Notes under the pieces: generated by a model | Told to the model about the DNA's origin: nothing | The model's database searches: none | Seen by the model: the letters and a program-made list of their open reading frames with translations, nothing else | Translations under genes and position numbers: made by a program | NCBI RefSeq assembly: GCF_000374105.1 | Contig: NZ_KB893650.1 | Coordinates: 1,048,862-1,112,861 of the forward strand | DNA length: 64,000 bases | Origin: Kangiella aquimarina DSM 16071 | GTDB taxonomy: Bacteria > Pseudomonadota > Gammaproteobacteria > Enterobacterales > Kangiellaceae | Direction of reading: 5' to 3' | Shown: positions 1-64,000 of the stretch, in pieces | Layout of the letters: each line of letters begins with the position of its first letter | How positions within the stretch are numbered: the first letter of the stretch is position 1

Positions 1-68
1 GGGTCGGTTTGACGACTGCTTGTGCCGCTGGTGGTCTTGGTGCAGCAATGATCCTGGAGGTTGAATAA
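1..68 (+). CDS. fadI: 3' end of fadI-type thiolase (partial)
   Basis: Reading from base 3, the frame gives a thiolase C-terminus (GLTTACAAGGLGAAMILEVE) and stops at 66-68. The C-A-A-G-G-L-G-A-A-M pattern is the conserved thiolase end that carries the second active-site cysteine. FadI performs the last step of beta-oxidation, cleaving 3-ketoacyl-CoA to acetyl-CoA and a shortened acyl-CoA. The stop overlaps the next ATG by one base (TAATG), so translation is probably coupled to fadJ. The start lies outside the window. FadI rather than FadA is inferred from the FadJ-type partner. Confidence 0.85.
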   Translation, partial: VGLTTACAAGGLGAAMILEVE

Positions 69-2215
69 TGTGTGAGTCAATTTTTGAACTGAACATGCAA
101 GATGATGGCATTGCCGTCATTACAATCGATCTACCAGGCGAAGCTCAGAATGTTTTGAAGCCTGAGTTCGGTGAGCAGGTTGGAGAGATTCTTGAGAAGC
201 TGTCCGATGATATCAGTGTAAAAGGTGTCATCATTCGCAGTGGAAAAGCTGGTAGTTTTATTGCCGGAGCTGATATCACAGTCCTTAATAGTGTTGATAC
301 AGCTGAAGAGGCTGAAGAGATCGCGAAAACGGGTCAGAGACTATTTACCCAATTAGAAAAGTTCAAGGTGCCGATTGTGGCAGCGATTGATGGTGCCTGT
401 CTGGGTGGTGGCCTCGAGCTTGCTCTTGCTTGTCATGGCCGTATTGCAAGTGATAGCTCCAAAACCAAACTGGGGCTACCGGAAGTTCAGCTAGGATTGT
501 TGCCAGGAAGCGGCGGCACTCAGCGCTTACCGAGACTTGTGGGTATTCCATCAGCTTTAGATATGATGCTTACGGGTAAGCAGCTTTTCCCTAAGCAGGC
601 AAAGAAATTGGGGCTGGTTGATGAGATTGTGCCAGCTGCAAATTTAATGAAGGCAGCCACCAAGCGACTTCATGATTTACGCAAAGACCGCTCCATGAAA
701 AAGCCGTGGACTTATTATCTTTCTCTGGCCGGTATTAAAGAGTTATTACTGGAGGCTAATCCTCTAGGTCGAAACCTGGTGTTCAATCAGGCTCGTAAAA
801 CCGTGGATAGTAAAACTAAGGGCAATTATCCGGCGCCTCATAAAATTATTGAGTGTGTTGAGAAGGGATATAGCCAGGGATTTGATGCGGGTTTGGCTGT
901 TGAAGCAAAGAACTTTGGTCAGTTGGTGGTGACACCTGAAGCAAAAGCGCTGATCAGTATTTTCTTTGCAACCACTGAGCTTAAGAAGGACAAGGGCGTT
1001 GAAGCTGATGTTGAAGCCGCTAAGGTCGATAAAGTTGGCGTATTAGGCGGCGGTTTAATGGGGTCGGGAATCGCCTATGTTTCCGTAGACAAAGCTGGCA
1101 AGCAGGTACGTGTTAAGGACGTCAGTTCAAAAGGCATAAATGGTGCCCTTAACTACAGCTGGAAAATCATCAGCAAGAAAATGAAGCGTCGTATTATTTC
1201 ACCCAGCGATGCTCGAAATACCATGTCATACCTGACTGGTTCGACGGATTACAAAGGCTTTAAAGATTGCGATATGATCATTGAGGCAGTATTTGAAGAT
1301 TTAGAACTGAAGCATCAGATGGTTAAAGATGTTGAGGATAACTGTGCTGAGAAAACGATCTTTGCCACCAATACTTCCTCTATCCCAATCAGTAAAATCG
1401 CTGAGGGTGCCAAGCGTCCTGAGCAGGTGGTGGGACTGCATTATTTTTCACCTGTAGAGAAAATGCCGTTGCTTGAAATCATTAAGACAGAAAAGACCGC
1501 AGACTGGGTTATTGCAACCTGCGTTGCTTTAGGCAAACAGCAGGGCAAGACGCCAATAGTGGTTAATGACGGTGCTGGTTTCTATGTTAATCGAATTTTA
1601 GCGCCTTATGTGAATGAAGCTGGTATTCTTCTGAGCGAAGGCGTCGCTATTGAAACTCTCGATAAAGCGATGGTGAAAGCTGGATTCCCAGTAGGCCCAA
1701 TAACCTTGCTGGATGAAGTTGGCATTGATGTGGCGACCAAAGTCGCTCCGATTCTGCAGGATGCCTTTGGTGACCGCATGGAAACTCCAAAAGCCTTCAG
1801 CAAATTGCTTGATGACGATCGCAAAGGCCGTAAGAACAATCGTGGCTTCTACCAATATCCAGCCAAAGGCAAAAAGAAACAGGTGGACGAATCCGTTTAC
1901 CAAGTACTTGGAGTGGAACCAGGTAAAGAAGTGAGTTCAGCTGAAATAGCCGAACGAGGAATGTTGTTAATGGCCAATGAAGCAGCCCGTTGTCTGGATG
2001 AAGGCATCATTCGCAGCGCAAGGGACGGAGATGTTGGAGCTATTTTTGGTATTGGTTTCCCTCCCTTCCATGGTGGGCCATTCCGTTATATGGATAAACG
2101 TGGCATCGCGACCATTGTTGATCGTCTGGAGCATTACCAGAATTTATATGGTGAGCGTTTCAAGCCGGCAAAAGTCCTAGTCAAGATGAAGGAAAATCAG
2201 GAATCTTTTTATTAA
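68..2215 (+). CDS. fadJ: Fatty-acid oxidation complex alpha subunit FadJ
   Basis: This bifunctional 715-residue protein has an N-terminal enoyl-CoA hydratase/isomerase domain (about 1-190, oxyanion region FIAGADI, then CLGGGLELALACHGR and the LGLPEVQLGLLPGSGGTQRL stretch). An NAD-binding 3-hydroxyacyl-CoA dehydrogenase follows from about residue 320 (GVLGGGLMGSGIAYV), with its C-terminal domain after that. The length matches E. coli FadJ (714) and the N-terminus resembles FadJ more than FadB. It hydrates enoyl-CoA and oxidises the 3-hydroxyacyl-CoA, then passes the product to the thiolase encoded just upstream. The ATG overlaps the thiolase stop by one base. A terminator follows at 2229. Confidence 0.93.
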   Translation: MCESIFELNMQDDGIAVITIDLPGEAQNVLKPEFGEQVGEILEKLSDDISVKGVIIRSGKAGSFIAGADITVLNSVDTAEEAEEIAKTGQRLFTQLEKFKVPIVAAIDGACLGGGLELALACHGRIASDSSKTKLGLPEVQLGLLPGSGGTQRLPRLVGIPSALDMMLTGKQLFPKQAKKLGLVDEIVPAANLMKAATKRLHDLRKDRSMKKPWTYYLSLAGIKELLLEANPLGRNLVFNQARKTVDSKTKGNYPAPHKIIECVEKGYSQGFDAGLAVEAKNFGQLVVTPEAKALISIFFATTELKKDKGVEADVEAAKVDKVGVLGGGLMGSGIAYVSVDKAGKQVRVKDVSSKGINGALNYSWKIISKKMKRRIISPSDARNTMSYLTGSTDYKGFKDCDMIIEAVFEDLELKHQMVKDVEDNCAEKTIFATNTSSIPISKIAEGAKRPEQVVGLHYFSPVEKMPLLEIIKTEKTADWVIATCVALGKQQGKTPIVVNDGAGFYVNRILAPYVNEAGILLSEGVAIETLDKAMVKAGFPVGPITLLDEVGIDVATKVAPILQDAFGDRMETPKAFSKLLDDDRKGRKNNRGFYQYPAKGKKKQVDESVYQVLGVEPGKEVSSAEIAERGMLLMANEAARCLDEGIIRSARDGDVGAIFGIGFPPFHGGPFRYMDKRGIATIVDRLEHYQNLYGERFKPAKVLVKMKENQESFY

Positions 2216-2228
2216 GTAAAGTTGTATG

Positions 2229-2260
2229 AAAAAGCCGGGCAACCAAGCTCGGTTTTTTTA
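2229..2260 (+). terminator. Rho-independent terminator of fadIJ
   Basis: A hairpin pairs AGCCGGGC with GCTCGGTT (one G-T wobble in the core) around a six-base loop and is followed by a run of seven T. It starts 14 bases after the fadJ stop. Confidence 0.8.
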
Positions 2261-2349
2261 TGCCTGTTTTTTATACCTGAAGTGATATAAAGAATATACG
2301 GGAAAAATAAAAGGCGACCGGAGCCGCCTTGAAAAACTACAGGGAGGAG

Positions 2350-2508
2350 TTACTCAAAGATTTTCTTTAACAAGGGTTTAGAAGCAATAGTCAGGGCAAA
2401 TGCAACAAACAGCTCTTTGTTTTCAGCAAATAGCTGAGCAAAGTATGGAGTGTCTGCCAAAAACTTGATACCTGCTAAAGCAGCTACAATAACAAGTATA
2501 TATTTCAT
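2350..2508 (-). CDS. Small single-pass membrane peptide (52 aa)
   Basis: An open frame of 52 codons runs from ATG at 2508 to TAA at 2350. A good ribosome site (AGGA, seven bases before ATG) precedes it. The product begins MKYILVIVAALAGIKFLA, a hydrophobic helix with one leading lysine, continues through PYFAQLFAENKELF into a second apolar stretch (VAFALTIAS) and ends in a basic tail KPLLKKIFE. I do not recognise a family. It could be a one- or two-pass inner-membrane peptide. It is convergent with fadJ and downstream of the outer-membrane pair on the same strand, about 220 bases away. The in-frame ribosome site and membrane pattern make it more than a chance frame, but conservation is untested. 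Confidence 0.55.
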   Translation of the reverse strand: MKYILVIVAALAGIKFLADTPYFAQLFAENKELFVAFALTIASKPLLKKIFE

Positions 2509-2683
2509 CTTAATTTCCTACACATATGGTTTGTTTACATCGTATGGTGGATATTCTAGAGAGTTTTCAAAAATGATCTGTGTGCTGATTCTCACTGAGT
2601 TGTGAGCTAGTGTGAAACAGTTTGCAAAAAATGTCAGAAATCTTTACAGGCTTATAATGTTCAGGAATATCAAGGGTTGTATA

Positions 2684-2712
2684 GGAGCCACCAGCGTGAA
2701 ACTCATGGCTCC
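2684..2712 (-). other. Seven-base-pair dyad after the barrel gene
   Basis: GGAGCCA and TGGCTCC form a perfect stem with a 15-base loop, 16-44 bases past the stop of the minus-strand barrel gene. There is no T-run on either side, so it is at best a weak terminator or an mRNA 3'-end stabiliser. Confidence 0.3.
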
Positions 2713-2727
2713 GATAGCTATTAGCGA

Positions 2728-3351
2728 TTAAGGTGTAAATCTTAAGTTTAGTCCAGATGTAAGGCCTGTTGCCTCTTCAGATACGGCAATACCTACAGAC
2801 CACAACTTAGAGAAATAATAGCGCGTTTCTAAACCATAGACTGAATCGTTATCATCTTCATGGTTAATTTCGTCAACATAAGGAGAAAATTCTACATCAC
2901 GATATCCGGCAAAAACTGTATACTCCCAATTGGCCGCGAATCTGCTACGAATACCAATATTGGCTAAGTAACCATCTTCATCATTACCGTATGTATCGCC
3001 TGGTATTATTCCTTCAGCGTCTTGCTTTAGATAACCAACTTCAGCAAAAAAGTCTGTACTTCTCCCCATTGGTGTATGCCAACCTAAAGCAACGGAATAC
3101 TCCTTGGCTGTGACCTCTCCAGCGACATTGTCTGTCCAGATATCCGCCTTTTGTTCTTGGGCTATATAACGCAGGTATGTGGACTCATTAAAACTACCCA
3201 CCAAATCAATCTTGAAGCCGGTTTTATCGCTAGTAAGTTCACCTTCACTGTGGATATAACCAAACTGCCAGTAATCATAGCTGAGTTTATCGTTAGCTTG
3301 CGTAGTTAAGCCAATCGTGCTCATAAGTGCTAAGAATAATGCTTTTTTCAT
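2728..3351 (-). CDS. Outer-membrane beta-barrel protein (paralogue 1)
   Basis: With the internal ATG at 3351 the protein has 207 residues and starts with a signal peptide (MKKALFLALMSTIGLTTQAN). A ribosome site (GGAA) precedes this ATG; the longer frame back to 3390 would bury the signal peptide, so I prefer 3351. The mature part begins LSYDYWQFGYIHSEGE, shows alternating polar and aromatic strands throughout, and ends LNLRFTP, as barrels do. It resembles the next gene (SYDY-x-Q-x-G-x-I near the N-terminus, same strand order), so the two are tandem paralogues. Small porin-like or Ax21/OmpX-like barrels are the nearest known type. No enzyme motif is visible and the ligand is unknown. Confidence 0.7.
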   Translation of the reverse strand: MKKALFLALMSTIGLTTQANDKLSYDYWQFGYIHSEGELTSDKTGFKIDLVGSFNESTYLRYIAQEQKADIWTDNVAGEVTAKEYSVALGWHTPMGRSTDFFAEVGYLKQDAEGIIPGDTYGNDEDGYLANIGIRSRFAANWEYTVFAGYRDVEFSPYVDEINHEDDNDSVYGLETRYYFSKLWSVGIAVSEEATGLTSGLNLRFTP

Positions 3352-3417
3352 CGTTATCATTCCATATTCAAAAAATTCACCGGCCATCATACTATAACCA
3401 AATCCGGATTAGAAAAT

Positions 3418-3448
3418 AAAAAGCCACTTAAAAGTAAGTGGCTTTTTA
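3418..3448 (-). terminator. Terminator of barrel paralogue 2
   Basis: A perfect 13-bp stem (AAAAAGCCACTTA with TAAGTGGCTTTTT) closes a four-base loop. On the minus strand it follows the stop at 3465 by 17 bases and ends in a T-run. The flanking A/T runs would let it work both ways. Confidence 0.85.
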
Positions 3449-3464
3449 GGTCTAGCTGATATGC

Positions 3465-3995
3465 TTAGAAGCTATAACGGAAGTTTACACCGATATGCTC
3501 GTCAAGCTCATCATCGTTACCAAACTCAAGGGCAACTGACATGTTACGGTCAAAGTGATAACGACCCTCCACAGTAATGTCTGTTGAGTCAAGAACGTCT
3601 GAGTGAGTGGCATAGGCGCCTACTTCTAAGTCGTTAGTAAACATGCTTCTAAAGCCGGCCATAACGTTATAACCGTTATCATCAAAACCAAAGTCAGCAT
3701 CAAAGTCTTCATAACCTAACTCGGCAACGAAGTCGGTATTGTTGGTGATTTCCATATTGAAACCAGCATTGATTCGTAAAATGCTAATGTCAAAACCACC
3801 GTTATCTAGGTCACTATAGTCAACTTTACCGTAGAAGTTTTCAGTAAAGCTTTTTGAAAATTCAAAGTTAACACCGTCAACTTCGTCATAATCGATTAGA
3901 CCACCTTGAACATAGTCATAGCTGACGTTGTTCGCCATGGCTAGACCTGATGAAAGAGCGATCGTAGTTGCAACGAACAATTTCTTTAATGACAT
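3465..3995 (-). CDS. Outer-membrane beta-barrel protein (paralogue 2)
   Basis: The chosen ATG at 3995 has a strong ribosome site (AGGAG) eight bases before it and opens a signal peptide (MSLKKLFVATTIALSSGLAMA); a longer frame to 4037 has no such support. The 176-residue product is acidic and rich in Asp, Gly, Phe and Tyr, with repeated strand-turn units (NNVSYDYVQGGLIDYDE, LRINAGFNMEITN, GVNFRYSF at the end). It is a probable small outer-membrane barrel and a paralogue of the adjacent minus-strand gene. The leader contains a GC-rich dyad (CGAGG/CCTCG, 4030-4047) of unknown meaning. Own terminators after each copy suggest separate transcripts. Function unknown. Confidence 0.72.
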   Translation of the reverse strand: MSLKKLFVATTIALSSGLAMANNVSYDYVQGGLIDYDEVDGVNFEFSKSFTENFYGKVDYSDLDNGGFDISILRINAGFNMEITNNTDFVAELGYEDFDADFGFDDNGYNVMAGFRSMFTNDLEVGAYATHSDVLDSTDITVEGRYHFDRNMSVALEFGNDDELDEHIGVNFRYSF

Positions 3996-4121
3996 TATTA
4001 TCTCCTCATGTATTCTTGTTAAATAATGCGAGGTCAATTATCCTCGTCAGTATCTGAACGATAACTGAACCCTGATTAATGAAATATTAATAGGTTCACA
4101 GAACTTATATCCGGTAAATTT

Positions 4122-5039
4122 ATGCATAAAAAGTTGAATCCTGTCCTTGACCAGCTTAACAAAGTAGTTTTAGGCAAGCCTCATCAAGTCAAACTTGCCG
4201 TTGCCTGTTTATTAGCCAAGGGGCACCTGCTGATAGAAGATTTACCCGGCATGGGTAAAACAACCTTAGGGCAGGCGATAGCTAGAGTTTTTGGCCTCGA
4301 GTTTCAACGGGTTCAGTTTACCAGTGATATTTTGCCCGGGGATATCGTAGGTGCCAATATTTATGATCGTGAGAAAGGCAGTTTTGAGTTTCATCCTGGA
4401 CCAGTTTTCTCGCAGCTGGTTCTGGCAGATGAAATTAACCGGGCAACTCCTAAAGCTCAGAGTGCTTTACTGGAAGCCATGGAAGAGCAGCAGGTTACGA
4501 TTGAAGGTAAAACGTATCCATTACCGCAGCCTTTCTTTGTAATTGCCACTCAGAATCCTTCCTACCAGATCGGTACTTACTCTTTACCTGAGTCGCAACT
4601 GGATCGTTTCCTGTTTCGAATTCAACTGGGTTATCCAGAGGCGGGCTTTGAAAAAGTCTTGCTTCGTGGAGAGTCAGGGCGAGTACAAATGAATAAGATT
4701 GAAACTCTGCTTGAGCTGGATGAGTTGATGAAGATTCAGAAATTTGTTCAAACTATAACAATCAGTGATCACTTATTAAGTTATGTCATGGAGCTGATAA
4801 ATGCTACTCGGCAAAGTCCTGACTTTGCACACGGTCTTTCGCCTCGTGGTGGACTGGCGCTGATCGGCGCTGCAAAGGCCTGGGCTTTCCTTGATGAAAG
4901 GGACTATGTTCTACCTGAAGATTTACAGATGGTTTTTGTGCCAACCGTTGCGCATCGCTTGCAGTCAGTGAAAACTTCCAGTGAGAAAATTGAAGTACTG
5001 GTGGAGCAAATAATCCAAGATACACCAGTACCAGCATAA
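4122..5039 (+). CDS. MoxR-family AAA+ ATPase
   Basis: This 305-residue AAA+ protein has Walker A at 43-48 (GMGKTT), Walker B near 105 (LADEINRA), sensor 1 (FFVIATQNP) and the RLQSVK region near the end. These are the features of the MoxR family of chaperone-like ATPases. It is the first of three close genes with a DUF58 protein and a transmembrane transglutaminase, the usual MoxR-DUF58-TgpA set in proteobacteria. The family is thought to assemble or remodel protein complexes at the membrane or in the periplasm; the client here is probably the DUF58 partner. No strong ribosome site is visible before the ATG. Confidence 0.88.
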   Translation: MHKKLNPVLDQLNKVVLGKPHQVKLAVACLLAKGHLLIEDLPGMGKTTLGQAIARVFGLEFQRVQFTSDILPGDIVGANIYDREKGSFEFHPGPVFSQLVLADEINRATPKAQSALLEAMEEQQVTIEGKTYPLPQPFFVIATQNPSYQIGTYSLPESQLDRFLFRIQLGYPEAGFEKVLLRGESGRVQMNKIETLLELDELMKIQKFVQTITISDHLLSYVMELINATRQSPDFAHGLSPRGGLALIGAAKAWAFLDERDYVLPEDLQMVFVPTVAHRLQSVKTSSEKIEVLVEQIIQDTPVPA

Positions 5040-5049
5040 CCGAAACTTG

Positions 5050-6000
5050 ATGAAAATTGTTAGCGCCATAGAACAGAAATTCTTCAGCTGGGTGGATAAG
5101 AGAAGCCCTGAGCAGCAAGAAGTTCATCTTCGCCAGAAAAATATCTATATTTTACCTACCCGTTACGGCTGGCTGATGTTGATGATTCTGATTCTGATAT
5201 TGGTCGCCTCAACTAATTATCAGAACAACATGGGCTTTATGGCGGGTTTTATTCTGTTGGCGATCGGCATGCTATCGGTTTTCTATACCTACCGGAATGT
5301 GCGAGGCCTTAAAATCAGAGCCTTAAAACCGCAGTCGGTTTATGTTGGACAGGAGTGCTCATTTCCTTTTGAATTTAATAATTCATCGGAGAGTTACCGT
5401 TCTTCAATAGGTATTGGCCTGAACAAGAAACAAGTTGAATACTGTGACGTTGATTCTCGTTCTAAGACTCTCTTTCATATCAAAATCAAGGCGAACAAAC
5501 GTGGGCTGTTAGAACCAAAGCGATTCGTCTGTACCAGTATTTTCCCATTTGGCATTTTTCAGGTCTGGTCCTGGTTTAAGCCGAGTTATGGTGCATTAAT
5601 TTATCCTAAACCTATCGAATGTCCTCAGATCCTGGCACCGCAGTCTCATGGGCAGGAAGAGGGAGCCTTTGCCCAGAGAGGTTCAGAGGACTTTCATAGT
5701 CTACGAGATTATCAGTCAGGCGATCCCATCAAGCAGGTGATGTGGAAAGCTTTCGCCCGAGAGCGTGGTTTATTAACCAAAGAATTTGAAGAGTTGGTTG
5801 GTGAGCAGCACCTTCTTACTTGGGAAAGCGTCAGTCAATATGATAAAGAGTTAGCAATATCATATTTGACTGATGCAGTTATTAAGGCCGAGCAGGCTGG
5901 CAATCTGTATGGACTTGAATTACCCAAAGTTCGAATCGAAAAAGGGCAGGGCGCTGAACACTTGCATCAATGTTTAAGTGCTCTGGCTTTGATGGAATAA
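5050..6000 (+). CDS. DUF58-domain membrane protein
   Basis: The ATG at 5050 lies 10 bases after the MoxR stop; a TTG one codon earlier is possible but less likely. The 316-residue product has two membrane helices near the N-terminus (about 40-80: WLMLMILILILVAS and GFILLAIGMLSVFYTY), a beta-rich middle, and the DUF58 core with the signature GSEDFHSLRDYQSGDPIKQV near residue 225. DUF58 proteins occur beside MoxR ATPases and probably form a membrane-anchored scaffold with a degenerate von Willebrand-like domain. Co-transcription with both neighbours is supported by spacings of 10 and 15 bases. Confidence 0.85.
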   Translation: MKIVSAIEQKFFSWVDKRSPEQQEVHLRQKNIYILPTRYGWLMLMILILILVASTNYQNNMGFMAGFILLAIGMLSVFYTYRNVRGLKIRALKPQSVYVGQECSFPFEFNNSSESYRSSIGIGLNKKQVEYCDVDSRSKTLFHIKIKANKRGLLEPKRFVCTSIFPFGIFQVWSWFKPSYGALIYPKPIECPQILAPQSHGQEEGAFAQRGSEDFHSLRDYQSGDPIKQVMWKAFARERGLLTKEFEELVGEQHLLTWESVSQYDKELAISYLTDAVIKAEQAGNLYGLELPKVRIEKGQGAEHLHQCLSALALME

Positions 6001-6015
6001 AGGGCGAGCAAAACT

Positions 6016-7992
6016 ATGAATACTCAATCGCTGCCACTGACCCGCCCGGGCATTATTCCTATTTTAATTATCGTGCAAGCTATTGTGCTTTCACCCTTAT
6101 GGTTTCATCTCCCTGCCTGGATTTCAGCGTCAACTATTGCACTTCTTTTGACACGATTTGCAGTTTATAAAAAGGCCGTTCATATTCCTTCCTGGTTGAT
6201 TTTGATTTTGGCGATTTGTGCGCTTGGTGGTGTGTTTCTTTACTTCAGGACTATTAGTGGTCGTGAAGCGGGCGTTGGACTTATTAGTTTGATGTACACC
6301 TTCAAACTTCTTGAAGCAAAAAACTATCGCGACGGTGCGTTAATTTTATTTATTTCTTTTTTCATCTTGGTAACTGCATTTTTATACGACGAATCGATTT
6401 TGATGGGCGTCTATTTGCTGGTTGCAATGATGTCAATATTGATGGGGCTGATTGCGCTGAATAGTATCCAGGGTGTCGCAGGCATCCGAAATCTAGGCAA
6501 GATTTCAGGAATAACTTTACTGCAAGCATTACCGATTATGTTGATTCTCTTTTTTCTTTTTCCGAGACTTTCTGGACCTTTGTGGGCCATGCCTTCGCAG
6601 CGTGAAAGTGGTATGGGAATTGACGATGAGATGATCCCTGGTTCTATGGCTGGATTGTACGGCTTTGATGAAATTGCATTTCGAGTAGATTTTGAAGGTG
6701 AGGCTCCTCCTATCAACCAAATGTATTGGCGCGGCCTCGCGCTATCCGAGTTTGATGGCATAGCATGGAAGATAGGCGTTGAGTCTCCACTTCGAAGAGA
6801 TAGTTATCCAAAGGGCTCGCCTACTTATCAATATCGAGTTCAGTTAGAACCGCATAATCGTCGTTGGATTTTTGGTCTGGAAGATCTGATTGAACCACCC
6901 AAAGAAAAAGTCTATCTATTTAACAATTACACTTGGCGACAATCTCAGAGAGTAACCCAAAGATTACTTTATTCTGCCCAGGCTTACCAGATTGATTACT
7001 CAGATATTGAGCTATCCCAATGGCAAAGACAGCTCAATACTCAGTTACCCGAGGATAGTAATGAGCAAACAAGAGAGTGGGCAATTGAGGAGTATCAGAA
7101 AGTCAATGAGCCTGAAGAGTTTGTTCGATATGTATTAAGCCATATTCGCCAGCAGAATTATCACTATACACTTTTACCTGAAGTCTTTGAGCAGAATGTT
7201 ATCGATGGATTCTGGCTTGATAGCCGTGAGGGTTATTGTGAGCATTATGCCAGTGCCTTCGTGTTTATTATGCGTGCCGCTGGAATTCCGGCAAGAGTGG
7301 TAACCGGCTATCAAGGTGGCGAGTATAACCCCTACGGTGATTACTACATCATTCGCCAAAAAGATGCTCATGCCTGGACTGAAGTCTGGTTAGAAGGTGA
7401 GGGCTGGAGAAGGGTTGATCCTACCGCAGCTATCCATCCGTCACGAGTTGATGATTCATTGTTAAATCAAACCAGCTCAAGGGATGACTGGTTTACTGAT
7501 TTTGATAGTTTAACGACTACTGACAGTGAACTGGCTAGAACTTTTTGGCGGCAGATTAGCCTGCGCTGGGATGCCATGCAAAGCTTCTGGAACGAGAGCT
7601 TGATGGGTTATGACAAGGATATGCAGTTCAACTGGTTGTCAAAAGTAGGTATCAATAATAACCAATGGCGCTACCTAGGTTACGCTTTGCTGGCAACTAT
7701 ATTGCTGGCAGGCGCTGGCTTCGGTCTGTGGATTTTAAGTCAGGCTAAAAGTAAGGATAAGATTGAACGGGCTTACAGACGTTTCCAGCGAGTATTAGAA
7801 AAGCAGGGAGTGGATATCAGGCTTTATGAAGGTCCTAAGGATCTGCTGCATAGAATTAAGCAACAACATCCCGAGCTTTACCCAAAAGCCGAGCGAGTTA
7901 TTAAGCGATATATCTCTATTCGATATCAGAAGAGCAGGGTTTCCGAATCCAATCAGCAAAGCTTTATTAAAACTGCCAAAAGCTACCATTAG
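6016..7992 (+). CDS. TgpA-type membrane transglutaminase-like protease
   Basis: The 658-residue protein begins with five to six membrane helices (about 12-185, DUF3488), has a periplasmic domain, then a transglutaminase core with the papain-like triad Cys408 (EGYCEHYA), His452 (DAHAWTEV) and Asp468 (WRRVDPT). A further helix near 555-578 and a cytoplasmic DUF4129-type tail follow. The Pseudomonas relative TgpA is essential. The third gene of the MoxR set, it starts 15 bases after the DUF58 stop. It probably processes or crosslinks envelope proteins, but the substrate is unknown. All three catalytic residues are present, so it should be active. Confidence 0.88.
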   Translation: MNTQSLPLTRPGIIPILIIVQAIVLSPLWFHLPAWISASTIALLLTRFAVYKKAVHIPSWLILILAICALGGVFLYFRTISGREAGVGLISLMYTFKLLEAKNYRDGALILFISFFILVTAFLYDESILMGVYLLVAMMSILMGLIALNSIQGVAGIRNLGKISGITLLQALPIMLILFFLFPRLSGPLWAMPSQRESGMGIDDEMIPGSMAGLYGFDEIAFRVDFEGEAPPINQMYWRGLALSEFDGIAWKIGVESPLRRDSYPKGSPTYQYRVQLEPHNRRWIFGLEDLIEPPKEKVYLFNNYTWRQSQRVTQRLLYSAQAYQIDYSDIELSQWQRQLNTQLPEDSNEQTREWAIEEYQKVNEPEEFVRYVLSHIRQQNYHYTLLPEVFEQNVIDGFWLDSREGYCEHYASAFVFIMRAAGIPARVVTGYQGGEYNPYGDYYIIRQKDAHAWTEVWLEGEGWRRVDPTAAIHPSRVDDSLLNQTSSRDDWFTDFDSLTTTDSELARTFWRQISLRWDAMQSFWNESLMGYDKDMQFNWLSKVGINNNQWRYLGYALLATILLAGAGFGLWILSQAKSKDKIERAYRRFQRVLEKQGVDIRLYEGPKDLLHRIKQQHPELYPKAERVIKRYISIRYQKSRVSESNQQSFIKTAKSYH

Positions 7993-8035
7993 TATGGATT
8001 GCTGGCTAACCATCTTAAGCACGGGGGCGCTAACA

Positions 8036-8064
8036 CTGACAACGTAAGGGCAAGCGGGTATAAT
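8036..8064 (+). promoter_or_regulatory. Sigma70 promoter for miaE
   Basis: A -35 box CTGACA (8036-8041) and a perfect -10 box TATAAT (8059-8064) are separated by exactly 17 bases. Transcription should begin near 8071. The upstream candidate ATG at 8063 lies inside the -10 box, so this promoter decides the miaE start in favour of 8096. Confidence 0.75.
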
Positions 8065-8095
8065 GCGCCCATATTTGGCTACCAACAATGATCCC

Positions 8096-8707
8096 ATGGC
8101 TGATATCACGCCAATCCATAATTTCTTGCATTGCAAAACCCCTGCTGCCTGGCTTGAGAGAGCCACTCAGGAAATCGAAACCTTGCTGATTGATCATGCG
8201 CACTGTGAAAAAAAAGCTGCTGCAACTGCGGTTAAACTAATGTTTCGCTATCCTGATCGCATTGACCTGCTGAAGAAACTGTCGCAACTGACTCGTGAAG
8301 AAGTGTTGCACTTCGAGCAGGTACTGGAGTTTATGGAGCAACGTGATATTCGTTATCGAGCCATTAAGCCTTCACGTTATGCTGCTGGTTTGCATAAGTA
8401 TGCAAGTAAAGATGAGCCACAACGTTTAATCGATGGTTTGATTATTGGAGCCATTATCGAAGCTCGTTCCTGTGAGCGCTTCCATGCTTTGGCACCTTAT
8501 TTCAAAGATAGTGAGCCGGAGCTTTCAAAGTATTACCGCTTCTTATTAAAATCAGAGTCACGCCACTTTGCGGATTATCTGGAACTGGCGCAAAACTACG
8601 CCAAAGAGCCCATTGATGAGCGCGTGCAGTTTTTTCTTGAGAAAGAAAAAGAGCTGATTGAAAGTCCGGATAAGCAGTTCCGTTTTCACTCCGGGGTGCC
8701 CGCATAA
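8096..8707 (+). CDS. miaE: tRNA-(ms2io6A)-hydroxylase MiaE
   Basis: MiaE is a non-haem di-iron monooxygenase that hydroxylates the isopentenyl group of ms2i6A at position 37 of tRNAs reading U-starting codons. The 203-residue product has the di-iron helices: REEVLHFEQVLEFME, IEARSCERFHAL and ESRHFADYLELA carry the E and E-x-x-H ligands. Length matches the short Pseudomonas-type MiaE. I place the start at ATG 8096 (MADITPIHNFLH), because the longer frame from 8063 begins inside the -10 box. The gene precedes pepE by 28 bases and probably shares its transcript. Confidence 0.9.
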   Translation: MADITPIHNFLHCKTPAAWLERATQEIETLLIDHAHCEKKAAATAVKLMFRYPDRIDLLKKLSQLTREEVLHFEQVLEFMEQRDIRYRAIKPSRYAAGLHKYASKDEPQRLIDGLIIGAIIEARSCERFHALAPYFKDSEPELSKYYRFLLKSESRHFADYLELAQNYAKEPIDERVQFFLEKEKELIESPDKQFRFHSGVPA

Positions 8708-8735
8708 CCTAATTCCAAATTGATGGAGAGACCTA

Positions 8736-9458
8736 ATGTCACAATCATCACAACAAAAGTTATTATTACTAAGCGCTTCAAGAGAAGGGCAAACAGACTA
8801 TCTTGAGCATGCACTGCCCATGATGGATGCTTTTTTACCATCTGCAGTTAAAGAAATTCTATTCATTCCGTACGCAGGATTTGCCATGGGCTATGACGCC
8901 TATGAAGCAAAAGTCAGTCAGGCCTTGCAGCCGATTAAGCGAAAAGTAGTGTCGATTCATCAGTTCGACGATCCTGTTAAAGCAGTAGAGGATGCGCAGG
9001 CAATTGCTATCGGCGGCGGCAACACCTTTTATTTGTTGAAGCAACTTTATGACAATGAGCTAGTGGACGCGATTCGCAAAAAAGTGAATGCAGGAACGCC
9101 TTACATGGGCTGGAGCGCGGGCTCAAACATGGCTGGTCTGACGATTTGCACGACGAATGACATGCCAATTGTTCAGCCAAGAAGCTTTAACGCTTTGTCA
9201 TTGGTACCATTCCAAATTAACCCGCATTACACCGATTATCAGCCGCCGAATCACAATGGCGAGACACGTGCCGAGCGTATCTATGAGTACACTCGTGCTA
9301 ATCCTCATCGTTATGTGGTCGGCATTCCAGAAGGAACGGCACTCGAGCGTCAGGGCGATCAGTTATTCTTGCGTGGAGCTAAAGACGGTTTAATATTCCG
9401 TGACGGAGAGGGGATTAAATCCATCAAAGCAGAGAGCAATATCAGCTGGTTGTTGTAA
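8736..9458 (+). CDS. pepE: Dipeptidase E (peptidase S51)
   Basis: PepE is a cytoplasmic serine peptidase that cleaves Asp-X dipeptides. The 240-residue protein has the family core: AIGGGNTFYLLKQLY, then the nucleophile Ser127 in GWSAGSN, the FQINPHYTDY stretch and VVGIPEGTAL near the C-terminus. The layout is that of class I glutamine-amidotransferase-like folds. A good ribosome site (GGAGAG) stands before the ATG, 28 bases after miaE. No terminator is visible in the 196 bases downstream. Confidence 0.92.
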   Translation: MSQSSQQKLLLLSASREGQTDYLEHALPMMDAFLPSAVKEILFIPYAGFAMGYDAYEAKVSQALQPIKRKVVSIHQFDDPVKAVEDAQAIAIGGGNTFYLLKQLYDNELVDAIRKKVNAGTPYMGWSAGSNMAGLTICTTNDMPIVQPRSFNALSLVPFQINPHYTDYQPPNHNGETRAERIYEYTRANPHRYVVGIPEGTALERQGDQLFLRGAKDGLIFRDGEGIKSIKAESNISWLL

Positions 9459-9654
9459 CCCAGCATTTTACAATCTGCTTTTAATGCAAGAATGACCAGA
9501 AATGATGTGCTGGTAAGACCAAATAATCTTTTCATATCAATTGGTTATTGATTGCTATAGGATTGAAGTTAGCCAAGGACGGGTAACTTTTCCATAATCA
9601 TAAATTAAAGAATCCTCCTTGGTGTTAACCATATAGCATTAAGGAGATCTATCT

Positions 9655-11187
9655 ATGAACAACTGTCTAAAGTTGTGTTCCTGGTTAGGAGGAGTTGTTG
9701 TGGCCAGTTCGATGGCCGTGCTAACTTCCGGGGCCGCACAAGCATCCGATAAAGCATCCCACGATGACGAGTTACAGGGCAAAGTTCCATTTCTAACGTC
9801 CACAGCGCAAAATCTTGATCTGGCTGATTCGCCCATTCATCCTTTCATCAATTCAGCACTACCCAATCCGCCAGCAGAGGTTTATTCAGGACCACTGTTC
9901 CAGTTGCGTCATGACTACCCAAGTCAAGTTCCTTCGGGACAAACTTATCCCTGGAAGCAGGTGACCAATAATGGCCTGATAACACCTCAGAATTCCATGG
10001 CTTATGTTGAAGCTTTGAAAGACTATGTGTCTGATGATATGCGTAAGTTGCTGTACAGTTATGATCAATGGGATCCACAAAGTGAGCCATGGTGGCAGTC
10101 GATCTGGTTGGGGACTGAGCGAGAGCCCATCCATGGCTTTTATGTGGGCTCGGGTTTTCCTGCAGGCACCATGCCTGAGCAAACGTTAGATCTAACCACT
10201 TACGTTTTGACCTTGTATGATGAAACTGCAGCGGTAACCTTGGGCAACATCTGGGGCACAACCGAAGCGCAAGCTTATAAACCCAATCTGACTAGTCCGG
10301 CAGCTCAATATGCTGAAGGCAGCGTTATCGTCAAGTTTGCCTTTGTCACGCCCTGTGGCGCAGACTGGGCGCCAATGGAAGGAACGGTTGCTTGGCCGAT
10401 TTACTCGACCTTAAATGAAAGTAATGGCTCGGGAAATAATCCCAGTATTTCAAAATGTCCCAACAATGGCTCTAATGGTACAACTGCTGACCCTACCTTA
10501 ACCAATGTGTACCTCATGCAATTCGATATCATTGTTAAGGACAGTCAGGCCGCACCGCAAACCGGCTGGGTATTCTCAACACTGATTTATGATAAAAACG
10601 CACCGGGTAATGATGCCTGGGATAAGATGATTCCATTGGGAGCGACTTGGGGTGGTGATCCGGATATCATCAACACAGCCAGTACCGCATTAACACCACC
10701 GGTCACGGTCAATACCAATTTGAAACAGAACTGGATTAATCCCCAGGCACCTGCTTATGCAACGGCCACCTTGGGCTGGGACGGTCGACTATCAGGGCCT
10801 AATGATGGTGCGGTAGTAACTCCAGCTTGGGCTGGCAGCCATTATTACCCAAAAGGGTTAGCATCCGCAGGCTGTTTGGGATGTCATAGCAATGCTCAGT
10901 ACCCACAAAAGTCATTTCTATTGCCAAGCACCACCTATCCTCCGCAAGTTACCAATGCCCCAGGCTCCAGCACCAAACAGGCACTTGTTCTACATGAACC
11001 TGGTTCGAAAGGCTGGATGAAATGGTTCCAAAGTCGCTCAGGCACAGAACCGATGGATCCGGGTGATGGTCGAATTGGACTGGACTATGATATGGTCACT
11101 GCATTCAAAGCCATTCCAATGTGGCAAGCAGCGCTTGAGGCAATTCAAAAAGAAAATGCTGCTAAACCGTCATTAAAAAGAAAATAG
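9655..11187 (+). CDS. Secreted protein with a single CxxCH haem motif
   Basis: This 510-residue protein has a signal peptide ending near residue 30 (ASSMAVLTSGAAQA) and a strong ribosome site (AAGGAG). The mature part is rich in Pro, Trp, Asn and Thr and contains one c-type haem motif, Cys407-Leu-Gly-Cys410-His411, late in the chain. Two further cysteines around CGADW and ISKCP could form a disulfide. I recognise no named domain apart from the haem motif. It may be a periplasmic cytochrome c-like or haem-peroxidase-like protein in which a large domain surrounds one haem. The neighbours (pepE, a DUF924 gene 19 bases downstream) do not explain it. Confidence 0.75.
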   Translation: MNNCLKLCSWLGGVVVASSMAVLTSGAAQASDKASHDDELQGKVPFLTSTAQNLDLADSPIHPFINSALPNPPAEVYSGPLFQLRHDYPSQVPSGQTYPWKQVTNNGLITPQNSMAYVEALKDYVSDDMRKLLYSYDQWDPQSEPWWQSIWLGTEREPIHGFYVGSGFPAGTMPEQTLDLTTYVLTLYDETAAVTLGNIWGTTEAQAYKPNLTSPAAQYAEGSVIVKFAFVTPCGADWAPMEGTVAWPIYSTLNESNGSGNNPSISKCPNNGSNGTTADPTLTNVYLMQFDIIVKDSQAAPQTGWVFSTLIYDKNAPGNDAWDKMIPLGATWGGDPDIINTASTALTPPVTVNTNLKQNWINPQAPAYATATLGWDGRLSGPNDGAVVTPAWAGSHYYPKGLASAGCLGCHSNAQYPQKSFLLPSTTYPPQVTNAPGSSTKQALVLHEPGSKGWMKWFQSRSGTEPMDPGDGRIGLDYDMVTAFKAIPMWQAALEAIQKENAAKPSLKRK

Positions 11188-11206
11188 TAAAGGAAGCAAT
11201 GTCACT

Positions 11207-11773
11207 ATGAACTTAGATGATTTAACACGCGATGTGTTGGACTTCTGGTTCGGCGCGCCTGACTCAGCAGAGTTGGGCGCTGACCGCGCCATCTGGTTTC
11301 AATCCGATCCGGAATTTGACCAAGAGGTACGCGACCGGTTTGGCGAAGCACATCAGCTTGCCGCAGAAGGCAAGTTAGATGATTTGATGCAGAGTCAAAA
11401 AGGTGCTCTGGCCTTAATCATTATCCTTGATCAGTTTTCTCGCAATATTTATCGAAATCAGGGACAGGCATTTGCTACCGACCTTCAGGCTCAGCACTAT
11501 GCAGAACAGGCATTGAAACATGGTTTTGATAAAGGGCTATTAACGGTTGAGCGAAAATTCTTCTACATGCCTTTTATGCATGCAGAAGATCTGATGTTGC
11601 AGGAAAAAAGCATCGAATTGTTCATCCAATTGGGTGATCCCAATACGCTAAAATTTGCATTGTGTCACCGCGATCAGATTGTCCGTTTTGGCAGGTTCCC
11701 TGGCCGCAATCAGGCGTTAGGTAGGCAAAGCACTCCTGCAGAAGAGGCTTTCCTGAAAAATCCCTTCTGCTAA
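11207..11773 (+). CDS. DUF924 family protein
   Basis: The 188-residue product is all-helical by composition and has the DUF924 marks: DVLDFWFGAPDS at the start, the WFQSDPEFDQEVRDRFG segment, LALIIILDQFSRNIYR and HRDQIVRFGRFPGRN near the end. The family looks like a TPR-type helical fold; no biochemical role is established. It starts 19 bases after the haem-protein gene and is probably co-transcribed with it. Its stop overlaps the convergent lipoprotein gene by four bases, leaving no room for a terminator. Confidence 0.88.
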   Translation: MNLDDLTRDVLDFWFGAPDSAELGADRAIWFQSDPEFDQEVRDRFGEAHQLAAEGKLDDLMQSQKGALALIIILDQFSRNIYRNQGQAFATDLQAQHYAEQALKHGFDKGLLTVERKFFYMPFMHAEDLMLQEKSIELFIQLGDPNTLKFALCHRDQIVRFGRFPGRNQALGRQSTPAEEAFLKNPFC

Positions 11774-12486
11774 TACTCTGAAATTAAATCATCAGCATTG
11801 ACTTCAACTCTAATGACATGATGTTGTGAATAGTGTTTGCGCCACTCCCAAGTTTTGTCCAAAAGTACGATATTAGTCAGCCCAAATTTTTGCATGTCGC
11901 TTATTGAGTAGTCATAGCCTACAGTTTCTTTAAAGTAGCGATATAGAAAGTTCCAGAAAGTGAACTCTTTATGTCCGTACTCTGCCAACATTGGATGAAT
12001 ATTAACTTTTTTATTGAAAGCATTCTCTTCTTCTCTGTACTTGACCGCATGTTGCTTCCCGTCCAGATAATGCTCATTGATGTCTTCTTGGTATGAGTTG
12101 CCGTGCCAAATAAGTGCAGAGTGTTTGTGAAGATATTTTGTTTTACCAGCCGGAAATACATAGTTAGCACATGATGAAGCACAAACTTTATCAATTATGA
12201 CATCTAACTTATTATCAAAGACCCAGTTGCCTAGTCGAAGTCCTTCCATGGCATTTCCACCTAGACTCGAAATTTTAAGTTTAGTCGGTTTAACTTTGGA
12301 TTGAAGGTAAAGATTGAATAATCGTAAATTTGCATGCTCATTAATGCTGCCAACATAATTTAAAGTATTGCCTTGATCGATAAAGACCTTGGTATTTGGT
12401 TTTGTATCTTTTGGGGCTGAGTCAACAGTCGCACAGCCTGAAATCAATGTGGTAATGAGTAGTATTAGGCTCAACAGTTTTTTCAT
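11770..12486 (-). CDS. Lipoprotein with ClpP/crotonase-like periplasmic domain
   Basis: The 238-residue product starts with a lipoprotein signal (LLITTLISGC, lipidated Cys near residue 18). The mature domain has the pattern seen in COG3904-type predicted periplasmic proteins of ClpP fold: ISSLGGNAMEGLRLGNWV (a SLGG oxyanion-like turn), then KVCASSCANYVFPAGKTKYL, where the SSCANYVF serine corresponds to the ClpP-like nucleophile position, and HKHSALIWHGN. A proteolytic or scaffolding role in the periplasm is inference. It starts 24 bases after lpxH on the same strand with a good ribosome site (AGGGA), so they form an operon. Confidence 0.65.
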   Translation of the reverse strand: MKKLLSLILLITTLISGCATVDSAPKDTKPNTKVFIDQGNTLNYVGSINEHANLRLFNLYLQSKVKPTKLKISSLGGNAMEGLRLGNWVFDNKLDVIIDKVCASSCANYVFPAGKTKYLHKHSALIWHGNSYQEDINEHYLDGKQHAVKYREEENAFNKKVNIHPMLAEYGHKEFTFWNFLYRYFKETVGYDYSISDMQKFGLTNIVLLDKTWEWRKHYSQHHVIRVEVNADDLISEY

Positions 12487-12510
12487 TATATGTCCCTATA
12501 AAAAAATTGA

Positions 12511-13227
12511 TTACGCAAAATAATGGCTATCGATTTCATCACCTTCGATGGTCAGGAAATGACCTTTATCGCCCCAGTCGCTGAGTACGATGCGTTGGCA
12601 GTGTTTGCCATTGACTTCAATGTCATGGAAATCGGGGCGGTGGGTGTGGCCATGAATCAGGATGTCTGCCTGATGTTTTTGCAGAACTTCTTTGACCGCA
12701 TCAGGATGCACGTCAGTGATGGCGCTGGCTTTGTTAGCCTGAGCTTCACGGCTTTTCTGGCGCAAATCGGCTGCAATTCCTCGGCGCACGGCTAAGGGTT
12801 GAGAAAGCAGTTGCTGTTGCCATTCGTCGGAGCGTACCATCTGACGAAACTGCATATATTCTTTGTCGTCCCAGCATAGACTGTCACCGTGCATCAGGAT
12901 GGCCTCTTTATTGCCAATGGTGATGGGATGAACCTCGCCAACAATGACACCACCAGTTGCCTTGGCAAATTCATCGCCTAATAAAAAATCTCGGTTGCCA
13001 TGCTGAAAGTACAATGGCTTACCAGTTTCAGAATAATCTTTGAATTTCGCTATGATACTTTTAACAAATTCCGAGTCATCATCGTCACCAATCCAGCTTT
13101 CGAATAAATCTCCCAGCACATACAAAGCATCCGACTTTGGGGCAATCTCATCCATGTACTGATTGAAAAGGGCGGTCAGGTCTGGGCGTTCTTCGCAAAG
13201 GTGTAAGTCGGAAATAATATGAATCAT
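12511..13227 (-). CDS. lpxH: UDP-2,3-diacylglucosamine diphosphatase LpxH
   Basis: LpxH hydrolyses UDP-2,3-diacylglucosamine to lipid X in lipid A synthesis at the inner membrane. The 238-residue protein shows all metallophosphoesterase motifs: SDLHL at the N-terminus, GDLFESWIGDDD, HGNRDFLLG and HGHTHRP. Length agrees with the family (about 240). It lies downstream of ppiB with a terminator between, a neighbourhood also seen in E. coli (ppiB-lpxH). The presence of LpxH indicates a Gram-negative making lipopolysaccharide. Confidence 0.94.
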   Translation of the reverse strand: MIHIISDLHLCEERPDLTALFNQYMDEIAPKSDALYVLGDLFESWIGDDDDSEFVKSIIAKFKDYSETGKPLYFQHGNRDFLLGDEFAKATGGVIVGEVHPITIGNKEAILMHGDSLCWDDKEYMQFRQMVRSDEWQQQLLSQPLAVRRGIAADLRQKSREAQANKASAITDVHPDAVKEVLQKHQADILIHGHTHRPDFHDIEVNGKHCQRIVLSDWGDKGHFLTIEGDEIDSHYFA

Positions 13228-13270
13228 AGGGTTATCTTTTATTGGATGTTGGATTAGTTTGTAAGAGAAA

Positions 13271-13297
13271 GCTGTATTAACTTGATGCTAATACAGC
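13271..13297 (-). terminator. Terminator of ppiB
   Basis: A perfect nine-base-pair stem (GCTGTATTA with TAATACAGC) with a nine-base loop lies 20 bases past the ppiB stop. On the minus strand it is followed by TTTCTCTT. This short T-rich run makes partial termination likely, with lpxH read from escape transcripts or its own promoter. Confidence 0.65.
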
Positions 13298-13316
13298 TTA
13301 TTAGAGAGCTCTGGTC

Positions 13317-13832
13317 TTAGTCTTGGTGAACAACTGCTTTCTCAATGATAACAGGCTCTACCGGAACGTCTTGGTGAACGCTATAACTGCCGGTTTCGAC
13401 TTCTTTGATGGCGTCTACCACGTCCATACCTTCAACCACTTTCCCAAATACGCAGTAGCCCCAGCCTTGCATGGATTCCTGAGAAAAGTTCAAAAAGTCA
13501 TTGTCTTTGACATTGATGAAGAACTGGCAGGTTGCCGAATGAGGATCCATGGTGCGGGCCATGGCAATTGTACCGCGGGCATTGGCCAGGCCATTATTGG
13601 CTTCGTTCTCAATAGGGCTATCTGTTGGAAGTTGTTCCATGTCAGTAGAAAAGCCACCGCCCTGAATCATGAAGTTAGAAATAACTCGATGGAATATGCT
13701 GCCGTCATATTGGCCCTTCTCTGCATAATTAATGAAGTTCTGAACAGTATTGGGTGCTTTACGAGCGTTAAGCTCAATAACAATATCACCGTGATTGGTG
13801 GTTAAAGTGACTTTTGGATGTGCGTTGCTCAT
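13317..13832 (-). CDS. ppiB: Cyclophilin-type peptidyl-prolyl isomerase B
   Basis: A cytoplasmic cyclophilin that isomerises X-Pro bonds. I use ATG 13832 ([10 protein letters not shown]), with AGGAC upstream, giving 171 residues; the longer frame to 13868 adds an unlikely tail. Conserved parts are [15 protein letters not shown], with the catalytic Arg, [21 protein letters not shown] and [16 protein letters not shown]. There is no signal peptide. It is divergent from cysS, as in E. coli (ppiB/cysS), and the 168 bases between must carry both promoters, though neither is clear. Confidence 0.93.
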
Positions 13833-14000
13833 GATTAATGTCCTGATATTTTGCGATTCGCTGACCAAATCCCGCAGTGTAAATTCAACATGCTCTAGCC
13901 TGTAGGCCTGATGATGGTTACAATGTCGGGCTTATGTTTGCCGCATATAATAATGTTTTTTATCGCTAAAAGCTAAATTCAAAACCGAGAAAAGATACCT

Positions 14001-15398
14001 ATGTTACAGATCTATAATAATTTGACCCGTCAGAAAGAACCTTTTAAGCCCATGGTAGAAGGCAAGGTTTCCATGTATGTGTGTGGCGTGACGACTTATG
14101 ATCTGTGCCATATTGGCCATGCTCGGACTTACGCAGCCTTTGATGTAATTAATCGTTATTTGAAGTTTCGTGGTTATGACGTGACTTATGTGCGCAATAT
14201 TACGGATATTGATGACAAAATTATTAATCGCGCCAATGAAAATGGCGAAGACTTCAGTGAGCTGACTGAGCGTTTCATTCAGGAAATGTATCAGGACTTT
14301 GATGCGATAGGTTTGCAGCGCCCGGATATCGAGCCTCGCGCCACGCGCACCATGGCTGAAATCATCGAGATGACCCAAACCTTGATAGACAAGGGCGCAG
14401 CTTACGCAACTGCTAATGGTGATGTGTACTTCCACGTACCTGCGTTCAAGGACTACGGTAAACTCAGTAAGCAGGATCTGACACAGCTCAATGCCGGTGA
14501 GCGCGTTGATGTGAATGACATCAAAAAAGACCCGATGGACTTTGCCCTGTGGAAATCCTCAAAACCGGGCGAACCTGCCTGGGACTCACCTTGGGGTAAA
14601 GGTCGCCCCGGCTGGCACATTGAATGTTCGGCCATGAGTAAAAAATGCCTCGGCGATACTTTTGACATTCACGGTGGTGGTTCTGACCTACAGTTTCCGC
14701 ACCATGAAAATGAAATTGCTCAATCAGAGTGTGCGAATGGCTGCACTTTTGCCAATACCTGGATACATACCGGTATGGTACAGGTGGATAAAGAAAAAAT
14801 GTCTAAATCCCTGGGCAATTTTTTCACCATTCGCGACGTGCTGAAGCAGTATCGCCCGGAATCAGTGCGTTACTTCCTGATGAGCGGTCATTACCGCAGT
14901 CAACTTAGTTACTCTCAGGCTAACCTGGAGTCAGCAGATGCCAGTCTCGAGCGTTTATATAATGCGCTTAGAGGTGTGGATTTAAGTCAGGCAACTGAAA
15001 AAAATCTGGATATTCTAGAGCAGGCCCAGTCACGCTTTACGGAAGCTATGGATGACGACTTCAATGTTCCAGAGGCGATGCCTGTGTTGTTTGATCTGGC
15101 AAAGGAAGTTAATCGTTTGAAAGCCACTGACATGGCCTCAGCAGCCACCATTGCTGTGAAGCTGAAAGAGTTGGCTGGCGTGTTAAGCCTGCTGCAACAG
15201 GATCCTGAAAGCTTCCTCAAGTCCGGTGCTGGCGATAACGATGTGTCCGATGAGGACATTGATAGTTTGATTCAACAACGTCTGCAGGCGCGTGCCGATA
15301 AGAACTGGGCACTGGCCGATGAGATCCGCGATAAGCTTCATGCCATGAATATTGAGTTGGAAGATGGAGCGGGTGGTACCAGCTGGCGTAGGAAGTAG
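14001..15398 (+). CDS. cysS: Cysteinyl-tRNA synthetase
   Basis: This class I synthetase charges tRNA-Cys. The 465-residue protein has the HIGH-type motif (CHIGHA, about 35-40), the zinc-binding Cys28, the WHIECSAMS and [14 protein letters not shown] segments that complete the zinc site, and the KMSKS motif ([10 protein letters not shown] near 270). A C-terminal helical anticodon-binding domain ends in GGTSWRRK. Length matches the family (about 461). It stands divergent from ppiB. The inverted repeat at 15406-15475 lies directly after its stop. Confidence 0.96.
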
Positions 15399-15405
15399 TC
15401 ATCTT

Positions 15406-15475
15406 GTCATTCCCGCGAAGGCGGGAATCCACTGTTTTTTATGTTTAAATAGATTCCCGCCTTCGCGGGAATGAC
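15406..15475. repeat. 24-bp perfect inverted repeat, REPIN-like
   Basis: The left arm (15406-15429) and right arm (15452-15475) are exact reverse complements of 24 bases, separated by 22 AT-rich bases. Each arm is itself a hairpin: ATTCCCGC pairs with GCGGGAAT around the tetraloop GAAG. Two small palindromes in inverted orientation form the layout called REPIN in proteobacteria. It fills the gap between convergent cysS and the XRE regulator (ends 15398 and 15477), so it may also end both transcripts. I see no other copy in this window. Confidence 0.8.
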
Positions 15476-15476
15476 T

Positions 15477-16220
15477 TTAAAGCGGCTTTCTTCTTAATTC
15501 ATTAAACACCGACAGTTCCCAATTCCTTAAACCAACCACCAGGCTGGTGCCTTTTTTTTCTGCCAGCGCAACATTCTTGTCTTCTCGCAATTGCTGACGA
15601 TAGGCTATGCCCAACTCATCAATCAGTTCCTGAATCTTCTGGTTCGATTTGTCGCTTAACATGCCGGATATAAACAACACCTTTTCATTCTTTTCGGTAA
15701 AGCTGGAGCGAAAAAATTCATTCTGAATATGCTCAGCAAAAAAGTTCTGGACCGGTCCTTTCGGGTGCCATTTAAAATGGGGGCTGACTCGTTTGCGAAT
15801 CCTATTGCCTGGTAACAATTCAATAAACTCAATCCGATCCAGCTGCACCAGGTATTTAATTAGCTGAGGCTCAGTGAAGCTATAACGCTCCAGCATTTCA
15901 TCAAACTTCCAATCTGACAGACATAATTGTGCGACCAATAACAAGCGTTGATCACTGATCAACTGGTTTTCCTGTTGCAGCGTCAGCTGTGAAATTTGTT
16001 TGCGTTGCTGATGAGCAGATTGAGTCAGCTGCAAAATATCCAAATGCAATAAATCACAGATCTTTTCCAGCCGGTCGAGACTTATTTTATGTTGGGAGAA
16101 CATACGCTTGATATTTGCTTCACTCATGTCCAAAGCCTTGCTCAGTGCTTTATAGGTGATTCCCTGTTTCCTGAGCTCTTGCTTCAGAGCTTCGATAATT
16201 TCCAGCGTTTGATTACTCAT
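15477..16220 (-). CDS. XRE-family helix-turn-helix regulator
   Basis: The 247-residue protein has an N-terminal Cro/CI helix-turn-helix (about 8-60: YKALSKALDMSEANIKRMFS is the recognition region) and a long C-terminal part without a known ligand pocket; two segments there (LVAQLCLSDWKFDEMLERYS, LVQLDRIEFIELLPGNRIRK) resemble a second winged-helix module. It is divergent from the ynbA-ynbB-acyltransferase cluster, with 118 bases to the chosen ynbA start, so control of that cluster is a reasonable inference. No clear ribosome site precedes its ATG. A GTATAC palindrome at 16233-16238 lies in the shared control region. Confidence 0.78.
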   Translation of the reverse strand: MSNQTLEIIEALKQELRKQGITYKALSKALDMSEANIKRMFSQHKISLDRLEKICDLLHLDILQLTQSAHQQRKQISQLTLQQENQLISDQRLLLVAQLCLSDWKFDEMLERYSFTEPQLIKYLVQLDRIEFIELLPGNRIRKRVSPHFKWHPKGPVQNFFAEHIQNEFFRSSFTEKNEKVLFISGMLSDKSNQKIQELIDELGIAYRQQLREDKNVALAEKKGTSLVVGLRNWELSVFNELRRKPL

Positions 16221-16338
16221 AGTCTATTATTTGTATACCAAAAAGACACTTCTGCACGACTTTAGCATTAAAAGTAGCTTAAAGGTAGCGCCTATGACAA
16301 CTTATCCCCATCAAAACAACGATTCACAAGGAAATACC

Positions 16339-16929
16339 ATGATTTCTGTTTACCAACTTAAACCCAAGTTTCAGCAGTTATTAAGACCCCTGGTTAACGG
16401 GCTAGCCCGCAAAGGCATCACCGCTAATGAGGTCACCGTGCTAGCGATGCTACTGAGTGTCATTACAGGTGTTGCCCTTGTTATCAGCAATAGCCTGGTA
16501 TCTTTATTGGCTTTGCCAATTATTTTATTGATTCGTATGGCGCTGAACGCTATCGATGGCATGCTGGCCAGAGAGCATAACCAGCAATCGAAGCTGGGTG
16601 CCTATCTCAACGAAATCGGTGACGTGATTTCCGACCTTTTCCTAATCATTCCTTTAATCATTATTCCTGACATCAGTCTATGGCTCTTGGCTGCATTTGC
16701 TTTTACAGCTCTGCTAACCGAGTTCGCGGGCATTCTAGGCGTCATGGTGGGGGCTGAACGTCAGTACCAGGGGCCGATGGGGAAAAGTGATCGGGCATTG
16801 GTATTGGGACTGATTGGCCTGCTGGTCCCGTTGTTTGCTGTGTCATCGATTTATTTAAATGCTGCTCTGACTGTTTTTACCGCTCTGTCAGTGTGGACTG
16901 TGATTAACCGAATTCGTGCCGCGCTGTAA
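16339..16929 (+). CDS. ynbA: CDP-alcohol phosphatidyltransferase YnbA
   Basis: The ATG at 16339 has a ribosome site (AGGAAA) and gives 196 residues; the longer frame from 16231 starts in the control region. The start of the product (MISVYQLKPKFQQLLRPL) and the motif region closely resemble E. coli YnbA as I remember it. The family motif DxxDGxxAR-x8-GxxxDxxxD is altered: Asn70 and Asn91 replace two of the four metal-binding aspartates, while Asp73 and Asp95 remain. E. coli YnbA has the same changes, so this is a property of the subfamily. Several membrane helices follow. It probably makes an unusual phospholipid from CDP-diacylglycerol; the alcohol is unknown. Confidence 0.82.
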   Translation: MISVYQLKPKFQQLLRPLVNGLARKGITANEVTVLAMLLSVITGVALVISNSLVSLLALPIILLIRMALNAIDGMLAREHNQQSKLGAYLNEIGDVISDLFLIIPLIIIPDISLWLLAAFAFTALLTEFAGILGVMVGAERQYQGPMGKSDRALVLGLIGLLVPLFAVSSIYLNAALTVFTALSVWTVINRIRAAL

Positions 16930-16940
16930 GCGGACTGTAT

Positions 16941-16950
16941 AAAAAGAGGA
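16941..16950 (+). promoter_or_regulatory. Ribosome site that decides the ynbB start
   Basis: The purine run AAAAAGAGGA ends at 16950. It is seven bases before ATG 16958 but only one base before ATG 16952. The spacing favours 16958 as the true start. Confidence 0.6.
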
Positions 16951-16957
16951 TATGGAT

Positions 16958-17917
16958 ATGTTTTTCGATATAAGTAGTTTGCAACCCGTTACGCAAGTTT
17001 TTGGCAGTTTGTTTGTTCTGTTATTAGTGGCGACTTTAGTGTCATTTATGCTCAGTCGCTCAAAGCCACAAACGGATTACAGTGAACTAACCCAGCGCAT
17101 CAACTCCTGGTGGATCATGATGGGTGTGTTTGCACTATCACTCTACATGGGGCCTATGGTGACGATTCTGATGTTCGCCATGTTGAGTTTTATCGCGCTC
17201 AAAGAGTACTTCTCCATGACGCCAACCCGATTGGTGGATCGGAGGGTTCTGTTTTGGGCTTATGTAACCATTCCATTGCAGTATTACTTTATCTCTATTG
17301 GCTGGTACGGCATGTTCATTATTTTCATCCCGGTCTATGCCTTCTTATTTATTCCTTTCCGCATGGTCCTGGCGGGTGAAACTAAAAACTACTTACGTGC
17401 AGTGGGTAATATCCATTGGGGCTTAATGTTGACTGTCTTTACCTTGAGCCATTTGGCTTATCTGGTGATGTTACCGAACGAAGCCGAAGTTAAAAACCTG
17501 ATGGTGTCCGGTTCAGGCGCAGCATTACTGTTATATCTTGTGCTTTTGACTCAGTTGAATGACGTCAGTCAATACGTCTGGGGTAAGTTGTTTGGCAAAC
17601 ATAAAATCGCACCAGCGATAAGCCCGAACAAGACGCGCGAAGGCCTGATTGGTGGCGTTTTAACGACTGGCTTATTGGCGATGGCTCTGGCTGAAACCCT
17701 AACGCCAATGCTGTGGTGGCATGGTCTGTTGGTTGGCCTGGGTATTGGCATTGCGGGCTTTATTGGTGATGTGTCTTTGTCAGCCATCAAGCGTGATATT
17801 GGTATCAAGGATTGCGGTCAGCTCATTCCAGGACATGGCGGTATTCTCGATCGTCTCGACAGTCTGACTTTTACCGCACCGTTATTTTTCCATGTTATTC
17901 GTTACTGCTATTACTAA
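16958..17917 (+). CDS. ynbB: CdsA-like phosphatidate cytidylyltransferase YnbB
   Basis: YnbB-like proteins make CDP-diacylglycerol from phosphatidate and CTP. The 319-residue polytopic protein has about eight membrane helices and ends with the CdsA signature S-x3-KR-x4-KD-x5-PGHGG-x2-DR-x-D, seen here as SAIKRDIGIKDCGQLIPGHG then GILDRLDS. The final residues (FFHVIRYCYY) also resemble E. coli YnbB. Start 16958 is chosen by ribosome-site spacing; 16952 is the alternative. Its product is the expected substrate of YnbA, encoded just upstream, and its substrate that of the acyltransferase encoded next. Confidence 0.88.
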   Translation: MFFDISSLQPVTQVFGSLFVLLLVATLVSFMLSRSKPQTDYSELTQRINSWWIMMGVFALSLYMGPMVTILMFAMLSFIALKEYFSMTPTRLVDRRVLFWAYVTIPLQYYFISIGWYGMFIIFIPVYAFLFIPFRMVLAGETKNYLRAVGNIHWGLMLTVFTLSHLAYLVMLPNEAEVKNLMVSGSGAALLLYLVLLTQLNDVSQYVWGKLFGKHKIAPAISPNKTREGLIGGVLTTGLLAMALAETLTPMLWWHGLLVGLGIGIAGFIGDVSLSAIKRDIGIKDCGQLIPGHGGILDRLDSLTFTAPLFFHVIRYCYY

Positions 17918-17936
17918 TAATCCGGGAGCCAAACTC

Positions 17937-18578
17937 ATGAACATGATTAATAGAGCATTACGTTGGTTATTTTTCGCCATCATTATCAAGCCTATAGTGA
18001 AATTGGTGATAGGTCTTCGTTATCAGAATAAGCCCATTCTTCCTGAGGATGGGCCAGCTCTGATTATCGCCAACCATAACAGTCATCTGGATACCATGGT
18101 TCTAATATCGCTGTTGCCATTGAAGGTATTGCACAAAGTACAGCCGGTAGCTGCTGCTGATTATTTCCTGAAAAATAAATTTATTGCCTGGTTCGCACTA
18201 AATATCATCGGCATCCTACCGATTGAGCGTCAGTCAGAACGCCAAACTCGAAGTCCCGTTGAACAGTGTGCCGAAGCTTTACAGCAGGGAAAAATCTTAA
18301 TCTTTTTCCCCGAAGGCTCGCGTGGCCAGCCAGAAACTATGTCTGAGCTGAAATATGGCGTAGTAAAGTTGGCCGAAAAATGTCCTCAAGTACCGCTTTA
18401 TCCAATTTATATGCATGGACTCGGGAAAAGCCTGCCCAAAGGCGATGCCCTATTGGTGCCTTTCTTCTGTGACGTTGTTTTCTCAGAACCTATGCACTTC
18501 CAGCCGAACTTATTTGATCAGGTAAAAGCACGATTCGAGCAGATGCAGTCATCGGTCAAGTTACCGAAGTGGGATTAG
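17937..18578 (+). CDS. PlsC-type 1-acyl-glycerol-3-phosphate acyltransferase
   Basis: The ATG at 17937 has GGGAG before it and gives 213 residues; a longer frame overlapping ynbB is unsupported. An N-terminal membrane helix (LRWLFFAIIIKPIVKLVIGL) precedes the acyltransferase motifs: NHNSHLD (the catalytic H-x4-D), the second block near GILPIER, and FFPEGSRG (third block). It probably acylates lysophosphatidate or another lysophospholipid. With YnbA and YnbB it would complete a short pathway: lysophosphatidate, phosphatidate, CDP-diacylglycerol, then phosphatidyl-alcohol. This may duplicate the housekeeping route for a special lipid. Confidence 0.85.
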   Translation: MNMINRALRWLFFAIIIKPIVKLVIGLRYQNKPILPEDGPALIIANHNSHLDTMVLISLLPLKVLHKVQPVAAADYFLKNKFIAWFALNIIGILPIERQSERQTRSPVEQCAEALQQGKILIFFPEGSRGQPETMSELKYGVVKLAEKCPQVPLYPIYMHGLGKSLPKGDALLVPFFCDVVFSEPMHFQPNLFDQVKARFEQMQSSVKLPKWD

Positions 18579-18606
18579 AGCAAAACAATCATAAGGGTAT
18601 AAAACT

Positions 18607-19146
18607 ATGAATCGTTCGATATTGGCCGGAGTTTGGGGTTTTGCTGAAGCGACATTGTTTTTTATTCTGCCCGATGTGTTACTGAGTTACTACGCGCTCG
18701 ACAAGAAGAATCAGTTGATACGGCTTTGTAGCATTACTTTGATTGGCGCTCTTTTGGGTGGAACGCTGATGTATTGCTGGGGACAGTATCATTATGCAGC
18801 AGCGTATGAGTGGGTCGAATCAGTTCCAGCAATAAATGTAGAGTTGATGGCAACGGTTAAAGATAATATGCAGCAGACTGGTTTGTTGGCTATTTTCTTA
18901 GGCCCTTTGCAGGGATTGCCTTATAAAACCTTTGCCGTGCAAGCCTATGGTGCCGGTATATCCCTTGAAACATTTTTGTTGATTAGTGTACCTGCGAGAT
19001 TGCTGCGGTTTCTGGCTATTGCTTATATTGCACGCTGGATAGTTACAGGGCTATTGAAGAATTTGCCGCGAAAACAATTAATTGCAGTGTGGGGCGGGGT
19101 GTGGATTCTGGTTTATGGCTTGTATTTCTACCTTTTCCCATCTTAA
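18607..19146 (+). CDS. YqaA/DedA-like inner-membrane protein
   Basis: The 179-residue protein has about four membrane helices. Its N-terminus (GVWGFAEATLFFILPDVLLS) fits the YqaA branch of the DedA/SNARE-associated group, where G-x-A-E-A-x3-FFIPPDV is typical. DedA-like proteins are implicated in lipid translocation across the inner membrane. It lies 28 bases after the acyltransferase gene and is probably the last gene of the ynb-like operon, so a role in moving the lipid made by its neighbours is plausible but inferred. Confidence 0.7.
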   Translation: MNRSILAGVWGFAEATLFFILPDVLLSYYALDKKNQLIRLCSITLIGALLGGTLMYCWGQYHYAAAYEWVESVPAINVELMATVKDNMQQTGLLAIFLGPLQGLPYKTFAVQAYGAGISLETFLLISVPARLLRFLAIAYIARWIVTGLLKNLPRKQLIAVWGGVWILVYGLYFYLFPS

Positions 19147-19163
19147 AAATATCCTACAGATAA

Positions 19164-19191
19164 TAAAAAGCCATGCACTAAGGCATGGCTT
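19164..19191 (-). terminator. Terminator of folD
   Basis: A perfect nine-base-pair stem (AAGCCATGC with GCATGGCTT) has a six-base loop. On the minus strand it lies 22 bases past the folD stop and ends in TTTTTATTA. It sits between the convergent ends of folD and the YqaA-like gene. Confidence 0.8.
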
Positions 19192-19212
19192 AAACATCAA
19201 AACTAATTCGTC

Positions 19213-20067
19213 TTAGTCGTGCAGGTGCTCGCAGGCAAATAAAGTGTTGCTCATCAGCATGGCAACCGTCATTGGGCCAACGCCGCCTGGAACCGGGGTA
19301 ATCCATGAAGCCTTTTCTTTAGCCACGTCAAACTCTACGTCACCAACCAGTTTGCCACTTTCCAAACGGTTGATACCAACATCAATGACAATGGCTCCCG
19401 GTTTAATCCAGTCACCTTTGACCATTTCGGGGATACCAACGCCGGCTACGACAATATCAGCCTCAGAGACTTTTTTCGGTAAGTCTTTGGTTTTGCTGTG
19501 ACAGAAAGTGACCGTACAGCGTTCCATTAAGAGCTCTAAACCCATCGGACGACCAACAATATTCGAAACCCCGATGACGACCGCATCTTTACCCATTAAA
19601 TCGATACCGGTCTCTTTTAGCATGACCATAACACCATAAGGTGTGCAAGGGCGCATGGTCGGCATTTTCTGTGCTAGACGCCCCATGTTATAAGGATGGA
19701 AACCATCCACATCTTTATCGGCCTTAATTCGCTCAAGGATGACATTTGAGTCCAAATGCTCTGGAAGTGGAAGTTGCACCAGAATACCGTCAATTTCGGG
19801 ATCAGCATTTAACTGGTCAATATGCTTTAATAGTTCTTCTTGAGTGGTAGTAGCATCAAGGACTATTTTACGAGAAATAAAGCCGACCTTTTCACAAGCT
19901 TCTACCTTTTTGTTAACGTAGATCTGTGATGCTGGGTCAACACCAACCAAGATAACCGCTAAACCTGGTGCGCGTAGACCTTTATCTAGGCGTGCTTTAA
20001 CTTTTTCGGCCAGCTGTAGCTTAACTTTTTCGGAAATGGCTTTGCCATCAAGAATTTGAGCAGACAT
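19213..20067 (-). CDS. folD: Methylene-tetrahydrofolate dehydrogenase/cyclohydrolase
   Basis: FolD interconverts 5,10-methylene- and 10-formyl-tetrahydrofolate using NADP. The ATG at 20067 gives 284 residues, the usual family length; the TTG further upstream is rejected. Conserved parts are [14 protein letters not shown] with the catalytic Lys, [12 protein letters not shown], the NADP region [15 protein letters not shown], and the end [18 protein letters not shown]. It is cytoplasmic. It runs toward the ynb-like cluster and away from the tRNA cluster; the 176 bases to tRNA-Pro hold the tRNA promoter. Confidence 0.96.
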
Positions 20068-20181
20068 AAGATTCAATAAATTCAAATGAGCGTTTGAAAG
20101 GCGCTATTGTCGCAATAATTGGCTATCGGCTCAATGGTTTTATCAGAAGCAACATTTTGTAAAAAAACAAAAGAAAAAGTG

Positions 20182-20210
20182 TTGACGGTAATGGGGGAAA
20201 TCAGTAATAT
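20182..20210 (+). promoter_or_regulatory. Promoter of the tRNA cluster
   Basis: TTGACG (20182-20187) and TAATAT (20205-20210) are 17 bases apart. The -10 box is followed by GCGCGTC, the GC-rich discriminator typical of stable-RNA promoters under stringent control. The first tRNA begins 34 bases after the -10 box. Confidence 0.8.
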
Positions 20211-20243
20211 GCGCGTCTCGCAGGGGCAAGCCCTTGTGAAGTT

Positions 20244-20320
20244 CGGAGATTAGCGCAGTCTGGTAGCGCGCCTGCTTTGGGTGCAGGATGTCGGGGGTTC
20301 AAATCCCTCATCTCCGACCA
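20244..20320 (+). tRNA. tRNA-Pro (anticodon TGG)
   Basis: The acceptor arm CGGAGAT pairs with ATCTCCG, and the encoded end is ACCA. The anticodon loop TTTGGGT between CCTGC and GCAGG gives anticodon TGG. The T-arm has GGTTCAAATCC. First of four tRNAs in one transcript. Confidence 0.97.
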
Positions 20321-20353
20321 ATTTTTTCTCGCCTCGTACGTCTGGATTCACAT

Positions 20354-20430
<77 letters not shown>

Positions 20431-20472
20431 TTTTAACGAATGGCCGACATGAGGAGAGAGTAGCGGTTGATG

Positions 20473-20548
20473 GTGGGCGTAGCTCAGTTGGTAGAGCCCC
20501 GGATTGTGATTCCGGTTGTCGTGGGTTCAAGTCCCATCGTCCACCCCA
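20473..20548 (+). tRNA. tRNA-His (anticodon GTG)
   Basis: The acceptor arm GTGGGCG pairs with CGTCCAC (one G-T pair), followed by C and CCA. The base before it (20472) is G and can pair with C73, the tRNA-His identity pair G-1:C73. The anticodon loop has GTG. Confidence 0.96.
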
Positions 20549-20641
20549 GATTCTATCTGCAAAAGTATTATGATTCTAAGAATCAAGCAGTTAGAATAAA
20601 CAATATGGTACGATGAGGGCTCAGGGCCCGCATTCAAAAAT

Positions 20642-20726
20642 GCGAAAGTGGTGGAATTGGTAGACACGCTGGATTTAGGTTCCAGTGCCGCGAGGCGTGA
20701 GAGTTCGAGTCTCTCCTTTCGCACCA
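20642..20726 (+). tRNA. tRNA-Leu (anticodon TAG)
   Basis: This is an 85-base class II tRNA with a long variable arm. The acceptor GCGAAAG pairs with CTTTCGC, followed by ACCA. The anticodon stem CTGGA/TCCAG encloses TTTAGGT, giving TAG. Confidence 0.97.
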
Positions 20727-20882
20727 TTTTAATCTCGGTGCTTAGTTAAACATTATATAGCAAGCATTTATCGATATAGAGATTAAATGGTATTCCCTTC
20801 AAGTCTTCATCCAAAAGCCTTATCATATTCATTTTATGTAAAGAATAGCTATTGCTAACGATAGCCTATTGGAGATCAGCGA

Positions 20883-22181
20883 ATGCAAGTTTCAGTTGAA
20901 ACCACCAACGGTTTAGAAAGAAAGCTTATTATTGATGTTCCTGCTGAGAACATTGATGGTGCGGTACAAAAGCGCCTACAAGACTTGGCACGTAACGTTA
21001 AAATGAACGGCTTTCGTCCAGGCAAAGTTCCATTCAGCGTAGTCAAGAAACGCTATGGTGCTTCAGTACGTCAAGAAGTCCTTGGTGATGTTATGCAACG
21101 TCACTACTTTGAGGCAGTACAACAAGAGAAGTTGATGCCTGCTGGTTATCCTCAATTAGAACTTATTGAAAATAACGACGGTGCTAATCTTAAGTTCTCT
21201 GCAACTTTCGAAGTTTATCCTGAAGTTAAATTAGCTGATCTAAATGCTATTGAAATCGAAAAAGCCACTTCTGAAGTATCTGATGAAGATTTGACAAAAA
21301 TGATGGATACCCTGCGTGGCCAACGTGCTAGCTGGGTTGAAGTGAAGCGCAAATCAAAAGATGGTGATCAAGTAGTTATCGACTTTAAAGGTTTCATCGA
21401 TGGTGAAGCATTTAAAGGTGGCGAAGCAAAAGAATTCCCATTGGAGCTTGGTGCAGGCAACATGATTCCAGGCTTTGAAGAGCAACTAGTTGGTGTTTCT
21501 GCTGGTGATGATGTTGAAGTTAAAGTGACTTTCCCAGAAGATTATCATGTTGACGATTTGAAAGGTAAAGAAGCTACTTTTGAAACGCATGTTCATGTCG
21601 TTAACAAAAAAGAACTTCCAACAGTAACCGAGTTAGCTGAACAGCTAGGTGCTGACGACATCAACAGTTTGAAAGGTGATGTTAAAAAGAATATGGAGCG
21701 TGAGCTTCGTAATGCCATTAAATCTCGAGTTAAAGGCCAAGTGATGAATCAGTTGGTTGAAAAGCATGAGGTAGAAGTTCCTAAAGCAATGCTGGATCAA
21801 GAAATCGAGCGTATGCGTCAGGAAATGGCACAACAGATGCGTGCTCCACAAGGTCAAACTCCTGACCTTCCTGCGTCATTGTTCGAAGAGCAGGCAACTC
21901 GTCGCGTTAAGCTTGGTTTGGTAGTTTCTGAAATTATTAAAGCTGAAGGCCTTAAAGCTGATGAAGATAAAGTTCGTGCACAGGTTGAAGATTTGGCTGG
22001 TGTTTACGAAGAGCCACAAGAAGTTATTGATTGGTACTATGGTGACCCAAATCGCTTACGCGAAGTAGAGTCATTAGTATTAGAAGATACAGTGGTTGAC
22101 TTGGTGCTGGAAAAAGCTAAAGTAACTGAGAAATCAGTAAGCTTCGATGAACTTTTAAATCCTAACAAAAATCAGGATTAA
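20883..22181 (+). CDS. tig: Trigger factor
   Basis: Trigger factor is the ribosome-bound chaperone that meets nascent chains. The 432-residue protein has the ribosome-binding tail with the FRPGKVP signature near residue 44, a central FKBP-type isomerase domain (about 150-245: VVIDFKGFIDGEAFKGG, PGFEEQLVG), and the C-terminal helical arms. Length equals E. coli Tig (432). The ribosome site is GGAG. It begins the tig-clpP-clpX-lon-hupB-ppiD block after the tRNA cluster, an order shared with pseudomonads. Confidence 0.97.
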   Translation: MQVSVETTNGLERKLIIDVPAENIDGAVQKRLQDLARNVKMNGFRPGKVPFSVVKKRYGASVRQEVLGDVMQRHYFEAVQQEKLMPAGYPQLELIENNDGANLKFSATFEVYPEVKLADLNAIEIEKATSEVSDEDLTKMMDTLRGQRASWVEVKRKSKDGDQVVIDFKGFIDGEAFKGGEAKEFPLELGAGNMIPGFEEQLVGVSAGDDVEVKVTFPEDYHVDDLKGKEATFETHVHVVNKKELPTVTELAEQLGADDINSLKGDVKKNMERELRNAIKSRVKGQVMNQLVEKHEVEVPKAMLDQEIERMRQEMAQQMRAPQGQTPDLPASLFEEQATRRVKLGLVVSEIIKAEGLKADEDKVRAQVEDLAGVYEEPQEVIDWYYGDPNRLREVESLVLEDTVVDLVLEKAKVTEKSVSFDELLNPNKNQD

Positions 22182-22215
22182 AAGTAGCACGATAAACTAT
22201 CGTTTATTCTAGAAA

Positions 22216-22241
22216 AGAAGCGGACTTGTTCCGCTTTTTTT
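22216..22241 (+). terminator. Terminator-like hairpin between tig and clpP
   Basis: AAGCGGA pairs with TCCGCTT around CTTGT or a shorter loop and ends in seven T. The clpP ATG follows the T-run by only about 24 bases, so a clpP promoter must lie before the hairpin or clpP depends on read-through. Confidence 0.8.
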
Positions 22242-22264
22242 ATTTTCAGGCAAGGAAATACAAC

Positions 22265-22882
22265 ATGAGTAAAATTATAGAAACTCAGGCATCTGGCCTT
22301 ATCCCAATGGTAGTTGAGCAGACCTCACGTGGTGAGCGCTCATATGACATATATTCCAGACTTTTAAAAGAACGCGTTATTTTCTGTGTCGGTCAGGTAG
22401 AAGATTACATGGCCAATTCAATTGTCGCTCAAATGTTATTCCTAGAGTCTGATAATCCAGACAAAGATATTCATTTATATATCAATTCACCAGGCGGCGT
22501 CGTAACTGCTGGATTAGCTATCTATGACACTATGCAGTTTATTCGCCCTGATGTGTCGACGGTTTGTGTGGGTCAGGCCGCCAGTATGGGTGCTTTATTG
22601 TTGGCTGGTGGTGCAAAAGGTAAGCGCCATACTCTGCCAAATTCGCGTATGATGATTCATCAACCGCTAGGCGGTTTCCAGGGGCAGGCCTCAGATATAG
22701 CCATCCATGCTCAGGAAATTACTGAATTAAAACATAGGCTTAATTCGATTATGGCCGATCACTGTGGTAAAACGGTTGAAGAAGTAGAAAAAGATACTGA
22801 CCGTGATAATTTCCTTACTGCAGATGAGGCCGTTAAGTATGGTCTGGTAGATTCAATCATCAGTTCAAGAAAGCAAAGCTAA
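22265..22882 (+). CDS. clpP: ATP-dependent Clp protease proteolytic subunit
   Basis: ClpP forms the tetradecameric serine protease chamber that works with ClpX or ClpA. The ATG at 22265 has AGGAA before it and gives 205 residues; the longer frame starts inside the tig hairpin and is rejected. The catalytic triad is Ser107 (GQAASMG), His132 (MMIHQP) and Asp181 (DRDNFL), with the same spacing as in E. coli. The N-terminus [19 protein letters not shown] includes a probable propeptide. Its usual partner clpX is not next to it but 3.8 kb downstream. Confidence 0.97.
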
Positions 22883-22904
22883 ACCCTCCTACTGTTCATC
22901 CCTA

Positions 22905-22945
22905 AACAAGCTCTTGCCTCAGGCAAGAGCTTGTTCATTTCTTTT
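22905..22945 (+). terminator. Terminator of clpP
   Basis: A perfect 14-base-pair stem (AACAAGCTCTTGCC and its complement) with loop TCA is followed by CATTTCTTTT. It lies 23 bases after the clpP stop and separates clpP from the downstream genes. Confidence 0.85.
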
Positions 22946-23095
22946 CGCACTTCATCATTATTTTAGATATCATCCAGTTTAGTGCAGCTTTTTACCTTTT
23001 TTATTGTCTAATTCTAGATAGGTTAGAATAAATAGCTGTAAGTCCAGTGTCGTTCTTGGCTTAATCAATAGGGAATCCCTTTAATTGGGGCATTT

Positions 23096-24445
23096 ATGGA
23101 TGATCAACAACGAAAATTCAGCTGGTTAGAGACTAAACTTTCCAGGATTGTCAAAATCCGTCCAGGAGAAGGTAAAAGCACCGCTTTGCATTTCCTGACT
23201 CTTTTCATACTCATGTTTTCCTATTATCTGCTTAAAGTCATCAGGGACCCGTTGATCCTTTCCGAAAGTACTGCGGAAGTAAAAAGCTACTCAACTTCAA
23301 TACAGGCGGGACTTTTGCTTTTACTGGCGCCTCTGTTCAGTAAATTTTATTTTGCCTACTCGAGAAATAACGACCATTCACGATTTATTAAAGCCGTGAT
23401 GCTTTTTTTTAGTATGAACATAATCGTCTTCGCTCTACTCAGTTATATAGGAGCTGCGATAGGCGTTATCTTCTATATCTGGTTAGGAGTGTTCAGTGTG
23501 GTTGTTATTGCTCTTTATTGGGCATTTTGCGCTGATTGCTACAGCACCGAAGCGGGTAGTCGCCTATTTATACTGATCGCCGTGGGTGGAGCTATCGGGG
23601 CATGGGTCGGATCCCGGTGTGCAGGTTGGAGCTATCAATTAATTGGGGTCACTGGTTTGATGGCGCTTTCAGCACTATTGTTGGTCATTGCAGCGCTTCT
23701 TACCACCTATTGTTTTAAAGCAGTACCTTCAGATTCCAGGTCTATCTCATCGGCAGAGCCAATAAAGTCTCAGAAGTGGTACCTTGCAATAGTAAAGCTT
23801 TTGAAAAAACCATATTTATCTCTTATCGCAGCATTTATTGTGCTGATTAATTTTATAAACTCAATGGGGGAGTACATTTTAGCCAAGTTTGTTGTAGAGT
23901 TTGCTTCAGGTCTTGAGCTAGTAGGCGAAGACAGGCAGTCATATATGACAGAGTTTTATGCTGGTTATATTGCATGGATAACACTATTTGGACTTCTTTT
24001 GCAGATTTTTCTCGTTGCAAAGATATTTAAATGGATTGGTGTGGGAGCTTCTATATTAATTCTGCCTACCTTGATGATGTTTAATTACACTTTGGTGCTA
24101 TACCTACCGGTATTTGCTCTAATTAAATGGACTCTGATTGTAGAAAACAGTGCTAATTATTCTATACAGAATACCACCCGGCATGCTCTTTTTCTGCCTA
24201 TATCGAGGGAAGATAAATATATCGGAAAGAATGTCATTGAAGGATTCTTTTATCGTTTTGGTGACTTATTATATGGTGCAGTAGTTGCCATTGGCGTCAC
24301 TTTTTATGCCGCCGATAAAATTGCTTTTATCATGCTTAATGCTTTACTGGCATTTGGCTGTTTCCTCATTGCTTTTAGGATTAGAAACCGTTATAGAGAC
24401 ATGGAGGACGAGATCTATTGGTCGACAAAAAACGGTAATAGTTAG
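23096..24445 (+). CDS. ATP/ADP-translocase-like nucleotide carrier (Npt/Tlc-like, MFS fold)
   Basis: The 449-residue protein has 11-12 membrane helices. Its N-terminus fits the nucleotide-transporter group first known from Rickettsia, Chlamydia and plastids: IRPGEGKSTALHFLTLF then LLKVIRDPLILS, where the charged KxxRD pair in helix 1-2 is conserved. Such carriers exchange ATP for ADP in parasites, but shorter free-living versions exist with unknown substrates, and this one could import or export nucleotides or something else. It has no obvious promoter and sits alone between the clpP terminator and the convergent phosphatase-kinase gene, inside a block that is otherwise conserved. Confidence 0.7.
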   Translation: MDDQQRKFSWLETKLSRIVKIRPGEGKSTALHFLTLFILMFSYYLLKVIRDPLILSESTAEVKSYSTSIQAGLLLLLAPLFSKFYFAYSRNNDHSRFIKAVMLFFSMNIIVFALLSYIGAAIGVIFYIWLGVFSVVVIALYWAFCADCYSTEAGSRLFILIAVGGAIGAWVGSRCAGWSYQLIGVTGLMALSALLLVIAALLTTYCFKAVPSDSRSISSAEPIKSQKWYLAIVKLLKKPYLSLIAAFIVLINFINSMGEYILAKFVVEFASGLELVGEDRQSYMTEFYAGYIAWITLFGLLLQIFLVAKIFKWIGVGASILILPTLMMFNYTLVLYLPVFALIKWTLIVENSANYSIQNTTRHALFLPISREDKYIGKNVIEGFFYRFGDLLYGAVVAIGVTFYAADKIAFIMLNALLAFGCFLIAFRIRNRYRDMEDEIYWSTKNGNS

Positions 24446-24470
24446 TGGTCGTATATATGCTGACCACTAA
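24442..24470. other. Dyad carrying both stop codons of convergent genes
   Basis: TTAGTGGTC (24442-24450) and GACCACTAA (24462-24470) are perfect complements with an 11-base loop. The left arm holds the stop TAG of the carrier and the right arm, on the other strand, the stop TAG of the phosphatase-kinase gene. No T-run follows, but the hairpin could define both 3' ends. Confidence 0.55.
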
Positions 24471-26362
24471 TGATTCTGACCATAAAGCTGCAATAATTTA
24501 TCTCGCCTTTTCAACAGAGCCACTATCTGTTTATCATTCAACAGGAAACCTAGTTCAGCCTTGAGGTTATCCTTAGAAAGAGACTTTAACTGTTGCTCTA
24601 ACTGAACGGATAGTTTAGCCACCGGAGGGAGATCATATTCCGGTAACGTGTATAGGTTACGGAAGCTTCGGGTATGATCAATGAGCCATAAATAACCAGT
24701 ATCTAAGCTATAAAGTTTATTGCCTGTATTTCTGTCGTCATTATGAATCAGCAAATCGAATATTTGCATTAACTCTTCTTCATCATCAGCCGAGCAGTAA
24801 CCCTCTAACTGCTGCTTACTTTGGATAAGTTCAGTTTTGCTGATAGAGTCTTCAATCCAATATTGAATGATGCCTTCTTGATCTTTGTAGGTAAAGGCTG
24901 CTGTATACGGAACCATGTATAAATTTAAAAGCCTATCCAGTTTGAAGGCTGCCAGATCATATAAAAAACGATCGGCAAAATTATCCTGACGAGAATGCTT
25001 TCTTTTATTTTCCAGTTTTGGATCGCTATCCATGTATTTAAAAATTGCATTGTGTTGTTTCCCCTGGAAATCAAAAGTTAGCTTTAATGGTTTGCTGTAA
25101 AAGTCTGATAATGGTTTTTCAGAAATAACTTCAGCATTTGCAAAATATTCAGATAGATACTCATCACTCAACTGGTTTGGATACAAAGGCTTTCTAACTG
25201 GATCCGGCTGTGGTTCTGTATTACTTGGATCTTTAAGATTAACTAACCGGAGCTGGTTATTTTCGATTACTGCGGCTGTGGGCTGGCCTTTATAGTATGC
25301 CTGTAGCATGCCTGTATCCAAAAGAATCAATTTTCCATCAAAACGGGAGCGTGCAACTCGGCTATCATCTGGGGTGTGGCCAACAAGAACTTGCTTAACA
25401 CCAAAGTGTTTTAAGGCTTTTTCTATGGTATGGCTTTCCATATATTCATGACAATAAATGTTGCCACGATACCAGACTGGTCCCTTTGTCGTAATTAATA
25501 GAGATTGAGAAAGCTCTATAAACTCCTCTGCTTTTTTCAATATACTTCTTTTGGTAAATCTATCCTGTTTAATCTGGCCAGCTAGTAGTGCCTCCAGAAC
25601 CTCGATTCTTTCTCGCTTATTGAAATAATGCTTAAATAATCCCAGCTCTATGAATTCGTGATAGAGCTCAGAATAGGACTTAACAGTCTGGCGAATCTGA
25701 CGGTTGATCTGTTGCTCGCTAAAACCAAGGTCGAGTAGCTCTTCAGAGATACCTGCGTGTAGATAAAGTCGATCCTGAAAAACTTTGACCGTATCCTTCT
25801 CAAGTAGCCATTTGCCATATTTGCCCGAATGGGAGTAGGCCTCAACCAGACCAAAATATCCGGGTGGATATAGCCGATTGAAGCTTTTCAGGCTTTCGCT
25901 GGAATGCTCAAGATTAGAGTAATTTAGATAGTCCTGGTAGACCGACTCACGATAGCTGGCAGATTCTTCTGGTTTGAAAGCAAGAAACTCCTGGTCAGAG
26001 ACATAGCGAAGATCAGCAATGATGTTCATGATTTCATGATTGCCAAGAAGAACTATGACATTTCCACCACTATTGGCGGCCTCATCTTCAAGTCTCATAA
26101 ACAGGTCGATGACTTTGCGTGATTCTGCACCTCGGTCAAGATTATCCCCCAGACTTATCAAGGTAGCCGTATTACCGCTCCATTCCAGCTCGTCATTGAT
26201 TACATTTGTGGCCTTAAGCAAACTGATCAGCGAGACATAGTCACCATGCACATCGGTTAATACTACAGTTTTACTTTGCACTGGGTTTGCATTGAGCAAT
26301 CCACTAAATATTAAAGTGAATATCAGCAATGTCTTAATTACTATCGATTTGGTATGGCTCAT
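24467..26362 (-). CDS. Secreted PPP-type phosphatase fused to a PI3/4-kinase-like domain
   Basis: The 631-residue protein starts with a signal peptide (hydrophobic about 9-24, cleavage near ANPVQS). Residues 31-375 form a Shewanella-like (Shelph) PPP metallophosphatase with DVHGD (37-41), GDNLDRG (72-78), GNHE (107-110), LHAG (His202) and GHTP (His329). Residues about 400-600 match a PI3/4-kinase-like or HipA/Fam20-like kinase fold: Lys442 in AIFKYMD as the ATP lysine, an acidic helix ending NLYMVP, IIQYWIED, the catalytic-loop-like HNDDRNTGN (Asp543, Asn548) and the metal site LIDHTRSF (Asp562). Both active sites look complete. It would act in the periplasm; target and nucleotide source are unknown. 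Confidence 0.72.
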   Translation of the reverse strand: MSHTKSIVIKTLLIFTLIFSGLLNANPVQSKTVVLTDVHGDYVSLISLLKATNVINDELEWSGNTATLISLGDNLDRGAESRKVIDLFMRLEDEAANSGGNVIVLLGNHEIMNIIADLRYVSDQEFLAFKPEESASYRESVYQDYLNYSNLEHSSESLKSFNRLYPPGYFGLVEAYSHSGKYGKWLLEKDTVKVFQDRLYLHAGISEELLDLGFSEQQINRQIRQTVKSYSELYHEFIELGLFKHYFNKRERIEVLEALLAGQIKQDRFTKRSILKKAEEFIELSQSLLITTKGPVWYRGNIYCHEYMESHTIEKALKHFGVKQVLVGHTPDDSRVARSRFDGKLILLDTGMLQAYYKGQPTAAVIENNQLRLVNLKDPSNTEPQPDPVRKPLYPNQLSDEYLSEYFANAEVISEKPLSDFYSKPLKLTFDFQGKQHNAIFKYMDSDPKLENKRKHSRQDNFADRFLYDLAAFKLDRLLNLYMVPYTAAFTYKDQEGIIQYWIEDSISKTELIQSKQQLEGYCSADDEEELMQIFDLLIHNDDRNTGNKLYSLDTGYLWLIDHTRSFRNLYTLPEYDLPPVAKLSVQLEQQLKSLSKDNLKAELGFLLNDKQIVALLKRRDKLLQLYGQNH

Positions 26363-26667
26363 GGGTCTGCCTCTAATATAGTTACTTCGTTTCCGATACC
26401 GAGCGCTTTAAATATTAAGGATATTAGCATAAGTATAAGTTGGTGCTAATTTGGCTGCAGAGGTTCTGGTTACTGTGGATTAGACAGTAAGTGAAGGGAT
26501 TTGTGCTTTTGTTAGAGTAATTATTTTGATACTGTAATTAGTAGCGAGAAATAAAATGAGTGCCAGACCTTGAGTTTCGGAGGTTTAGCCTCAATAAAGC
26601 GTGATAGAAACGCCTTTTGGCGGTGGAAATGTCTAACGGACTGTAGTGACAGTCTTATGAGGTAACG
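26363..26667. other. Divergent control region before clpX
   Basis: These 305 bases hold no convincing gene. They must contain the promoter of the phosphatase-kinase gene (minus) and of clpX (plus). The only clear candidate is the heat-shock-like promoter at 26570-26596. A ribosome site (GAGG) lies just before the clpX ATG. Confidence 0.6.
26570..26596 (+). promoter_or_regulatory. Possible sigma32 promoter for clpX
   Basis: CTTGAG at 26570-26575 matches the sigma32 -35 core CTTGAA except the last base, and CCTCAAT at 26590-26596 resembles the -10 CCCCATNT with mismatches, 14 bases away. The position, about 70 bases before the clpX ATG, is suitable. The match is partial, so this is a tentative call. 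Confidence 0.4.
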
Positions 26668-27936
26668 ATGAGTAGCGATAACTCAGACAACAAAACGTTA
26701 TATTGCTCTTTCTGTGGCAAAAGCCAGCATGAAGTAAAGAAGCTCATTGCCGGTCCAAGAGTTTTTATATGCAATGAATGCGTAGATTTATGTAACGATA
26801 TAATTATTGAAGAGATTCAGGAGGTTGCTGCAAAAGAATCGCGTAGCCACCTACCTAAGCCAAAAGAAATAGCTGAATTTTTGGAGCAGTATGTCATTGG
26901 CCAGGAACGCGCCAAAAAAGTATTGTCTGTAGCTGTTTACAATCACTACAAACGATTAGAAAGTGAGCCTGCTTCCAGCGAGCATAAAGAAGTTGAGCTG
27001 GGTAAAAGTAACATCCTTCTAATTGGTCCAACAGGTAGTGGTAAAACCCTGCTTGCTGAGACTTTGGCTCGCATGCTCGATGTGCCATTTACCATGGCAG
27101 ATGCGACAACCTTGACTGAAGCCGGTTATGTGGGTGAAGACGTCGAGAATATCATTCAGAAATTGTTGCAGAAGTGTGATTATGACGTTGAGAAAGCTCA
27201 GCGCGGAATTGTTTACATTGACGAAATTGATAAGATTTCTCGTAAATCCGACAACCCCTCTATTACGCGTGATGTTTCAGGTGAAGGTGTTCAACAAGCT
27301 TTGCTTAAACTGATTGAAGGAACTGTTGCATCCGTGCCTCCGCAAGGCGGTCGCAAGCACCCGCAGCAGGAGTTCCTGCAAGTTGATACTGGAAATATCT
27401 TATTTGTTTGTGGCGGTGCTTTTGCAGGCCTTGAGAAGATCATTCAGGAACGCACCGAAAAAGGCGGTATCGGTTTCGGTGCTGACGTTAAGCAGGTTAA
27501 AGAAGGTAAGGCTATTGGCGAAATGCTCAAAGCCGTCGAGCCTGACGACTTAGTGAAGTTTGGCCTGATTCCTGAGTTTATTGGCCGGTTACCAATCGTT
27601 ACAACTTTGCAGGAGCTAGATGAAGACGCCTTAATCAGAATCCTGACAGAGCCAAAAAACGCACTAACCAAGCAATATAGTAAATTGTTTTCATTGGAAA
27701 ATGTGGATTTAGAGTTCCGCAAAGATGCGTTGTCTGCTATTGCTCATAAAGCTATGCAGCGTCGCACAGGTGCTCGTGGTTTACGCTCTATCCTTGAAGA
27801 AATTTTATTAGACACCATGTATAACTTACCTTCCCTCGAAGGCGTCAGCAAAGTATGTATTGATGCGGCTGTGGTAAAAGGTGAGGCAGAGCCTCTACTG
27901 ATTTATGACAACCAACAACAAGCTGCTGCTGAGTAG
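26668..27936 (+). CDS. clpX: Clp protease ATP-binding subunit ClpX
   Basis: ClpX is the hexameric AAA+ unfoldase that feeds tagged proteins to ClpP. The 422-residue protein has the N-terminal zinc-binding domain (Cys13, Cys16 and a later CNEC pair), Walker A GPTGSGKT, Walker [11 protein letters not shown], the GYVGEDVE pore loop and the ClpP-contact loop with an IGF-type tripeptide (GGIGFGAD). Length matches the family (about 424). It is not adjacent to clpP here, and needs its own promoter. A terminator-like hairpin follows before lon. Confidence 0.97.
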
Positions 27937-27989
27937 CCTTCGTTATCAGGCTTAATAATGAGCTTGGTGGTGAGCAAAGACAGTTAAGT

Positions 27990-28023
27990 AAAGGGGAGGA
28001 GGTTAACTTCGCCCCTTTTTTAT
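27990..28023 (+). terminator. Terminator-like hairpin between clpX and lon
   Basis: AAAGGGG pairs with CCCCTTT over a loop that can fold further, and seven T follow. The lon ATG lies only about 25 bases after the T-run, so any lon promoter must be upstream of the hairpin. Confidence 0.7.
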
Positions 28024-28046
28024 TACTTATTCAGGATTAATGATTC

Positions 28047-30455
28047 ATGCAAACAGAAACTACTACCAAACAACTTCCTCTGCTACCACTGCGAGATGTC
28101 GTAGTGTTCCCACATATGGTGATTCCACTGTTTGTTGGTCGCGAGAAGTCAATCCTGGCGCTTGAAGAGGCTACCAATGGCGACAAACAGGTCATGCTGG
28201 TCGCACAACGTGAAGCCACCGAAGATATGCCAGATACAGAGCAGATCTATGATTACGGCTGTGTTGCAACCATACTACAGATGCTTAAATTGCCCGACGG
28301 TAATGTCAAAGTATTAGTGGAAGGTGTACAACGAGCTAAAGTTACAAAGTATGTCGATACTGATCCTATGTTTGTTGCTGAAGTTGAGCTTATTCCAACA
28401 GAAAGTGAGCACAACGATGAGGCTGACTCTTTAGCTCGTGCGGCTTTAAGCAGCTTTGACAAATATGTGAAACTAAACAAGAAAGTTCCGGGTGAGATAC
28501 TGACAACCTTATCTGGGATTGAGAACCCAAGCCGTCTGGCTGATAGCATCGCTGCTCACATGTCTTTAAAAATTGAAGATAAGCAGCAAATCCTGGAAAT
28601 GGAAAGCGTTGCTGAGCGCCTTGAGCAGCTGATGGCAAAGATGGAAAGCGAGATGGATTTGCTTGAAGTCGAGAAGCGTATTCGTGGTCGTGTCAAAAAC
28701 CAGATGGAAAAAAATCAGCGCGAATATTATCTGAATGAGCAAATTAAGGCGATTCAGAAAGAGCTAGGTGAAGGTGAAGAAACCGTCTCCGAGCATGAAG
28801 AGCTGGCTCGTAAAATTGAAGAATCAGGCATGACTAAAGAAGCTAAGGAGAAAGCAGAAGCCGAGTTGAAAAAGCTTAAGATGATGTCTCCTATGTCAGC
28901 CGAAGCGACGGTTGTACGGGGCTATATTGACTGGCTTCTGGGTATGCCCTGGAGCAAGCGAAGCCGCGTTAAACACAACTTGAAGAATGCTGAAGAGACT
29001 TTGGATGCTGACCATTATGGGCTAGAAAAAATTAAAGACCGTATTCTTGAATATCTGGCAGTACAGCAGCGAGTGAAAAAGCTCAAAGGGCCAGTATTAT
29101 GCCTGGTAGGCCCTCCAGGTGTCGGTAAAACCTCTCTGGGCCAATCTATCGCCAAGGCTACCGGTCGTAAGTATGTTCGTATGGCATTAGGTGGTGTCCG
29201 TGATGAGGCTGAGATTAGAGGCCACCGACGCACTTATATCGGTGCTATGCCAGGCAAGTTAATGCAGAAAATGAGTAAGGTTGGTGTTAAAAACCCACTT
29301 TTCCTGCTCGATGAAATAGACAAAATGTCGATGGATATGCGTGGTGATCCATCTTCTGCGCTGTTAGAAGTGCTTGATCCTGAACAGAATCATACCTTCA
29401 ATGACCACTATCTTGAGGTTGATTATGACTTGTCCGAGGTTATGTTTGTGGCAACCTCAAATTCCATGAATATTCCAGCGCCTCTGTTGGATAGGATGGA
29501 GGTTATTCGAATCCCGGGCTATACCGAAGCTGAAAAGCTTGAGATTGCTAAACGCTACCTTGTACCTAAGCAGATGAAAAATGCCGGACTGAAAAAAGGT
29601 GAGTTGGCACTGGAAGACTCGGCTATATTAGGAGTAATTCGCTATTATACCCGTGAGGCAGGTGTACGGAATCTAGAGAGAGAAATCTCTAAGATTTGTC
29701 GTAAAACCGTTAAGCAGCAGTTGCTAGCTGACAAACCAGAAAAAACGGTTACGGTTAATGATGAAAATCTTGATCAATATCTTGGTGTTAAGATCTACGA
29801 TTATGGTCGTGCTGGCGAATCTAACAAGGTAGGGCAGGTCACAGGCCTTGCTTGGACATCGGTGGGCGGTGAGTTGTTGACTATTGAGTCAGTAGTTGTA
29901 GATGGTAAAGGTAAAACAACCTATACCGGCCAACTGGGCGATGTGATGAAAGAGTCCATTCAAGCCGCTATGACAGTGGTTAGAAGTCGTTGTCTTGCGC
30001 TTGGGATTGAAGCCGACTTCTATGAGAAGAAAGACATCCATATACATGTTCCTGAAGGTGCGACACCTAAAGATGGGCCTAGCGCAGGTATTGGTATGTG
30101 TACGGCTATTATTTCTAGCCTAACGGATATTCCTGTCAGAAAGGATGTCGCAATGACTGGTGAAATCACTTTGAGAGGTGAAGTATTACCGATCGGCGGT
30201 TTAAAAGAAAAGCTTCTGGCGGCGCACCGAGGTGGTATTAAAACAGTCATAATTCCGAAGGAAAACGAAAGGAATTTGGCCGATATACCGGATAATATTA
30301 AAAAAGATTTGAAGATTGTTTGCGTGAAGTGGATTGATGAAGTGATTGATATTGCACTGGAGAGACCTCCTGAGCCAATCAGTAAACCAGTCTCAGAAGC
30401 GCCCGAGAGTGAAACAGGGAAAGTTGACGAGCAAGATAAGATTCATGCTCATTAA
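28047..30455 (+). CDS. lon: ATP-dependent protease Lon
   Basis: Lon degrades misfolded and regulatory proteins in the cytoplasm. The 802-residue protein has the N-terminal LON substrate domain ([15 protein letters not shown]), a coiled-coil region, the AAA+ module (Walker [10 protein letters not shown], Walker [11 protein letters not shown]) and a protease domain with the Ser679-Lys722 dyad (DGPSAGIG and GGLKEK), the same numbering as in E. coli. The C-terminal tail is acidic. The usual order clpX-lon-hupB is kept. The leader carries the hairpin described just before its start. Confidence 0.97.
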
Positions 30456-30458
30456 TGC

Positions 30459-30489
30459 ACAAAAAGCCTGCAATTAGCAGGCTTTTTGT
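30459..30489 (+). terminator. Terminator of lon
   Basis: A perfect 13-base-pair stem (ACAAAAAGCCTGC with GCAGGCTTTTTGT) with a five-base loop begins four bases after the lon stop and includes a T-run. Confidence 0.88.
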
Positions 30490-30508
30490 CCGTTTATCGG
30501 AAATTTTC

Positions 30509-30538
30509 TTGACACATAAAAGGCTCAGTTGATATAAC
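30509..30538 (+). promoter_or_regulatory. Sigma70 promoter for hupB
   Basis: A perfect -35 TTGACA (30509-30514) and -10 TATAAC (30533-30538) are 18 bases apart. The transcript would have a leader of about 80 bases before the GTG start, and probably continues into tRNA-Val and tRNA-Asp, since no terminator appears until 31108. Confidence 0.75.
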
Positions 30539-30625
30539 AGCAGACCTTGAGTTGTGCAGTAGAACGCTAATAATTACTGCTTATTTTTTGTACTTCAGAT
30601 TACTCTAAATAAAAGGGGAAAGTGA

Positions 30626-30898
30626 GTGAATAAATCAGAACTAATCGACGCTATCGCAGCTGGCGCGGATATCTCTAAAGCAGCTGCAGGTCGTGCACTA
30701 GACTCTATGTTAGGCGCAATTACGGATTCATTACAAAAGGGCGAACAAGTATCTCTAGTTGGTTTCGGTACTTTCGCAGTTAAAGAGCGTGCTGCTCGTA
30801 CAGGTCGTAATCCAAAAACTGGTGAAACTATTCAGATCAAGGCTGCAAAAGTTCCTGGTTTTAAAGCTGGTAAAGCTCTTAAAGACGCGGTAAACTAG
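30626..30898 (+). CDS. hupB: DNA-binding protein HU-beta
   Basis: HU is the small dimeric nucleoid protein that bends DNA. The 90-residue product has the full HU sequence: [20 protein letters not shown], then VSLVGFGTF and the DNA-binding arm [14 protein letters not shown] with the intercalating proline. It starts with GTG at 30626, five bases after a strong ribosome site (AGGGGAA). The gene ends 13 bases before tRNA-Val. Confidence 0.97.
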
Positions 30899-30911
30899 CC
30901 GCCGTTTTTAC

Positions 30912-30987
30912 GGGTGGTTAGCTCAGTTGGGAGAGCATCGCCCTTACAAGGCGAGGGTCACTGGTTCGAGCCCAGTACCACCCACCA
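30912..30987 (+). tRNA. tRNA-Val (anticodon TAC)
   Basis: The acceptor GGGTGGT pairs with ACCACCC, followed by ACCA. The anticodon loop CTTACAA gives TAC. It lies 13 bases after hupB with no promoter of its own visible, so it is probably cut from the hupB transcript. Confidence 0.97.
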
Positions 30988-31025
30988 TGCTTCTTTTAGC
31001 GTGGCGTCCGTAAAACGACAATTTA

Positions 31026-31102
31026 GGAGCGGTAGTTCAGCTGGTTAGAATACCGGCCTGTCACGCCGGGGGTCGCGGGTTCGAGTCCCGTCCGCTCCGC
31101 CA
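31026..31102 (+). tRNA. tRNA-Asp (anticodon GTC)
   Basis: The acceptor GGAGCGG pairs with CCGCTCC, followed by GCCA. The anticodon loop CTGTCAC gives GTC. It is followed at once by a strong terminator. Confidence 0.97.
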
Positions 31103-31107
31103 GAAAC

Positions 31108-31138
31108 TAAACGCGCCTACCAAGGCGCGTTTTTTTTA
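31108..31138 (+). terminator. Terminator of hupB-tRNA transcript
   Basis: ACGCGCCT pairs with AGGCGCGT over a four-to-five-base loop and is followed by eight T. It starts six bases after tRNA-Asp. Confidence 0.9.
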
Positions 31139-31292
31139 TCCAGTATCCAAGTCTGCGTCCTGAGCTTTCAGGTTATCCTTTTTATCGACTAAGTGATTAA
31201 TAGTGAATTAATGCTGAGTAACTGGGTAGATTGAATTATAATTTAAAGTTTAATGTTCGGACTGAATAATTAACAAATAGGTAGTTTCAGCC

Positions 31293-33209
31293 ATGATGTT
31301 GGAAAGAATACAGCAAAGCATGCAAGGCCCAATAATGAAGGTGATATTATTTGTCATCATCATCTTCTTTATTTTTGCAGGATATTTTACGGGTACCCTG
31401 TTTAGTGGTAACCCAGATAAAGTTGCAGAAGTTGAAGGCGCAGAGATTACAAGTGCGCAAATTCAGCAAGGCGTTGATCGTGTACGTCAACAGATGGGTC
31501 AGCAGTTTGACCAGCAATACGCAACTGAAGCCAGTCAAAAGTTGTTGCGCGAACAAATCAAACAACAGCTTATCAATGAGCAGGTTATTAAGGCCAACCT
31601 TAATAAAGCGGGCCTAACTGCCTCTGAAGAACAAATCAAAAGCTGGATCAGGGAGTTTCCGCAATTTCAGATAGGCGGTATCTATTCTCCAGAGCAGGCA
31701 AAAATGATTATGGCCCAGATGGGTTGGTCAGAAGACCAACTACGTCAGTATGCCCGTCAGCAAATTGCACAGGAGCAACTTAATCAAGGGCTAGGCACTA
31801 CTAATTTCGCTTTGGATTATGAAGTTGATAGCTATTACCGCTTGCAGGAACAATCTCGTGATGTTCGCTATGTTCGAGTTTCGCAGGAAGATTTTGCTGA
31901 CTCGGTTGACGTGACAAGTGAAGAAGTTGAAGAGTACTATCAACAGAATCAGGCTCAGTTCGAGCAGTCTGAAAAAATAAACTTACGTTATGTCCGCTTA
32001 TCCACTGAACAATTGGCTGAGAGCTACAAAGACAAGATTAGTGAAGAGCAGGTTCAGGAGTTCTATGATGCGAATAAAGCAAATTACCAGGACCCTACTG
32101 AAATATTAGTTGCACATATCTTAATCGATAATTCTATTGATAGTGCTGAATCAAAAGCTAGTGAACTGTTAAATCAGCTCAAAAATGGCGCTGATTTTGC
32201 TGAATTAGCAAAGGAGCACTCAAGTGATACTTTCAGTGGTGAAAACGGTGGACAGCTTGATTGGGTAGATGCAATTCCGACGTCTGATGAGAACCCTTCA
32301 GGTACCGGCTGGGTGCCTGAGTTTGAAGCTGCAGCATTGGCTTTGAATAACGTTGGTGATATGACTGAGGTTGTTGAAACTCAATATGGCTATCACATTA
32401 TCAAGCTAGTTGATAAGAAAGAAAGTCAGACAACACCTTTAGCTGAAGTTGAGAGTGATATTCGAGAAACTCTTGCTAACGAAAAAGCCCAGGAAGAGTT
32501 TTTCGCTAAACAGTCAAAGTTGAATGAAAACTTATTCGAGTTTGGTGATGATCTCGATAAATTTGCTGAACAGGTTGGTCTGGAAGTTCAGGAAACCGGT
32601 ATGTTCAGTGAAAGTTCTGCAACTGGCCTTACAGCAAATCCTGTATTCCTTGAGAAAGCTTTCTCTGCATCGGTTCTAGAGTCTACAGAAGTTAGTGACA
32701 TGATCGAGCTGACCAACAATGATATCGTTTATGTAACGGTTAAAGAGTATCAGCCTGCTCAAGTACAGCCTCTGGACGAAGTTAAAGAAACAGTAGTTGC
32801 AACTTTGAAAGAAGAGAAAGTTCGAACAGCTGCTAAAGATTTTGCAGAACAGGTGTTGGCCCGTCTACAAGAAGGCGAGGATGCTGAAACTTTATTAAGT
32901 TTAGAAGGTTTAAGCTGGAGCGAGACCACAGGCCTGAAACGACGTGATACAGCTATTGGTTTTGATCTGACTAATGCAATATTTAATGTTAAAGCTCCAG
33001 CTGAAGGTCAGGCAAGCCGTTCGGTAGAGCAGCTATTCAACGGTGATTATGTAGTAGTTGAAGTCAATGCTGTTAACTATCCTGATCCTGACACCATGGA
33101 TGATGCAACGCGTCAGCAGATTGAGCAAAGATTAGCTAATGCTAGTGCTCAGGCAGAAATGCAAAGTCTGATGCAGAACTTCAGGGAGAAGTCAGAGGTT
33201 ACGCAATAA
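31293..33209 (+). CDS. ppiD: Periplasmic folding chaperone PpiD
   Basis: PpiD is an inner-membrane-anchored parvulin-like chaperone for proteins leaving the Sec translocon. The 638-residue protein has a short cytoplasmic N-terminus, one membrane helix (about 15-34: MKVILFVIIIFFIFAGYFTG), a SurA-like N-domain, and a parvulin domain near 265-370 (EILVAHILI, AKEHSSDTFSGENGGQLDWV, ETQYGYHIIKLVD) that looks complete. It follows the tRNA pair, at the end of the conserved block. A terminator lies 45 bases past the stop. Confidence 0.94.
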   Translation: MMLERIQQSMQGPIMKVILFVIIIFFIFAGYFTGTLFSGNPDKVAEVEGAEITSAQIQQGVDRVRQQMGQQFDQQYATEASQKLLREQIKQQLINEQVIKANLNKAGLTASEEQIKSWIREFPQFQIGGIYSPEQAKMIMAQMGWSEDQLRQYARQQIAQEQLNQGLGTTNFALDYEVDSYYRLQEQSRDVRYVRVSQEDFADSVDVTSEEVEEYYQQNQAQFEQSEKINLRYVRLSTEQLAESYKDKISEEQVQEFYDANKANYQDPTEILVAHILIDNSIDSAESKASELLNQLKNGADFAELAKEHSSDTFSGENGGQLDWVDAIPTSDENPSGTGWVPEFEAAALALNNVGDMTEVVETQYGYHIIKLVDKKESQTTPLAEVESDIRETLANEKAQEEFFAKQSKLNENLFEFGDDLDKFAEQVGLEVQETGMFSESSATGLTANPVFLEKAFSASVLESTEVSDMIELTNNDIVYVTVKEYQPAQVQPLDEVKETVVATLKEEKVRTAAKDFAEQVLARLQEGEDAETLLSLEGLSWSETTGLKRRDTAIGFDLTNAIFNVKAPAEGQASRSVEQLFNGDYVVVEVNAVNYPDPDTMDDATRQQIEQRLANASAQAEMQSLMQNFREKSEVTQ

Positions 33210-33253
33210 TCTCTGATTAGAACCTGAATAGTATCAGGTGATAGAAGTTATTT

Positions 33254-33285
33254 AAAAAGCCACTCATTAATTGGGTGGCTTTTTT
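33254..33285. terminator. Bidirectional terminator between ppiD and sapF
   Basis: AAAAAGCCACTCA pairs with TGGGTGGCTTTTT (one G-T pair) with a five-base loop. It has A/T runs on both sides and serves the convergent ends of ppiD (33209) and the sap operon (33284, whose stop overlaps its edge). Confidence 0.85.
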
Positions 33286-34072
33286 ATTTCTCGATAGCCT
33301 TACGATAGCTTGCTGAGGCGTTTAACAATTCCAGAGTATATCTTGACTGGGGTTGACTAAAGACCTCACCAACACGGCCATATTCCTTCTGTTCGCCGTT
33401 ATGCATGACCAGTACCTTGTCACTGAAGTGTTGTACCAGTCCCAGGTCATGTGAAATGAAGACATAGGCTAAGTCGAGCCTGTCCTGCAAATCGAGTAAT
33501 AGATTAATAATTTGTGCCTGAACGGAAACATCCAGTGCGGAAACTGGCTCATCAGCGACAATGACTTTGGGATTGAGCATAAGCGCTCTTGCAATCGCGA
33601 TACGTTGACGCTGACCACCAGAAAAAGTGTGTGGATAGCGTTCAGCATACTCTGGTCTTAATCCCACTAAATCAAGTACCTCAGCGATTCTATCTTTGCG
33701 ACTTTGACTATTGCCTGCTTTGGCGTTGATTAGTGGCTCTTCCAGACTTTGTCTGATGGTTGCCCTGGGGTTTAGTGAGGCCGAGGGGTTCTGGAATATC
33801 ATTCGGATATTACGGTACCAGCTAAAAGAGCTATTCTTAATAATATTATTGCCTTCAAATAAAAGCTCTCCACTGTCGGGCTTTTCTGCACCCACTAGAA
33901 TTCTGGCTAGTGTAGACTTACCTGAGCCAGATTCACCAACAACCGCCAAGGTTTGTCCCGCATTTAAGCTAAAGCTTATACCTTTAACCACTTCAAGATA
34001 GCGTTGCTTGAAAGGGTTATTGGAAACCTTGTATGACTTACGAATAAGTTTGGCTGATAACAAACTAGGCAT
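33284..34072 (-). CDS. sapF: Peptide ABC transporter ATPase SapF
   Basis: One of two ATPases of the Sap-type importer. The 262-residue protein has Walker [10 protein letters not shown] near 48-56, Q-loop FQNPSASLNPRATIRQSL, signature FSGGQRQRIAIARAL, Walker B VIVADEPVSALD and the switch His in FISHDLG. Length fits E. coli SapF (268). The start overlaps the sapD stop by one base. It is the last gene of the five-gene operon. Confidence 0.85.
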   Translation of the reverse strand: MPSLLSAKLIRKSYKVSNNPFKQRYLEVVKGISFSLNAGQTLAVVGESGSGKSTLARILVGAEKPDSGELLFEGNNIIKNSSFSWYRNIRMIFQNPSASLNPRATIRQSLEEPLINAKAGNSQSRKDRIAEVLDLVGLRPEYAERYPHTFSGGQRQRIAIARALMLNPKVIVADEPVSALDVSVQAQIINLLLDLQDRLDLAYVFISHDLGLVQHFSDKVLVMHNGEQKEYGRVGEVFSQPQSRYTLELLNASASYRKAIEK

Positions 34073-35052
34073 CAGGAATCCTCCTCTTCAATCAGAGGGA
34101 AGTGACAGCGAACTCTGCGGCCTTTAATATTGAATAGCTCTGGAGACTGAACACACTTTTTGGCTGCATAGGGGCAACGAGGTCCAAGGTAGCAGCCAAC
34201 AGGTAGATGACTGATTGGTGGCGTGGTGCCGGGCAGATTAAATAAGCGGCGTCCTTTTTTATAGCGCATACCAAAATGCGGAACGCTATCAAGGAGAGCT
34301 TTTGTGTATGGGTGATATGGCTGGCTCAATAAGTTATAAGTTCTGCCTGATTCGACAATTTGTCCGCAATACATGACATGTACTTTTGAGGTTGTTTCCG
34401 CCAGAATCGAAAAGTCATGAGTGATGAGCATCAGAGCCATATCATGTTCTTCTTTCACTTTTAACAGCAGGTCAAGAATCTGAGACTGGACGGTAACATC
34501 AAGTGCTGTTGTAGGTTCGTCTGCAATCAACAGCTTGGGTTGGCAGGCTAGTGCTATGGCAATCATAACCCTTTGATTCAGCCCACCAGATAGTTGGTGT
34601 GGATACTCTTTATATCGTCTTTTGGCGTCCATGATGCCAACCTGCGACAAGAGCTCCAGCGCACGCTCTTTGCGTTGTTTTGGAGTTCCACCTTCATGGA
34701 ATCGAATGGTTTCATCCAGCTGATAGCCTATAGTCAGAGCTGGATTTAAGCTCGAGGTTGGCTCTTGAAAAATTATTGAGATATTGCTGGTTATATGATT
34801 CTGTCTTTCTGCAAGGCTCATTCGAGTGAGATCATGACCATCCAGATTAAACAGATCCGCCTGCATTCTGGCCGCTGGAGACAGTAAGCCAGCAATGGCA
34901 AGCGCCATTACGCTCTTGCCTGAACCCGATTCGCCAATGACTCCAATCACCTGACCGCTTTCTATGTTGAGCTTAACCTTGTCGACAGCTCTAACCAGAC
35001 CATCGTCTGTCATAAAGTCCACATTCAGGTTTTCAATTTGCAGCAAACTCAT
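34072..35052 (-). CDS. sapD: Peptide ABC transporter ATPase SapD
   Basis: The 326-residue ATPase has Walker [28 protein letters not shown], a slightly altered signature [15 protein letters not shown], Walker [13 protein letters not shown] and the oligopeptide-type C-terminal extension, which ends [15 protein letters not shown] and holds cysteines that may bind an iron-sulfur cluster. The phrase [14 protein letters not shown] resembles the SapD tail specifically. It starts four bases after the sapC stop. Together with SapF it drives uptake through SapB-SapC. Confidence 0.87.
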
Positions 35053-35056
35053 AGCA

Positions 35057-35920
35057 TCACCTGTTCAAGCGCGGGTCAAAGGCGTCTCGTAACCCATCAC
35101 CGACTAGATTAATAGACAGCACAGCTAAGAATATAGCCAGTCCCGGCAAAGTCATAGTCCATGGCGCAAACTGGATAAAAGCACGCGCTTCTGAAAGCAT
35201 GGTTCCCCATTCTGCCATCGGCGGCTGAGCACCAAGCCCAAGGAACCCTAACGCTGCGATATCTAATAGTGCGGTAGAAAAGCTGAAGGTCAGTTGGACA
35301 ATCAAAGCTGGAATAATGTTGGGCCAGACATGATGTAGCAGTAATCTTATATGGCCAGCTCCATCGAGCCTCGCAGCCATCACATAATCTTTGCCTAACT
35401 CCTCAGAAATGGCGCTTTGCGTCACTTTGACGAATTGAGGGATGAGGACGATCACCACTGCGTATACCGCATTGGGTAGTCCTGGCCCAATAATAGCAAC
35501 AATCGCTATGGCTAGTAACAAAGATGGCAGAGAGAGTAATAAGTCCATAAAACGCATGAGCAATGAGCGTAGGCCTGCATTCAGAAAAGCGGCAGCAGCG
35601 CCGAGCAGAATGCCAATAAAAGCCGCTGCAAACACAACCATTAAGGTTAATTTCAATGATAATCGTGCGCCGTGCAGAAGCCGGGACAACATATCCCTAC
35701 CCAGGTCATCGGTTCCCAAGGGGGTTACAAAGTCGCCATTGTCGTACCAAAGGGGCGGTGTCAGAATTTTATCGCTGAATTGCTGCGCTGGATCATGAGG
35801 GGCAAACCACGGACCGACCAGACTCATTAGCAATATAACTAACAAAATCAGACTGCCCGTCATGGCACTTTTATTATGGCTGAACACCTGCCAGGCTAAC
35901 TTGGTGTTAGACAGTGTCAT
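35057..35920 (-). CDS. sapC: Peptide ABC transporter permease SapC
   Basis: The 287-residue permease has the N-terminal helix and five further helices, with TPLGTDDLGRDMLSRLLHGA near residue 65 and the EAA loop ELGKDYVMAARLDGAG. The LLDIAALGFLGLGAQ stretch matches the SapC version of the loop after it. Its start overlaps the sapB stop by four bases (ATGA). Length fits E. coli SapC (296). Confidence 0.87.
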   Translation of the reverse strand: MTLSNTKLAWQVFSHNKSAMTGSLILLVILLMSLVGPWFAPHDPAQQFSDKILTPPLWYDNGDFVTPLGTDDLGRDMLSRLLHGARLSLKLTLMVVFAAAFIGILLGAAAAFLNAGLRSLLMRFMDLLLSLPSLLLAIAIVAIIGPGLPNAVYAVVIVLIPQFVKVTQSAISEELGKDYVMAARLDGAGHIRLLLHHVWPNIIPALIVQLTFSFSTALLDIAALGFLGLGAQPPMAEWGTMLSEARAFIQFAPWTMTLPGLAIFLAVLSINLVGDGLRDAFDPRLNR

Positions 35921-36876
35921 GATGGCCTCCTAAGTCGAGGATTCATGTAACTTGCAAGTAAATCCAGAGCCAGGTTGAATGCTATAACCAGCAACGAAAG
36001 GGCCAGAATACCAGCCTGGATACTGGCAAAATCACGTCTGGAAACCGCCTCTAGCAGCCATTTACCAACACCAGGCCAAGCGAAAATATATTCTGTGATA
36101 ATCACCCCTGACATGATGATGCTGACCTGAACGCCACTGATAGTCAAAATAGGAATTAATGCGTTACGAAGCGCGTGAACCCAGATAATCCTTTGCTGGC
36201 TGAGGCCTTTTGAACGTGCTGTTCTAATATATTCAGCTTTGAGGACTCCCAACAACGATGAGCGGGTCATTCTGGCTATGATAGCCATCGGAATAGTGCT
36301 AAGAGTTATTGCAGGAAGTATTAGATGGAGCAGGGCATTAAAAAATGCATCAAAGCCATATTGGTCCTGACTCAGCAATGAGTCAATAAGCATAAATCGA
36401 GTGACTGGTGGGACGTCATATATATAATCAATCCTCCCGGCAACTGGCGTCCAGCCAAGTGTCAGAGAGAAAAGGAGGACTAACAACATTCCCCACCAAT
36501 AGATTGGCATGGAGTAACCTGCCAGGGTAACTCCCATCAGGGTATTGTCCAGCCATTTACCCCGTCGATTGGCAGCCATAATGCCAAGTGTCAGCCCAAA
36601 AATAATGGCAAACAGTAGGGCCAGCATCACCAGCTCAATGGTGGCCGGGAAGTGCTGTAGAAAGTCATAGAGCACTGGCCGGTTGTGAATACTGGAATAA
36701 CCCCAGTCGCCTGCTAGCAGATACTGCAGATACTCGAGGTACTGCCCCATAAAGTGCTGACTCTGATAAATATGAAGTGCACTGTCGCCTCGTTGACTAA
36801 GCACAAAGGTCAACAAGGTCAAACCAAACAAGCTGATCAATAAGGTGGTGCCGTGTCTGATAAGCAACTTAAACAT
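35917..36876 (-). CDS. sapB: Peptide ABC transporter permease SapB
   Basis: The 319-residue permease has the short periplasmic loop and six helices of the DppB type. SapB-like marks are FPATIELVMLALLFAI, SLTLGWTPVAGRIDYIYDV and FMLIDSLLS, which parallel E. coli SapB, and the EAA loop LKAEYIRTARSKGLSQQRII. It overlaps the sapA stop by one base. It forms the channel with SapC. Confidence 0.87.
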   Translation of the reverse strand: MFKLLIRHGTTLLISLFGLTLLTFVLSQRGDSALHIYQSQHFMGQYLEYLQYLLAGDWGYSSIHNRPVLYDFLQHFPATIELVMLALLFAIIFGLTLGIMAANRRGKWLDNTLMGVTLAGYSMPIYWWGMLLVLLFSLTLGWTPVAGRIDYIYDVPPVTRFMLIDSLLSQDQYGFDAFFNALLHLILPAITLSTIPMAIIARMTRSSLLGVLKAEYIRTARSKGLSQQRIIWVHALRNALIPILTISGVQVSIIMSGVIITEYIFAWPGVGKWLLEAVSRRDFASIQAGILALSLLVIAFNLALDLLASYMNPRLRRPS

Positions 36877-38534
36877 CAGTTTGTGTCCTCATCAGGGGGT
36901 GTTTCACCCTTGTTGAACGAGACCTTATCAAATTCCACATTACCAACCGGAGAAATTACAAGACCAGTCACATCGGGTTGCGTTAACAGACTTTTGTTGG
37001 CGTGTGCAATAGTCAGCCAAGGAGCCTCTTCTTTAAATAGAGCCTGAGCTTGTAGGTAATATTGCTTGCGTTTTTCAATATCGGAAGATTGGCTGGCATT
37101 TAGAATTAGCTGGTCAAACGTTGGGTGACACCATTTTGCATAGTTATTGCCACTACGTGCGGAAGCACAACTGAGCAAAGGATTGAGGAAGTTGCTGGGG
37201 TCCCCGTTATCAGCATTCCAGCCAAGAAGTACGCTATGGTGCAACCCCTGTGCAACGCGCGCTAGAAACGTTCCCCATTCGTAGCTGATGATTCTTGCCT
37301 TGACCCCAATTTTTTCCAAATCCTGCTGCATCATTTCAGCCATCTTGCGGGCGTTTGGATTATAGGTTCTTTGGATGGGCATGGCCCAGATATCAATGGT
37401 AAAGCCATTTTCATATCCCGCTTCCGCTAACAACTGTTTTGCCTGCTGGGTATTATATCGAACACGAGAAACTTGCTTGTTATAGGCCCATGAGGAAGGT
37501 GGGATGGGGCTGGTTGCTATCTGTGCCTGCCTGTCATATACCGCTTTTAAAATAGCTTCCCGGTTAATCGCCATGGATAATGCCTGTCGTACTTTGACAT
37601 CGTGAAATGGTGGCTTTTCAACATTAAATGCCCAATAAGCAACGTTAAAGCCGGGTATTTCTAGTATGTTCAATTTGTTCTGACGAGCAATCCGAAGGTG
37701 GACTGGCAGGGGGTTGCTCATGATGTCGCATTCGCCTGCGCTAAAGCGTGCAAAGCGCATAGCTGCGTCCGGTGTAATCGAGTAAACCAGATCCTTTATC
37801 TTCGGGGCGCCACCAAAGTAATCCTCAAATGCCTCGTAGCGTATGTAGGAATCCGGCTCGTACCGCTTAAACCTAAATGGGCCTGTACCGATAGGCTTGC
37901 TGTCTATCCACTCTAATCTATCGAGCCCTTGTAACACTTCTGCATACTCAGCGGAGAGTATTGAAGCGAATGGGGTCGCAAGAATGGCCAGGAAAGGACT
38001 CTCAGGGCGGGATAGAACAAACTCTACTTCTTTATCACTGACTTTGTTGATGTCAAGGATAAGCTGATCAAGTCCCTGGGAATAAAAATACGGGTAACGG
38101 CCCCCTGAAACTTCATGGAATGGGTGGGAGCTTAGCCTTTGGCGATTAAAGCTAAAGATAACATCGTCAGCATTTAAGGTGCGAGTAGGGGTAAAGTCCT
38201 GATTGCCATGAAAATTGACGCCTTCCTTTAGCTTGAAGCGATAGCGTGTGCCATCGTCACTAATTTTCCAGGATTCGGCCAAAGCTGGGGCAATGTCTGT
38301 GGTTCCAGAATTATAGGTGACCAGCTGGTTATATATAGTATGGGCCGTTGCGTCGTAGGATGTGCCTGAGCTGACTAATTGAGGGTTGAATGCATCCGGA
38401 CTACCTTCAGAACAGTAAACCAGCAGACTATCTCTCTGGTTTGATGCAATATCACCTTGGGGCTGACAAGACCAGCAAGCAAGGCCGCTCAGAAGTGCCG
38501 TAAGCAAGGTTCTAGTCAAAGGTTGTGAGCTCAT
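36876..38534 (-). CDS. sapA: Peptide-binding periplasmic protein SapA
   Basis: SapA binds peptides, including antimicrobial peptides and perhaps haem in relatives, for import. The 552-residue protein has a signal sequence (TLLTALLSGLACWSC); two cysteines near 19 and 22 might be lipidated, but the lipobox is poor. It belongs to the family 5 solute-binding proteins, with ALAESWKISDDGTRYRFKLK, the NADDVIFSFNRQ stretch, PIGTGPFRFKRYEPDSY and LLGWNADNGDPSNFLNPLLS. The end (VISPVGNVEFDKV) resembles SapA. First gene of the operon; no strong promoter is visible upstream. Confidence 0.85.
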   Translation of the reverse strand: MSSQPLTRTLLTALLSGLACWSCQPQGDIASNQRDSLLVYCSEGSPDAFNPQLVSSGTSYDATAHTIYNQLVTYNSGTTDIAPALAESWKISDDGTRYRFKLKEGVNFHGNQDFTPTRTLNADDVIFSFNRQRLSSHPFHEVSGGRYPYFYSQGLDQLILDINKVSDKEVEFVLSRPESPFLAILATPFASILSAEYAEVLQGLDRLEWIDSKPIGTGPFRFKRYEPDSYIRYEAFEDYFGGAPKIKDLVYSITPDAAMRFARFSAGECDIMSNPLPVHLRIARQNKLNILEIPGFNVAYWAFNVEKPPFHDVKVRQALSMAINREAILKAVYDRQAQIATSPIPPSSWAYNKQVSRVRYNTQQAKQLLAEAGYENGFTIDIWAMPIQRTYNPNARKMAEMMQQDLEKIGVKARIISYEWGTFLARVAQGLHHSVLLGWNADNGDPSNFLNPLLSCASARSGNNYAKWCHPTFDQLILNASQSSDIEKRKQYYLQAQALFKEEAPWLTIAHANKSLLTQPDVTGLVISPVGNVEFDKVSFNKGETPPDEDTN

Positions 38535-38676
38535 TCAGCAAAATTGTTTTTATCAGAAGCCATCATCATACCAATGTTAATTTGGCATGAATAGCCGAGT
38601 CTGGGAATAAAGCCACAAAATACAGGCAGTTAGCATGGAAACTTGTGAGTTTTACCTAATTTTACAACTCTTATCA

Positions 38677-38705
38677 TTGAAAGAAATCAGGCGTTTACCT
38701 ATACT
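38677..38705 (+). promoter_or_regulatory. Sigma70 promoter for the 38831 outer-membrane gene
   Basis: TTGAAA (38677-38682) and TATACT (38700-38705) are 17 bases apart. The transcript would begin near 38712 and have a leader of about 119 bases. Confidence 0.65.
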
Positions 38706-38830
38706 GAATGAATGCTAAAAGGGTTTGGTTCAGTAACCATGTTGGTTTCTAAGTTCTTGAAAATCTAGAAAAAATCAATCCTTTTAAAAAATTACAAAGT
38801 GAAAGTTCATTTATTAAGAGTCGTGCAGTG

Positions 38831-40036
38831 ATGATAAAACCAATCTCAAAGCCATTCCGTGTGCCTGCAATCAGGACACTACTATTGGCATCGATGAGCT
38901 CGATAGCGCTTAGCAGCTATGCTGAGAGCACGGAGCAGGGTGGTTCATTCATGAATGATGAGTTGTTTGTAATGGAGAGCCTTCCCGGAACACAGTTCTC
39001 GGGGTTTAATCCATTTGTAATCGATGATTCAAGCGTGCGAGTCACTGCTAATGATATAAGCGTGAGTTTATTGGCTAATAATCAACTGAAAGAATTCGGC
39101 AGAGAGCGTCTGAAAAGTGACCCCTTGTCTTTTAACATTAAAGATGAAGACCAGGGTGAGTGGCTAGTTTCGTTAGATTTGTCTGATTCTGCCAGTAATC
39201 GACCAAATGCTAATCTATTCGCCGGCTACCAAATGCCGAATCAAAGTTCCCAGTTTTTCATAAACTATGGCAAACAGAGCCTACCTGTTTCGGTCAGCTT
39301 TGATGATTCGGTTAACGGCCTACTCGAAGAGAAACATCTGAAGCAAAATACCATGGCTTTAGGTTTTAATCAGGAAATAAGTGAAGGCTGGGATGTGACG
39401 ATTAGTTATATGAAGTCTGATCTAGACCTAATTACTACTGAATCAGCGTTAGCTCAAATGGGCAAGCAGGAAGCTGGGTATCGCTTTTATTATGATTTTG
39501 ATATGGACGGTTCTCCAGAGGCAATTAACCTTAAATCAAACCTGGCTGGTATTGAAGGCTTTCAGCAAAATCTAGAAGGTATTGAAATAAAAATTAGCCG
39601 GCAAGTCAGCGATGATTTAACGATAGGGGCTTCAGTTGAAACAGCCAAAGGTTTATATCACGAACAGTTATTAGGTTTAAAAGAGCAGGAGACACCCTTT
39701 GAGGCAAGTGCTATTTCCCTGTATGGCGGAATGCGTTTTGCTGAAGACTGGACTTTTGCTGCTAACGTTAATAAGCAAGATAGTAAGCTAGCCCTTGATA
39801 GGGGGGAAGCGAGTCTACTTGAGTTTGAAGACACCACTCTTGATATTGGTCTCCAGTATCAGACTAAGTGGAACAAAACCGGATTAGTTATACGAATTGA
39901 TTTGATGAATCTACTGGGTGCTGCACACTTGGATGATTCGATATCACAGTCAATGGATTTAGATGCCAGGGGCCTGGTTCCTTATACATTCCAAAGCCCA
40001 AAGTATATAAAGTTAAGCGGTAGCATCAACTTCTGA
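38831..40036 (+). CDS. Probable outer-membrane or surface beta-protein, unknown family
   Basis: The 401-residue product starts with an N-terminal basic stretch and a signal peptide (LLLASMSSIALSSYA, cleavage near residue 32). The mature part is acidic, has alternating strand patterns (GWDVTISYMKSDLDL, WTFAANVNKQDSKLAL, TLDIGLQYQTKW) and ends KLSGSINF, a C-terminal Phe typical of outer-membrane barrels. I recognise no specific family. It is next to the TonB2 locus but has no TonB box or plug domain, and a separate promoter (40133) serves that locus. GTG 38828 is an alternative start one codon upstream. Confidence 0.6.
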   Translation: MIKPISKPFRVPAIRTLLLASMSSIALSSYAESTEQGGSFMNDELFVMESLPGTQFSGFNPFVIDDSSVRVTANDISVSLLANNQLKEFGRERLKSDPLSFNIKDEDQGEWLVSLDLSDSASNRPNANLFAGYQMPNQSSQFFINYGKQSLPVSVSFDDSVNGLLEEKHLKQNTMALGFNQEISEGWDVTISYMKSDLDLITTESALAQMGKQEAGYRFYYDFDMDGSPEAINLKSNLAGIEGFQQNLEGIEIKISRQVSDDLTIGASVETAKGLYHEQLLGLKEQETPFEASAISLYGGMRFAEDWTFAANVNKQDSKLALDRGEASLLEFEDTTLDIGLQYQTKWNKTGLVIRIDLMNLLGAAHLDDSISQSMDLDARGLVPYTFQSPKYIKLSGSINF

Positions 40037-40132
40037 TAACGCACAGTTTTTAAAGCAATTCGGACGCTATACTGAGCTATAAGATAAAGTTATGTATTGC
40101 ATAAAGAATTGTGAATTCCCCCGATACATTTG

Positions 40133-40161
40133 TTGACCCATACCGCCTTTCTCTTTATAGT
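40133..40161 (+). promoter_or_regulatory. Sigma70 promoter of the TonB2 operon
   Basis: TTGACC (40133-40138) and TATAGT (40156-40161) are exactly 17 bases apart. Transcription should begin near 40168, about 160 bases before the first gene. I see no clear Fur box in this leader. Confidence 0.65.
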
Positions 40162-40329
40162 TGGCCTCTTTGTCCACAAGTTTAGGCCGTAAGGCTGGCG
40201 TTAATGCTTTTAAAATTAAGGCTTTTTGCTGGGCGATAAATCACTTGATTTTTTTGTCTGAAAGCTCTAGTTTTCAAAAGCATTGGCAATCAAAAGCAAA
40301 GATTTCTGAACAGAAATTTGGGTAAGTTT

Positions 40330-41106
40330 ATGAAAAAACAACTATTTTTGAAAAAAACAGCTGCTGCCGTTCTGGCAACTGCTGTCATGGGCAGTTCATT
40401 TGCAGCTGGCCAATTTGAATCATCAATGAATATCGAGAAGCGGATTGACCGTGCTGCAGCCAGCACTCAAACCACGGTAAATAAGTTGGCTGAAGAAGCA
40501 ACTGATTTATCTCTTGAATATCGTAATACTCTACAAAGAGTAGACAGCCTTCGTATCTATAATGCTCAACTTGAAAAGCAGATTGCTAGTCAGGAAAAGC
40601 AAATTGTTGATAGTGTCCAGGAAATGGAGAGTATCGATGAAACTGAGAAGGGTGTTTTACCTTTGATGGACGAAATGATCACAACTCTTGACGAGTTCGT
40701 TGAGTTGGATATCCCTTTCAACTTGGACGCACGTCAAACTCGTGTTCAAAATCTTTATGCTTTAATGGATGATGCGAACGTTTCAGTTTCTGAAAAGTAT
40801 CGTAAAATTCTAGAAGCTTACCAAATTGAAATGCAGTACGGTAACGCGGTATCTGTGGATACTGGTAGCATTGATGCTAACGGTGAGCCGCTTGAAGTTG
40901 AATTCTTACGTGTCGGTCGCTTGACTTACGTTTATTTGACGCTGGACGGTAAGCGTGGTGCCTACTGGAACAAGTTAGAGCGTAAATGGGAAACACTACC
41001 TGAAGAGTACCTAGACTCAGTTAATAACGCGATTAAATTCTCTCGTGGTATTTCATCACCAGTTCTATTTAAAGTCCCAGTTCCTGTAGCGGAGGCAGCA
41101 CAATGA
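40330..41106 (+). CDS. DUF3450 periplasmic protein of the TonB2 operon
   Basis: With ATG 40330 the 258-residue protein starts with a signal peptide (KTAAAVLATAVMGSSFAAG), has a coiled-coil segment (about 45-105) and a compact C-terminal domain (LRVGRLTYVYLTLDGKRGAYW). This is the DUF3450 family, found as first gene of TonB2-type operons in Shewanella, Vibrio and related marine bacteria. It probably works with the TtpC-type protein in the periplasm. The stop overlaps the next ATG by four bases. Its biochemical role is unknown. Confidence 0.85.
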   Translation: MKKQLFLKKTAAAVLATAVMGSSFAAGQFESSMNIEKRIDRAAASTQTTVNKLAEEATDLSLEYRNTLQRVDSLRIYNAQLEKQIASQEKQIVDSVQEMESIDETEKGVLPLMDEMITTLDEFVELDIPFNLDARQTRVQNLYALMDDANVSVSEKYRKILEAYQIEMQYGNAVSVDTGSIDANGEPLEVEFLRVGRLTYVYLTLDGKRGAYWNKLERKWETLPEEYLDSVNNAIKFSRGISSPVLFKVPVPVAEAAQ

Positions 41107-42446
41107 GAAATATCCTAGCTATTACATTAGCTGGCGTCTTCGCGCTGGCATCTGTTGCTACTAATGCGGCAGAGAGTTTGTCACACGCAGATCTTTTAAA
41201 GAAAGTTCGTGACAAAGAACGCATTCAAGAACAGGTTAACGAGCAGCGTGTTCAACAGTTCAGATCACAGCGTAATCGTCAACAACAACTTTTAGCTGAT
41301 GCAAAAGCACGTTTGGCTGCAGAAGAAGCTAAGAGTGAGCGTTTAAAAGCACAGTTTGACGAAAACGAAAAGCAGTTAACACAAATCGCTGAAGATCTTC
41401 GAATCAAGCAGGGTAACTTGGGTGAATTGTTCGGTGTGGTTCGTCAAGCAGCAAATAGTATGACAGGCGATATTGGTACATCATTAGTAAGTGCTCAATA
41501 TCCTGGCCGTCAAGGTTTGTTGAATACTCTTACTGAAGCTGATGCTCTACCTAAGATGGAACAATTACGTGCATTCTGGGTATTAATGCTTCAGGAAATG
41601 TCAGAGCAAGGCGAAACGACAACATTTACTGCAGATGTAGTGAATGAAGGTGGCCGTTCTGAACAGCAAACAGTTACTCGTGTTGGTACATTTAACCTTG
41701 TTTCTAGTGGCGAGTATTTGTTCTTTGATAAAGGCGTTATCAAAACATTACAAGTGCAACCAGACTCACGTGTACTTAATCAAGTGGAAGAGTTCCAATC
41801 TACTAACTCAGGCTATGCAGGTTTATTCCTGGATCCAAGTAAAGGCGCAATTCTACAGCTAGAAAAGCAGAAAATGAGCCTGATTGACCGCTTGTGGGAG
41901 TTTAGTGGCTTTGCTGGTAAAACAGTTATGGTACTTCTTGTAATTGGTCTATTAATCGCGCTAGAGAGAATCTTCACTCTATATTTTGTTACTGGGCCAA
42001 AAGTTCAGTCTCAAAAGAAGTCTTCTACACCTGGAAACAACCCTCTTGGTCGTATCATGAAGGTTTACCAAGCGAATCGTAATGAAGACGTAGAGAACTT
42101 AGAGCTTAAGTTGGATGAGGCGGTTCTTAAAGAGACGCCTAAAATTGAGCGCGGTATCAACTTAATTAAAGTTATTGCAGCACTTGGTCCTCTACTAGGT
42201 CTATTGGGTACGGTTGTAGGTATGATTGAAGTATTCCAATCAATCACCTTATACGGTACAGGTGACCCAAAAACCATGGCTGATGGTATTTCTCAAGCGT
42301 TGGTAACAACAGTTTGGGGTCTATTAGCTGCGATTCCTTTGACTTTCTTACACGCTGTAGTTGCTGGCAAGAGCAAAAGTATTATTCATGTTCTTGAAGA
42401 GCAAAGCACTGGCTTAATGGCTCAGCACGAAGAAAGTAACGGATAG
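41103..42446 (+). CDS. ttpC: TtpC-type large MotA/TolQ/ExbB protein
   Basis: The 447-residue protein has a signal peptide, a periplasmic coiled coil (about 25-115, many Gln, Arg, Glu) and a periplasmic domain. An ExbB-like channel module follows from about residue 265: a helix (GKTVMVLLVIGLLIALERIF), then IAALGPLLGLLGTVVGMIEVF and the last helix LVTTVWGLLAAIPLTFLHAV. This is the layout of TtpC, the fourth part of the Vibrio TonB2 complex. It probably couples the proton motive force to TonB2. It starts inside the DUF3450 stop (ATGA overlap). Confidence 0.85.
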   Translation: MRNILAITLAGVFALASVATNAAESLSHADLLKKVRDKERIQEQVNEQRVQQFRSQRNRQQQLLADAKARLAAEEAKSERLKAQFDENEKQLTQIAEDLRIKQGNLGELFGVVRQAANSMTGDIGTSLVSAQYPGRQGLLNTLTEADALPKMEQLRAFWVLMLQEMSEQGETTTFTADVVNEGGRSEQQTVTRVGTFNLVSSGEYLFFDKGVIKTLQVQPDSRVLNQVEEFQSTNSGYAGLFLDPSKGAILQLEKQKMSLIDRLWEFSGFAGKTVMVLLVIGLLIALERIFTLYFVTGPKVQSQKKSSTPGNNPLGRIMKVYQANRNEDVENLELKLDEAVLKETPKIERGINLIKVIAALGPLLGLLGTVVGMIEVFQSITLYGTGDPKTMADGISQALVTTVWGLLAAIPLTFLHAVVAGKSKSIIHVLEEQSTGLMAQHEESNG

Positions 42447-42455
42447 GTAATTCTT

Positions 42456-42968
42456 ATGGAATTAATCTATACGATATTAGATTTTATTGATAAAGGTGGA
42501 TGGGTCCTATGGTGGATAGGACTCGTTCTCTTCTTGATGTGGACATTTATTATCGAAAGGTATTGGTACATTTACAGCCAGTTCCCTAAAGAAGCCAGAA
42601 TGATGGTTGCTCAATGGAACGCTCGTGAAGACACCAAGTCATGGCGTGCACACAGAATTAGAGAGGCATGGGTATCTATTGCTCGTGAAGCACTCAACCA
42701 GAGAATGCTTCTAATAAAAACTCTAATTGCAATTTGTCCATTACTTGGTTTGTTAGGTACCGTAACCGGTATGATTGATGTGTTTGAGAGTATGTCTGGA
42801 CAAGGTTCCGGAAGTGCTCGTCAAATGGCAGGTGGTATTTTTAAAGCTACAATCCCAACAATGGCTGGTATGGTTTCAGCTTTGTCAGGTATTTTCTTTA
42901 GCAGCCGCCTTGAGCAAACAGCTTATATTAAGTCGCATCAGTTAGCTGATAACCTTCCACATCACTAG
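42456..42968 (+). CDS. exbB: ExbB-family proton channel subunit (TonB2 system)
   Basis: The 170-residue protein has three membrane helices (about 14-34, 90-115, 130-150), with the conserved ICPLLGLLGTVTGMIDVFESM and GGIFKATIPTMAGMVSALSG segments of the MotA/TolQ/ExbB channel. It is short, as TonB2-type ExbB proteins are. It forms the pentameric channel around ExbD. It starts nine bases after ttpC and ends 16 bases before exbD. Confidence 0.9.
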   Translation: MELIYTILDFIDKGGWVLWWIGLVLFLMWTFIIERYWYIYSQFPKEARMMVAQWNAREDTKSWRAHRIREAWVSIAREALNQRMLLIKTLIAICPLLGLLGTVTGMIDVFESMSGQGSGSARQMAGGIFKATIPTMAGMVSALSGIFFSSRLEQTAYIKSHQLADNLPHH

Positions 42969-42984
42969 AATTTGGTGAACCTTA

Positions 42985-43386
42985 ATGGCTATTGAGACTC
43001 AAAAAAAACAGGAAGATGTAGAAATTGATATGACACCGATGTTAGACATCGTGTTTATCATGCTTATCTTCTTTATTGTTACGACTGTATTTGTGAAACA
43101 GGCTGGCGTTGATGTAAGTAAACCTACTGCTGACTCAGCAGTAGAAAGAAAGAATGCTTATATTTTCGTAGCAATTGATGATAAGAACCAGATTTTTATC
43201 GACAAAGATATGTTGCAGCCATCTGAAATTAAGGCAAAGATTCAGTCGTTAAGAACCGAGAACCTTGAAGGTGAAGTTGTGATCCAGGCCGATAAAAAGG
43301 CGAAAGCTGGATTAGTACTTGAGGTTTTAGATATTGCAAAGAGTTCCGGTGCTACTGTTTCTGTGGCAACGGAAAGGGTTGAATAA
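42985..43386 (+). CDS. exbD: ExbD-family proton channel subunit (TonB2 system)
   Basis: The 133-residue protein has a short cytoplasmic start, one membrane helix (DIVFIMLIFFIVTTVFV, with the proton-carrying Asp21) and a periplasmic domain ending ATVSVATERVE. The DMTPMLDIVF motif is that of ExbD/TolR. It overlaps neither neighbour but is only one base from tonB. A purine-rich ribosome site for tonB lies inside its last codons. Confidence 0.92.
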   Translation: MAIETQKKQEDVEIDMTPMLDIVFIMLIFFIVTTVFVKQAGVDVSKPTADSAVERKNAYIFVAIDDKNQIFIDKDMLQPSEIKAKIQSLRTENLEGEVVIQADKKAKAGLVLEVLDIAKSSGATVSVATERVE

Positions 43387-43387
43387 T

Positions 43388-44017
43388 ATGGCAAGAGTAT
43401 TACTAAGCGCATTATTGGCTATAGGTATCGTACTTGGCATTTTCTTATTAATGAATGCTTTGATTGACACTGCAGGCAATCAAGAAAAAGAAAGAGAAAA
43501 TGTAAATGTCGATATTGGCTTTATTGAAGAGGAAAAGGATGTACAGCGAAAAGAGCGCACTCCACCCAAAAAGCCACCACCGCCTAAAGAGCCACCACCA
43601 CCTCAGCAACAAGATGTTCCTGAGCAAAAGCAGGTGGTAACAGCTCTAGTCGATATTAAAATTGACAACATTGACGCAACAATGGATGGTGGTGGTATTT
43701 ATATCGGTGGTCTAGGAACAACTGACTTTTCGGGTATGGGTGACGGTGAGGCAATTCCATTAGTCACGGTTCCCCCAGAGTACCCACAGAAAGCAGCAAT
43801 GGAGGGTATAGAAGGTTACGTTATGTTCCAATTTGACATTGCGCCTGATGGTTCTCCATCTAATATTCGAGTTATTGATGAAAACCCTAGAGGAATGTTC
43901 CGAAGAGAAGCATTAAGAGCTATCAGGAAATGGAAATTTAAGCCTCGTATTGTCAATGGTCAGGCAATTCATCAACGAGATATGAAATATAAGCTGGAAT
44001 TTCAGCTAAACAATTAA
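43388..44017 (+). CDS. tonB: TonB protein (TonB2 type)
   Basis: The ATG at 43388 follows the exbD stop at once, with GGAAAGGG upstream; it gives 209 residues. An N-terminal membrane helix (about 4-22) is followed by the periplasmic linker with the Pro/Lys run KKPPPPKEPPPPQQ (about 60-75) and the C-terminal TonB domain: VTVPPEYPQKAAMEGIEGYV, RKWKFKPRIV. It transmits energy from the channel to outer-membrane receptors. The linker is shorter than in E. coli TonB (239), a usual feature of TonB2. Confidence 0.9.
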   Translation: MARVLLSALLAIGIVLGIFLLMNALIDTAGNQEKERENVNVDIGFIEEEKDVQRKERTPPKKPPPPKEPPPPQQQDVPEQKQVVTALVDIKIDNIDATMDGGGIYIGGLGTTDFSGMGDGEAIPLVTVPPEYPQKAAMEGIEGYVMFQFDIAPDGSPSNIRVIDENPRGMFRREALRAIRKWKFKPRIVNGQAIHQRDMKYKLEFQLNN

Positions 44018-44036
44018 ATGAGTGAAAGTATCAATT

Positions 44037-45335
44037 ATGACTAAAATCACACATATAGTCGGATTTATTGCTTTGACGTTTGGTTTTGCAGTTAATGCTT
44101 TACCTCAAACTAAATACACAAGTTCTTGTGAGTTGCTAGCACCTAAATCAGGTGAATACGAGGATGACAAAGCACCAGCGATGACATCTGAGTCAGCCTA
44201 TAAAAAAATTACAGCGGCTAACGAGGCATATGCAGATGCTAAGTACGTTGAATCTATAGCAATACTTCAAGAATTAATTGCCAACTCGAACGATAAGGCT
44301 GCAGTTGGGAAAGCGATTTTCCTTTTAGGCTTAAATTACCGTGAGCAAGGTAAATACGATCAAGCTAAAGCAGAGTTAAGGCGTGCAATGAGTTCTGGTA
44401 TGCTAGGAAAGCCAAACGAAGTAAATTTACGTTTAACACTGGCACAAATATCTGCAACTCAAGAAAACTATTCCGATGCATTGCGTTGGATGAAAGAGTA
44501 TTTTAGCGAAGTAATTAATCCCCCAGCGTCCTCATATGCTACTTACGCAAGTTTATATTACCAAAACCAGGACTTTCGTTCTGCGATTTGCCCGGCATAT
44601 TTAGCTTTGCAAGAAGGAAGCAAATTGACTAAACCACTTTACAGTCTACTTTTTGCATCCCATATTGAGCTAAAAGATTTGGCCGGCGCAGAAGTAATAG
44701 GCAGAGAGATGGTAGAGCTTCTTCCAGGAGAGAAGTCTGTTTACGATAATTTGTTTGCTGTCTTGAGTCAAAGAGGCAAAGTTCAAGATATGCTAGCACT
44801 TGCAGAACTTGCATACATGAATGGTATGTGGGACTCAGAAACAAATTATAAACAACTTTCAGCATTATACTCAAATAACCAGATACCTTTGCTAGCTGCA
44901 GATAGACTTGAAGAAGGTGTAAATAAAGGTATTGTTGAATCTAATGAAGAGATCTGGCGTAGCATTGCTAATAGTTATAAGTATGCAAAAGCTAGCGCAA
45001 AAGCGATCAATGCTTACAATAAAGCTTCAAGCTACACCAGTAGTGGTAAATACGACTATGAGATTGCTAGCATTTATTTCAATGATGAAGAATATGCAAA
45101 GGCAATTGAATCTTTCAGATCAGCTATTAGAAAAGGTAACCTAAGAGATGGTGATGCAGGCTATGCTTATTTACAAATGGGTGTTGCACATCAACGAATG
45201 GGTCAACCGGATCAAGCAATAGCTGCGCTCGAAAGAGCTAAAAATTATAAGAATGTATCTAAGAATGCAAACGCTTACATTTCTTACATTCAACAAATTG
45301 AAAGTATGAAGAAAGAGTTGGCATTAAACGATTAA
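44037..45335 (+). CDS. Periplasmic TPR-repeat protein of the TonB2 operon
   Basis: With ATG 44037 (a GTG at 44022 is possible) the 432-residue protein starts with a signal peptide ending near VNALPQ. It is made of helical TPR repeats: AIFLLGLNYREQGKYDQAKA, then EEIWRSIANSYKYAKASAKA, ASIYFNDEEYAKAIESFRSA and AYLQMGVAHQRMGQPDQAIA. Such a TPR protein is a constant last member of DUF3450-TtpC-ExbBD-TonB2 operons. It may link TonB2 to receptors or peptidoglycan. It follows tonB by 19 bases. Confidence 0.85.
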   Translation: MTKITHIVGFIALTFGFAVNALPQTKYTSSCELLAPKSGEYEDDKAPAMTSESAYKKITAANEAYADAKYVESIAILQELIANSNDKAAVGKAIFLLGLNYREQGKYDQAKAELRRAMSSGMLGKPNEVNLRLTLAQISATQENYSDALRWMKEYFSEVINPPASSYATYASLYYQNQDFRSAICPAYLALQEGSKLTKPLYSLLFASHIELKDLAGAEVIGREMVELLPGEKSVYDNLFAVLSQRGKVQDMLALAELAYMNGMWDSETNYKQLSALYSNNQIPLLAADRLEEGVNKGIVESNEEIWRSIANSYKYAKASAKAINAYNKASSYTSSGKYDYEIASIYFNDEEYAKAIESFRSAIRKGNLRDGDAGYAYLQMGVAHQRMGQPDQAIAALERAKNYKNVSKNANAYISYIQQIESMKKELALND

Positions 45336-45343
45336 TGTTTTAT

Positions 45344-45369
45344 AAAGGCCTCAACTGAGGCCTTTTTTC
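45344..45369 (+). terminator. Terminator of the TonB2 operon, abutting the next start codon
   Basis: AAAGGCCTC pairs with GAGGCCTTT around AACT and six T follow. The ATG of the next gene is at 45371, so GAGG, its only plausible ribosome site (45357-45360), is inside the stem. Confidence 0.82.
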
Positions 45370-45370
45370 T

Positions 45371-47254
45371 ATGCGTAAATTATTATTAATAACCTTTCTT
45401 ACTCTTTGCTTTTCCTCCAAAGCAGCGGACTTTTATACCTCTATTAAGTCAAGTTTATTAGAGGGAATATCTGATGGCTTTCATATTCAATTAATTGACG
45501 CAAACATTTCAAGCCACTATGTTTTATTACAGGCGAGCGGCTCAGATGAGTTAAAAGAAACTTTTTTAACGCTAAAAAATGAATTATCTAGAAGTGGGCT
45601 TAAAGTTACTTATACCAATAGTATCGTTCGCCAGAGCTTGATTTTAAAACTACCAAAAGAGCTACTGGATTCGCATCTTGAAAAGCTATTACAAAGGTTG
45701 TCATCTAATAAGTTATCATCAGTAGAGTTAATTGTTTTTGGTGGAATCAATCAGCAGCGGCTTCTTGGGGTAATTAATCGTCAGTTTAATGCAAGTAACT
45801 TCAATATTACGACTGATAATGAGGTGTTGGCATCAAGGAACTTGATTGCATTACCAGCTTCATCAGAGGAACCGCTTGAAGCACAACAAAATGATTGGTT
45901 AATTGGTCTTACAGTGGGGCTTTTTAATTGTTCTTATATTGATAACGGTTATATTAATTTTTACTATTTCCAACAACAGTTCTGGTGTAAAGATTATTCT
46001 CCAAACCACTCTTTAACCGATAAAGATGTGGCAGATCTTAAAGACAAACTTTATTCAGATATACAGTTAAGTCTTGATACTCCAGAGGGTTTTCTTAATT
46101 ATATTGGTTCTTTCAAGTCGGAACGTCGATTAGAACTTTCACAATTATTTTTTAATCGTTTACCTTCGATATCAATTGATAACATTCTTGAATACCATTA
46201 CAAAAAAATTCTTAATGTTCCTCCAACGTCCGACTCTTTAGGTTCTGATATTGAATTCGCTTCAGTTTATCAGTTACCTGGAAGTTATAAGGTCAAGTCA
46301 CAATTAGTATCCAATAACTCCAAAGTAGTTAAATTTGATCTTGCGATTGATAGTAGCTTTACCTGTGTTCAGCTTAACTGTGCAAGTCTGGCTGGCCTTC
46401 CTTATATAAAATATTCGGCTTCTGATAAAGTCCATTTATTCTCTATGCGATATCCTTCAGCACACGAAACGACTGTTATCAATGAACTTAATAAAGTACT
46501 GTTCATACCTTTATCAACATCTAACAGAATTGCCCAGGAAAACCTTCTGGTATCATTACAGGGAGGCTTTCTGTTGGAGGCTTATGACGATAGTTTTAAG
46601 CTAATGTCCAAGTTACCATTAGTTAATGCCCACATGAATACTTATGCCGGTATTCCCTCACAGAATACGACTTTAGCATTTACAATTAATAATGATAATA
46701 AAAGTCGTATTTCCGTATTTTTGAATTCAGTACCTGGAGGGCAGCACTGGGAAGAGTCAGAGCTGATGTATTTCATTCTTCTTAGTTGGAGCAAGGGAGC
46801 AAGTAATCGTTTTCAGGTGCATAAATCCAATACTTTGGTTAATACAGAGCTTTCTGAGAACGTTTATCTCGAAGCAGATAATTCACCCCTATTCATTGAT
46901 ATTGACAACACCGACACTGAGCAAACTGAGCAGATGATACAGGAAGCATTGAACTTTTTGGGTGACTTCCCAGAAAAGCTATCTCGTAATGATTTTGTTG
47001 ATTTTAAGAAGAGTATTATTACCAATCTTAGTTTGCTAGAAGCGGATAATAAGGCATTACTTCAAGTATCTCACTTATTTGACTTGGAAAAGCCAAGTGG
47101 TTTACTCATTCAGCGCTTAGAAAACCTTAGTTATGAACAGTTTAAGGCATTTCTAGCTCAAAAAGCAGCATTCAATAAGATTATTATTTCTACAAATTTT
47201 GAACTTAATGAGTCTACCAAACAGTCAATTACAGACTTATCGAACGATCTCTAG
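45371..47254 (+). CDS. Large secreted protein, possible degenerate M16 peptidase
   Basis: The 627-residue protein has a signal peptide (KLLLITFLTLCFSSKAA). I recognise no motif of certain family. The order of features suggests a divergent M16 (insulinase-like) protein: a segment EESELMYFILLSWSKGASNR recalls the paired-domain helix, and the end KPSGLLIQRLENLSYEQFKA recalls the M16 C-terminal helix followed by a strand. There is no HxxEH zinc site, so it could not be an active M16 peptidase. It follows the TonB2 operon without its own promoter; its ribosome site lies in the operon's terminator stem. Real function unknown. Confidence 0.6.
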   Translation: MRKLLLITFLTLCFSSKAADFYTSIKSSLLEGISDGFHIQLIDANISSHYVLLQASGSDELKETFLTLKNELSRSGLKVTYTNSIVRQSLILKLPKELLDSHLEKLLQRLSSNKLSSVELIVFGGINQQRLLGVINRQFNASNFNITTDNEVLASRNLIALPASSEEPLEAQQNDWLIGLTVGLFNCSYIDNGYINFYYFQQQFWCKDYSPNHSLTDKDVADLKDKLYSDIQLSLDTPEGFLNYIGSFKSERRLELSQLFFNRLPSISIDNILEYHYKKILNVPPTSDSLGSDIEFASVYQLPGSYKVKSQLVSNNSKVVKFDLAIDSSFTCVQLNCASLAGLPYIKYSASDKVHLFSMRYPSAHETTVINELNKVLFIPLSTSNRIAQENLLVSLQGGFLLEAYDDSFKLMSKLPLVNAHMNTYAGIPSQNTTLAFTINNDNKSRISVFLNSVPGGQHWEESELMYFILLSWSKGASNRFQVHKSNTLVNTELSENVYLEADNSPLFIDIDNTDTEQTEQMIQEALNFLGDFPEKLSRNDFVDFKKSIITNLSLLEADNKALLQVSHLFDLEKPSGLLIQRLENLSYEQFKAFLAQKAAFNKIIISTNFELNESTKQSITDLSNDL

Positions 47255-47408
47255 CTAAGCCTCTTAAGATCCAAGCCCTCAACCATTAATTCTACAATTT
47301 ATTTATGCTATTTAACTCATAAGCAACCAGAAATATCTGTTTACGATTCGATATAATGCCTAATCGTTTTGTGTTTTATAATGACTAAAAGTTAAACATG
47401 GTCAATAT

Positions 47409-48821
47409 ATGAGTGATAAAAGCTCAATTAAAAGGGTGCTTTACAAGGTTGAGCAACTTGTAGAGAGAGGTATTGATAAACGCGTCAGGATTGCGGTTAC
47501 CGGTTTAAGCGGTGCTGGCAAGACCGCCTTTATCACTTCGCTCATGAACCAGCTTTTGCATATAGCTGATAATGACCAGTTGCCATTCCTTAGAGCCGCT
47601 AAAGAAGGTCGAATTCTAGCAACTAAGGTAAGCTCCTACGATGAGTTACATATACCAGAATTTAAGTACAAGCAGTCTCTAGATGCCATCTTCGATAAAA
47701 AACCCACATGGCCTGTATCCACTACCGGTATTTCTCAGGCACAACTTGATATTCGATACACTATAAAAAATGAATGGCTAAAGAAGCTACAAAAACAAAG
47801 TCAATTAACAGTCGATATCATTGACTATCCCGGTGAATGGTTGCTGGATTTGCCTCTACTAAGACTATCTTTCAAAGATTGGTCTATGCAATGCCATGAA
47901 CTATTGGAACAGAGTGAGCTTGATAGCAGTTGGAGAGAGCAAGCTGTAGAGCTTATTTATCAGCAGCCTTTACAAGACGATAAAATTGCACAGGTATCGA
48001 CTGAATATAAGGATTTTATTAGGCAAAATTTCTCACAACAGCACACTTATAATTTATTACAACCTGGACGATTTATCCTTCCTGGTGAGCTTGCGGGAGC
48101 CCCGGTATTAGACTTTTTTCCAGTACTTGATATCGATATTTTAAACTCTGACTGGAGTACCCTTTCGTCAGACAGTTTAATTAGAATTTTAGAAAAGCGC
48201 TTTAACTATTACAAAAAACAAATTATTGAGCCATTCTTTAAAGAATATTTTGAAAAGGTTGATCGTCAGATTTTACTTGTAGATTGTCTTGAAGTGCTCA
48301 ACAACGGATATCAGAATTACCGTAATATGCAGTTTACCTTAAGTGAGCTTTTGAAAAGTTTTCATTACGGTCATTCAAACTGGATAAAAAGGATGTTCAG
48401 TCCCTCTATCGATAAGTTGCTTATAGCCGCAACTAAAGCTGATCATGTCCCTCCTGAACAACATAGAGAGTTGGAGCTATTCTTACAAAAGATGCTTCAG
48501 GGCTCTAGAAACGATATTCAGTATGAAGGTATTGAGCTGGAGACTTTGGCCATTAGTGCTATCAAAGTCACTGAGGCTGTGATGGCCGAACATCAGGCGC
48601 AAAAGCTAATGTGTGTAAAAGGCGTGGAGCTTTCTTCGGGTGATGAAGTCATCAATTATCCAGGAAAAATTGCACCTCATTCTTTATCAAAAGAATTATG
48701 GCAGGAGCAACAGTATGACTTTGTGGACTTTGCGATTCCTGGAAATTTAACTAGCAGCATACTTCCGCATATCCGGATGGATAAAGTCTTGCAGTTTTTA
48801 ATAGGAGATAAGTTCCGATGA
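47409..48821 (+). CDS. ycjX: YcjX-like P-loop protein (DUF463)
   Basis: The 470-residue protein has Walker A GLSGAGKT at 32-39, then RILATKVSSYDELHIPEFKY, a G-nucleotide-like DIIDYPGEWLLDLPLL (Walker B region), and KLLIAATKADHVPPEQ as the base-specific T-K-x-D element. These define YcjX, a dynamin- or Ras-like P-loop protein that in E. coli belongs to the phage-shock regulon. The stop overlaps the next start by four bases. TATAAT-like boxes at 47352 and 47377 could be a promoter but lack clear -35 elements. Confidence 0.9.
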   Translation: MSDKSSIKRVLYKVEQLVERGIDKRVRIAVTGLSGAGKTAFITSLMNQLLHIADNDQLPFLRAAKEGRILATKVSSYDELHIPEFKYKQSLDAIFDKKPTWPVSTTGISQAQLDIRYTIKNEWLKKLQKQSQLTVDIIDYPGEWLLDLPLLRLSFKDWSMQCHELLEQSELDSSWREQAVELIYQQPLQDDKIAQVSTEYKDFIRQNFSQQHTYNLLQPGRFILPGELAGAPVLDFFPVLDIDILNSDWSTLSSDSLIRILEKRFNYYKKQIIEPFFKEYFEKVDRQILLVDCLEVLNNGYQNYRNMQFTLSELLKSFHYGHSNWIKRMFSPSIDKLLIAATKADHVPPEQHRELELFLQKMLQGSRNDIQYEGIELETLAISAIKVTEAVMAEHQAQKLMCVKGVELSSGDEVINYPGKIAPHSLSKELWQEQQYDFVDFAIPGNLTSSILPHIRMDKVLQFLIGDKFR

Positions 48822-49900
48822 AGGATAAGCCAGTAAAGATTAAAAGTAAAAGCGTAGATATAGCGGTCGAAAAAGTTGATGAAAAACTATTTGAAGAAGC
48901 TGCTGAGAAATCTTTAGCTGATTCAAGTCAGTTCGGTAGGCGCTCATTATCGACTACTGCCAAACCTAAACTTTTAGTTAAAAAGTCAAACAAACGAATA
49001 AGAAAACTATTCTGGCCTTCATTATTTACCTTTGTCGCTGGTGCGGCTGTTTATGAGTCCTATCTATTTATTGAGAACCTTTTTTCTTTGAACTCAATTG
49101 TGGGGATTGCTGCTACTGCTGTAGCTGGGCTTGTAGTTGTCAGTGGGGCAGTTAGTCTAGTAAAAGGCTGGTTAAGCAGGAGAAAACTTAGGAATCGAAA
49201 AAGCAAGCAGATGGCATTTTCACAGCTTATTTCTGAAAACACCTATGGTGAGAGTCAGAAGTTGATAGATGATGTTAATTCCGAAATTGGCCAGCATCTC
49301 GATTTGTCCGGTCCAATATCAATATACACAGGTCAAAAACAACAGGTTCATAACGACCGGGAGTTAATTCAGCTCTACTCGCAAACGGTGCTAGAAGGTT
49401 TAGATGAGATTGCGCTGGACACCATTACAAAGCACGCAACGGAATCGGCGATTATGGTTGCATTAAGCCCATTAGCAGCAGCTGATATGGCGCTAGTGGC
49501 TTGGCGTAGTAGCAAAATGCTTCAGGAAGTATCCCGTGTCTATGGTTGTCCCCAAACAACACTGGGGCGAATTGGACTCACCAGACAGGTAATGACTAAC
49601 ATGATGTTGGCTGGTGCAAGTGATATGCTAGCTGACGCTGGGGCAGAGTTATTAGGTAAAAGCCTGACTGCAACTGTCTCCACAAAAGTAGCGCAGGGAA
49701 TTGGCGTCGGTCTGCTTATTGCTCGCATGGGCATTCAGACCATGAAACTATGTAGACCTGTAGAGTTTACTGATGACAACAAACCAAAACTTAGCTACAT
49801 TCGAAAATCTTTGTATAACAAGATTACGACTATCTTAAAGAAAAGCGAACCATCAAAGGACGCTGTTAAAGTAAAAGGGGAGCAAGATGATAGAGATTAA
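48818..49900 (+). CDS. ycjF: YcjF-like membrane protein (DUF697)
   Basis: The 360-residue protein has a basic cytoplasmic start, two membrane helices (about 65-85 and 92-112), and a DUF697-type domain at the end (TESAIMVALSPLAAADMALV, then GASDMLADAGAELLGK). YcjF accompanies YcjX in many proteobacteria and the pair is linked to envelope stress. It overlaps ycjX by four bases and the next ATPase gene by 14, so the four genes from 47409 to 51930 look like one operon. Confidence 0.88.
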   Translation: MKDKPVKIKSKSVDIAVEKVDEKLFEEAAEKSLADSSQFGRRSLSTTAKPKLLVKKSNKRIRKLFWPSLFTFVAGAAVYESYLFIENLFSLNSIVGIAATAVAGLVVVSGAVSLVKGWLSRRKLRNRKSKQMAFSQLISENTYGESQKLIDDVNSEIGQHLDLSGPISIYTGQKQQVHNDRELIQLYSQTVLEGLDEIALDTITKHATESAIMVALSPLAAADMALVAWRSSKMLQEVSRVYGCPQTTLGRIGLTRQVMTNMMLAGASDMLADAGAELLGKSLTATVSTKVAQGIGVGLLIARMGIQTMKLCRPVEFTDDNKPKLSYIRKSLYNKITTILKKSEPSKDAVKVKGEQDDRD

Positions 49901-50684
49901 AGATCTCGCAAAAACATTTGCCTACGATAAAAAGGAAGCAAAAAAGAAGAAAGGTAAGACGGTTAGTGATCCTCGAGAGGGTGAGGGTGTTTTCCATGCC
50001 GTAAAAAATGTCTCATTCAGTTGCAATGCTGGCGAGGTGCTTGGGTTGTTGGGACCTAATGGAGCAGGAAAAACAACGACTTTACGCATGCTATCAACAG
50101 CACTGGAGCCAACAGCGGGGCAAATTCTCATTAATGGGCATGACGTCACCAAAGAGCCTCGGTATGCACAAAAACAAATTGGATTCCTATCTGGTAAAAC
50201 AGGGCTCTACCACCGCTTGAGTGTTCGTGAAAATGTTGCCTATTTTGGTCGTATGCATGGTCTTTCACGCCAACAGATTGATGAGCGTATTGAGAAGATT
50301 TTCACGATGCTGGATATGCATTCATTTGCAGGTAAGCGTGCAGATGACCTTTCAACGGGTATGATGCAAAGAGCATCCATCGCTCGAGCTGTGATTCATG
50401 AGCCAAAGGTATTGGTCTTTGATGAGCCAACCACCGGCCTCGATGTGATTTCAGCCAAGACGGTGCTCGATTTCATCCAAAGTTATAAAGGCAGCGAAAT
50501 GTCAGTCATCTTTTCGACTCACCACCTGCATGAAGTTGAAAAGCTCTGTGATAGAGTTTGTCTGATTGATTTGGGAGAAACTAAATTCTTTGGGCCTACA
50601 GATGAGTTTGCAGCAAGTACTGCATCCGGTTCACTGTATGATGCTTTCCTTGCCAGTGTAAATAATAAGAAAGAGGTAGCTTAA
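49887..50684 (+). CDS. natA: NatA-type ABC exporter ATPase
   Basis: The 265-residue ATPase has Walker A GPNGAGKT (56-63), signature LSTGMMQRASIARA, Walker B VLVFDEPTTGLD and switch His in FSTHHLHEVEK. A basic insert near the start (KKEAKKKKGKTV, about 15-26) is unusual. It fits the sodium-extrusion NatA group, though substrates of this group are often mis-assigned. ATG 49887 follows GGGGAG and overlaps ycjF by 14 bases. Its partner permease begins two bases later than its stop. Confidence 0.82.
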   Translation: MIEIKDLAKTFAYDKKEAKKKKGKTVSDPREGEGVFHAVKNVSFSCNAGEVLGLLGPNGAGKTTTLRMLSTALEPTAGQILINGHDVTKEPRYAQKQIGFLSGKTGLYHRLSVRENVAYFGRMHGLSRQQIDERIEKIFTMLDMHSFAGKRADDLSTGMMQRASIARAVIHEPKVLVFDEPTTGLDVISAKTVLDFIQSYKGSEMSVIFSTHHLHEVEKLCDRVCLIDLGETKFFGPTDEFAASTASGSLYDAFLASVNNKKEVA

Positions 50685-50685
50685 C

Positions 50686-51930
50686 ATGTGGTTAGTTTAC
50701 AAAAAGGAATTACTGGAAATTTTACGCGATAAGAAAACGCTAATATTTTCTATTTTGTTACCAACGCTTATTTTTCCTGTTTTGTTTTTTGCAATTGGTA
50801 AATTTACCGCAAGCAAAACCGAAGAAGCAGAAAATAAAGAAATCAAAGTGGCATTCGTTAACAGCATAACCCTGCCTGGCTTTGAGGATTTGTTCACTCG
50901 AGAGAAAGGTTTCATTAAGGTAGAGCTAGAGTCGGATGATTATAAAGCAGCAATCCTGGATAAAAAGGTCGATTATATCTTCCATGTTCCAGCTGGCGTC
51001 AGCTTACCTGCAGAGTCAAGAAAGCAGGAAGTTTTAAAAGTATATTCCAAAGAATCAACCAGGCTGGATAATATTTTAGGTAAGCGCGTTGATGATGTAG
51101 TGGATGCTTTTAATAATACGCAACGAATGGAGTTGGGCCGCAACTTTGATTTAACCACCGACAACGTTAAAGCCTTTAATAAGCCTATTCTGATTGAAGA
51201 AAATAACTTTGCCTCTCAGCGTGAAAAAACGGGTGAGTTTGCAGGTCCATTGCTCGCTTATTTATTGATTGCATTGGCGGTTTCCGGCGCTATGTATCCA
51301 GCACTGGAGCTAGGTGTTGGAGAGAAAGAGCGTGGTACGCTGGAGACATTATTGCTGACACCTATGTCAAAAGGTCAAATCGTAATGGCTAAATTTGGCG
51401 TTATTTTTACGGCCAGTTTCTTTACGGTGGTGGTGACGCTGCTCAGTTACCTGTTCTGGGTCTGGATATTTAGCTTCTTTGCCATGGATTCATCAGTAGC
51501 TGCTGATCCTGATAGCCTGACGGGTAAGCAGTCAGGCGGTGGCCTCGATTTCCTTTCGAATATTTCGAGTCTTGATCTGTTGTTAGTTGCAGTTTTATTG
51601 GTGCCACTAACCAGCATATTTGCTTCCATCATGCTCAGCGCGTCAATTTATGCCAAGAACATGAAAGAAGCCCAGGCCTATATGTCGCCTATCTTTATGA
51701 TCGGCTTTATGCCTGTTATTGTTGCATTTGTTCCGGGTATGGAGCTCAATGTTAAAACTGCCATGATTCCGGTAACCAATGTTGCACTGGCAATGAAAGA
51801 CTTGATTAAGGGTACGGTTGATTACGGTTTAATTACCATTCTGTTGATATCAACTGCGGTATTAGCTGGTGGTTTGCTTTACTGGACAACGGTATTCTTC
51901 AAGAAGGAAAAGGTTCTATTTAGGAGTTAG
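50686..51930 (+). CDS. natB: NatB-type ABC-2 exporter permease
   Basis: The 414-residue permease has one N-terminal helix (KTLIFSILLPTLIFPVLFFA), a long periplasmic loop (about 40-185), then five or six helices: AYLLIALAVSGAMYPALELG, LLVAVLLVPLTSIFASIML, AYMSPIFMIGFMPVIVAFVP and more. The GEKERGTLETLLLTPM motif after the second helix is typical for ABC-2/NatB permeases. It is translated with natA, one base apart. Sodium is only the family's default substrate. Confidence 0.82.
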   Translation: MWLVYKKELLEILRDKKTLIFSILLPTLIFPVLFFAIGKFTASKTEEAENKEIKVAFVNSITLPGFEDLFTREKGFIKVELESDDYKAAILDKKVDYIFHVPAGVSLPAESRKQEVLKVYSKESTRLDNILGKRVDDVVDAFNNTQRMELGRNFDLTTDNVKAFNKPILIEENNFASQREKTGEFAGPLLAYLLIALAVSGAMYPALELGVGEKERGTLETLLLTPMSKGQIVMAKFGVIFTASFFTVVVTLLSYLFWVWIFSFFAMDSSVAADPDSLTGKQSGGGLDFLSNISSLDLLLVAVLLVPLTSIFASIMLSASIYAKNMKEAQAYMSPIFMIGFMPVIVAFVPGMELNVKTAMIPVTNVALAMKDLIKGTVDYGLITILLISTAVLAGGLLYWTTVFFKKEKVLFRS

Positions 51931-51950
51931 ATTGAAGCTGCTACGCTAAT

Positions 51951-51978
51951 AAAAAAGGGGCTAGTTAGCCCCTTTTTT
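51951..51978. terminator. Bidirectional terminator between natB and mltD
   Basis: AAAAAAGGGGCTA pairs perfectly with TAGCCCCTTTTTT over a two-base gap. A/T runs on both sides make it work for both convergent transcripts. Confidence 0.88.
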
Positions 51979-52024
51979 ATATCTATTCGCCAATCCGTAA
52001 TGGCTTTTGTAGAAGACCGCTTAA

Positions 52025-53575
52025 CTATTTGCTGTAAATTGTCAGCGTCTGTCCCGGTTTGATTAAAGAGGCATTTTTTAAGCCATTCCATTTGGTTAAA
52101 TCACTGACCTTGACGTTGAAGCGTCGAGCAATGGTGTACAACGAGTCTCCACTTTTGACCTGGTATGAGCTTTTGTTCGATGCATAATTGGCATAACCGC
52201 GAGGCCAAACTTTTAACTTCTGGCCGATACGAATGGTGCTGTTTTGAGCAATTCCATTCCAGTTAGCCAGTTGCCGTGTACTCACCCCAAACTTTTTGGC
52301 AATGGTCCACAGACTATCACCGGAGCGCACGTTATATACCTGATAGCGACGTCGCTGCTGGTTTTTGCTCAATGTTGCAAAGAAGTTTTTTTCATACTCA
52401 GTGGCATTGATAATGCCGGGCATTTTTAATTCCTGACCGATTTTTAGAAAATCCGATTTAAGCCCATTTAACTGCTTAATGGTTTTAACCGAAGTATTAT
52501 GTCGCTTAGCGATAAGACTCAGGTTATCTCCAGATTTCACTTTATAGCTTACTGAAGCCATCAGCTGCTTGGGATCAATTTCTAGAAGCCCCTGGTTGAA
52601 ATGGTCCACTGTTTCCACAGGGACCAAAATAGTCGCCTTTTTATGGTGTTCAGGTACGAACAAACGGTTATAGGCAGGGTTCAGGCGATAAAAAGTATCT
52701 TTGTCAATTTGTGCAATCTTAGCCAGCTCCATTAAGTTTGCTGGAGCATCAACTTCTACCTCAACAAAGGCCGGCTGGTTATCGATTAAGGGTAAATCAA
52801 CCTGGTATTTAGGCGCATTCAGGAAAATATCCGACAGTGCCAACCACTTTGGTATATGGCGCATGGTTTCTTTAGGTAGTTTAAGTGACCAATAGTCGGT
52901 TGGTTTGCCTTGGCGCTTATTGGCACGAATGGCCTTCATCACATTACCCGGACCTACATTGTAAGCGGCAACAGTCAGTAACCAATCTCCATCAAACATT
53001 TTGTTAAGATACTGGTAGTAATCTAATGCGGCATGGGTAGACGCTACAATGTCACGGCGGCCGTCGTACCATTCATCGATTGTGATACCAAAGCCCTTCG
53101 CTGTTTTAGGCATAAACTGCCACATTCCAGCAGCCTGAACGACTGAGTGTGCCAAGGGATCGAAATTACTTTCTACCATAGGGGTAAAAGCTAACTCGAC
53201 AGGCATATTACGGTTCTCAAGTTCAGTAATGATGTAGTACAGGTAGGGCGCCGCTTTATCTGCGCGCTTTAGAAGCAGATGTGGGCTCTTAAGGTATTGT
53301 TCTCTAAAGGCATCAATGCGTGGGTGCTGGACATTGGCAAAACTTTGTTCGCTGGCCAGGTGTTCCCATAAGTTAGGAACAAAAGGTGCAACCTCTGAAT
53401 CTGACAGTAATAATGGATTGTTGTTATCCAGCTCAGGAGCGGGTAACGGGCTTCCATCCTCGGTCGTCTGTGGATTATCAAAACGAGGGTCATTGACTGT
53501 ATCTTCTTGTTTTACAAGGGTACTACAGGCCGTTAAACCCAAACAACTTATCAATAGCAAGCGCTTCATAGGCAT
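52025..53575 (-). CDS. mltD: Membrane-bound lytic transglycosylase MltD
   Basis: MltD cuts peptidoglycan glycan strands from the periplasmic side of the outer membrane. The 516-residue lipoprotein has the lipobox LTAC (Cys17), an SLT domain with catalytic Glu135 in VESNFDP and the later VAAYNVGPGNV, and three LysM domains (about 330-380, 395-450 and 465-515) that bind glycan. Start 53575 or 53569 (two codons apart) are both possible. It follows gloB by nine bases, the same pairing as in E. coli. Confidence 0.94.
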   Translation of the reverse strand: MPMKRLLLISCLGLTACSTLVKQEDTVNDPRFDNPQTTEDGSPLPAPELDNNNPLLLSDSEVAPFVPNLWEHLASEQSFANVQHPRIDAFREQYLKSPHLLLKRADKAAPYLYYIITELENRNMPVELAFTPMVESNFDPLAHSVVQAAGMWQFMPKTAKGFGITIDEWYDGRRDIVASTHAALDYYQYLNKMFDGDWLLTVAAYNVGPGNVMKAIRANKRQGKPTDYWSLKLPKETMRHIPKWLALSDIFLNAPKYQVDLPLIDNQPAFVEVEVDAPANLMELAKIAQIDKDTFYRLNPAYNRLFVPEHHKKATILVPVETVDHFNQGLLEIDPKQLMASVSYKVKSGDNLSLIAKRHNTSVKTIKQLNGLKSDFLKIGQELKMPGIINATEYEKNFFATLSKNQQRRRYQVYNVRSGDSLWTIAKKFGVSTRQLANWNGIAQNSTIRIGQKLKVWPRGYANYASNKSSYQVKSGDSLYTIARRFNVKVSDLTKWNGLKNASLIKPGQTLTIYSK

Positions 53576-53584
53576 TTATATTTA

Positions 53585-54385
53585 TTAAAAATTATCTTTT
53601 AGTCGTCTGATTGTAGCAAAAGTTTCCACAGGATCAGAGAGACTTTTATGGGTGGCCTTTTCTGCGGCCTGGATCACAGTCGCTTTCGAGCAGCGTAAAA
53701 AGGGGTTGGTATTCAGTTCGCTTTCAATAGTAGAGGGCAGAGTTTCCAGATCCTTTTCCCTTAACTGTTGGCATTTTTCTTCCAATGCCAACAGTTCAGA
53801 GTTATCCGGCTCTACCGTTTTGGCAAAAGCAATATTGGCCAAAGTATATTCATGCGTGCAATAAACCAGAGTATTGGCAGGAAGCTGCGCCAGCTTCTGA
53901 AGCGTGTTATAAAAAATCTCAGGAGTACCCTCAAACATTCGCCCACAACCGGCCCGAAATAGCGTATCGCCACAGAATATCAGGTTCTGTCCATCAAGGT
54001 TTTGTCCAAAGTAGCCGATATGACCCATGGTGTGGCCGGGCAGATGAAGGACCGAAAACTGGTAAGTATTATCAAACAAACTGATTTGATCGCCTTCATC
54101 AAGCTCGGTATCGGTAAATCTGAGTTTGTCATGTCGTGACGCGTAGACATGGCAGTGATAACGATCTTTAAGCTTCTGAACACCGCCAATATGGTCATTA
54201 TGGTAGTGAGTGATGAGGATGCTATTGAGCTTGAGGTTGTTATCCTCAAGGAACTCAATAACTGGGCGGCTGTCACCTGGGTCAACTACCGATACCTGCT
54301 TGCCGTCAGGGGAAAATATCACCCATATATAGTTATCACTGAAAGCTTTTAAAGGAATAATACGCACTGGCTTGCTTGAGTTCAT
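53585..54385 (-). CDS. gloB: Hydroxyacylglutathione hydrolase (glyoxalase II)
   Basis: GloB hydrolyses S-lactoylglutathione to lactate and glutathione in methylglyoxal detoxification. The 266-residue metallo-beta-lactamase-fold protein has the metal site THYHNDH (His60, His62, Asp64, His65), the HLPGHTMGH and FCGDTLFRAGCGRMFEGTPE segments, and CTHEYTLANIAFA, with the C-terminal substrate domain after it. Its neighbours on the other side (yafS-like, rnhA, dnaQ) match the E. coli locus. Confidence 0.95.
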   Translation of the reverse strand: MNSSKPVRIIPLKAFSDNYIWVIFSPDGKQVSVVDPGDSRPVIEFLEDNNLKLNSILITHYHNDHIGGVQKLKDRYHCHVYASRHDKLRFTDTELDEGDQISLFDNTYQFSVLHLPGHTMGHIGYFGQNLDGQNLIFCGDTLFRAGCGRMFEGTPEIFYNTLQKLAQLPANTLVYCTHEYTLANIAFAKTVEPDNSELLALEEKCQQLREKDLETLPSTIESELNTNPFLRCSKATVIQAAEKATHKSLSDPVETFATIRRLKDNF

Positions 54386-54472
54386 TTGTCAGGTTAGCAT
54401 GACCCCTAATGTACATAACCGACCAGTGACTGGCAACTTGCCGTGCCCAGTCCTTCGAACGATGAATTAGCC

Positions 54473-55192
54473 ATGACCATAAAGCTGTCAGAACTCAGTT
54501 GGCCAGAATTACCTGCCGGTAATCGGATTCGTTATATCTGGCAGGAGTGGTTACAAAGTCACCTTGAAGAGTATCATGGCGGTTATCTGTTAACTCTGGA
54601 TAGTCTGACTCAATGCCTTAGCCTTCCGGATAATGTCTTTGAGCATGAAATCAGGCTGGGCAAAAGCCTGGAGCATTGTGTTGAGGCAGATCCTGAACAA
54701 TTACCTTTTATGACTGACTCTTTGCAAAGCGTGGTAATCAGTCATGCGCTTGAATACACCGAAAACCCAAGTGTGTTATTAGGCGAAATACATCGTAGTC
54801 TGGCTCCGCAAGGGTATTTGTATGCCCTGATTTATGCTCCGGATAATCCTTGGTACTGGCAGGGAAAACTACGCCTTGCGCATAAGCGACGTAACTTGCC
54901 GCTTCATCGTTATACACTGAGTCGTTATACGGATTGGTTCAATTTGTTGGGCTTTAAAACAATAGAAGTCGAAACCATTGGCTGCCCATGGTGGCGAGGC
55001 TTTAAGAGTTTTCAGCGCAAAAGTCAGATGAGTAAGGCGTGGATGTCTGCGCCTATTGCCTATATGGTCAAGGTGCAGAAAAAGGTCTCTACAATGACAC
55101 CTATCAGGCCGCTGGAAGAAAATCTGTCAGTGGCAATGGCTGGCAAACTGGCAAATATATCAACCAAACAACTTGATCAAATAAACAACTAG
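54473..55192 (+). CDS. YafS-like SAM-dependent methyltransferase
   Basis: The ATG at 54473 gives 240 residues, the size of E. coli YafS at the same place between gloB and rnhA/dnaQ; a GTG at 54443 is the alternative. The central part fits a class I methyltransferase of the Methyltransf_11 type: EADPEQLPFMTDSLQSVVIS and HALEYTENPSVLLGEIHRSL, LAPQGYLYALIY. The usual first glycine-rich SAM loop is poor. The target is unknown. Confidence 0.75.
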   Translation: MTIKLSELSWPELPAGNRIRYIWQEWLQSHLEEYHGGYLLTLDSLTQCLSLPDNVFEHEIRLGKSLEHCVEADPEQLPFMTDSLQSVVISHALEYTENPSVLLGEIHRSLAPQGYLYALIYAPDNPWYWQGKLRLAHKRRNLPLHRYTLSRYTDWFNLLGFKTIEVETIGCPWWRGFKSFQRKSQMSKAWMSAPIAYMVKVQKKVSTMTPIRPLEENLSVAMAGKLANISTKQLDQINN

Positions 55193-55204
55193 AAGAACGA
55201 ATTT

Positions 55205-55654
55205 GTGAAAAAAGTAGAAATTTATACTGACGGAGCCTGTAAGGGCAATCCAGGCCCTGGTGGATGGGGCGCACTATTACGCTATGGTAAGCATGAGAAG
55301 CATCTGTTCGGTGGTGAGTTAAATACAACAAACAACCGAATGGAGTTGATGGCCGCAATCGAGGCTTTGAAGGCCTTAAAGGGAAAATGCCAGGTTGATC
55401 TGACGACCGACTCGGTGTATGTCAAAAATGGTATTAATCAGTGGCTGGAAAACTGGAAAGCTAAAGGCTGGAAGACTGCTAATAAGAAGCCGGTTAAGAA
55501 TCAGGATTTATGGCAGGAACTGGATCAGCAGGTTGCACGGCATCAGGTAAGCTGGCACTGGGTCAAAGGGCACAGTGGTCATGCAGAAAATGAAATTGCA
55601 GATGAACTTGCTAACAAGGGCGTAGAAAAAGTGCTGCGGACAGCAGGCGTTTAA
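55205..55654 (+). CDS. rnhA: Ribonuclease HI
   Basis: RNase HI cuts the RNA strand of RNA-DNA hybrids. The 149-residue protein has all four catalytic acids in their motifs: Asp9 ([15 protein letters not shown]), Glu47 (NNRMELMA), Asp69 ([10 protein letters not shown]) and Asp133 (EIADELA), plus the [13 protein letters not shown] loop. It lies 12 bases after the methyltransferase gene and 17 before dnaQ, all on the plus strand, unlike E. coli where rnhA and dnaQ are divergent. Confidence 0.96.
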
Positions 55655-55671
55655 TCGAGAAGATTACTGAT

Positions 55672-56373
55672 ATGAGACAGATCGTTTTAGATACAGAAAC
55701 TACGGGTCTTGAGCCCTCTGATGGCCATCGAATTATTGAAATTGGTTGTGTAGAGCTTGTTAACCGAAAATTCACAGGTAATCACTACCATCAATATCTA
55801 CAGCCTGATCGAGAGATTGATGAGGGCGCCATTGAAGTTCACGGCATCACGAACGAATTCTTGGCTGATAAACCGAGATTTGTTGATGTTGTGGATGAGT
55901 TTCTGGAGTTTATCGAAGGTGCTGAGCTGGTTATCCATAACGCGCCTTTTGATGTTGGTTTTCTTGACCATGAATTAAATTTACTTGATAGCAGCAAAGG
56001 GAAACTTTCTGATTATTGTACGGTGCTGGATACATTGGTGCTGGCCAGGCAAATGCATCCGGGACAGCGAAACAGTTTGGATGCGCTGTGTAAGCGCTAT
56101 GATATTGATAATAGTCACCGCGAGTTACACGGAGCATTGCTGGATTCTGAAATTCTGGCCGATGTTTATTTGAGAATGACCGGCGGTCAAACCAGCCTAA
56201 CCTTGGGGCGTCAGAACGCAGCAAATCAACAAACTGCGGAAACAACCATTCGACGTATTTCCAGCAACCGACAGCCGCTGAAAGTCATAAAAGCCAGCGA
56301 GCAAGAAGCTGAAGCGCATTTGAAGAAGCTGGAATCACTTAATAATGCCATCTGGAATCAACAGGAAGGGTAG
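55672..56373 (+). CDS. dnaQ: DNA polymerase III epsilon subunit
   Basis: The proofreading 3'-5' exonuclease of the replicase. The 233-residue protein has the DEDDh motifs: Asp7 and Glu9 (DTETTGL), HNAPFDVGFLDHEL, and HRELHGALLDSEILADVY with the catalytic His. The C-terminal linker ends with the polymerase-binding tail, rich in Glu and Ala. Typical length is about 240. Its stop is one base before the next gene's ATG. Confidence 0.96.
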   Translation: MRQIVLDTETTGLEPSDGHRIIEIGCVELVNRKFTGNHYHQYLQPDREIDEGAIEVHGITNEFLADKPRFVDVVDEFLEFIEGAELVIHNAPFDVGFLDHELNLLDSSKGKLSDYCTVLDTLVLARQMHPGQRNSLDALCKRYDIDNSHRELHGALLDSEILADVYLRMTGGQTSLTLGRQNAANQQTAETTIRRISSNRQPLKVIKASEQEAEAHLKKLESLNNAIWNQQEG

Positions 56374-56374
56374 A

Positions 56375-57115
56375 ATGTCAGAATTTGTATCAAGCCATAT
56401 TGAAAATAAAGTACTGCATATAGAGTTAAGCAGAGCCGATAAAAAGAACGCCTTAACTTCAGATATGTATACCGCATTAACTAAAGAGTTTGCTGAAGCA
56501 AAGTCCAATTCAGATATTCATGTAGTGTTGTTTAAAGGGGCAAAAGATTGTTTCTGTGCCGGTAACGACATTGCTGATTTTCTTGAACAGCCGGTTCTTG
56601 ATAGTGGGAGTCCGGTTTTGTCTTTTCTTAAAGAGCTATACAGTTTTAATAAACCTATTGTGGCCGCTGTTTCAGGACCTGCAGTTGGCATTGGTACAAC
56701 TTTCTTGCTGCATTGTGATTTGGTCTATGCCACTGAACAGACATATTTCAGTTTGCCTTTTGTTGACTTAGGGCTGTGTCCTGAAGCTGGCTCCAGTTAT
56801 TTGTTGCCACGCCAGATTGGTTATGTCAGAGCAGCAGAGTTGCTGTTGCTAGCAGAGCCATTCGATGCATCAAAAGCAAAAGAATTAGGTGTTATTAACG
56901 ATGTTGTCGATGCAGAAAGCTATTGGCAGTTTGCACAGGAGAAGGCTGAAAAACTGGCAAGAAAACCAGCTCATGCATTGCAGGTAAGTCGCCAATTGAT
57001 TCGTTCGAACGCCAGTATGGTTGGACAGGCTATTGAACGCGAGGCCAGAAGTTTCTCTGAGTTACTGAAAAGTGACGAAGCAAAAGCTATTTTCAAAAAG
57101 TTTCTAGAAAAGTAG
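56375..57115 (+). CDS. Enoyl-CoA hydratase/isomerase family protein
   Basis: The ATG at 56375 has AGGAAGGG inside the last codons of dnaQ and gives 246 residues. The crotonase fold shows in FKGAKDCFCAGNDIADFL (first oxyanion loop), PIVAAVSGPAVGIGTTFLLH, FVDLGLCPEAGSSYLLPRQI and the C-terminal helix. An acidic residue is at the usual hydratase position (PEAGS), but the other catalytic Glu is replaced (GPAVGIG loop lacks it), so it may be an isomerase. Its substrate is unknown. Confidence 0.82.
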   Translation: MSEFVSSHIENKVLHIELSRADKKNALTSDMYTALTKEFAEAKSNSDIHVVLFKGAKDCFCAGNDIADFLEQPVLDSGSPVLSFLKELYSFNKPIVAAVSGPAVGIGTTFLLHCDLVYATEQTYFSLPFVDLGLCPEAGSSYLLPRQIGYVRAAELLLLAEPFDASKAKELGVINDVVDAESYWQFAQEKAEKLARKPAHALQVSRQLIRSNASMVGQAIEREARSFSELLKSDEAKAIFKKFLEK

Positions 57116-57123
57116 TTTTAAGT

Positions 57124-57163
57124 CCTATAAAAAAAACGGACTTCAGGTCCGTTTTTTTATAGG
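57124..57163. terminator. Bidirectional terminator
   Basis: A long hairpin, CCTATA plus A-run plus CGGAC, pairs with GTCCG plus T-run plus TATAGG (one extra A). It separates the dnaQ-hydratase operon and the minus-strand SLC13 gene, whose stop is at 57173. Confidence 0.9.
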
Positions 57164-57172
57164 TTTGAGTTA

Positions 57173-58567
57173 TTAATGGCCAACCAGGAAGTAAACCACC
57201 AAGGTAATAATTCCCGCTCCAATCAGGTTCAAAATAAAACCATTTCTAACCATCAGTTCTACACTTAATTTGTTGCTGGAAAAAATCACTGCATTGGGTC
57301 CTGTTGCCACTGGCAACATGAAGGCGCAACTGGCGCTAATTGCTGCAGGGAACATTAAAATAGCAGGGTCCATGTCAGCTGCAACTCCTGCTGCTGCCAG
57401 TATTGGCATTAGTAATGCTGCAGTTGCTGTATTGCTTGTCAGTTCGGTAATAAAAGTAACGATCAGGCAAATTGACACTATCAACAATAGTGGCGGTAAA
57501 CTAGTCAGGAAGCCCATAGAGTTGCCGATGATTTCGCTAAGTCCTGAAGCGGTGAACGCTGAGGCAATGGCAATCCCACCAGCAAATAGTAGCAAGACTC
57601 CCCACGGGATCCTGTTGGCTGTCTCCCAGTCTAGAAGCTTGCAGCCTTTTCCATTAGGGATCATAAACATGGCAATAACCCCAAGTAGAGCAACTGAGGC
57701 ATCGTTTGCATGCTCAAGTCCAAGCAATTCGCTCCAGCCGCCAAACGGCCCAGTACGGGAAATCCACAGAAGGGCGACTACTGTAAACACCGCCATGGTA
57801 CGCTTTTCTTCGGGACGCCACTTGCCTACTGGGGGCAAGTCATAGCTCTGGTGTGCCTTGAGTTTACGTGTCAGCCATAGCCACATTAGAGGTACAAACA
57901 AAATAACAATAGGTAGAGCCCACATCATCCAGTCGATAAAGCTGATGACTTCCCCGGTCGCTTGCGCGTAGAAGTTCATAAATAGCAGATTGGGAGGTGT
58001 TCCTATCGGAGTACCGACACCGCCAATATTGGCGGCATAGCCTAGACCGAGTAACAGGGCTATGGCAAATTTTCGGGTGTTCTCATTGTCCGGCCCACAC
58101 TGGATGATGGCCATTGCAACGGGTAATAGCATCAATGTGGTGGCTGTGTTCGAAATCCACATGCTTAGAGCGGCACTTGCTACCATAAAACCGAACACTA
58201 TTCGCTTTTCCGAATGTGACCCGACTAATCGAATCATTCCCAGTGCCAGTCTTTTATGCGTACCGCTTTTTTCCAGGGCCGTGGAAAGGATAAAGCCACC
58301 CATCAGTAACAGTATCAGCCAATGGCCATAGGCTTCTGCAACCTGCTTGGCACTAAGAACATCGAATGCTGGAAAAGCAGCGATAGGAATTAATGAGGTT
58401 GCCGGAATAGGGATAGGCTCAAAAATCCACCAGATTGCGCAGAGTGAAGCGATCGCTGCGGTAATTGAAGCTGGGTGGGTAAAGCCAGAGCTGCTCATTA
58501 GAAAGTAAACCAGAGCGGCAAGTGCTGGCCCGAAAAATAAAGCAATAGGTCGTAACTGTTGTTGCAT
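57173..58567 (-). CDS. SLC13/DASS-type sodium:dicarboxylate or sulfate symporter
   Basis: The 464-residue carrier has about 11-13 membrane helices and the two SNT signature loops of the DASS family (ISNTATTLMLLP near residue 140 and LTSNTATAALLMP near 385), which bind sodium and the carboxylate. Other conserved parts are FEPIPIPATSLIPI and NIGGVGTPIGTPPN. It probably takes up C4-dicarboxylates, but sulfate or other anions cannot be excluded. It is the last gene of a minus-strand run from glnD. Confidence 0.85.
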   Translation of the reverse strand: MQQQLRPIALFFGPALAALVYFLMSSSGFTHPASITAAIASLCAIWWIFEPIPIPATSLIPIAAFPAFDVLSAKQVAEAYGHWLILLLMGGFILSTALEKSGTHKRLALGMIRLVGSHSEKRIVFGFMVASAALSMWISNTATTLMLLPVAMAIIQCGPDNENTRKFAIALLLGLGYAANIGGVGTPIGTPPNLLFMNFYAQATGEVISFIDWMMWALPIVILFVPLMWLWLTRKLKAHQSYDLPPVGKWRPEEKRTMAVFTVVALLWISRTGPFGGWSELLGLEHANDASVALLGVIAMFMIPNGKGCKLLDWETANRIPWGVLLLFAGGIAIASAFTASGLSEIIGNSMGFLTSLPPLLLIVSICLIVTFITELTSNTATAALLMPILAAAGVAADMDPAILMFPAAISASCAFMLPVATGPNAVIFSSNKLSVELMVRNGFILNLIGAGIITLVVYFLVGH

Positions 58568-58607
58568 TGCTTAACGCCCCCATTTAGTTAAGCGAGTTGA
58601 CTGAAGT

Positions 58608-58868
58608 TTATTCTTTGTTTTTTGTTTCAGTATTATGTTCGTTGTTTGGTGTTTTGGATTGATCAGTTAATTGAGGTGTTTCTTTGTGGTGGTCATTACT
58701 TGAATCATCCTCATCCGTTTTGTCATCATTCTCCTGGCGATCATTACCGTATGGCTGTGGCTTAACACCTTTCGGAACCTTCCAGTGACTGGCCGAGCGT
58801 TTCAGAGCTATGATGCCAGAAAACAGTATGGCAAAAATGATAAAGGTTACCGCTAATGCTTTTAACAT
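58608..58868 (-). CDS. Small membrane protein, DUF2897-like
   Basis: The 86-residue product has an N-terminal membrane helix (TFIIFAILFSGIIAL) followed by KRSASHWKVPKGVKPQ, and an unusual hydrophilic tail rich in Asp, Glu, Asn and Lys. The pattern of helix, L-K-x-S-A and acidic tail recalls DUF2897. In E. coli a small membrane protein (YpfN) follows dapE in the same way. Function unknown. Confidence 0.6.
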   Translation of the reverse strand: MLKALAVTFIIFAILFSGIIALKRSASHWKVPKGVKPQPYGNDRQENDDKTDEDDSSNDHHKETPQLTDQSKTPNNEHNTETKNKE

Positions 58869-58900
58869 CCTGTACCTCGCTTGGTTAGTTGTTTCTATAA

Positions 58901-59611
58901 CTACTCGGCCTTGCAGATATTCATAACATACTTATGCACAAGAGCATCAAGCTTGGGCATGATGAACTGTTTGCCGCCTAGGTCAGATTGTTCTAATGTC
59001 TGTCTTAAAAGCTCGAGGGGAAATTCTTTCAGTGCTTTATCAGCAATCGGCTGATAACTGATATGCCATGGCTCGCAGGCTACGCCACCAATATCCTGTG
59101 CATAAGGTTTGAAAAACTGGTACTCACTTAAATGGTCTTCTAGCCAATCGTTAAGACTGGCACATGGGCCTTGTTTTGCAAACTCCTGTTCGGTGAGTTC
59201 GACGTCATGCCCCATGTCAATTGCACTTGCGTCAAATACATCGAAATCAGTTCCCCAGTGGTGTCGACTGGCTCCAGGTAACGCTGAATAGTGAAGTATG
59301 GCATTCACTCGCTCCTGTCCATCAAGATCCTGAGAGTTGACCGTTGAGCCATCGCGAAGATTGAGGGTGACTTCCTGATAATATTTTTTGTTCCAGATAG
59401 CAAGCTGATGTTCAAACGATCGGTAGCTGCTAACGATACGTATCGGAATGCCATCCTGCTCGGAACGTCGAATGAGTTTTGCAATAGGCACCAATGCTTC
59501 GTGATGACATTGAAACTTTTGGCCCAGCAATTCGCTGTTGTCAGCGATATGCAACAGATGATCCTGATTAATGCCGATAATCTGTTCCGCTGTCATCATA
59601 GAAGAGTGCAT
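58901..59611 (-). CDS. M15-family (VanY-like) D,D-carboxypeptidase
   Basis: The 236-residue zinc peptidase has the M15B motifs SRHHWGTDFDVFD (zinc His and Asp) and CEPWHISY (catalytic Glu and zinc His), with RIVSSYRSFEHQLAIW upstream. No signal peptide is visible, so it may act in the cytoplasm, as LdcA-like enzymes do, or the start is wrong. It probably trims the D-Ala from peptidoglycan stem peptides. It is 22 bases after dapE, so it could share its transcript. Confidence 0.82.
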   Translation of the reverse strand: MHSSMMTAEQIIGINQDHLLHIADNSELLGQKFQCHHEALVPIAKLIRRSEQDGIPIRIVSSYRSFEHQLAIWNKKYYQEVTLNLRDGSTVNSQDLDGQERVNAILHYSALPGASRHHWGTDFDVFDASAIDMGHDVELTEQEFAKQGPCASLNDWLEDHLSEYQFFKPYAQDIGGVACEPWHISYQPIADKALKEFPLELLRQTLEQSDLGGKQFIMPKLDALVHKYVMNICKAE

Positions 59612-59632
59612 AAGGAGCCTTTGGGTTGTTAA

Positions 59633-60778
59633 TTATAAAGTCTTTGGCGTTGCCAATAACTCTACCAGAATTTGATAATAGACTTCAGTGAGTTTATCGA
59701 GGTCTTCAATCTTTACGCACTCGTTGATTTGATGAATGGTTTTATTGACCGGACCAATTTCTACAATTTCTGCACCGGTTTTAGCTATAAAGCGGCCATC
59801 AGAAGTACCGCCAGTTGTTAGTGGCGCTGTGTTGATCTGGCATACTGCCCTGATAGCATTACGAGCTGCTGTCAGCAAGTGACCGTGATCCGTTAAAAAA
59901 GGTTCGCCATTGAGTTTCCAGTTAAGGTCGTACTCAAGATTATATTTATCAAGTACGGCAACAACTTTTTGTTGTAACTCCTGGTGAGTGGTTTCTGTGG
60001 AATATCGGAAATTGAATTCAACGTATTTTTCGCCCGGGATTACATTACCAGCAGTACCGGCTTTAATGATCGCAATCTGGAAACTGGTTGCCGGGAAGAA
60101 CTGATTACCCTGATCCCACTCCGTATGTGCCAACTCATCCAGTGCCTTGAGCGATTTATGAATAGCATTATCTGCCAGATGCGGATAAGCGACGTGCCCC
60201 TGAGTGCCTTTGATGGTTAAGAATCCAGTTAATGAACCACGCCGTCCATTTTTTATGACATCACCAAACTGTTCGCTACTGGACGGCTCTCCAACCACGC
60301 AGTAATCAAGCGGCTGGTTTCTCTTCATCAACTCTTCAACAACGCGCACAGTGCCATTGATAAAAGGACCTTCTTCATCGCTGGTGATTAGAAAACCAAT
60401 CGAGCCAATGTGTTCTGGGTAATCCTTAACGAAACGTTTAGTTGCGACCAGCATCGCAGCCAAGCTGGACTTCATATCAGAGGCACCACGCCCATACAGA
60501 TAGCCTTCTTTTTCGGTGGCTTCAAAGGGAGGAGTGTGCCAATTTTCTAATGGCCCGGCAGGAACTACATCGGTGTGGCCTGCAAAAACAAAAACTGGAC
60601 CTTCGGTTCGTCCGTGGCGTAATGACCAGAAGTTGCTGGTATCTTCAAAGTTCATGATCTCATTCTTAAAACCAAGAGCTTCAAGATATTGCATCATCAT
60701 TTGCTGACAACCAGCATCTTCCGGCGTTACGGATGGACGATTGATCAGGTCTTTACTAAGTGCCAGCGTTTCGCTCAT
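59633..60778 (-). CDS. dapE: Succinyl-diaminopimelate desuccinylase
   Basis: DapE removes succinate from N-succinyl-LL-diaminopimelate in lysine and peptidoglycan synthesis. The 381-residue zinc hydrolase has [11 protein letters not shown] (metal His and Asp), [17 protein letters not shown], the catalytic Glu pair in DEEGP, and [13 protein letters not shown] near the end. It is 12 bases after the arsC-like gene; the pair yffB-dapE is conserved in E. coli. Confidence 0.95.
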
Positions 60779-60790
60779 AGAACTGTCTCG

Positions 60791-61156
60791 TTAATTAAAA
60801 ATCGCTTGATATTGTTCGGGTTTAAAACCCAGATGAACATCAAGTTTGTTACCATCCTTTAACACTAATACTGGGCGCTTGATAAGAGTGACTTTATCCA
60901 GCATCAGCTCAAGTGCAGAGTCACGATCAATATTATCTTTTACAGATTGCTCCAGTGGCTTCCAGGCAGTGCTGCGTTTATTCAAAAAAGTTTCCCAACC
61001 AATAGCCTTGTCCCAGCTTTCAATCTCTTTTCGAGGTAAAGGATTCTTACGATAGTCGATAAACTCATGGTTAATATCGTTAGCTTCTAACCATTTAACC
61101 GCTTTACGCACAGTATCACAATTTGGAATGCCATAGATTTTGATAGTCTGACTCAT
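60791..61156 (-). CDS. yffB: ArsC/Spx-family reductase-like protein (YffB)
   Basis: The 121-residue protein has a thioredoxin-like fold with GIPNCDTVRKA (single-Cys motif, Cys14), WKPLEQSVKDN and LIKRPVLVLKDG, typical of the Spx/ArsC family. It resembles E. coli YffB, a protein of unknown role beside dapE. The lack of a second active Cys speaks against arsenate reductase activity. It lies between dapD and dapE with 11 and 12 base gaps. Confidence 0.88.
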   Translation of the reverse strand: MSQTIKIYGIPNCDTVRKAVKWLEANDINHEFIDYRKNPLPRKEIESWDKAIGWETFLNKRSTAWKPLEQSVKDNIDRDSALELMLDKVTLIKRPVLVLKDGNKLDVHLGFKPEQYQAIFN

Positions 61157-61167
61157 AAGCAGGCCCC

Positions 61168-61992
61168 TTAAAATTTATCCATGCGTAACAGATCGTTGAT
61201 GCTGGTTTTAGCACGAGTTTTAGCATCCACCTGCTTCACGATAACCGCGCAGTTCAGGTTATATTTTCCACAATCTGACGGTAGACTGCCTGGTACAACT
61301 ACTGAGCCAGCCGGTACGCGACCATAAGTCACTTCATCGGTCAGGCGGTTATAAATTTTGGTGCTTTGACCCAGGAAAACGCCCATCGAAAGTACGGAGC
61401 CTTCCTCAACAATAACGCCTTCAACAACTTCGGAGCGTGCGCCTATAAAGCAGTTATCTTCAATAATGGTTGGCCCAGCCTGCAAAGGCTCTAGAACGCC
61501 ACCAATACCTGCTCCTCCAGACAGATGTACATTCTTACCGATTTGCGCACATGAGCCGACAGTTGCCCAGGTGTCAATCATGGCGCCTTCATCGATGTAT
61601 GCACCTATGTTGGTGTAGCTAGGCATTAAGACAACATTTTTTGCGATAAAAGAGCCATGACGGGCAATGGCATGCGGAACGACTCGTGTGCCACCTGCCT
61701 TGAATTCTTCTTCAGTCATGTTCTGATATTTCATCGGAACCTTGTCATAGAACTGAGCAAGACCAGTATCAATGACTTTGTTGTCATTCAAACGAAATGA
61801 TAAAAGCACTGCTTTTTTTAGCCATTGGTGTACTACCCAGTCGCCATCAATCTTTTCAGCAACACGGGCCTTGCCTGAGTCGAGCAGATTCAGTGCTTCG
61901 CTTACGGCTTCTTTAACTTCTTGCGGTGCTGATGCTGGCGATAATTGATCGCGGTTTTCAAAAGCTTGTTCAATAGTAGTTTGTAATGACAT
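61168..61992 (-). CDS. dapD: Tetrahydrodipicolinate N-succinyltransferase
   Basis: DapD is the step before DapC and DapE in the succinylase route to diaminopimelate. The 274-residue hexapeptide-repeat protein has [20 protein letters not shown] and the repeat region ([36 protein letters not shown]), which folds as a left-handed beta helix. The length matches E. coli DapD (274). It follows glnD by 35 bases, as in other Gammaproteobacteria. Confidence 0.96.
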
Positions 61993-62027
61993 AGGATTTC
62001 TCTTTATACAATCAAAAGGTTTATCAG

Positions 62028-64000
62028 TTAGCCAGCAATGGCTTCTAATATTTTCTGTTTAACTTGTTTGAGCTCAGCCTTATCTTTTAGAGGCTGGTTA
62101 TTACGACGACTCAGGGTAAAGGTATCTTCAACTCGCTCACCCAGAGTCACAATCTTGGCCGAGTGGACTTTTAGCTCGCAGTCCATAAAGGCCTGTCCCA
62201 ATTTTGCCAAAAGTGCCGGACGATCCAAAGCGGTAATTTCCAATGTGGTCAGATTGGATTTTTCGTCATAACTAAAGGCTATACGAGTTTTTACATTGAA
62301 ATGTTTCAGGCGGCTTGGCACGGCTCGAGTCACATCAAGTCTACGGTTCTCAAGGTCGGACAGACCATCAATTAAATTGTCACGAATTTCCTGAATACGT
62401 CGCTCATAGGAAAGAGGGTGGCCTTGTTCATCAAGAACAATGAAAGTATCCAGGCATAGACCTTTCGGCGAGGTGTATAAAGTGGCTGCCTGAATATTCA
62501 GGTGATTCTGACTAAGCAGGGCAGTAATCGCGGCAAACAGGTCACGCTGATCTTCAATCGCGATAAATACTTCGGTACCAGCCTGTGAGCGGTGATTCTT
62601 AATTGCAACGTAAGGAAGTTCAGGTTGCGACATTAACTGTTCGGTCTGCCAGATAATCTGCTCAGGGTGGTAACGCAATAAATATTCATCACCGAGCTCT
62701 TCAAGCAATTCTCGAATAGGCTCAATTGAATCGCCAACCTTACCAAACTGCTCCAGTACTTGCTGACGAGTATCTTGCACCATTTCACTTTGGTTAGCTC
62801 GAGGTGTAGATTGAGTCAGATATTGCTTTGTAGCTAAAAATAACTCCTTAAGCAGCGACTCTTTCCAGGAATTCCATAGAGTTGGATTGGTTGCGCGAAT
62901 ATCTGAAACCGTTAATACATACAGTAGCTCAAGGTGCAAAATCGAAGGAATTTGCTTGGCAAAGGTTTCAATGATGTTTGGATCGCTGATATCTTTGCGT
63001 TGGGCTACCAATGACATAATCAAGTGGTTTTTGACCAGCCATGACACCAGTTCGCAAATGTGTGGCTCAAGTCCGATACTTTGTGTGTATTCAAGTGCGT
63101 CAATAGCCCCAAGTTCAGAGTGATCACCACCGCGACCTTTGCCAATATCATGAAAAATGGCGGCCAGATAAAGCGGGGTAGGATCGACCAGAGTTTTCAT
63201 AATCTTACTGCACAGAGGGAATTCCTGCTGAAACTCTGGTTTGTTGTAACGAATAATGTGGCGCAGTAAAAACAGAGTATGCTCATCAACCGTGTAGGCA
63301 TGAAATAAGTCAAACTGCATCTGACCTTCAATCTTGGCAAAAAGAGGAATCAGCGAGCCAAGAATATTGGTTCGCTTCATCAGGGCAAAGCCGCGACTGG
63401 TCAATTGCTTAGTGGATAAAAACTCTTTGAAGAAGCTGATGTTTATCGGGTCGTTTCGATATTGCTCATTAACGATTTGCTGACTCGAGCGAATGATCCG
63501 CAACGTACGAGCTTCGATTTCCTGAATCTCAGGATGCAGTGAAATATGGCGGAAGATTTTGATCAGGCAGTGAGGCTTTTTATAAAACAAATCCGGATCG
63601 TTGGCGCCAATGCGACCTTTGTAGATATAGAAATCATCATCCAGGTCTATGACTTTCTGGCGTTCATCCGGACGTAAATGCTCCTGTTCAAAAACCTGAA
63701 TAAACAGTTCGTTCAAATTTCGAATCGACATTACAGCGCGATAATAACGTTGCATCATATGCTCAACCGCAAGCTTATGATCGTCATCTTCGTATCCAAG
63801 CCACTCTGCGACTTTTTTCTGATGCTCGAATAACAGCCGATCTTCACGTTTGTCACACAGCACGTGTAATGCAAAGCGAACACGGTTTAAGTATTGCTGA
63901 TGATTAATCAGACTTTTATATTCGCGTCGAGTGAAAATGCCATGGGCAATCAGATCATGCAGACTGCTGGTTTTAAAATGCTTGAGCGTGATCCACTGCA
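62028..64000 (-). CDS. glnD: PII uridylyltransferase/uridylyl-removing enzyme GlnD (5' partial)
   Basis: GlnD senses glutamine and modifies PII proteins. The frame is open from the stop at 62028 to the end of the window, about 657 codons; upstream of GTG 63863 it still reads [14 protein letters not shown] and [20 protein letters not shown], typical GlnD, so 63863 is not the start. Visible are the linker, an HD domain ([19 protein letters not shown], uridylyl removal) and two C-terminal ACT domains (about [20 protein letters not shown] and [19 protein letters not shown]). The nucleotidyltransferase domain is missing only because the window ends. Confidence 0.95.

Follow-up and report, generated by a model that had tools for sequence, protein, structure and literature searches.

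An exported fusion of a Shelph-type phosphatase and a kinase-fold domain in Kangiella aquimarina and its linkage to an NTT-like carrier gene

Introduction

AceK, a bifunctional kinase/phosphatase of the cytoplasm, combines opposing activities within one chain. The bacterial periplasm is generally held to lack ATP, and kinases are therefore not expected there. PI4KII, HipA/HipT and CtkA are not known to be exported to the periplasm.

In the Shelph phosphatases, an (I/L/V)D(S/T)G motif replaces SAPNY (PMC535813). The FAM20 kinases are exported and contain four conserved disulfides (PMC5865150). A paper on the Legionella pan-kinome regards FAM20 as eukaryotic/metazoan (PMC9758233). The actinobacterial family TIGR03843/SCO1664 is linked to mycothiol genes (PMC4255298); in the literature searched, SCO1664 is mentioned a single time and no function is given. 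NTT carriers import nucleotides in parasites and plastids, and those of free-living bacteria are widespread and functionally uncharacterised (PMC5381601).

Here, a gene of Kangiella aquimarina is described that joins the folds of a phosphatase and a kinase in one exported protein. It would resemble AceK in its proposed pairing of opposing activities. However, the two proteins are unrelated; AceK is cytoplasmic, whereas this protein is exported and has two separate domains. The component folds are known. No description of a Shelph-kinase fusion, or of a link between such a fusion and an NTT gene, was found in the open literature searched, which is not proof of novelty. New are the asymmetric decay of the kinase, the NTT linkage, the tandem split operons and the paired cysteines. 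We lean towards reading the locus as a periplasmic reversible-phosphorylation module, in which an exported two-headed enzyme would be fed ATP by its own carrier.

Architecture and distribution of the fusion

The gene is located in a window of 64,000 nucleotides, the whole stretch of DNA that was analysed. Unless a locus is named, positions refer to this window.

24467..26362, (-) strand: exported phosphatase-kinase fusion gene, 631 aa, ATG start, with orthologous fusions in other genomes
26288..26362, (-) strand: probable signal peptide, residues about 1-25 (MSHTKSIVIKTLLIFTLIFSGLLNA), an export-type hydrophobic N-terminus in a hydropathy scan
25208..26278, (-) strand: Shelph-type PPP phosphatase domain, residues 29-385, assigned by Pfam Metallophos, PDB entries 2z72/1v73 and a VIA fold match
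24470..25177, (-) strand: atypical kinase-fold domain, residues 396-631, assigned by the domain model, VIA and a profile match to FAM20A

An earlier note had proposed a secreted fusion of a PPP phosphatase and a PI3/4-kinase-, HipA- or Fam20-like domain. This proposal is supported by structure models, a conserved export signal and about 80 orthologous fusions. The N-terminus is hydrophobic and, on inspection of the sequence, of the Sec type; 77 of 79 fusion relatives have an export-type hydrophobic N-terminus in the hydropathy scan. The full-length AF2 model has a pLDDT of 93.2 and a pTM of 0.89. The fusion of a phosphatase and a kinase fold in one exported chain is real, and this chain is conserved in at least 79 other loci. 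A chance match of motifs is ruled out by the folds of both halves, because the N-terminal half passes Pfam Metallophos and the model of the C-terminal half is a kinase fold.

The full fusion is present in 22 of 61 relatives. An alignment-based scan of GTDB genomes confirmed 367 relatives, 80 of which were fetched by a ranking that favours full-length matches, and 79 of these 80 are uninterrupted fusions. The uninterrupted frame rules out a sequencing or annotation artefact. The fetched fusions belong to Gammaproteobacteria (Kangiella, Halieaceae, Woeseiaceae, Steroidobacteraceae), Acidobacteriota and Myxococcota. When the class was sampled evenly, just 2 of 276 genomes carried the fusion, which is therefore rare and patchy. 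For free-standing kinase-only relatives, the same 276 genomes gave one weak match. When the window protein was used as a single-sequence query of genome contigs, nothing was confirmed, whereas the alignment query did find relatives. Viral contigs gave two weak phosphatase matches only, and therefore no link to phages is seen.

One Acidobacteria MAG (JAJDNV01) contains two divergent copies of the fusion (L104 and L105). A divergent, kinase-dead fusion (L100) is present in a record titled Klebsiella pneumoniae MAG; its position in the tree suggests a mislabelled bin.

The phosphatase domain

All phosphatase motifs listed in the earlier note are present, namely DVHGD (residues 37-41), GDNLDRG (72-78), GNHE (107-110), His202 and His329. 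The N-terminal half matches Pfam Metallophos (5.9e-12), and its nearest solved proteins by sequence are the Shewanella cold-active phosphatases 2z72/1v73 (1.2e-26). Comparison of the phosphatase domain with 1v73 by VIA gives a Z of 31.2 and an r.m.s. deviation of 2.3 (264 aligned residues). The PPP metal ligands D37, H39, D73, N108, H202 and H329 are invariant in all 74 aligned relatives. The LDTG motif of the Shelphs is found at residues 348-351, with D349 and G351 at least 90% conserved. Furthermore, about 91 residues separate GNHE from the H(A/G)G motif (HAG in the fusion), which corresponds to the Shelph-type insert. The fusion thus shares the metal ligands, the motif, the insert and the fold with 1v73/2z72. 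The matched structures have no kinase domain, whereas in the fusion a kinase-fold domain follows the phosphatase.

The kinase-fold domain

The isolated kinase domain was modelled by AF2 with a pLDDT of 88.6 and a pTM of 0.88. The best structural match by VIA is PI4KIIbeta (Z 18.6, r.m.s. deviation 3.7, 223 aligned residues). Fam20 structures are in the range of 15-17 (hydra Fam20 17.4, DrFam20C 17.1 and a third Fam20 match 16.1), and lower values are obtained for CtkA (14.5), HipT (12.2) and HipA (10.6). The kinase fold previously predicted for the C-terminal half is borne out by this model and its matches, and at the level of a predicted structure the assignment stands; a model lacking such a fold had been named beforehand as evidence against the proposal. 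PI4KII, HipA/HipT and CtkA share the fold but are not fused to a phosphatase, and their sequence similarity to the fusion is below the family cut-offs.

The kinase motifs named earlier, Lys442, HNDDRNTGN (540-548) and LIDHTRSF (560-567), were also found. The putative functional residues align with FAM20A as follows.

25037..25039, (-) strand: Lys442, putative ATP-binding lysine in AxFK, aligned with KAMFK of FAM20A
24719..24745, (-) strand: catalytic loop HNDDRNTGN, residues 540-548, with the putative catalytic Asp543 and the putative metal-binding Asn548, aligned with GNMDRHHYE of FAM20A
24674..24685, (-) strand: LIDH, residues 560-563, with the putative metal-binding, DFG-like Asp562, aligned with HLDN of FAM20A

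A profile built from 26 kinase-half sequences and run against the PDB matches FAM20A/B/C with values from 3.9e-12 to 1.1e-8. Individual values are 3.9e-12 for FAM20A, 3.9e-10 for hydra Fam20 (a xylosylkinase), 7.2e-9 for FAM20C and 5.8e-5 for PI4KIIbeta. The profile aligns AxFK, AAxxLDRxLxxxxVPxT, the catalytic DR and the metal-binding Asp with FAM20. The catalytic set of Lys, Asp, Asn and Asp, including the HNDDRNTGN loop and LIDH, is invariant among diverse kinase-intact members, and the window protein keeps it in full (Lys442/Asp543/Asn548/Asp562).

The kinase half alone does not reach the Pfam gathering scores of HipA_2 (PF20613; 16.4 vs 27 bits), PI3_PI4_kinase (PF00454; 14.9 vs 27.1 bits) or Fam20C (14.5 vs 26.8 bits). 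The nearest curated model is TIGR03843 (8.6e-9), with a score of 35.1 bits, far below its cut-off of 172.4 bits; the linkage to mycothiol genes belongs to that family. PADLOC returned only a marginal match (0.001) of 52 residues of the kinase half to a candidate-defence model. The four conserved disulfides of FAM20 are absent, as the kinase half contains one Cys only. Membership in FAM20 proper was rejected because neither the Pfam cut-off is reached nor the four disulfides are present. The fusion further differs from FAM20 in being bacterial and joined to a phosphatase.

The kinase half may perform another ATP chemistry, such as AMPylation (SelO), glutamylation (SidJ) or the phosphorylation of a small molecule or lipid, and not the reversible phosphorylation of the phosphatase's target. 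According to literature cited in PMC7948968, AMPylation and glutamylation occur on kinase folds. PI4KII, which matches the model most closely, phosphorylates a lipid, Fam20B phosphorylates a sugar (PMC5865150), and NTT-like carriers could bring different nucleotides. However, the residues and their order match the phosphotransferring sites of FAM20 and PI4K, and a fused phosphatase suits the removal of phosphate better than that of AMP. Such a chemistry is unlikely, and reversible phosphorylation is the preferred reading.

Asymmetric decay of the kinase site

Lys442, Asp543, Asn548 and Asp562 are all intact in 29 of the 74 relatives, and at least one of them is lost in the other 45. In the same alignment the phosphatase ligands are never lost. 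The kinase changes between the intact and the decayed state at least seven times on the phosphatase-domain tree, and three of these changes are forced by well-supported branches. Relatives that do not conserve the HNDDRNTGN and LID residues had been named as evidence against the earlier proposal. Taken literally, 45 of 74 are such relatives, but the losses are lineage-specific, and the catalytic residues are kept in the window's own clade. Comparison of the window fusion with L002 gives dN/dS values of 0.064 for the phosphatase half and 0.091 for the kinase half, that is, both are under purifying selection. Between the kinase-dead fusions L013 and L014, selection on the kinase half is relaxed (0.184 vs 0.086 for the phosphatase half).

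The Aliikangiella locus L059 is a compact operon with two copies of the fusion. In copy 1 (5956-7815) the phosphatase is intact and the kinase site is lost, whereas copy 2 (9572-11281) has lost the phosphatase ligands and retains an intact kinase site. An NTT gene (7832-9505) sits between them. The gene order is the same in L061/L029, with a phosphatase-live/kinase-dead copy, the NTT gene and a phosphatase-dead/kinase-live copy. This split of the live sites suggests, from the pattern of retained residues, that both activities are selected for at the tandem locus. In genome G026, a phosphatase-degenerate, kinase-intact paralogue (L027:1066-2832 (+)) is found on a different contig from the intact fusion L019.

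The frequent decay of the kinase residues beside an invariant phosphatase, and the retention of the domain after loss of its catalytic site, would fit an exported phosphatase whose C-terminal half is a pseudokinase with a regulatory or structural role, and whose whole function is phosphate removal. In the window's clade, however, the full kinase set is under purifying selection. The tandem paralogues keep kinase residues and lose phosphatase ones, and a phosphatase-only function predicts otherwise. The term pseudokinase describes many relatives best, but not the window protein; as a general account of the locus a pseudokinase is unlikely. For the window protein, the addition and removal of phosphate is plausible, since its kinase residues are kept under purifying selection in its clade. 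This does not extend to the whole family.

A CotH-like neighbour of kinase-dead fusions

A secreted protein with the pattern GNTDxS...CCHN...PYDFD adjoins 19 of the 45 kinase-dead and none of the 29 intact fusions. Members of this family (about 350 aa, GNTDxS...CCHN...PYDFDxxG) are encoded at L062:4734-5810 (-), L107:4781-5839 (-), L100:7201-8259 (+) and 16 other loci. The match to Pfam CotH is weak (0.0012 in 2 of 13). Alignment with the kinase half of the fusion by hhalign yields a probability of 9%, though the catalytic loops align. The association with dead kinases maps to few changes on the tree. The family may be a separate exported kinase that took over.

A conserved pair of cysteines

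The protein has two cysteines, one in each domain.

25451..25453, (-) strand: Cys304, phosphatase domain
24794..24796, (-) strand: Cys523, kinase domain, probable inter-domain disulfide partner of Cys304

In 74 sequences, both cysteines are present in 60 and both are absent in 14; one alone never occurs. The pair is present in all 25 nearer sequences, even in copies with one dead enzyme half. Its presence or absence corresponds to a single change on the tree, and the pair is therefore conserved and not an instance of repeated co-evolution. Judged from this pattern, an inter-domain disulfide Cys304-Cys523 is probable in the exported protein.

The NTT-like carrier

The genes clpP and clpX are normally adjacent. 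The fusion gene is located between them, and the gene convergent to it encodes an NTT-like protein.

23096..24445, (+) strand: NTT/ADP-ATP-carrier-like membrane protein, 449 aa, convergent, 21 bp from the stop codon of the fusion

The NTT-fusion pair thus parts clpP from clpX (22226-27936), at a site that is shared throughout Kangiella. A profile of the neighbour family matches the solved ADP,ATP carrier 9j3n with 1.6e-26. The best member of the family matches Pfam TLC with 3.6e-20, and the window copy scores 18.6 bits, under the cut-off of 21. Transport by AtNTT1 depends on the charges K155, E245, E385 and K527 (PMC10654386). In the profile alignment, read by eye, the carrier has Arg for K155, Glu for E385 and Lys for K527, and does not retain E245; therefore its substrate may not be ATP. 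Compared to the NTT/TLC carriers of Chlamydia, plastids and free-living bacteria, the protein differs in its genetic tie to an exported kinase/phosphatase. Furthermore, many fusion-adjacent copies have a C-terminal domain of about 100 aa resembling dystroglycan-type cadherin/He_PIG (e.g. L031:7865-9514 (-)), which the window copy lacks. In Halieaceae, two divergent NTT-like genes adjoin the fusion (L037:7886-9214 (+) and 9205-10821 (-); similarly L040, L041 and L048).

NTT-like genes are the commonest neighbour family of the fusion and occur in several arrangements. They lie beside 16 of 29 kinase-intact vs 4 of 45 decayed fusions (Fisher p 2.4e-5), an association that rests on few independent events. 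Among the four decayed loci, L059 and L061 have a live kinase in tandem, L109 keeps both Asp residues, and L091 is a true exception, with an adjacent NTT and a dead-looking kinase. Within the flanks examined, 13 of the 29 kinase-intact loci have no NTT. The live kinase of L034/G039 has none in its vicinity. At the clpP-[NTT]-fusion-clpX site of Kangiella, loci with a live kinase (L002-L010, L031) have the NTT. Those with a decayed kinase (L011/L032, L013, L014) lack it, and there clpP abuts the fusion. The tree of the relatives forces at least three kinase losses. The NTT is missing in two of them; in the third, a tandem copy retains the kinase and the NTT stays. Phylogenetically independent contrasts of kinase state and NTT comprised too few pairs for significance.

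Of the 22 relatives that carry the fusion, 17 have a close NTT orthologue, in every case next to the fusion gene; the 39 relatives that lack the fusion have none. Any NTT gene is present in 61 of 64 fusion-bearing genomes vs 58 of 274 non-carriers of the class; because the carriers cluster taxonomically, p-values for this co-occurrence are inflated. By kinase state, any NTT gene occurs in all 26 intact-kinase genomes searched and in 35 of 38 kinase-dead genomes, so that presence at the genome level tracks the fusion and not the state of its kinase. The close subfamily is found in 18 of 26 intact-kinase vs 3 of 38 kinase-dead genomes; the profile used to find it was derived from copies next to a fusion, almost all of them at loci with an intact kinase. 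The kinase state is tracked only by adjacency and by this subfamily. The suggestion that the ATP/ADP-carrier-like neighbour is meaningful gains support from the repeated linkage and from the disappearance of the NTT alongside kinase decay.

A nucleotide- or phosphate-scavenging locus, with an exported phosphatase, a nucleotide importer and an incidental kinase half, would agree with the import by NTT relatives in parasites and plastids and with the company of any NTT in most genomes, kinase live or dead. It is very unlikely, as absence of the adjacent NTT at the syntenic Kangiella site goes with decay of the kinase and not of the phosphatase, and the literature treats Shelph relatives as protein phosphatases rather than nucleotidases (PMC535813).

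Proposed function and implications

In the preferred reading, reversible phosphorylation in the periplasm, the fusion would be Sec-exported to the cell envelope as a two-headed enzyme. The N-terminal Shelph-type metallophosphatase would take phosphate off a target, and the C-terminal FAM20/PI4KII-like atypical kinase would put it on. A single chain, probably pinned by the Cys304-Cys523 disulfide, could thereby set the phosphorylation state of a shared extracytoplasmic target, which could be a protein, a glycan or a lipid. The convergent NTT-like carrier would supply ATP by exchange of cytoplasmic ATP for periplasmic ADP. Compared to the NTTs of intracellular parasites, the proposed net direction of ATP is reversed. 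Like FAM20C, the kinase would need ATP carried into an extracytoplasmic compartment, and the proposed role of the carrier resembles the Golgi ATP supply. The complete picture, an envelope module of a disulfide-linked exported kinase and phosphatase with an NTT-type ATP exporter as the bacterial counterpart of FAM20C and its Golgi ATP supply, is tentative, and we give it slightly less than an even chance.

The locus suggests that reversible phosphorylation driven by ATP can proceed outside the cytoplasm of some bacteria. A conserved exported kinase/phosphatase with a relative of nucleotide carriers would make the question of periplasmic ATP testable in a culturable marine genus. The natural losses, of kinase and NTT together and in complementary tandem copies, point to gene pairs for comparison. 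The finding could also assign a role to the NTT genes of free-living bacteria (PMC5381601) and could provide the kinases of the secretory pathway with a relative in bacteria.
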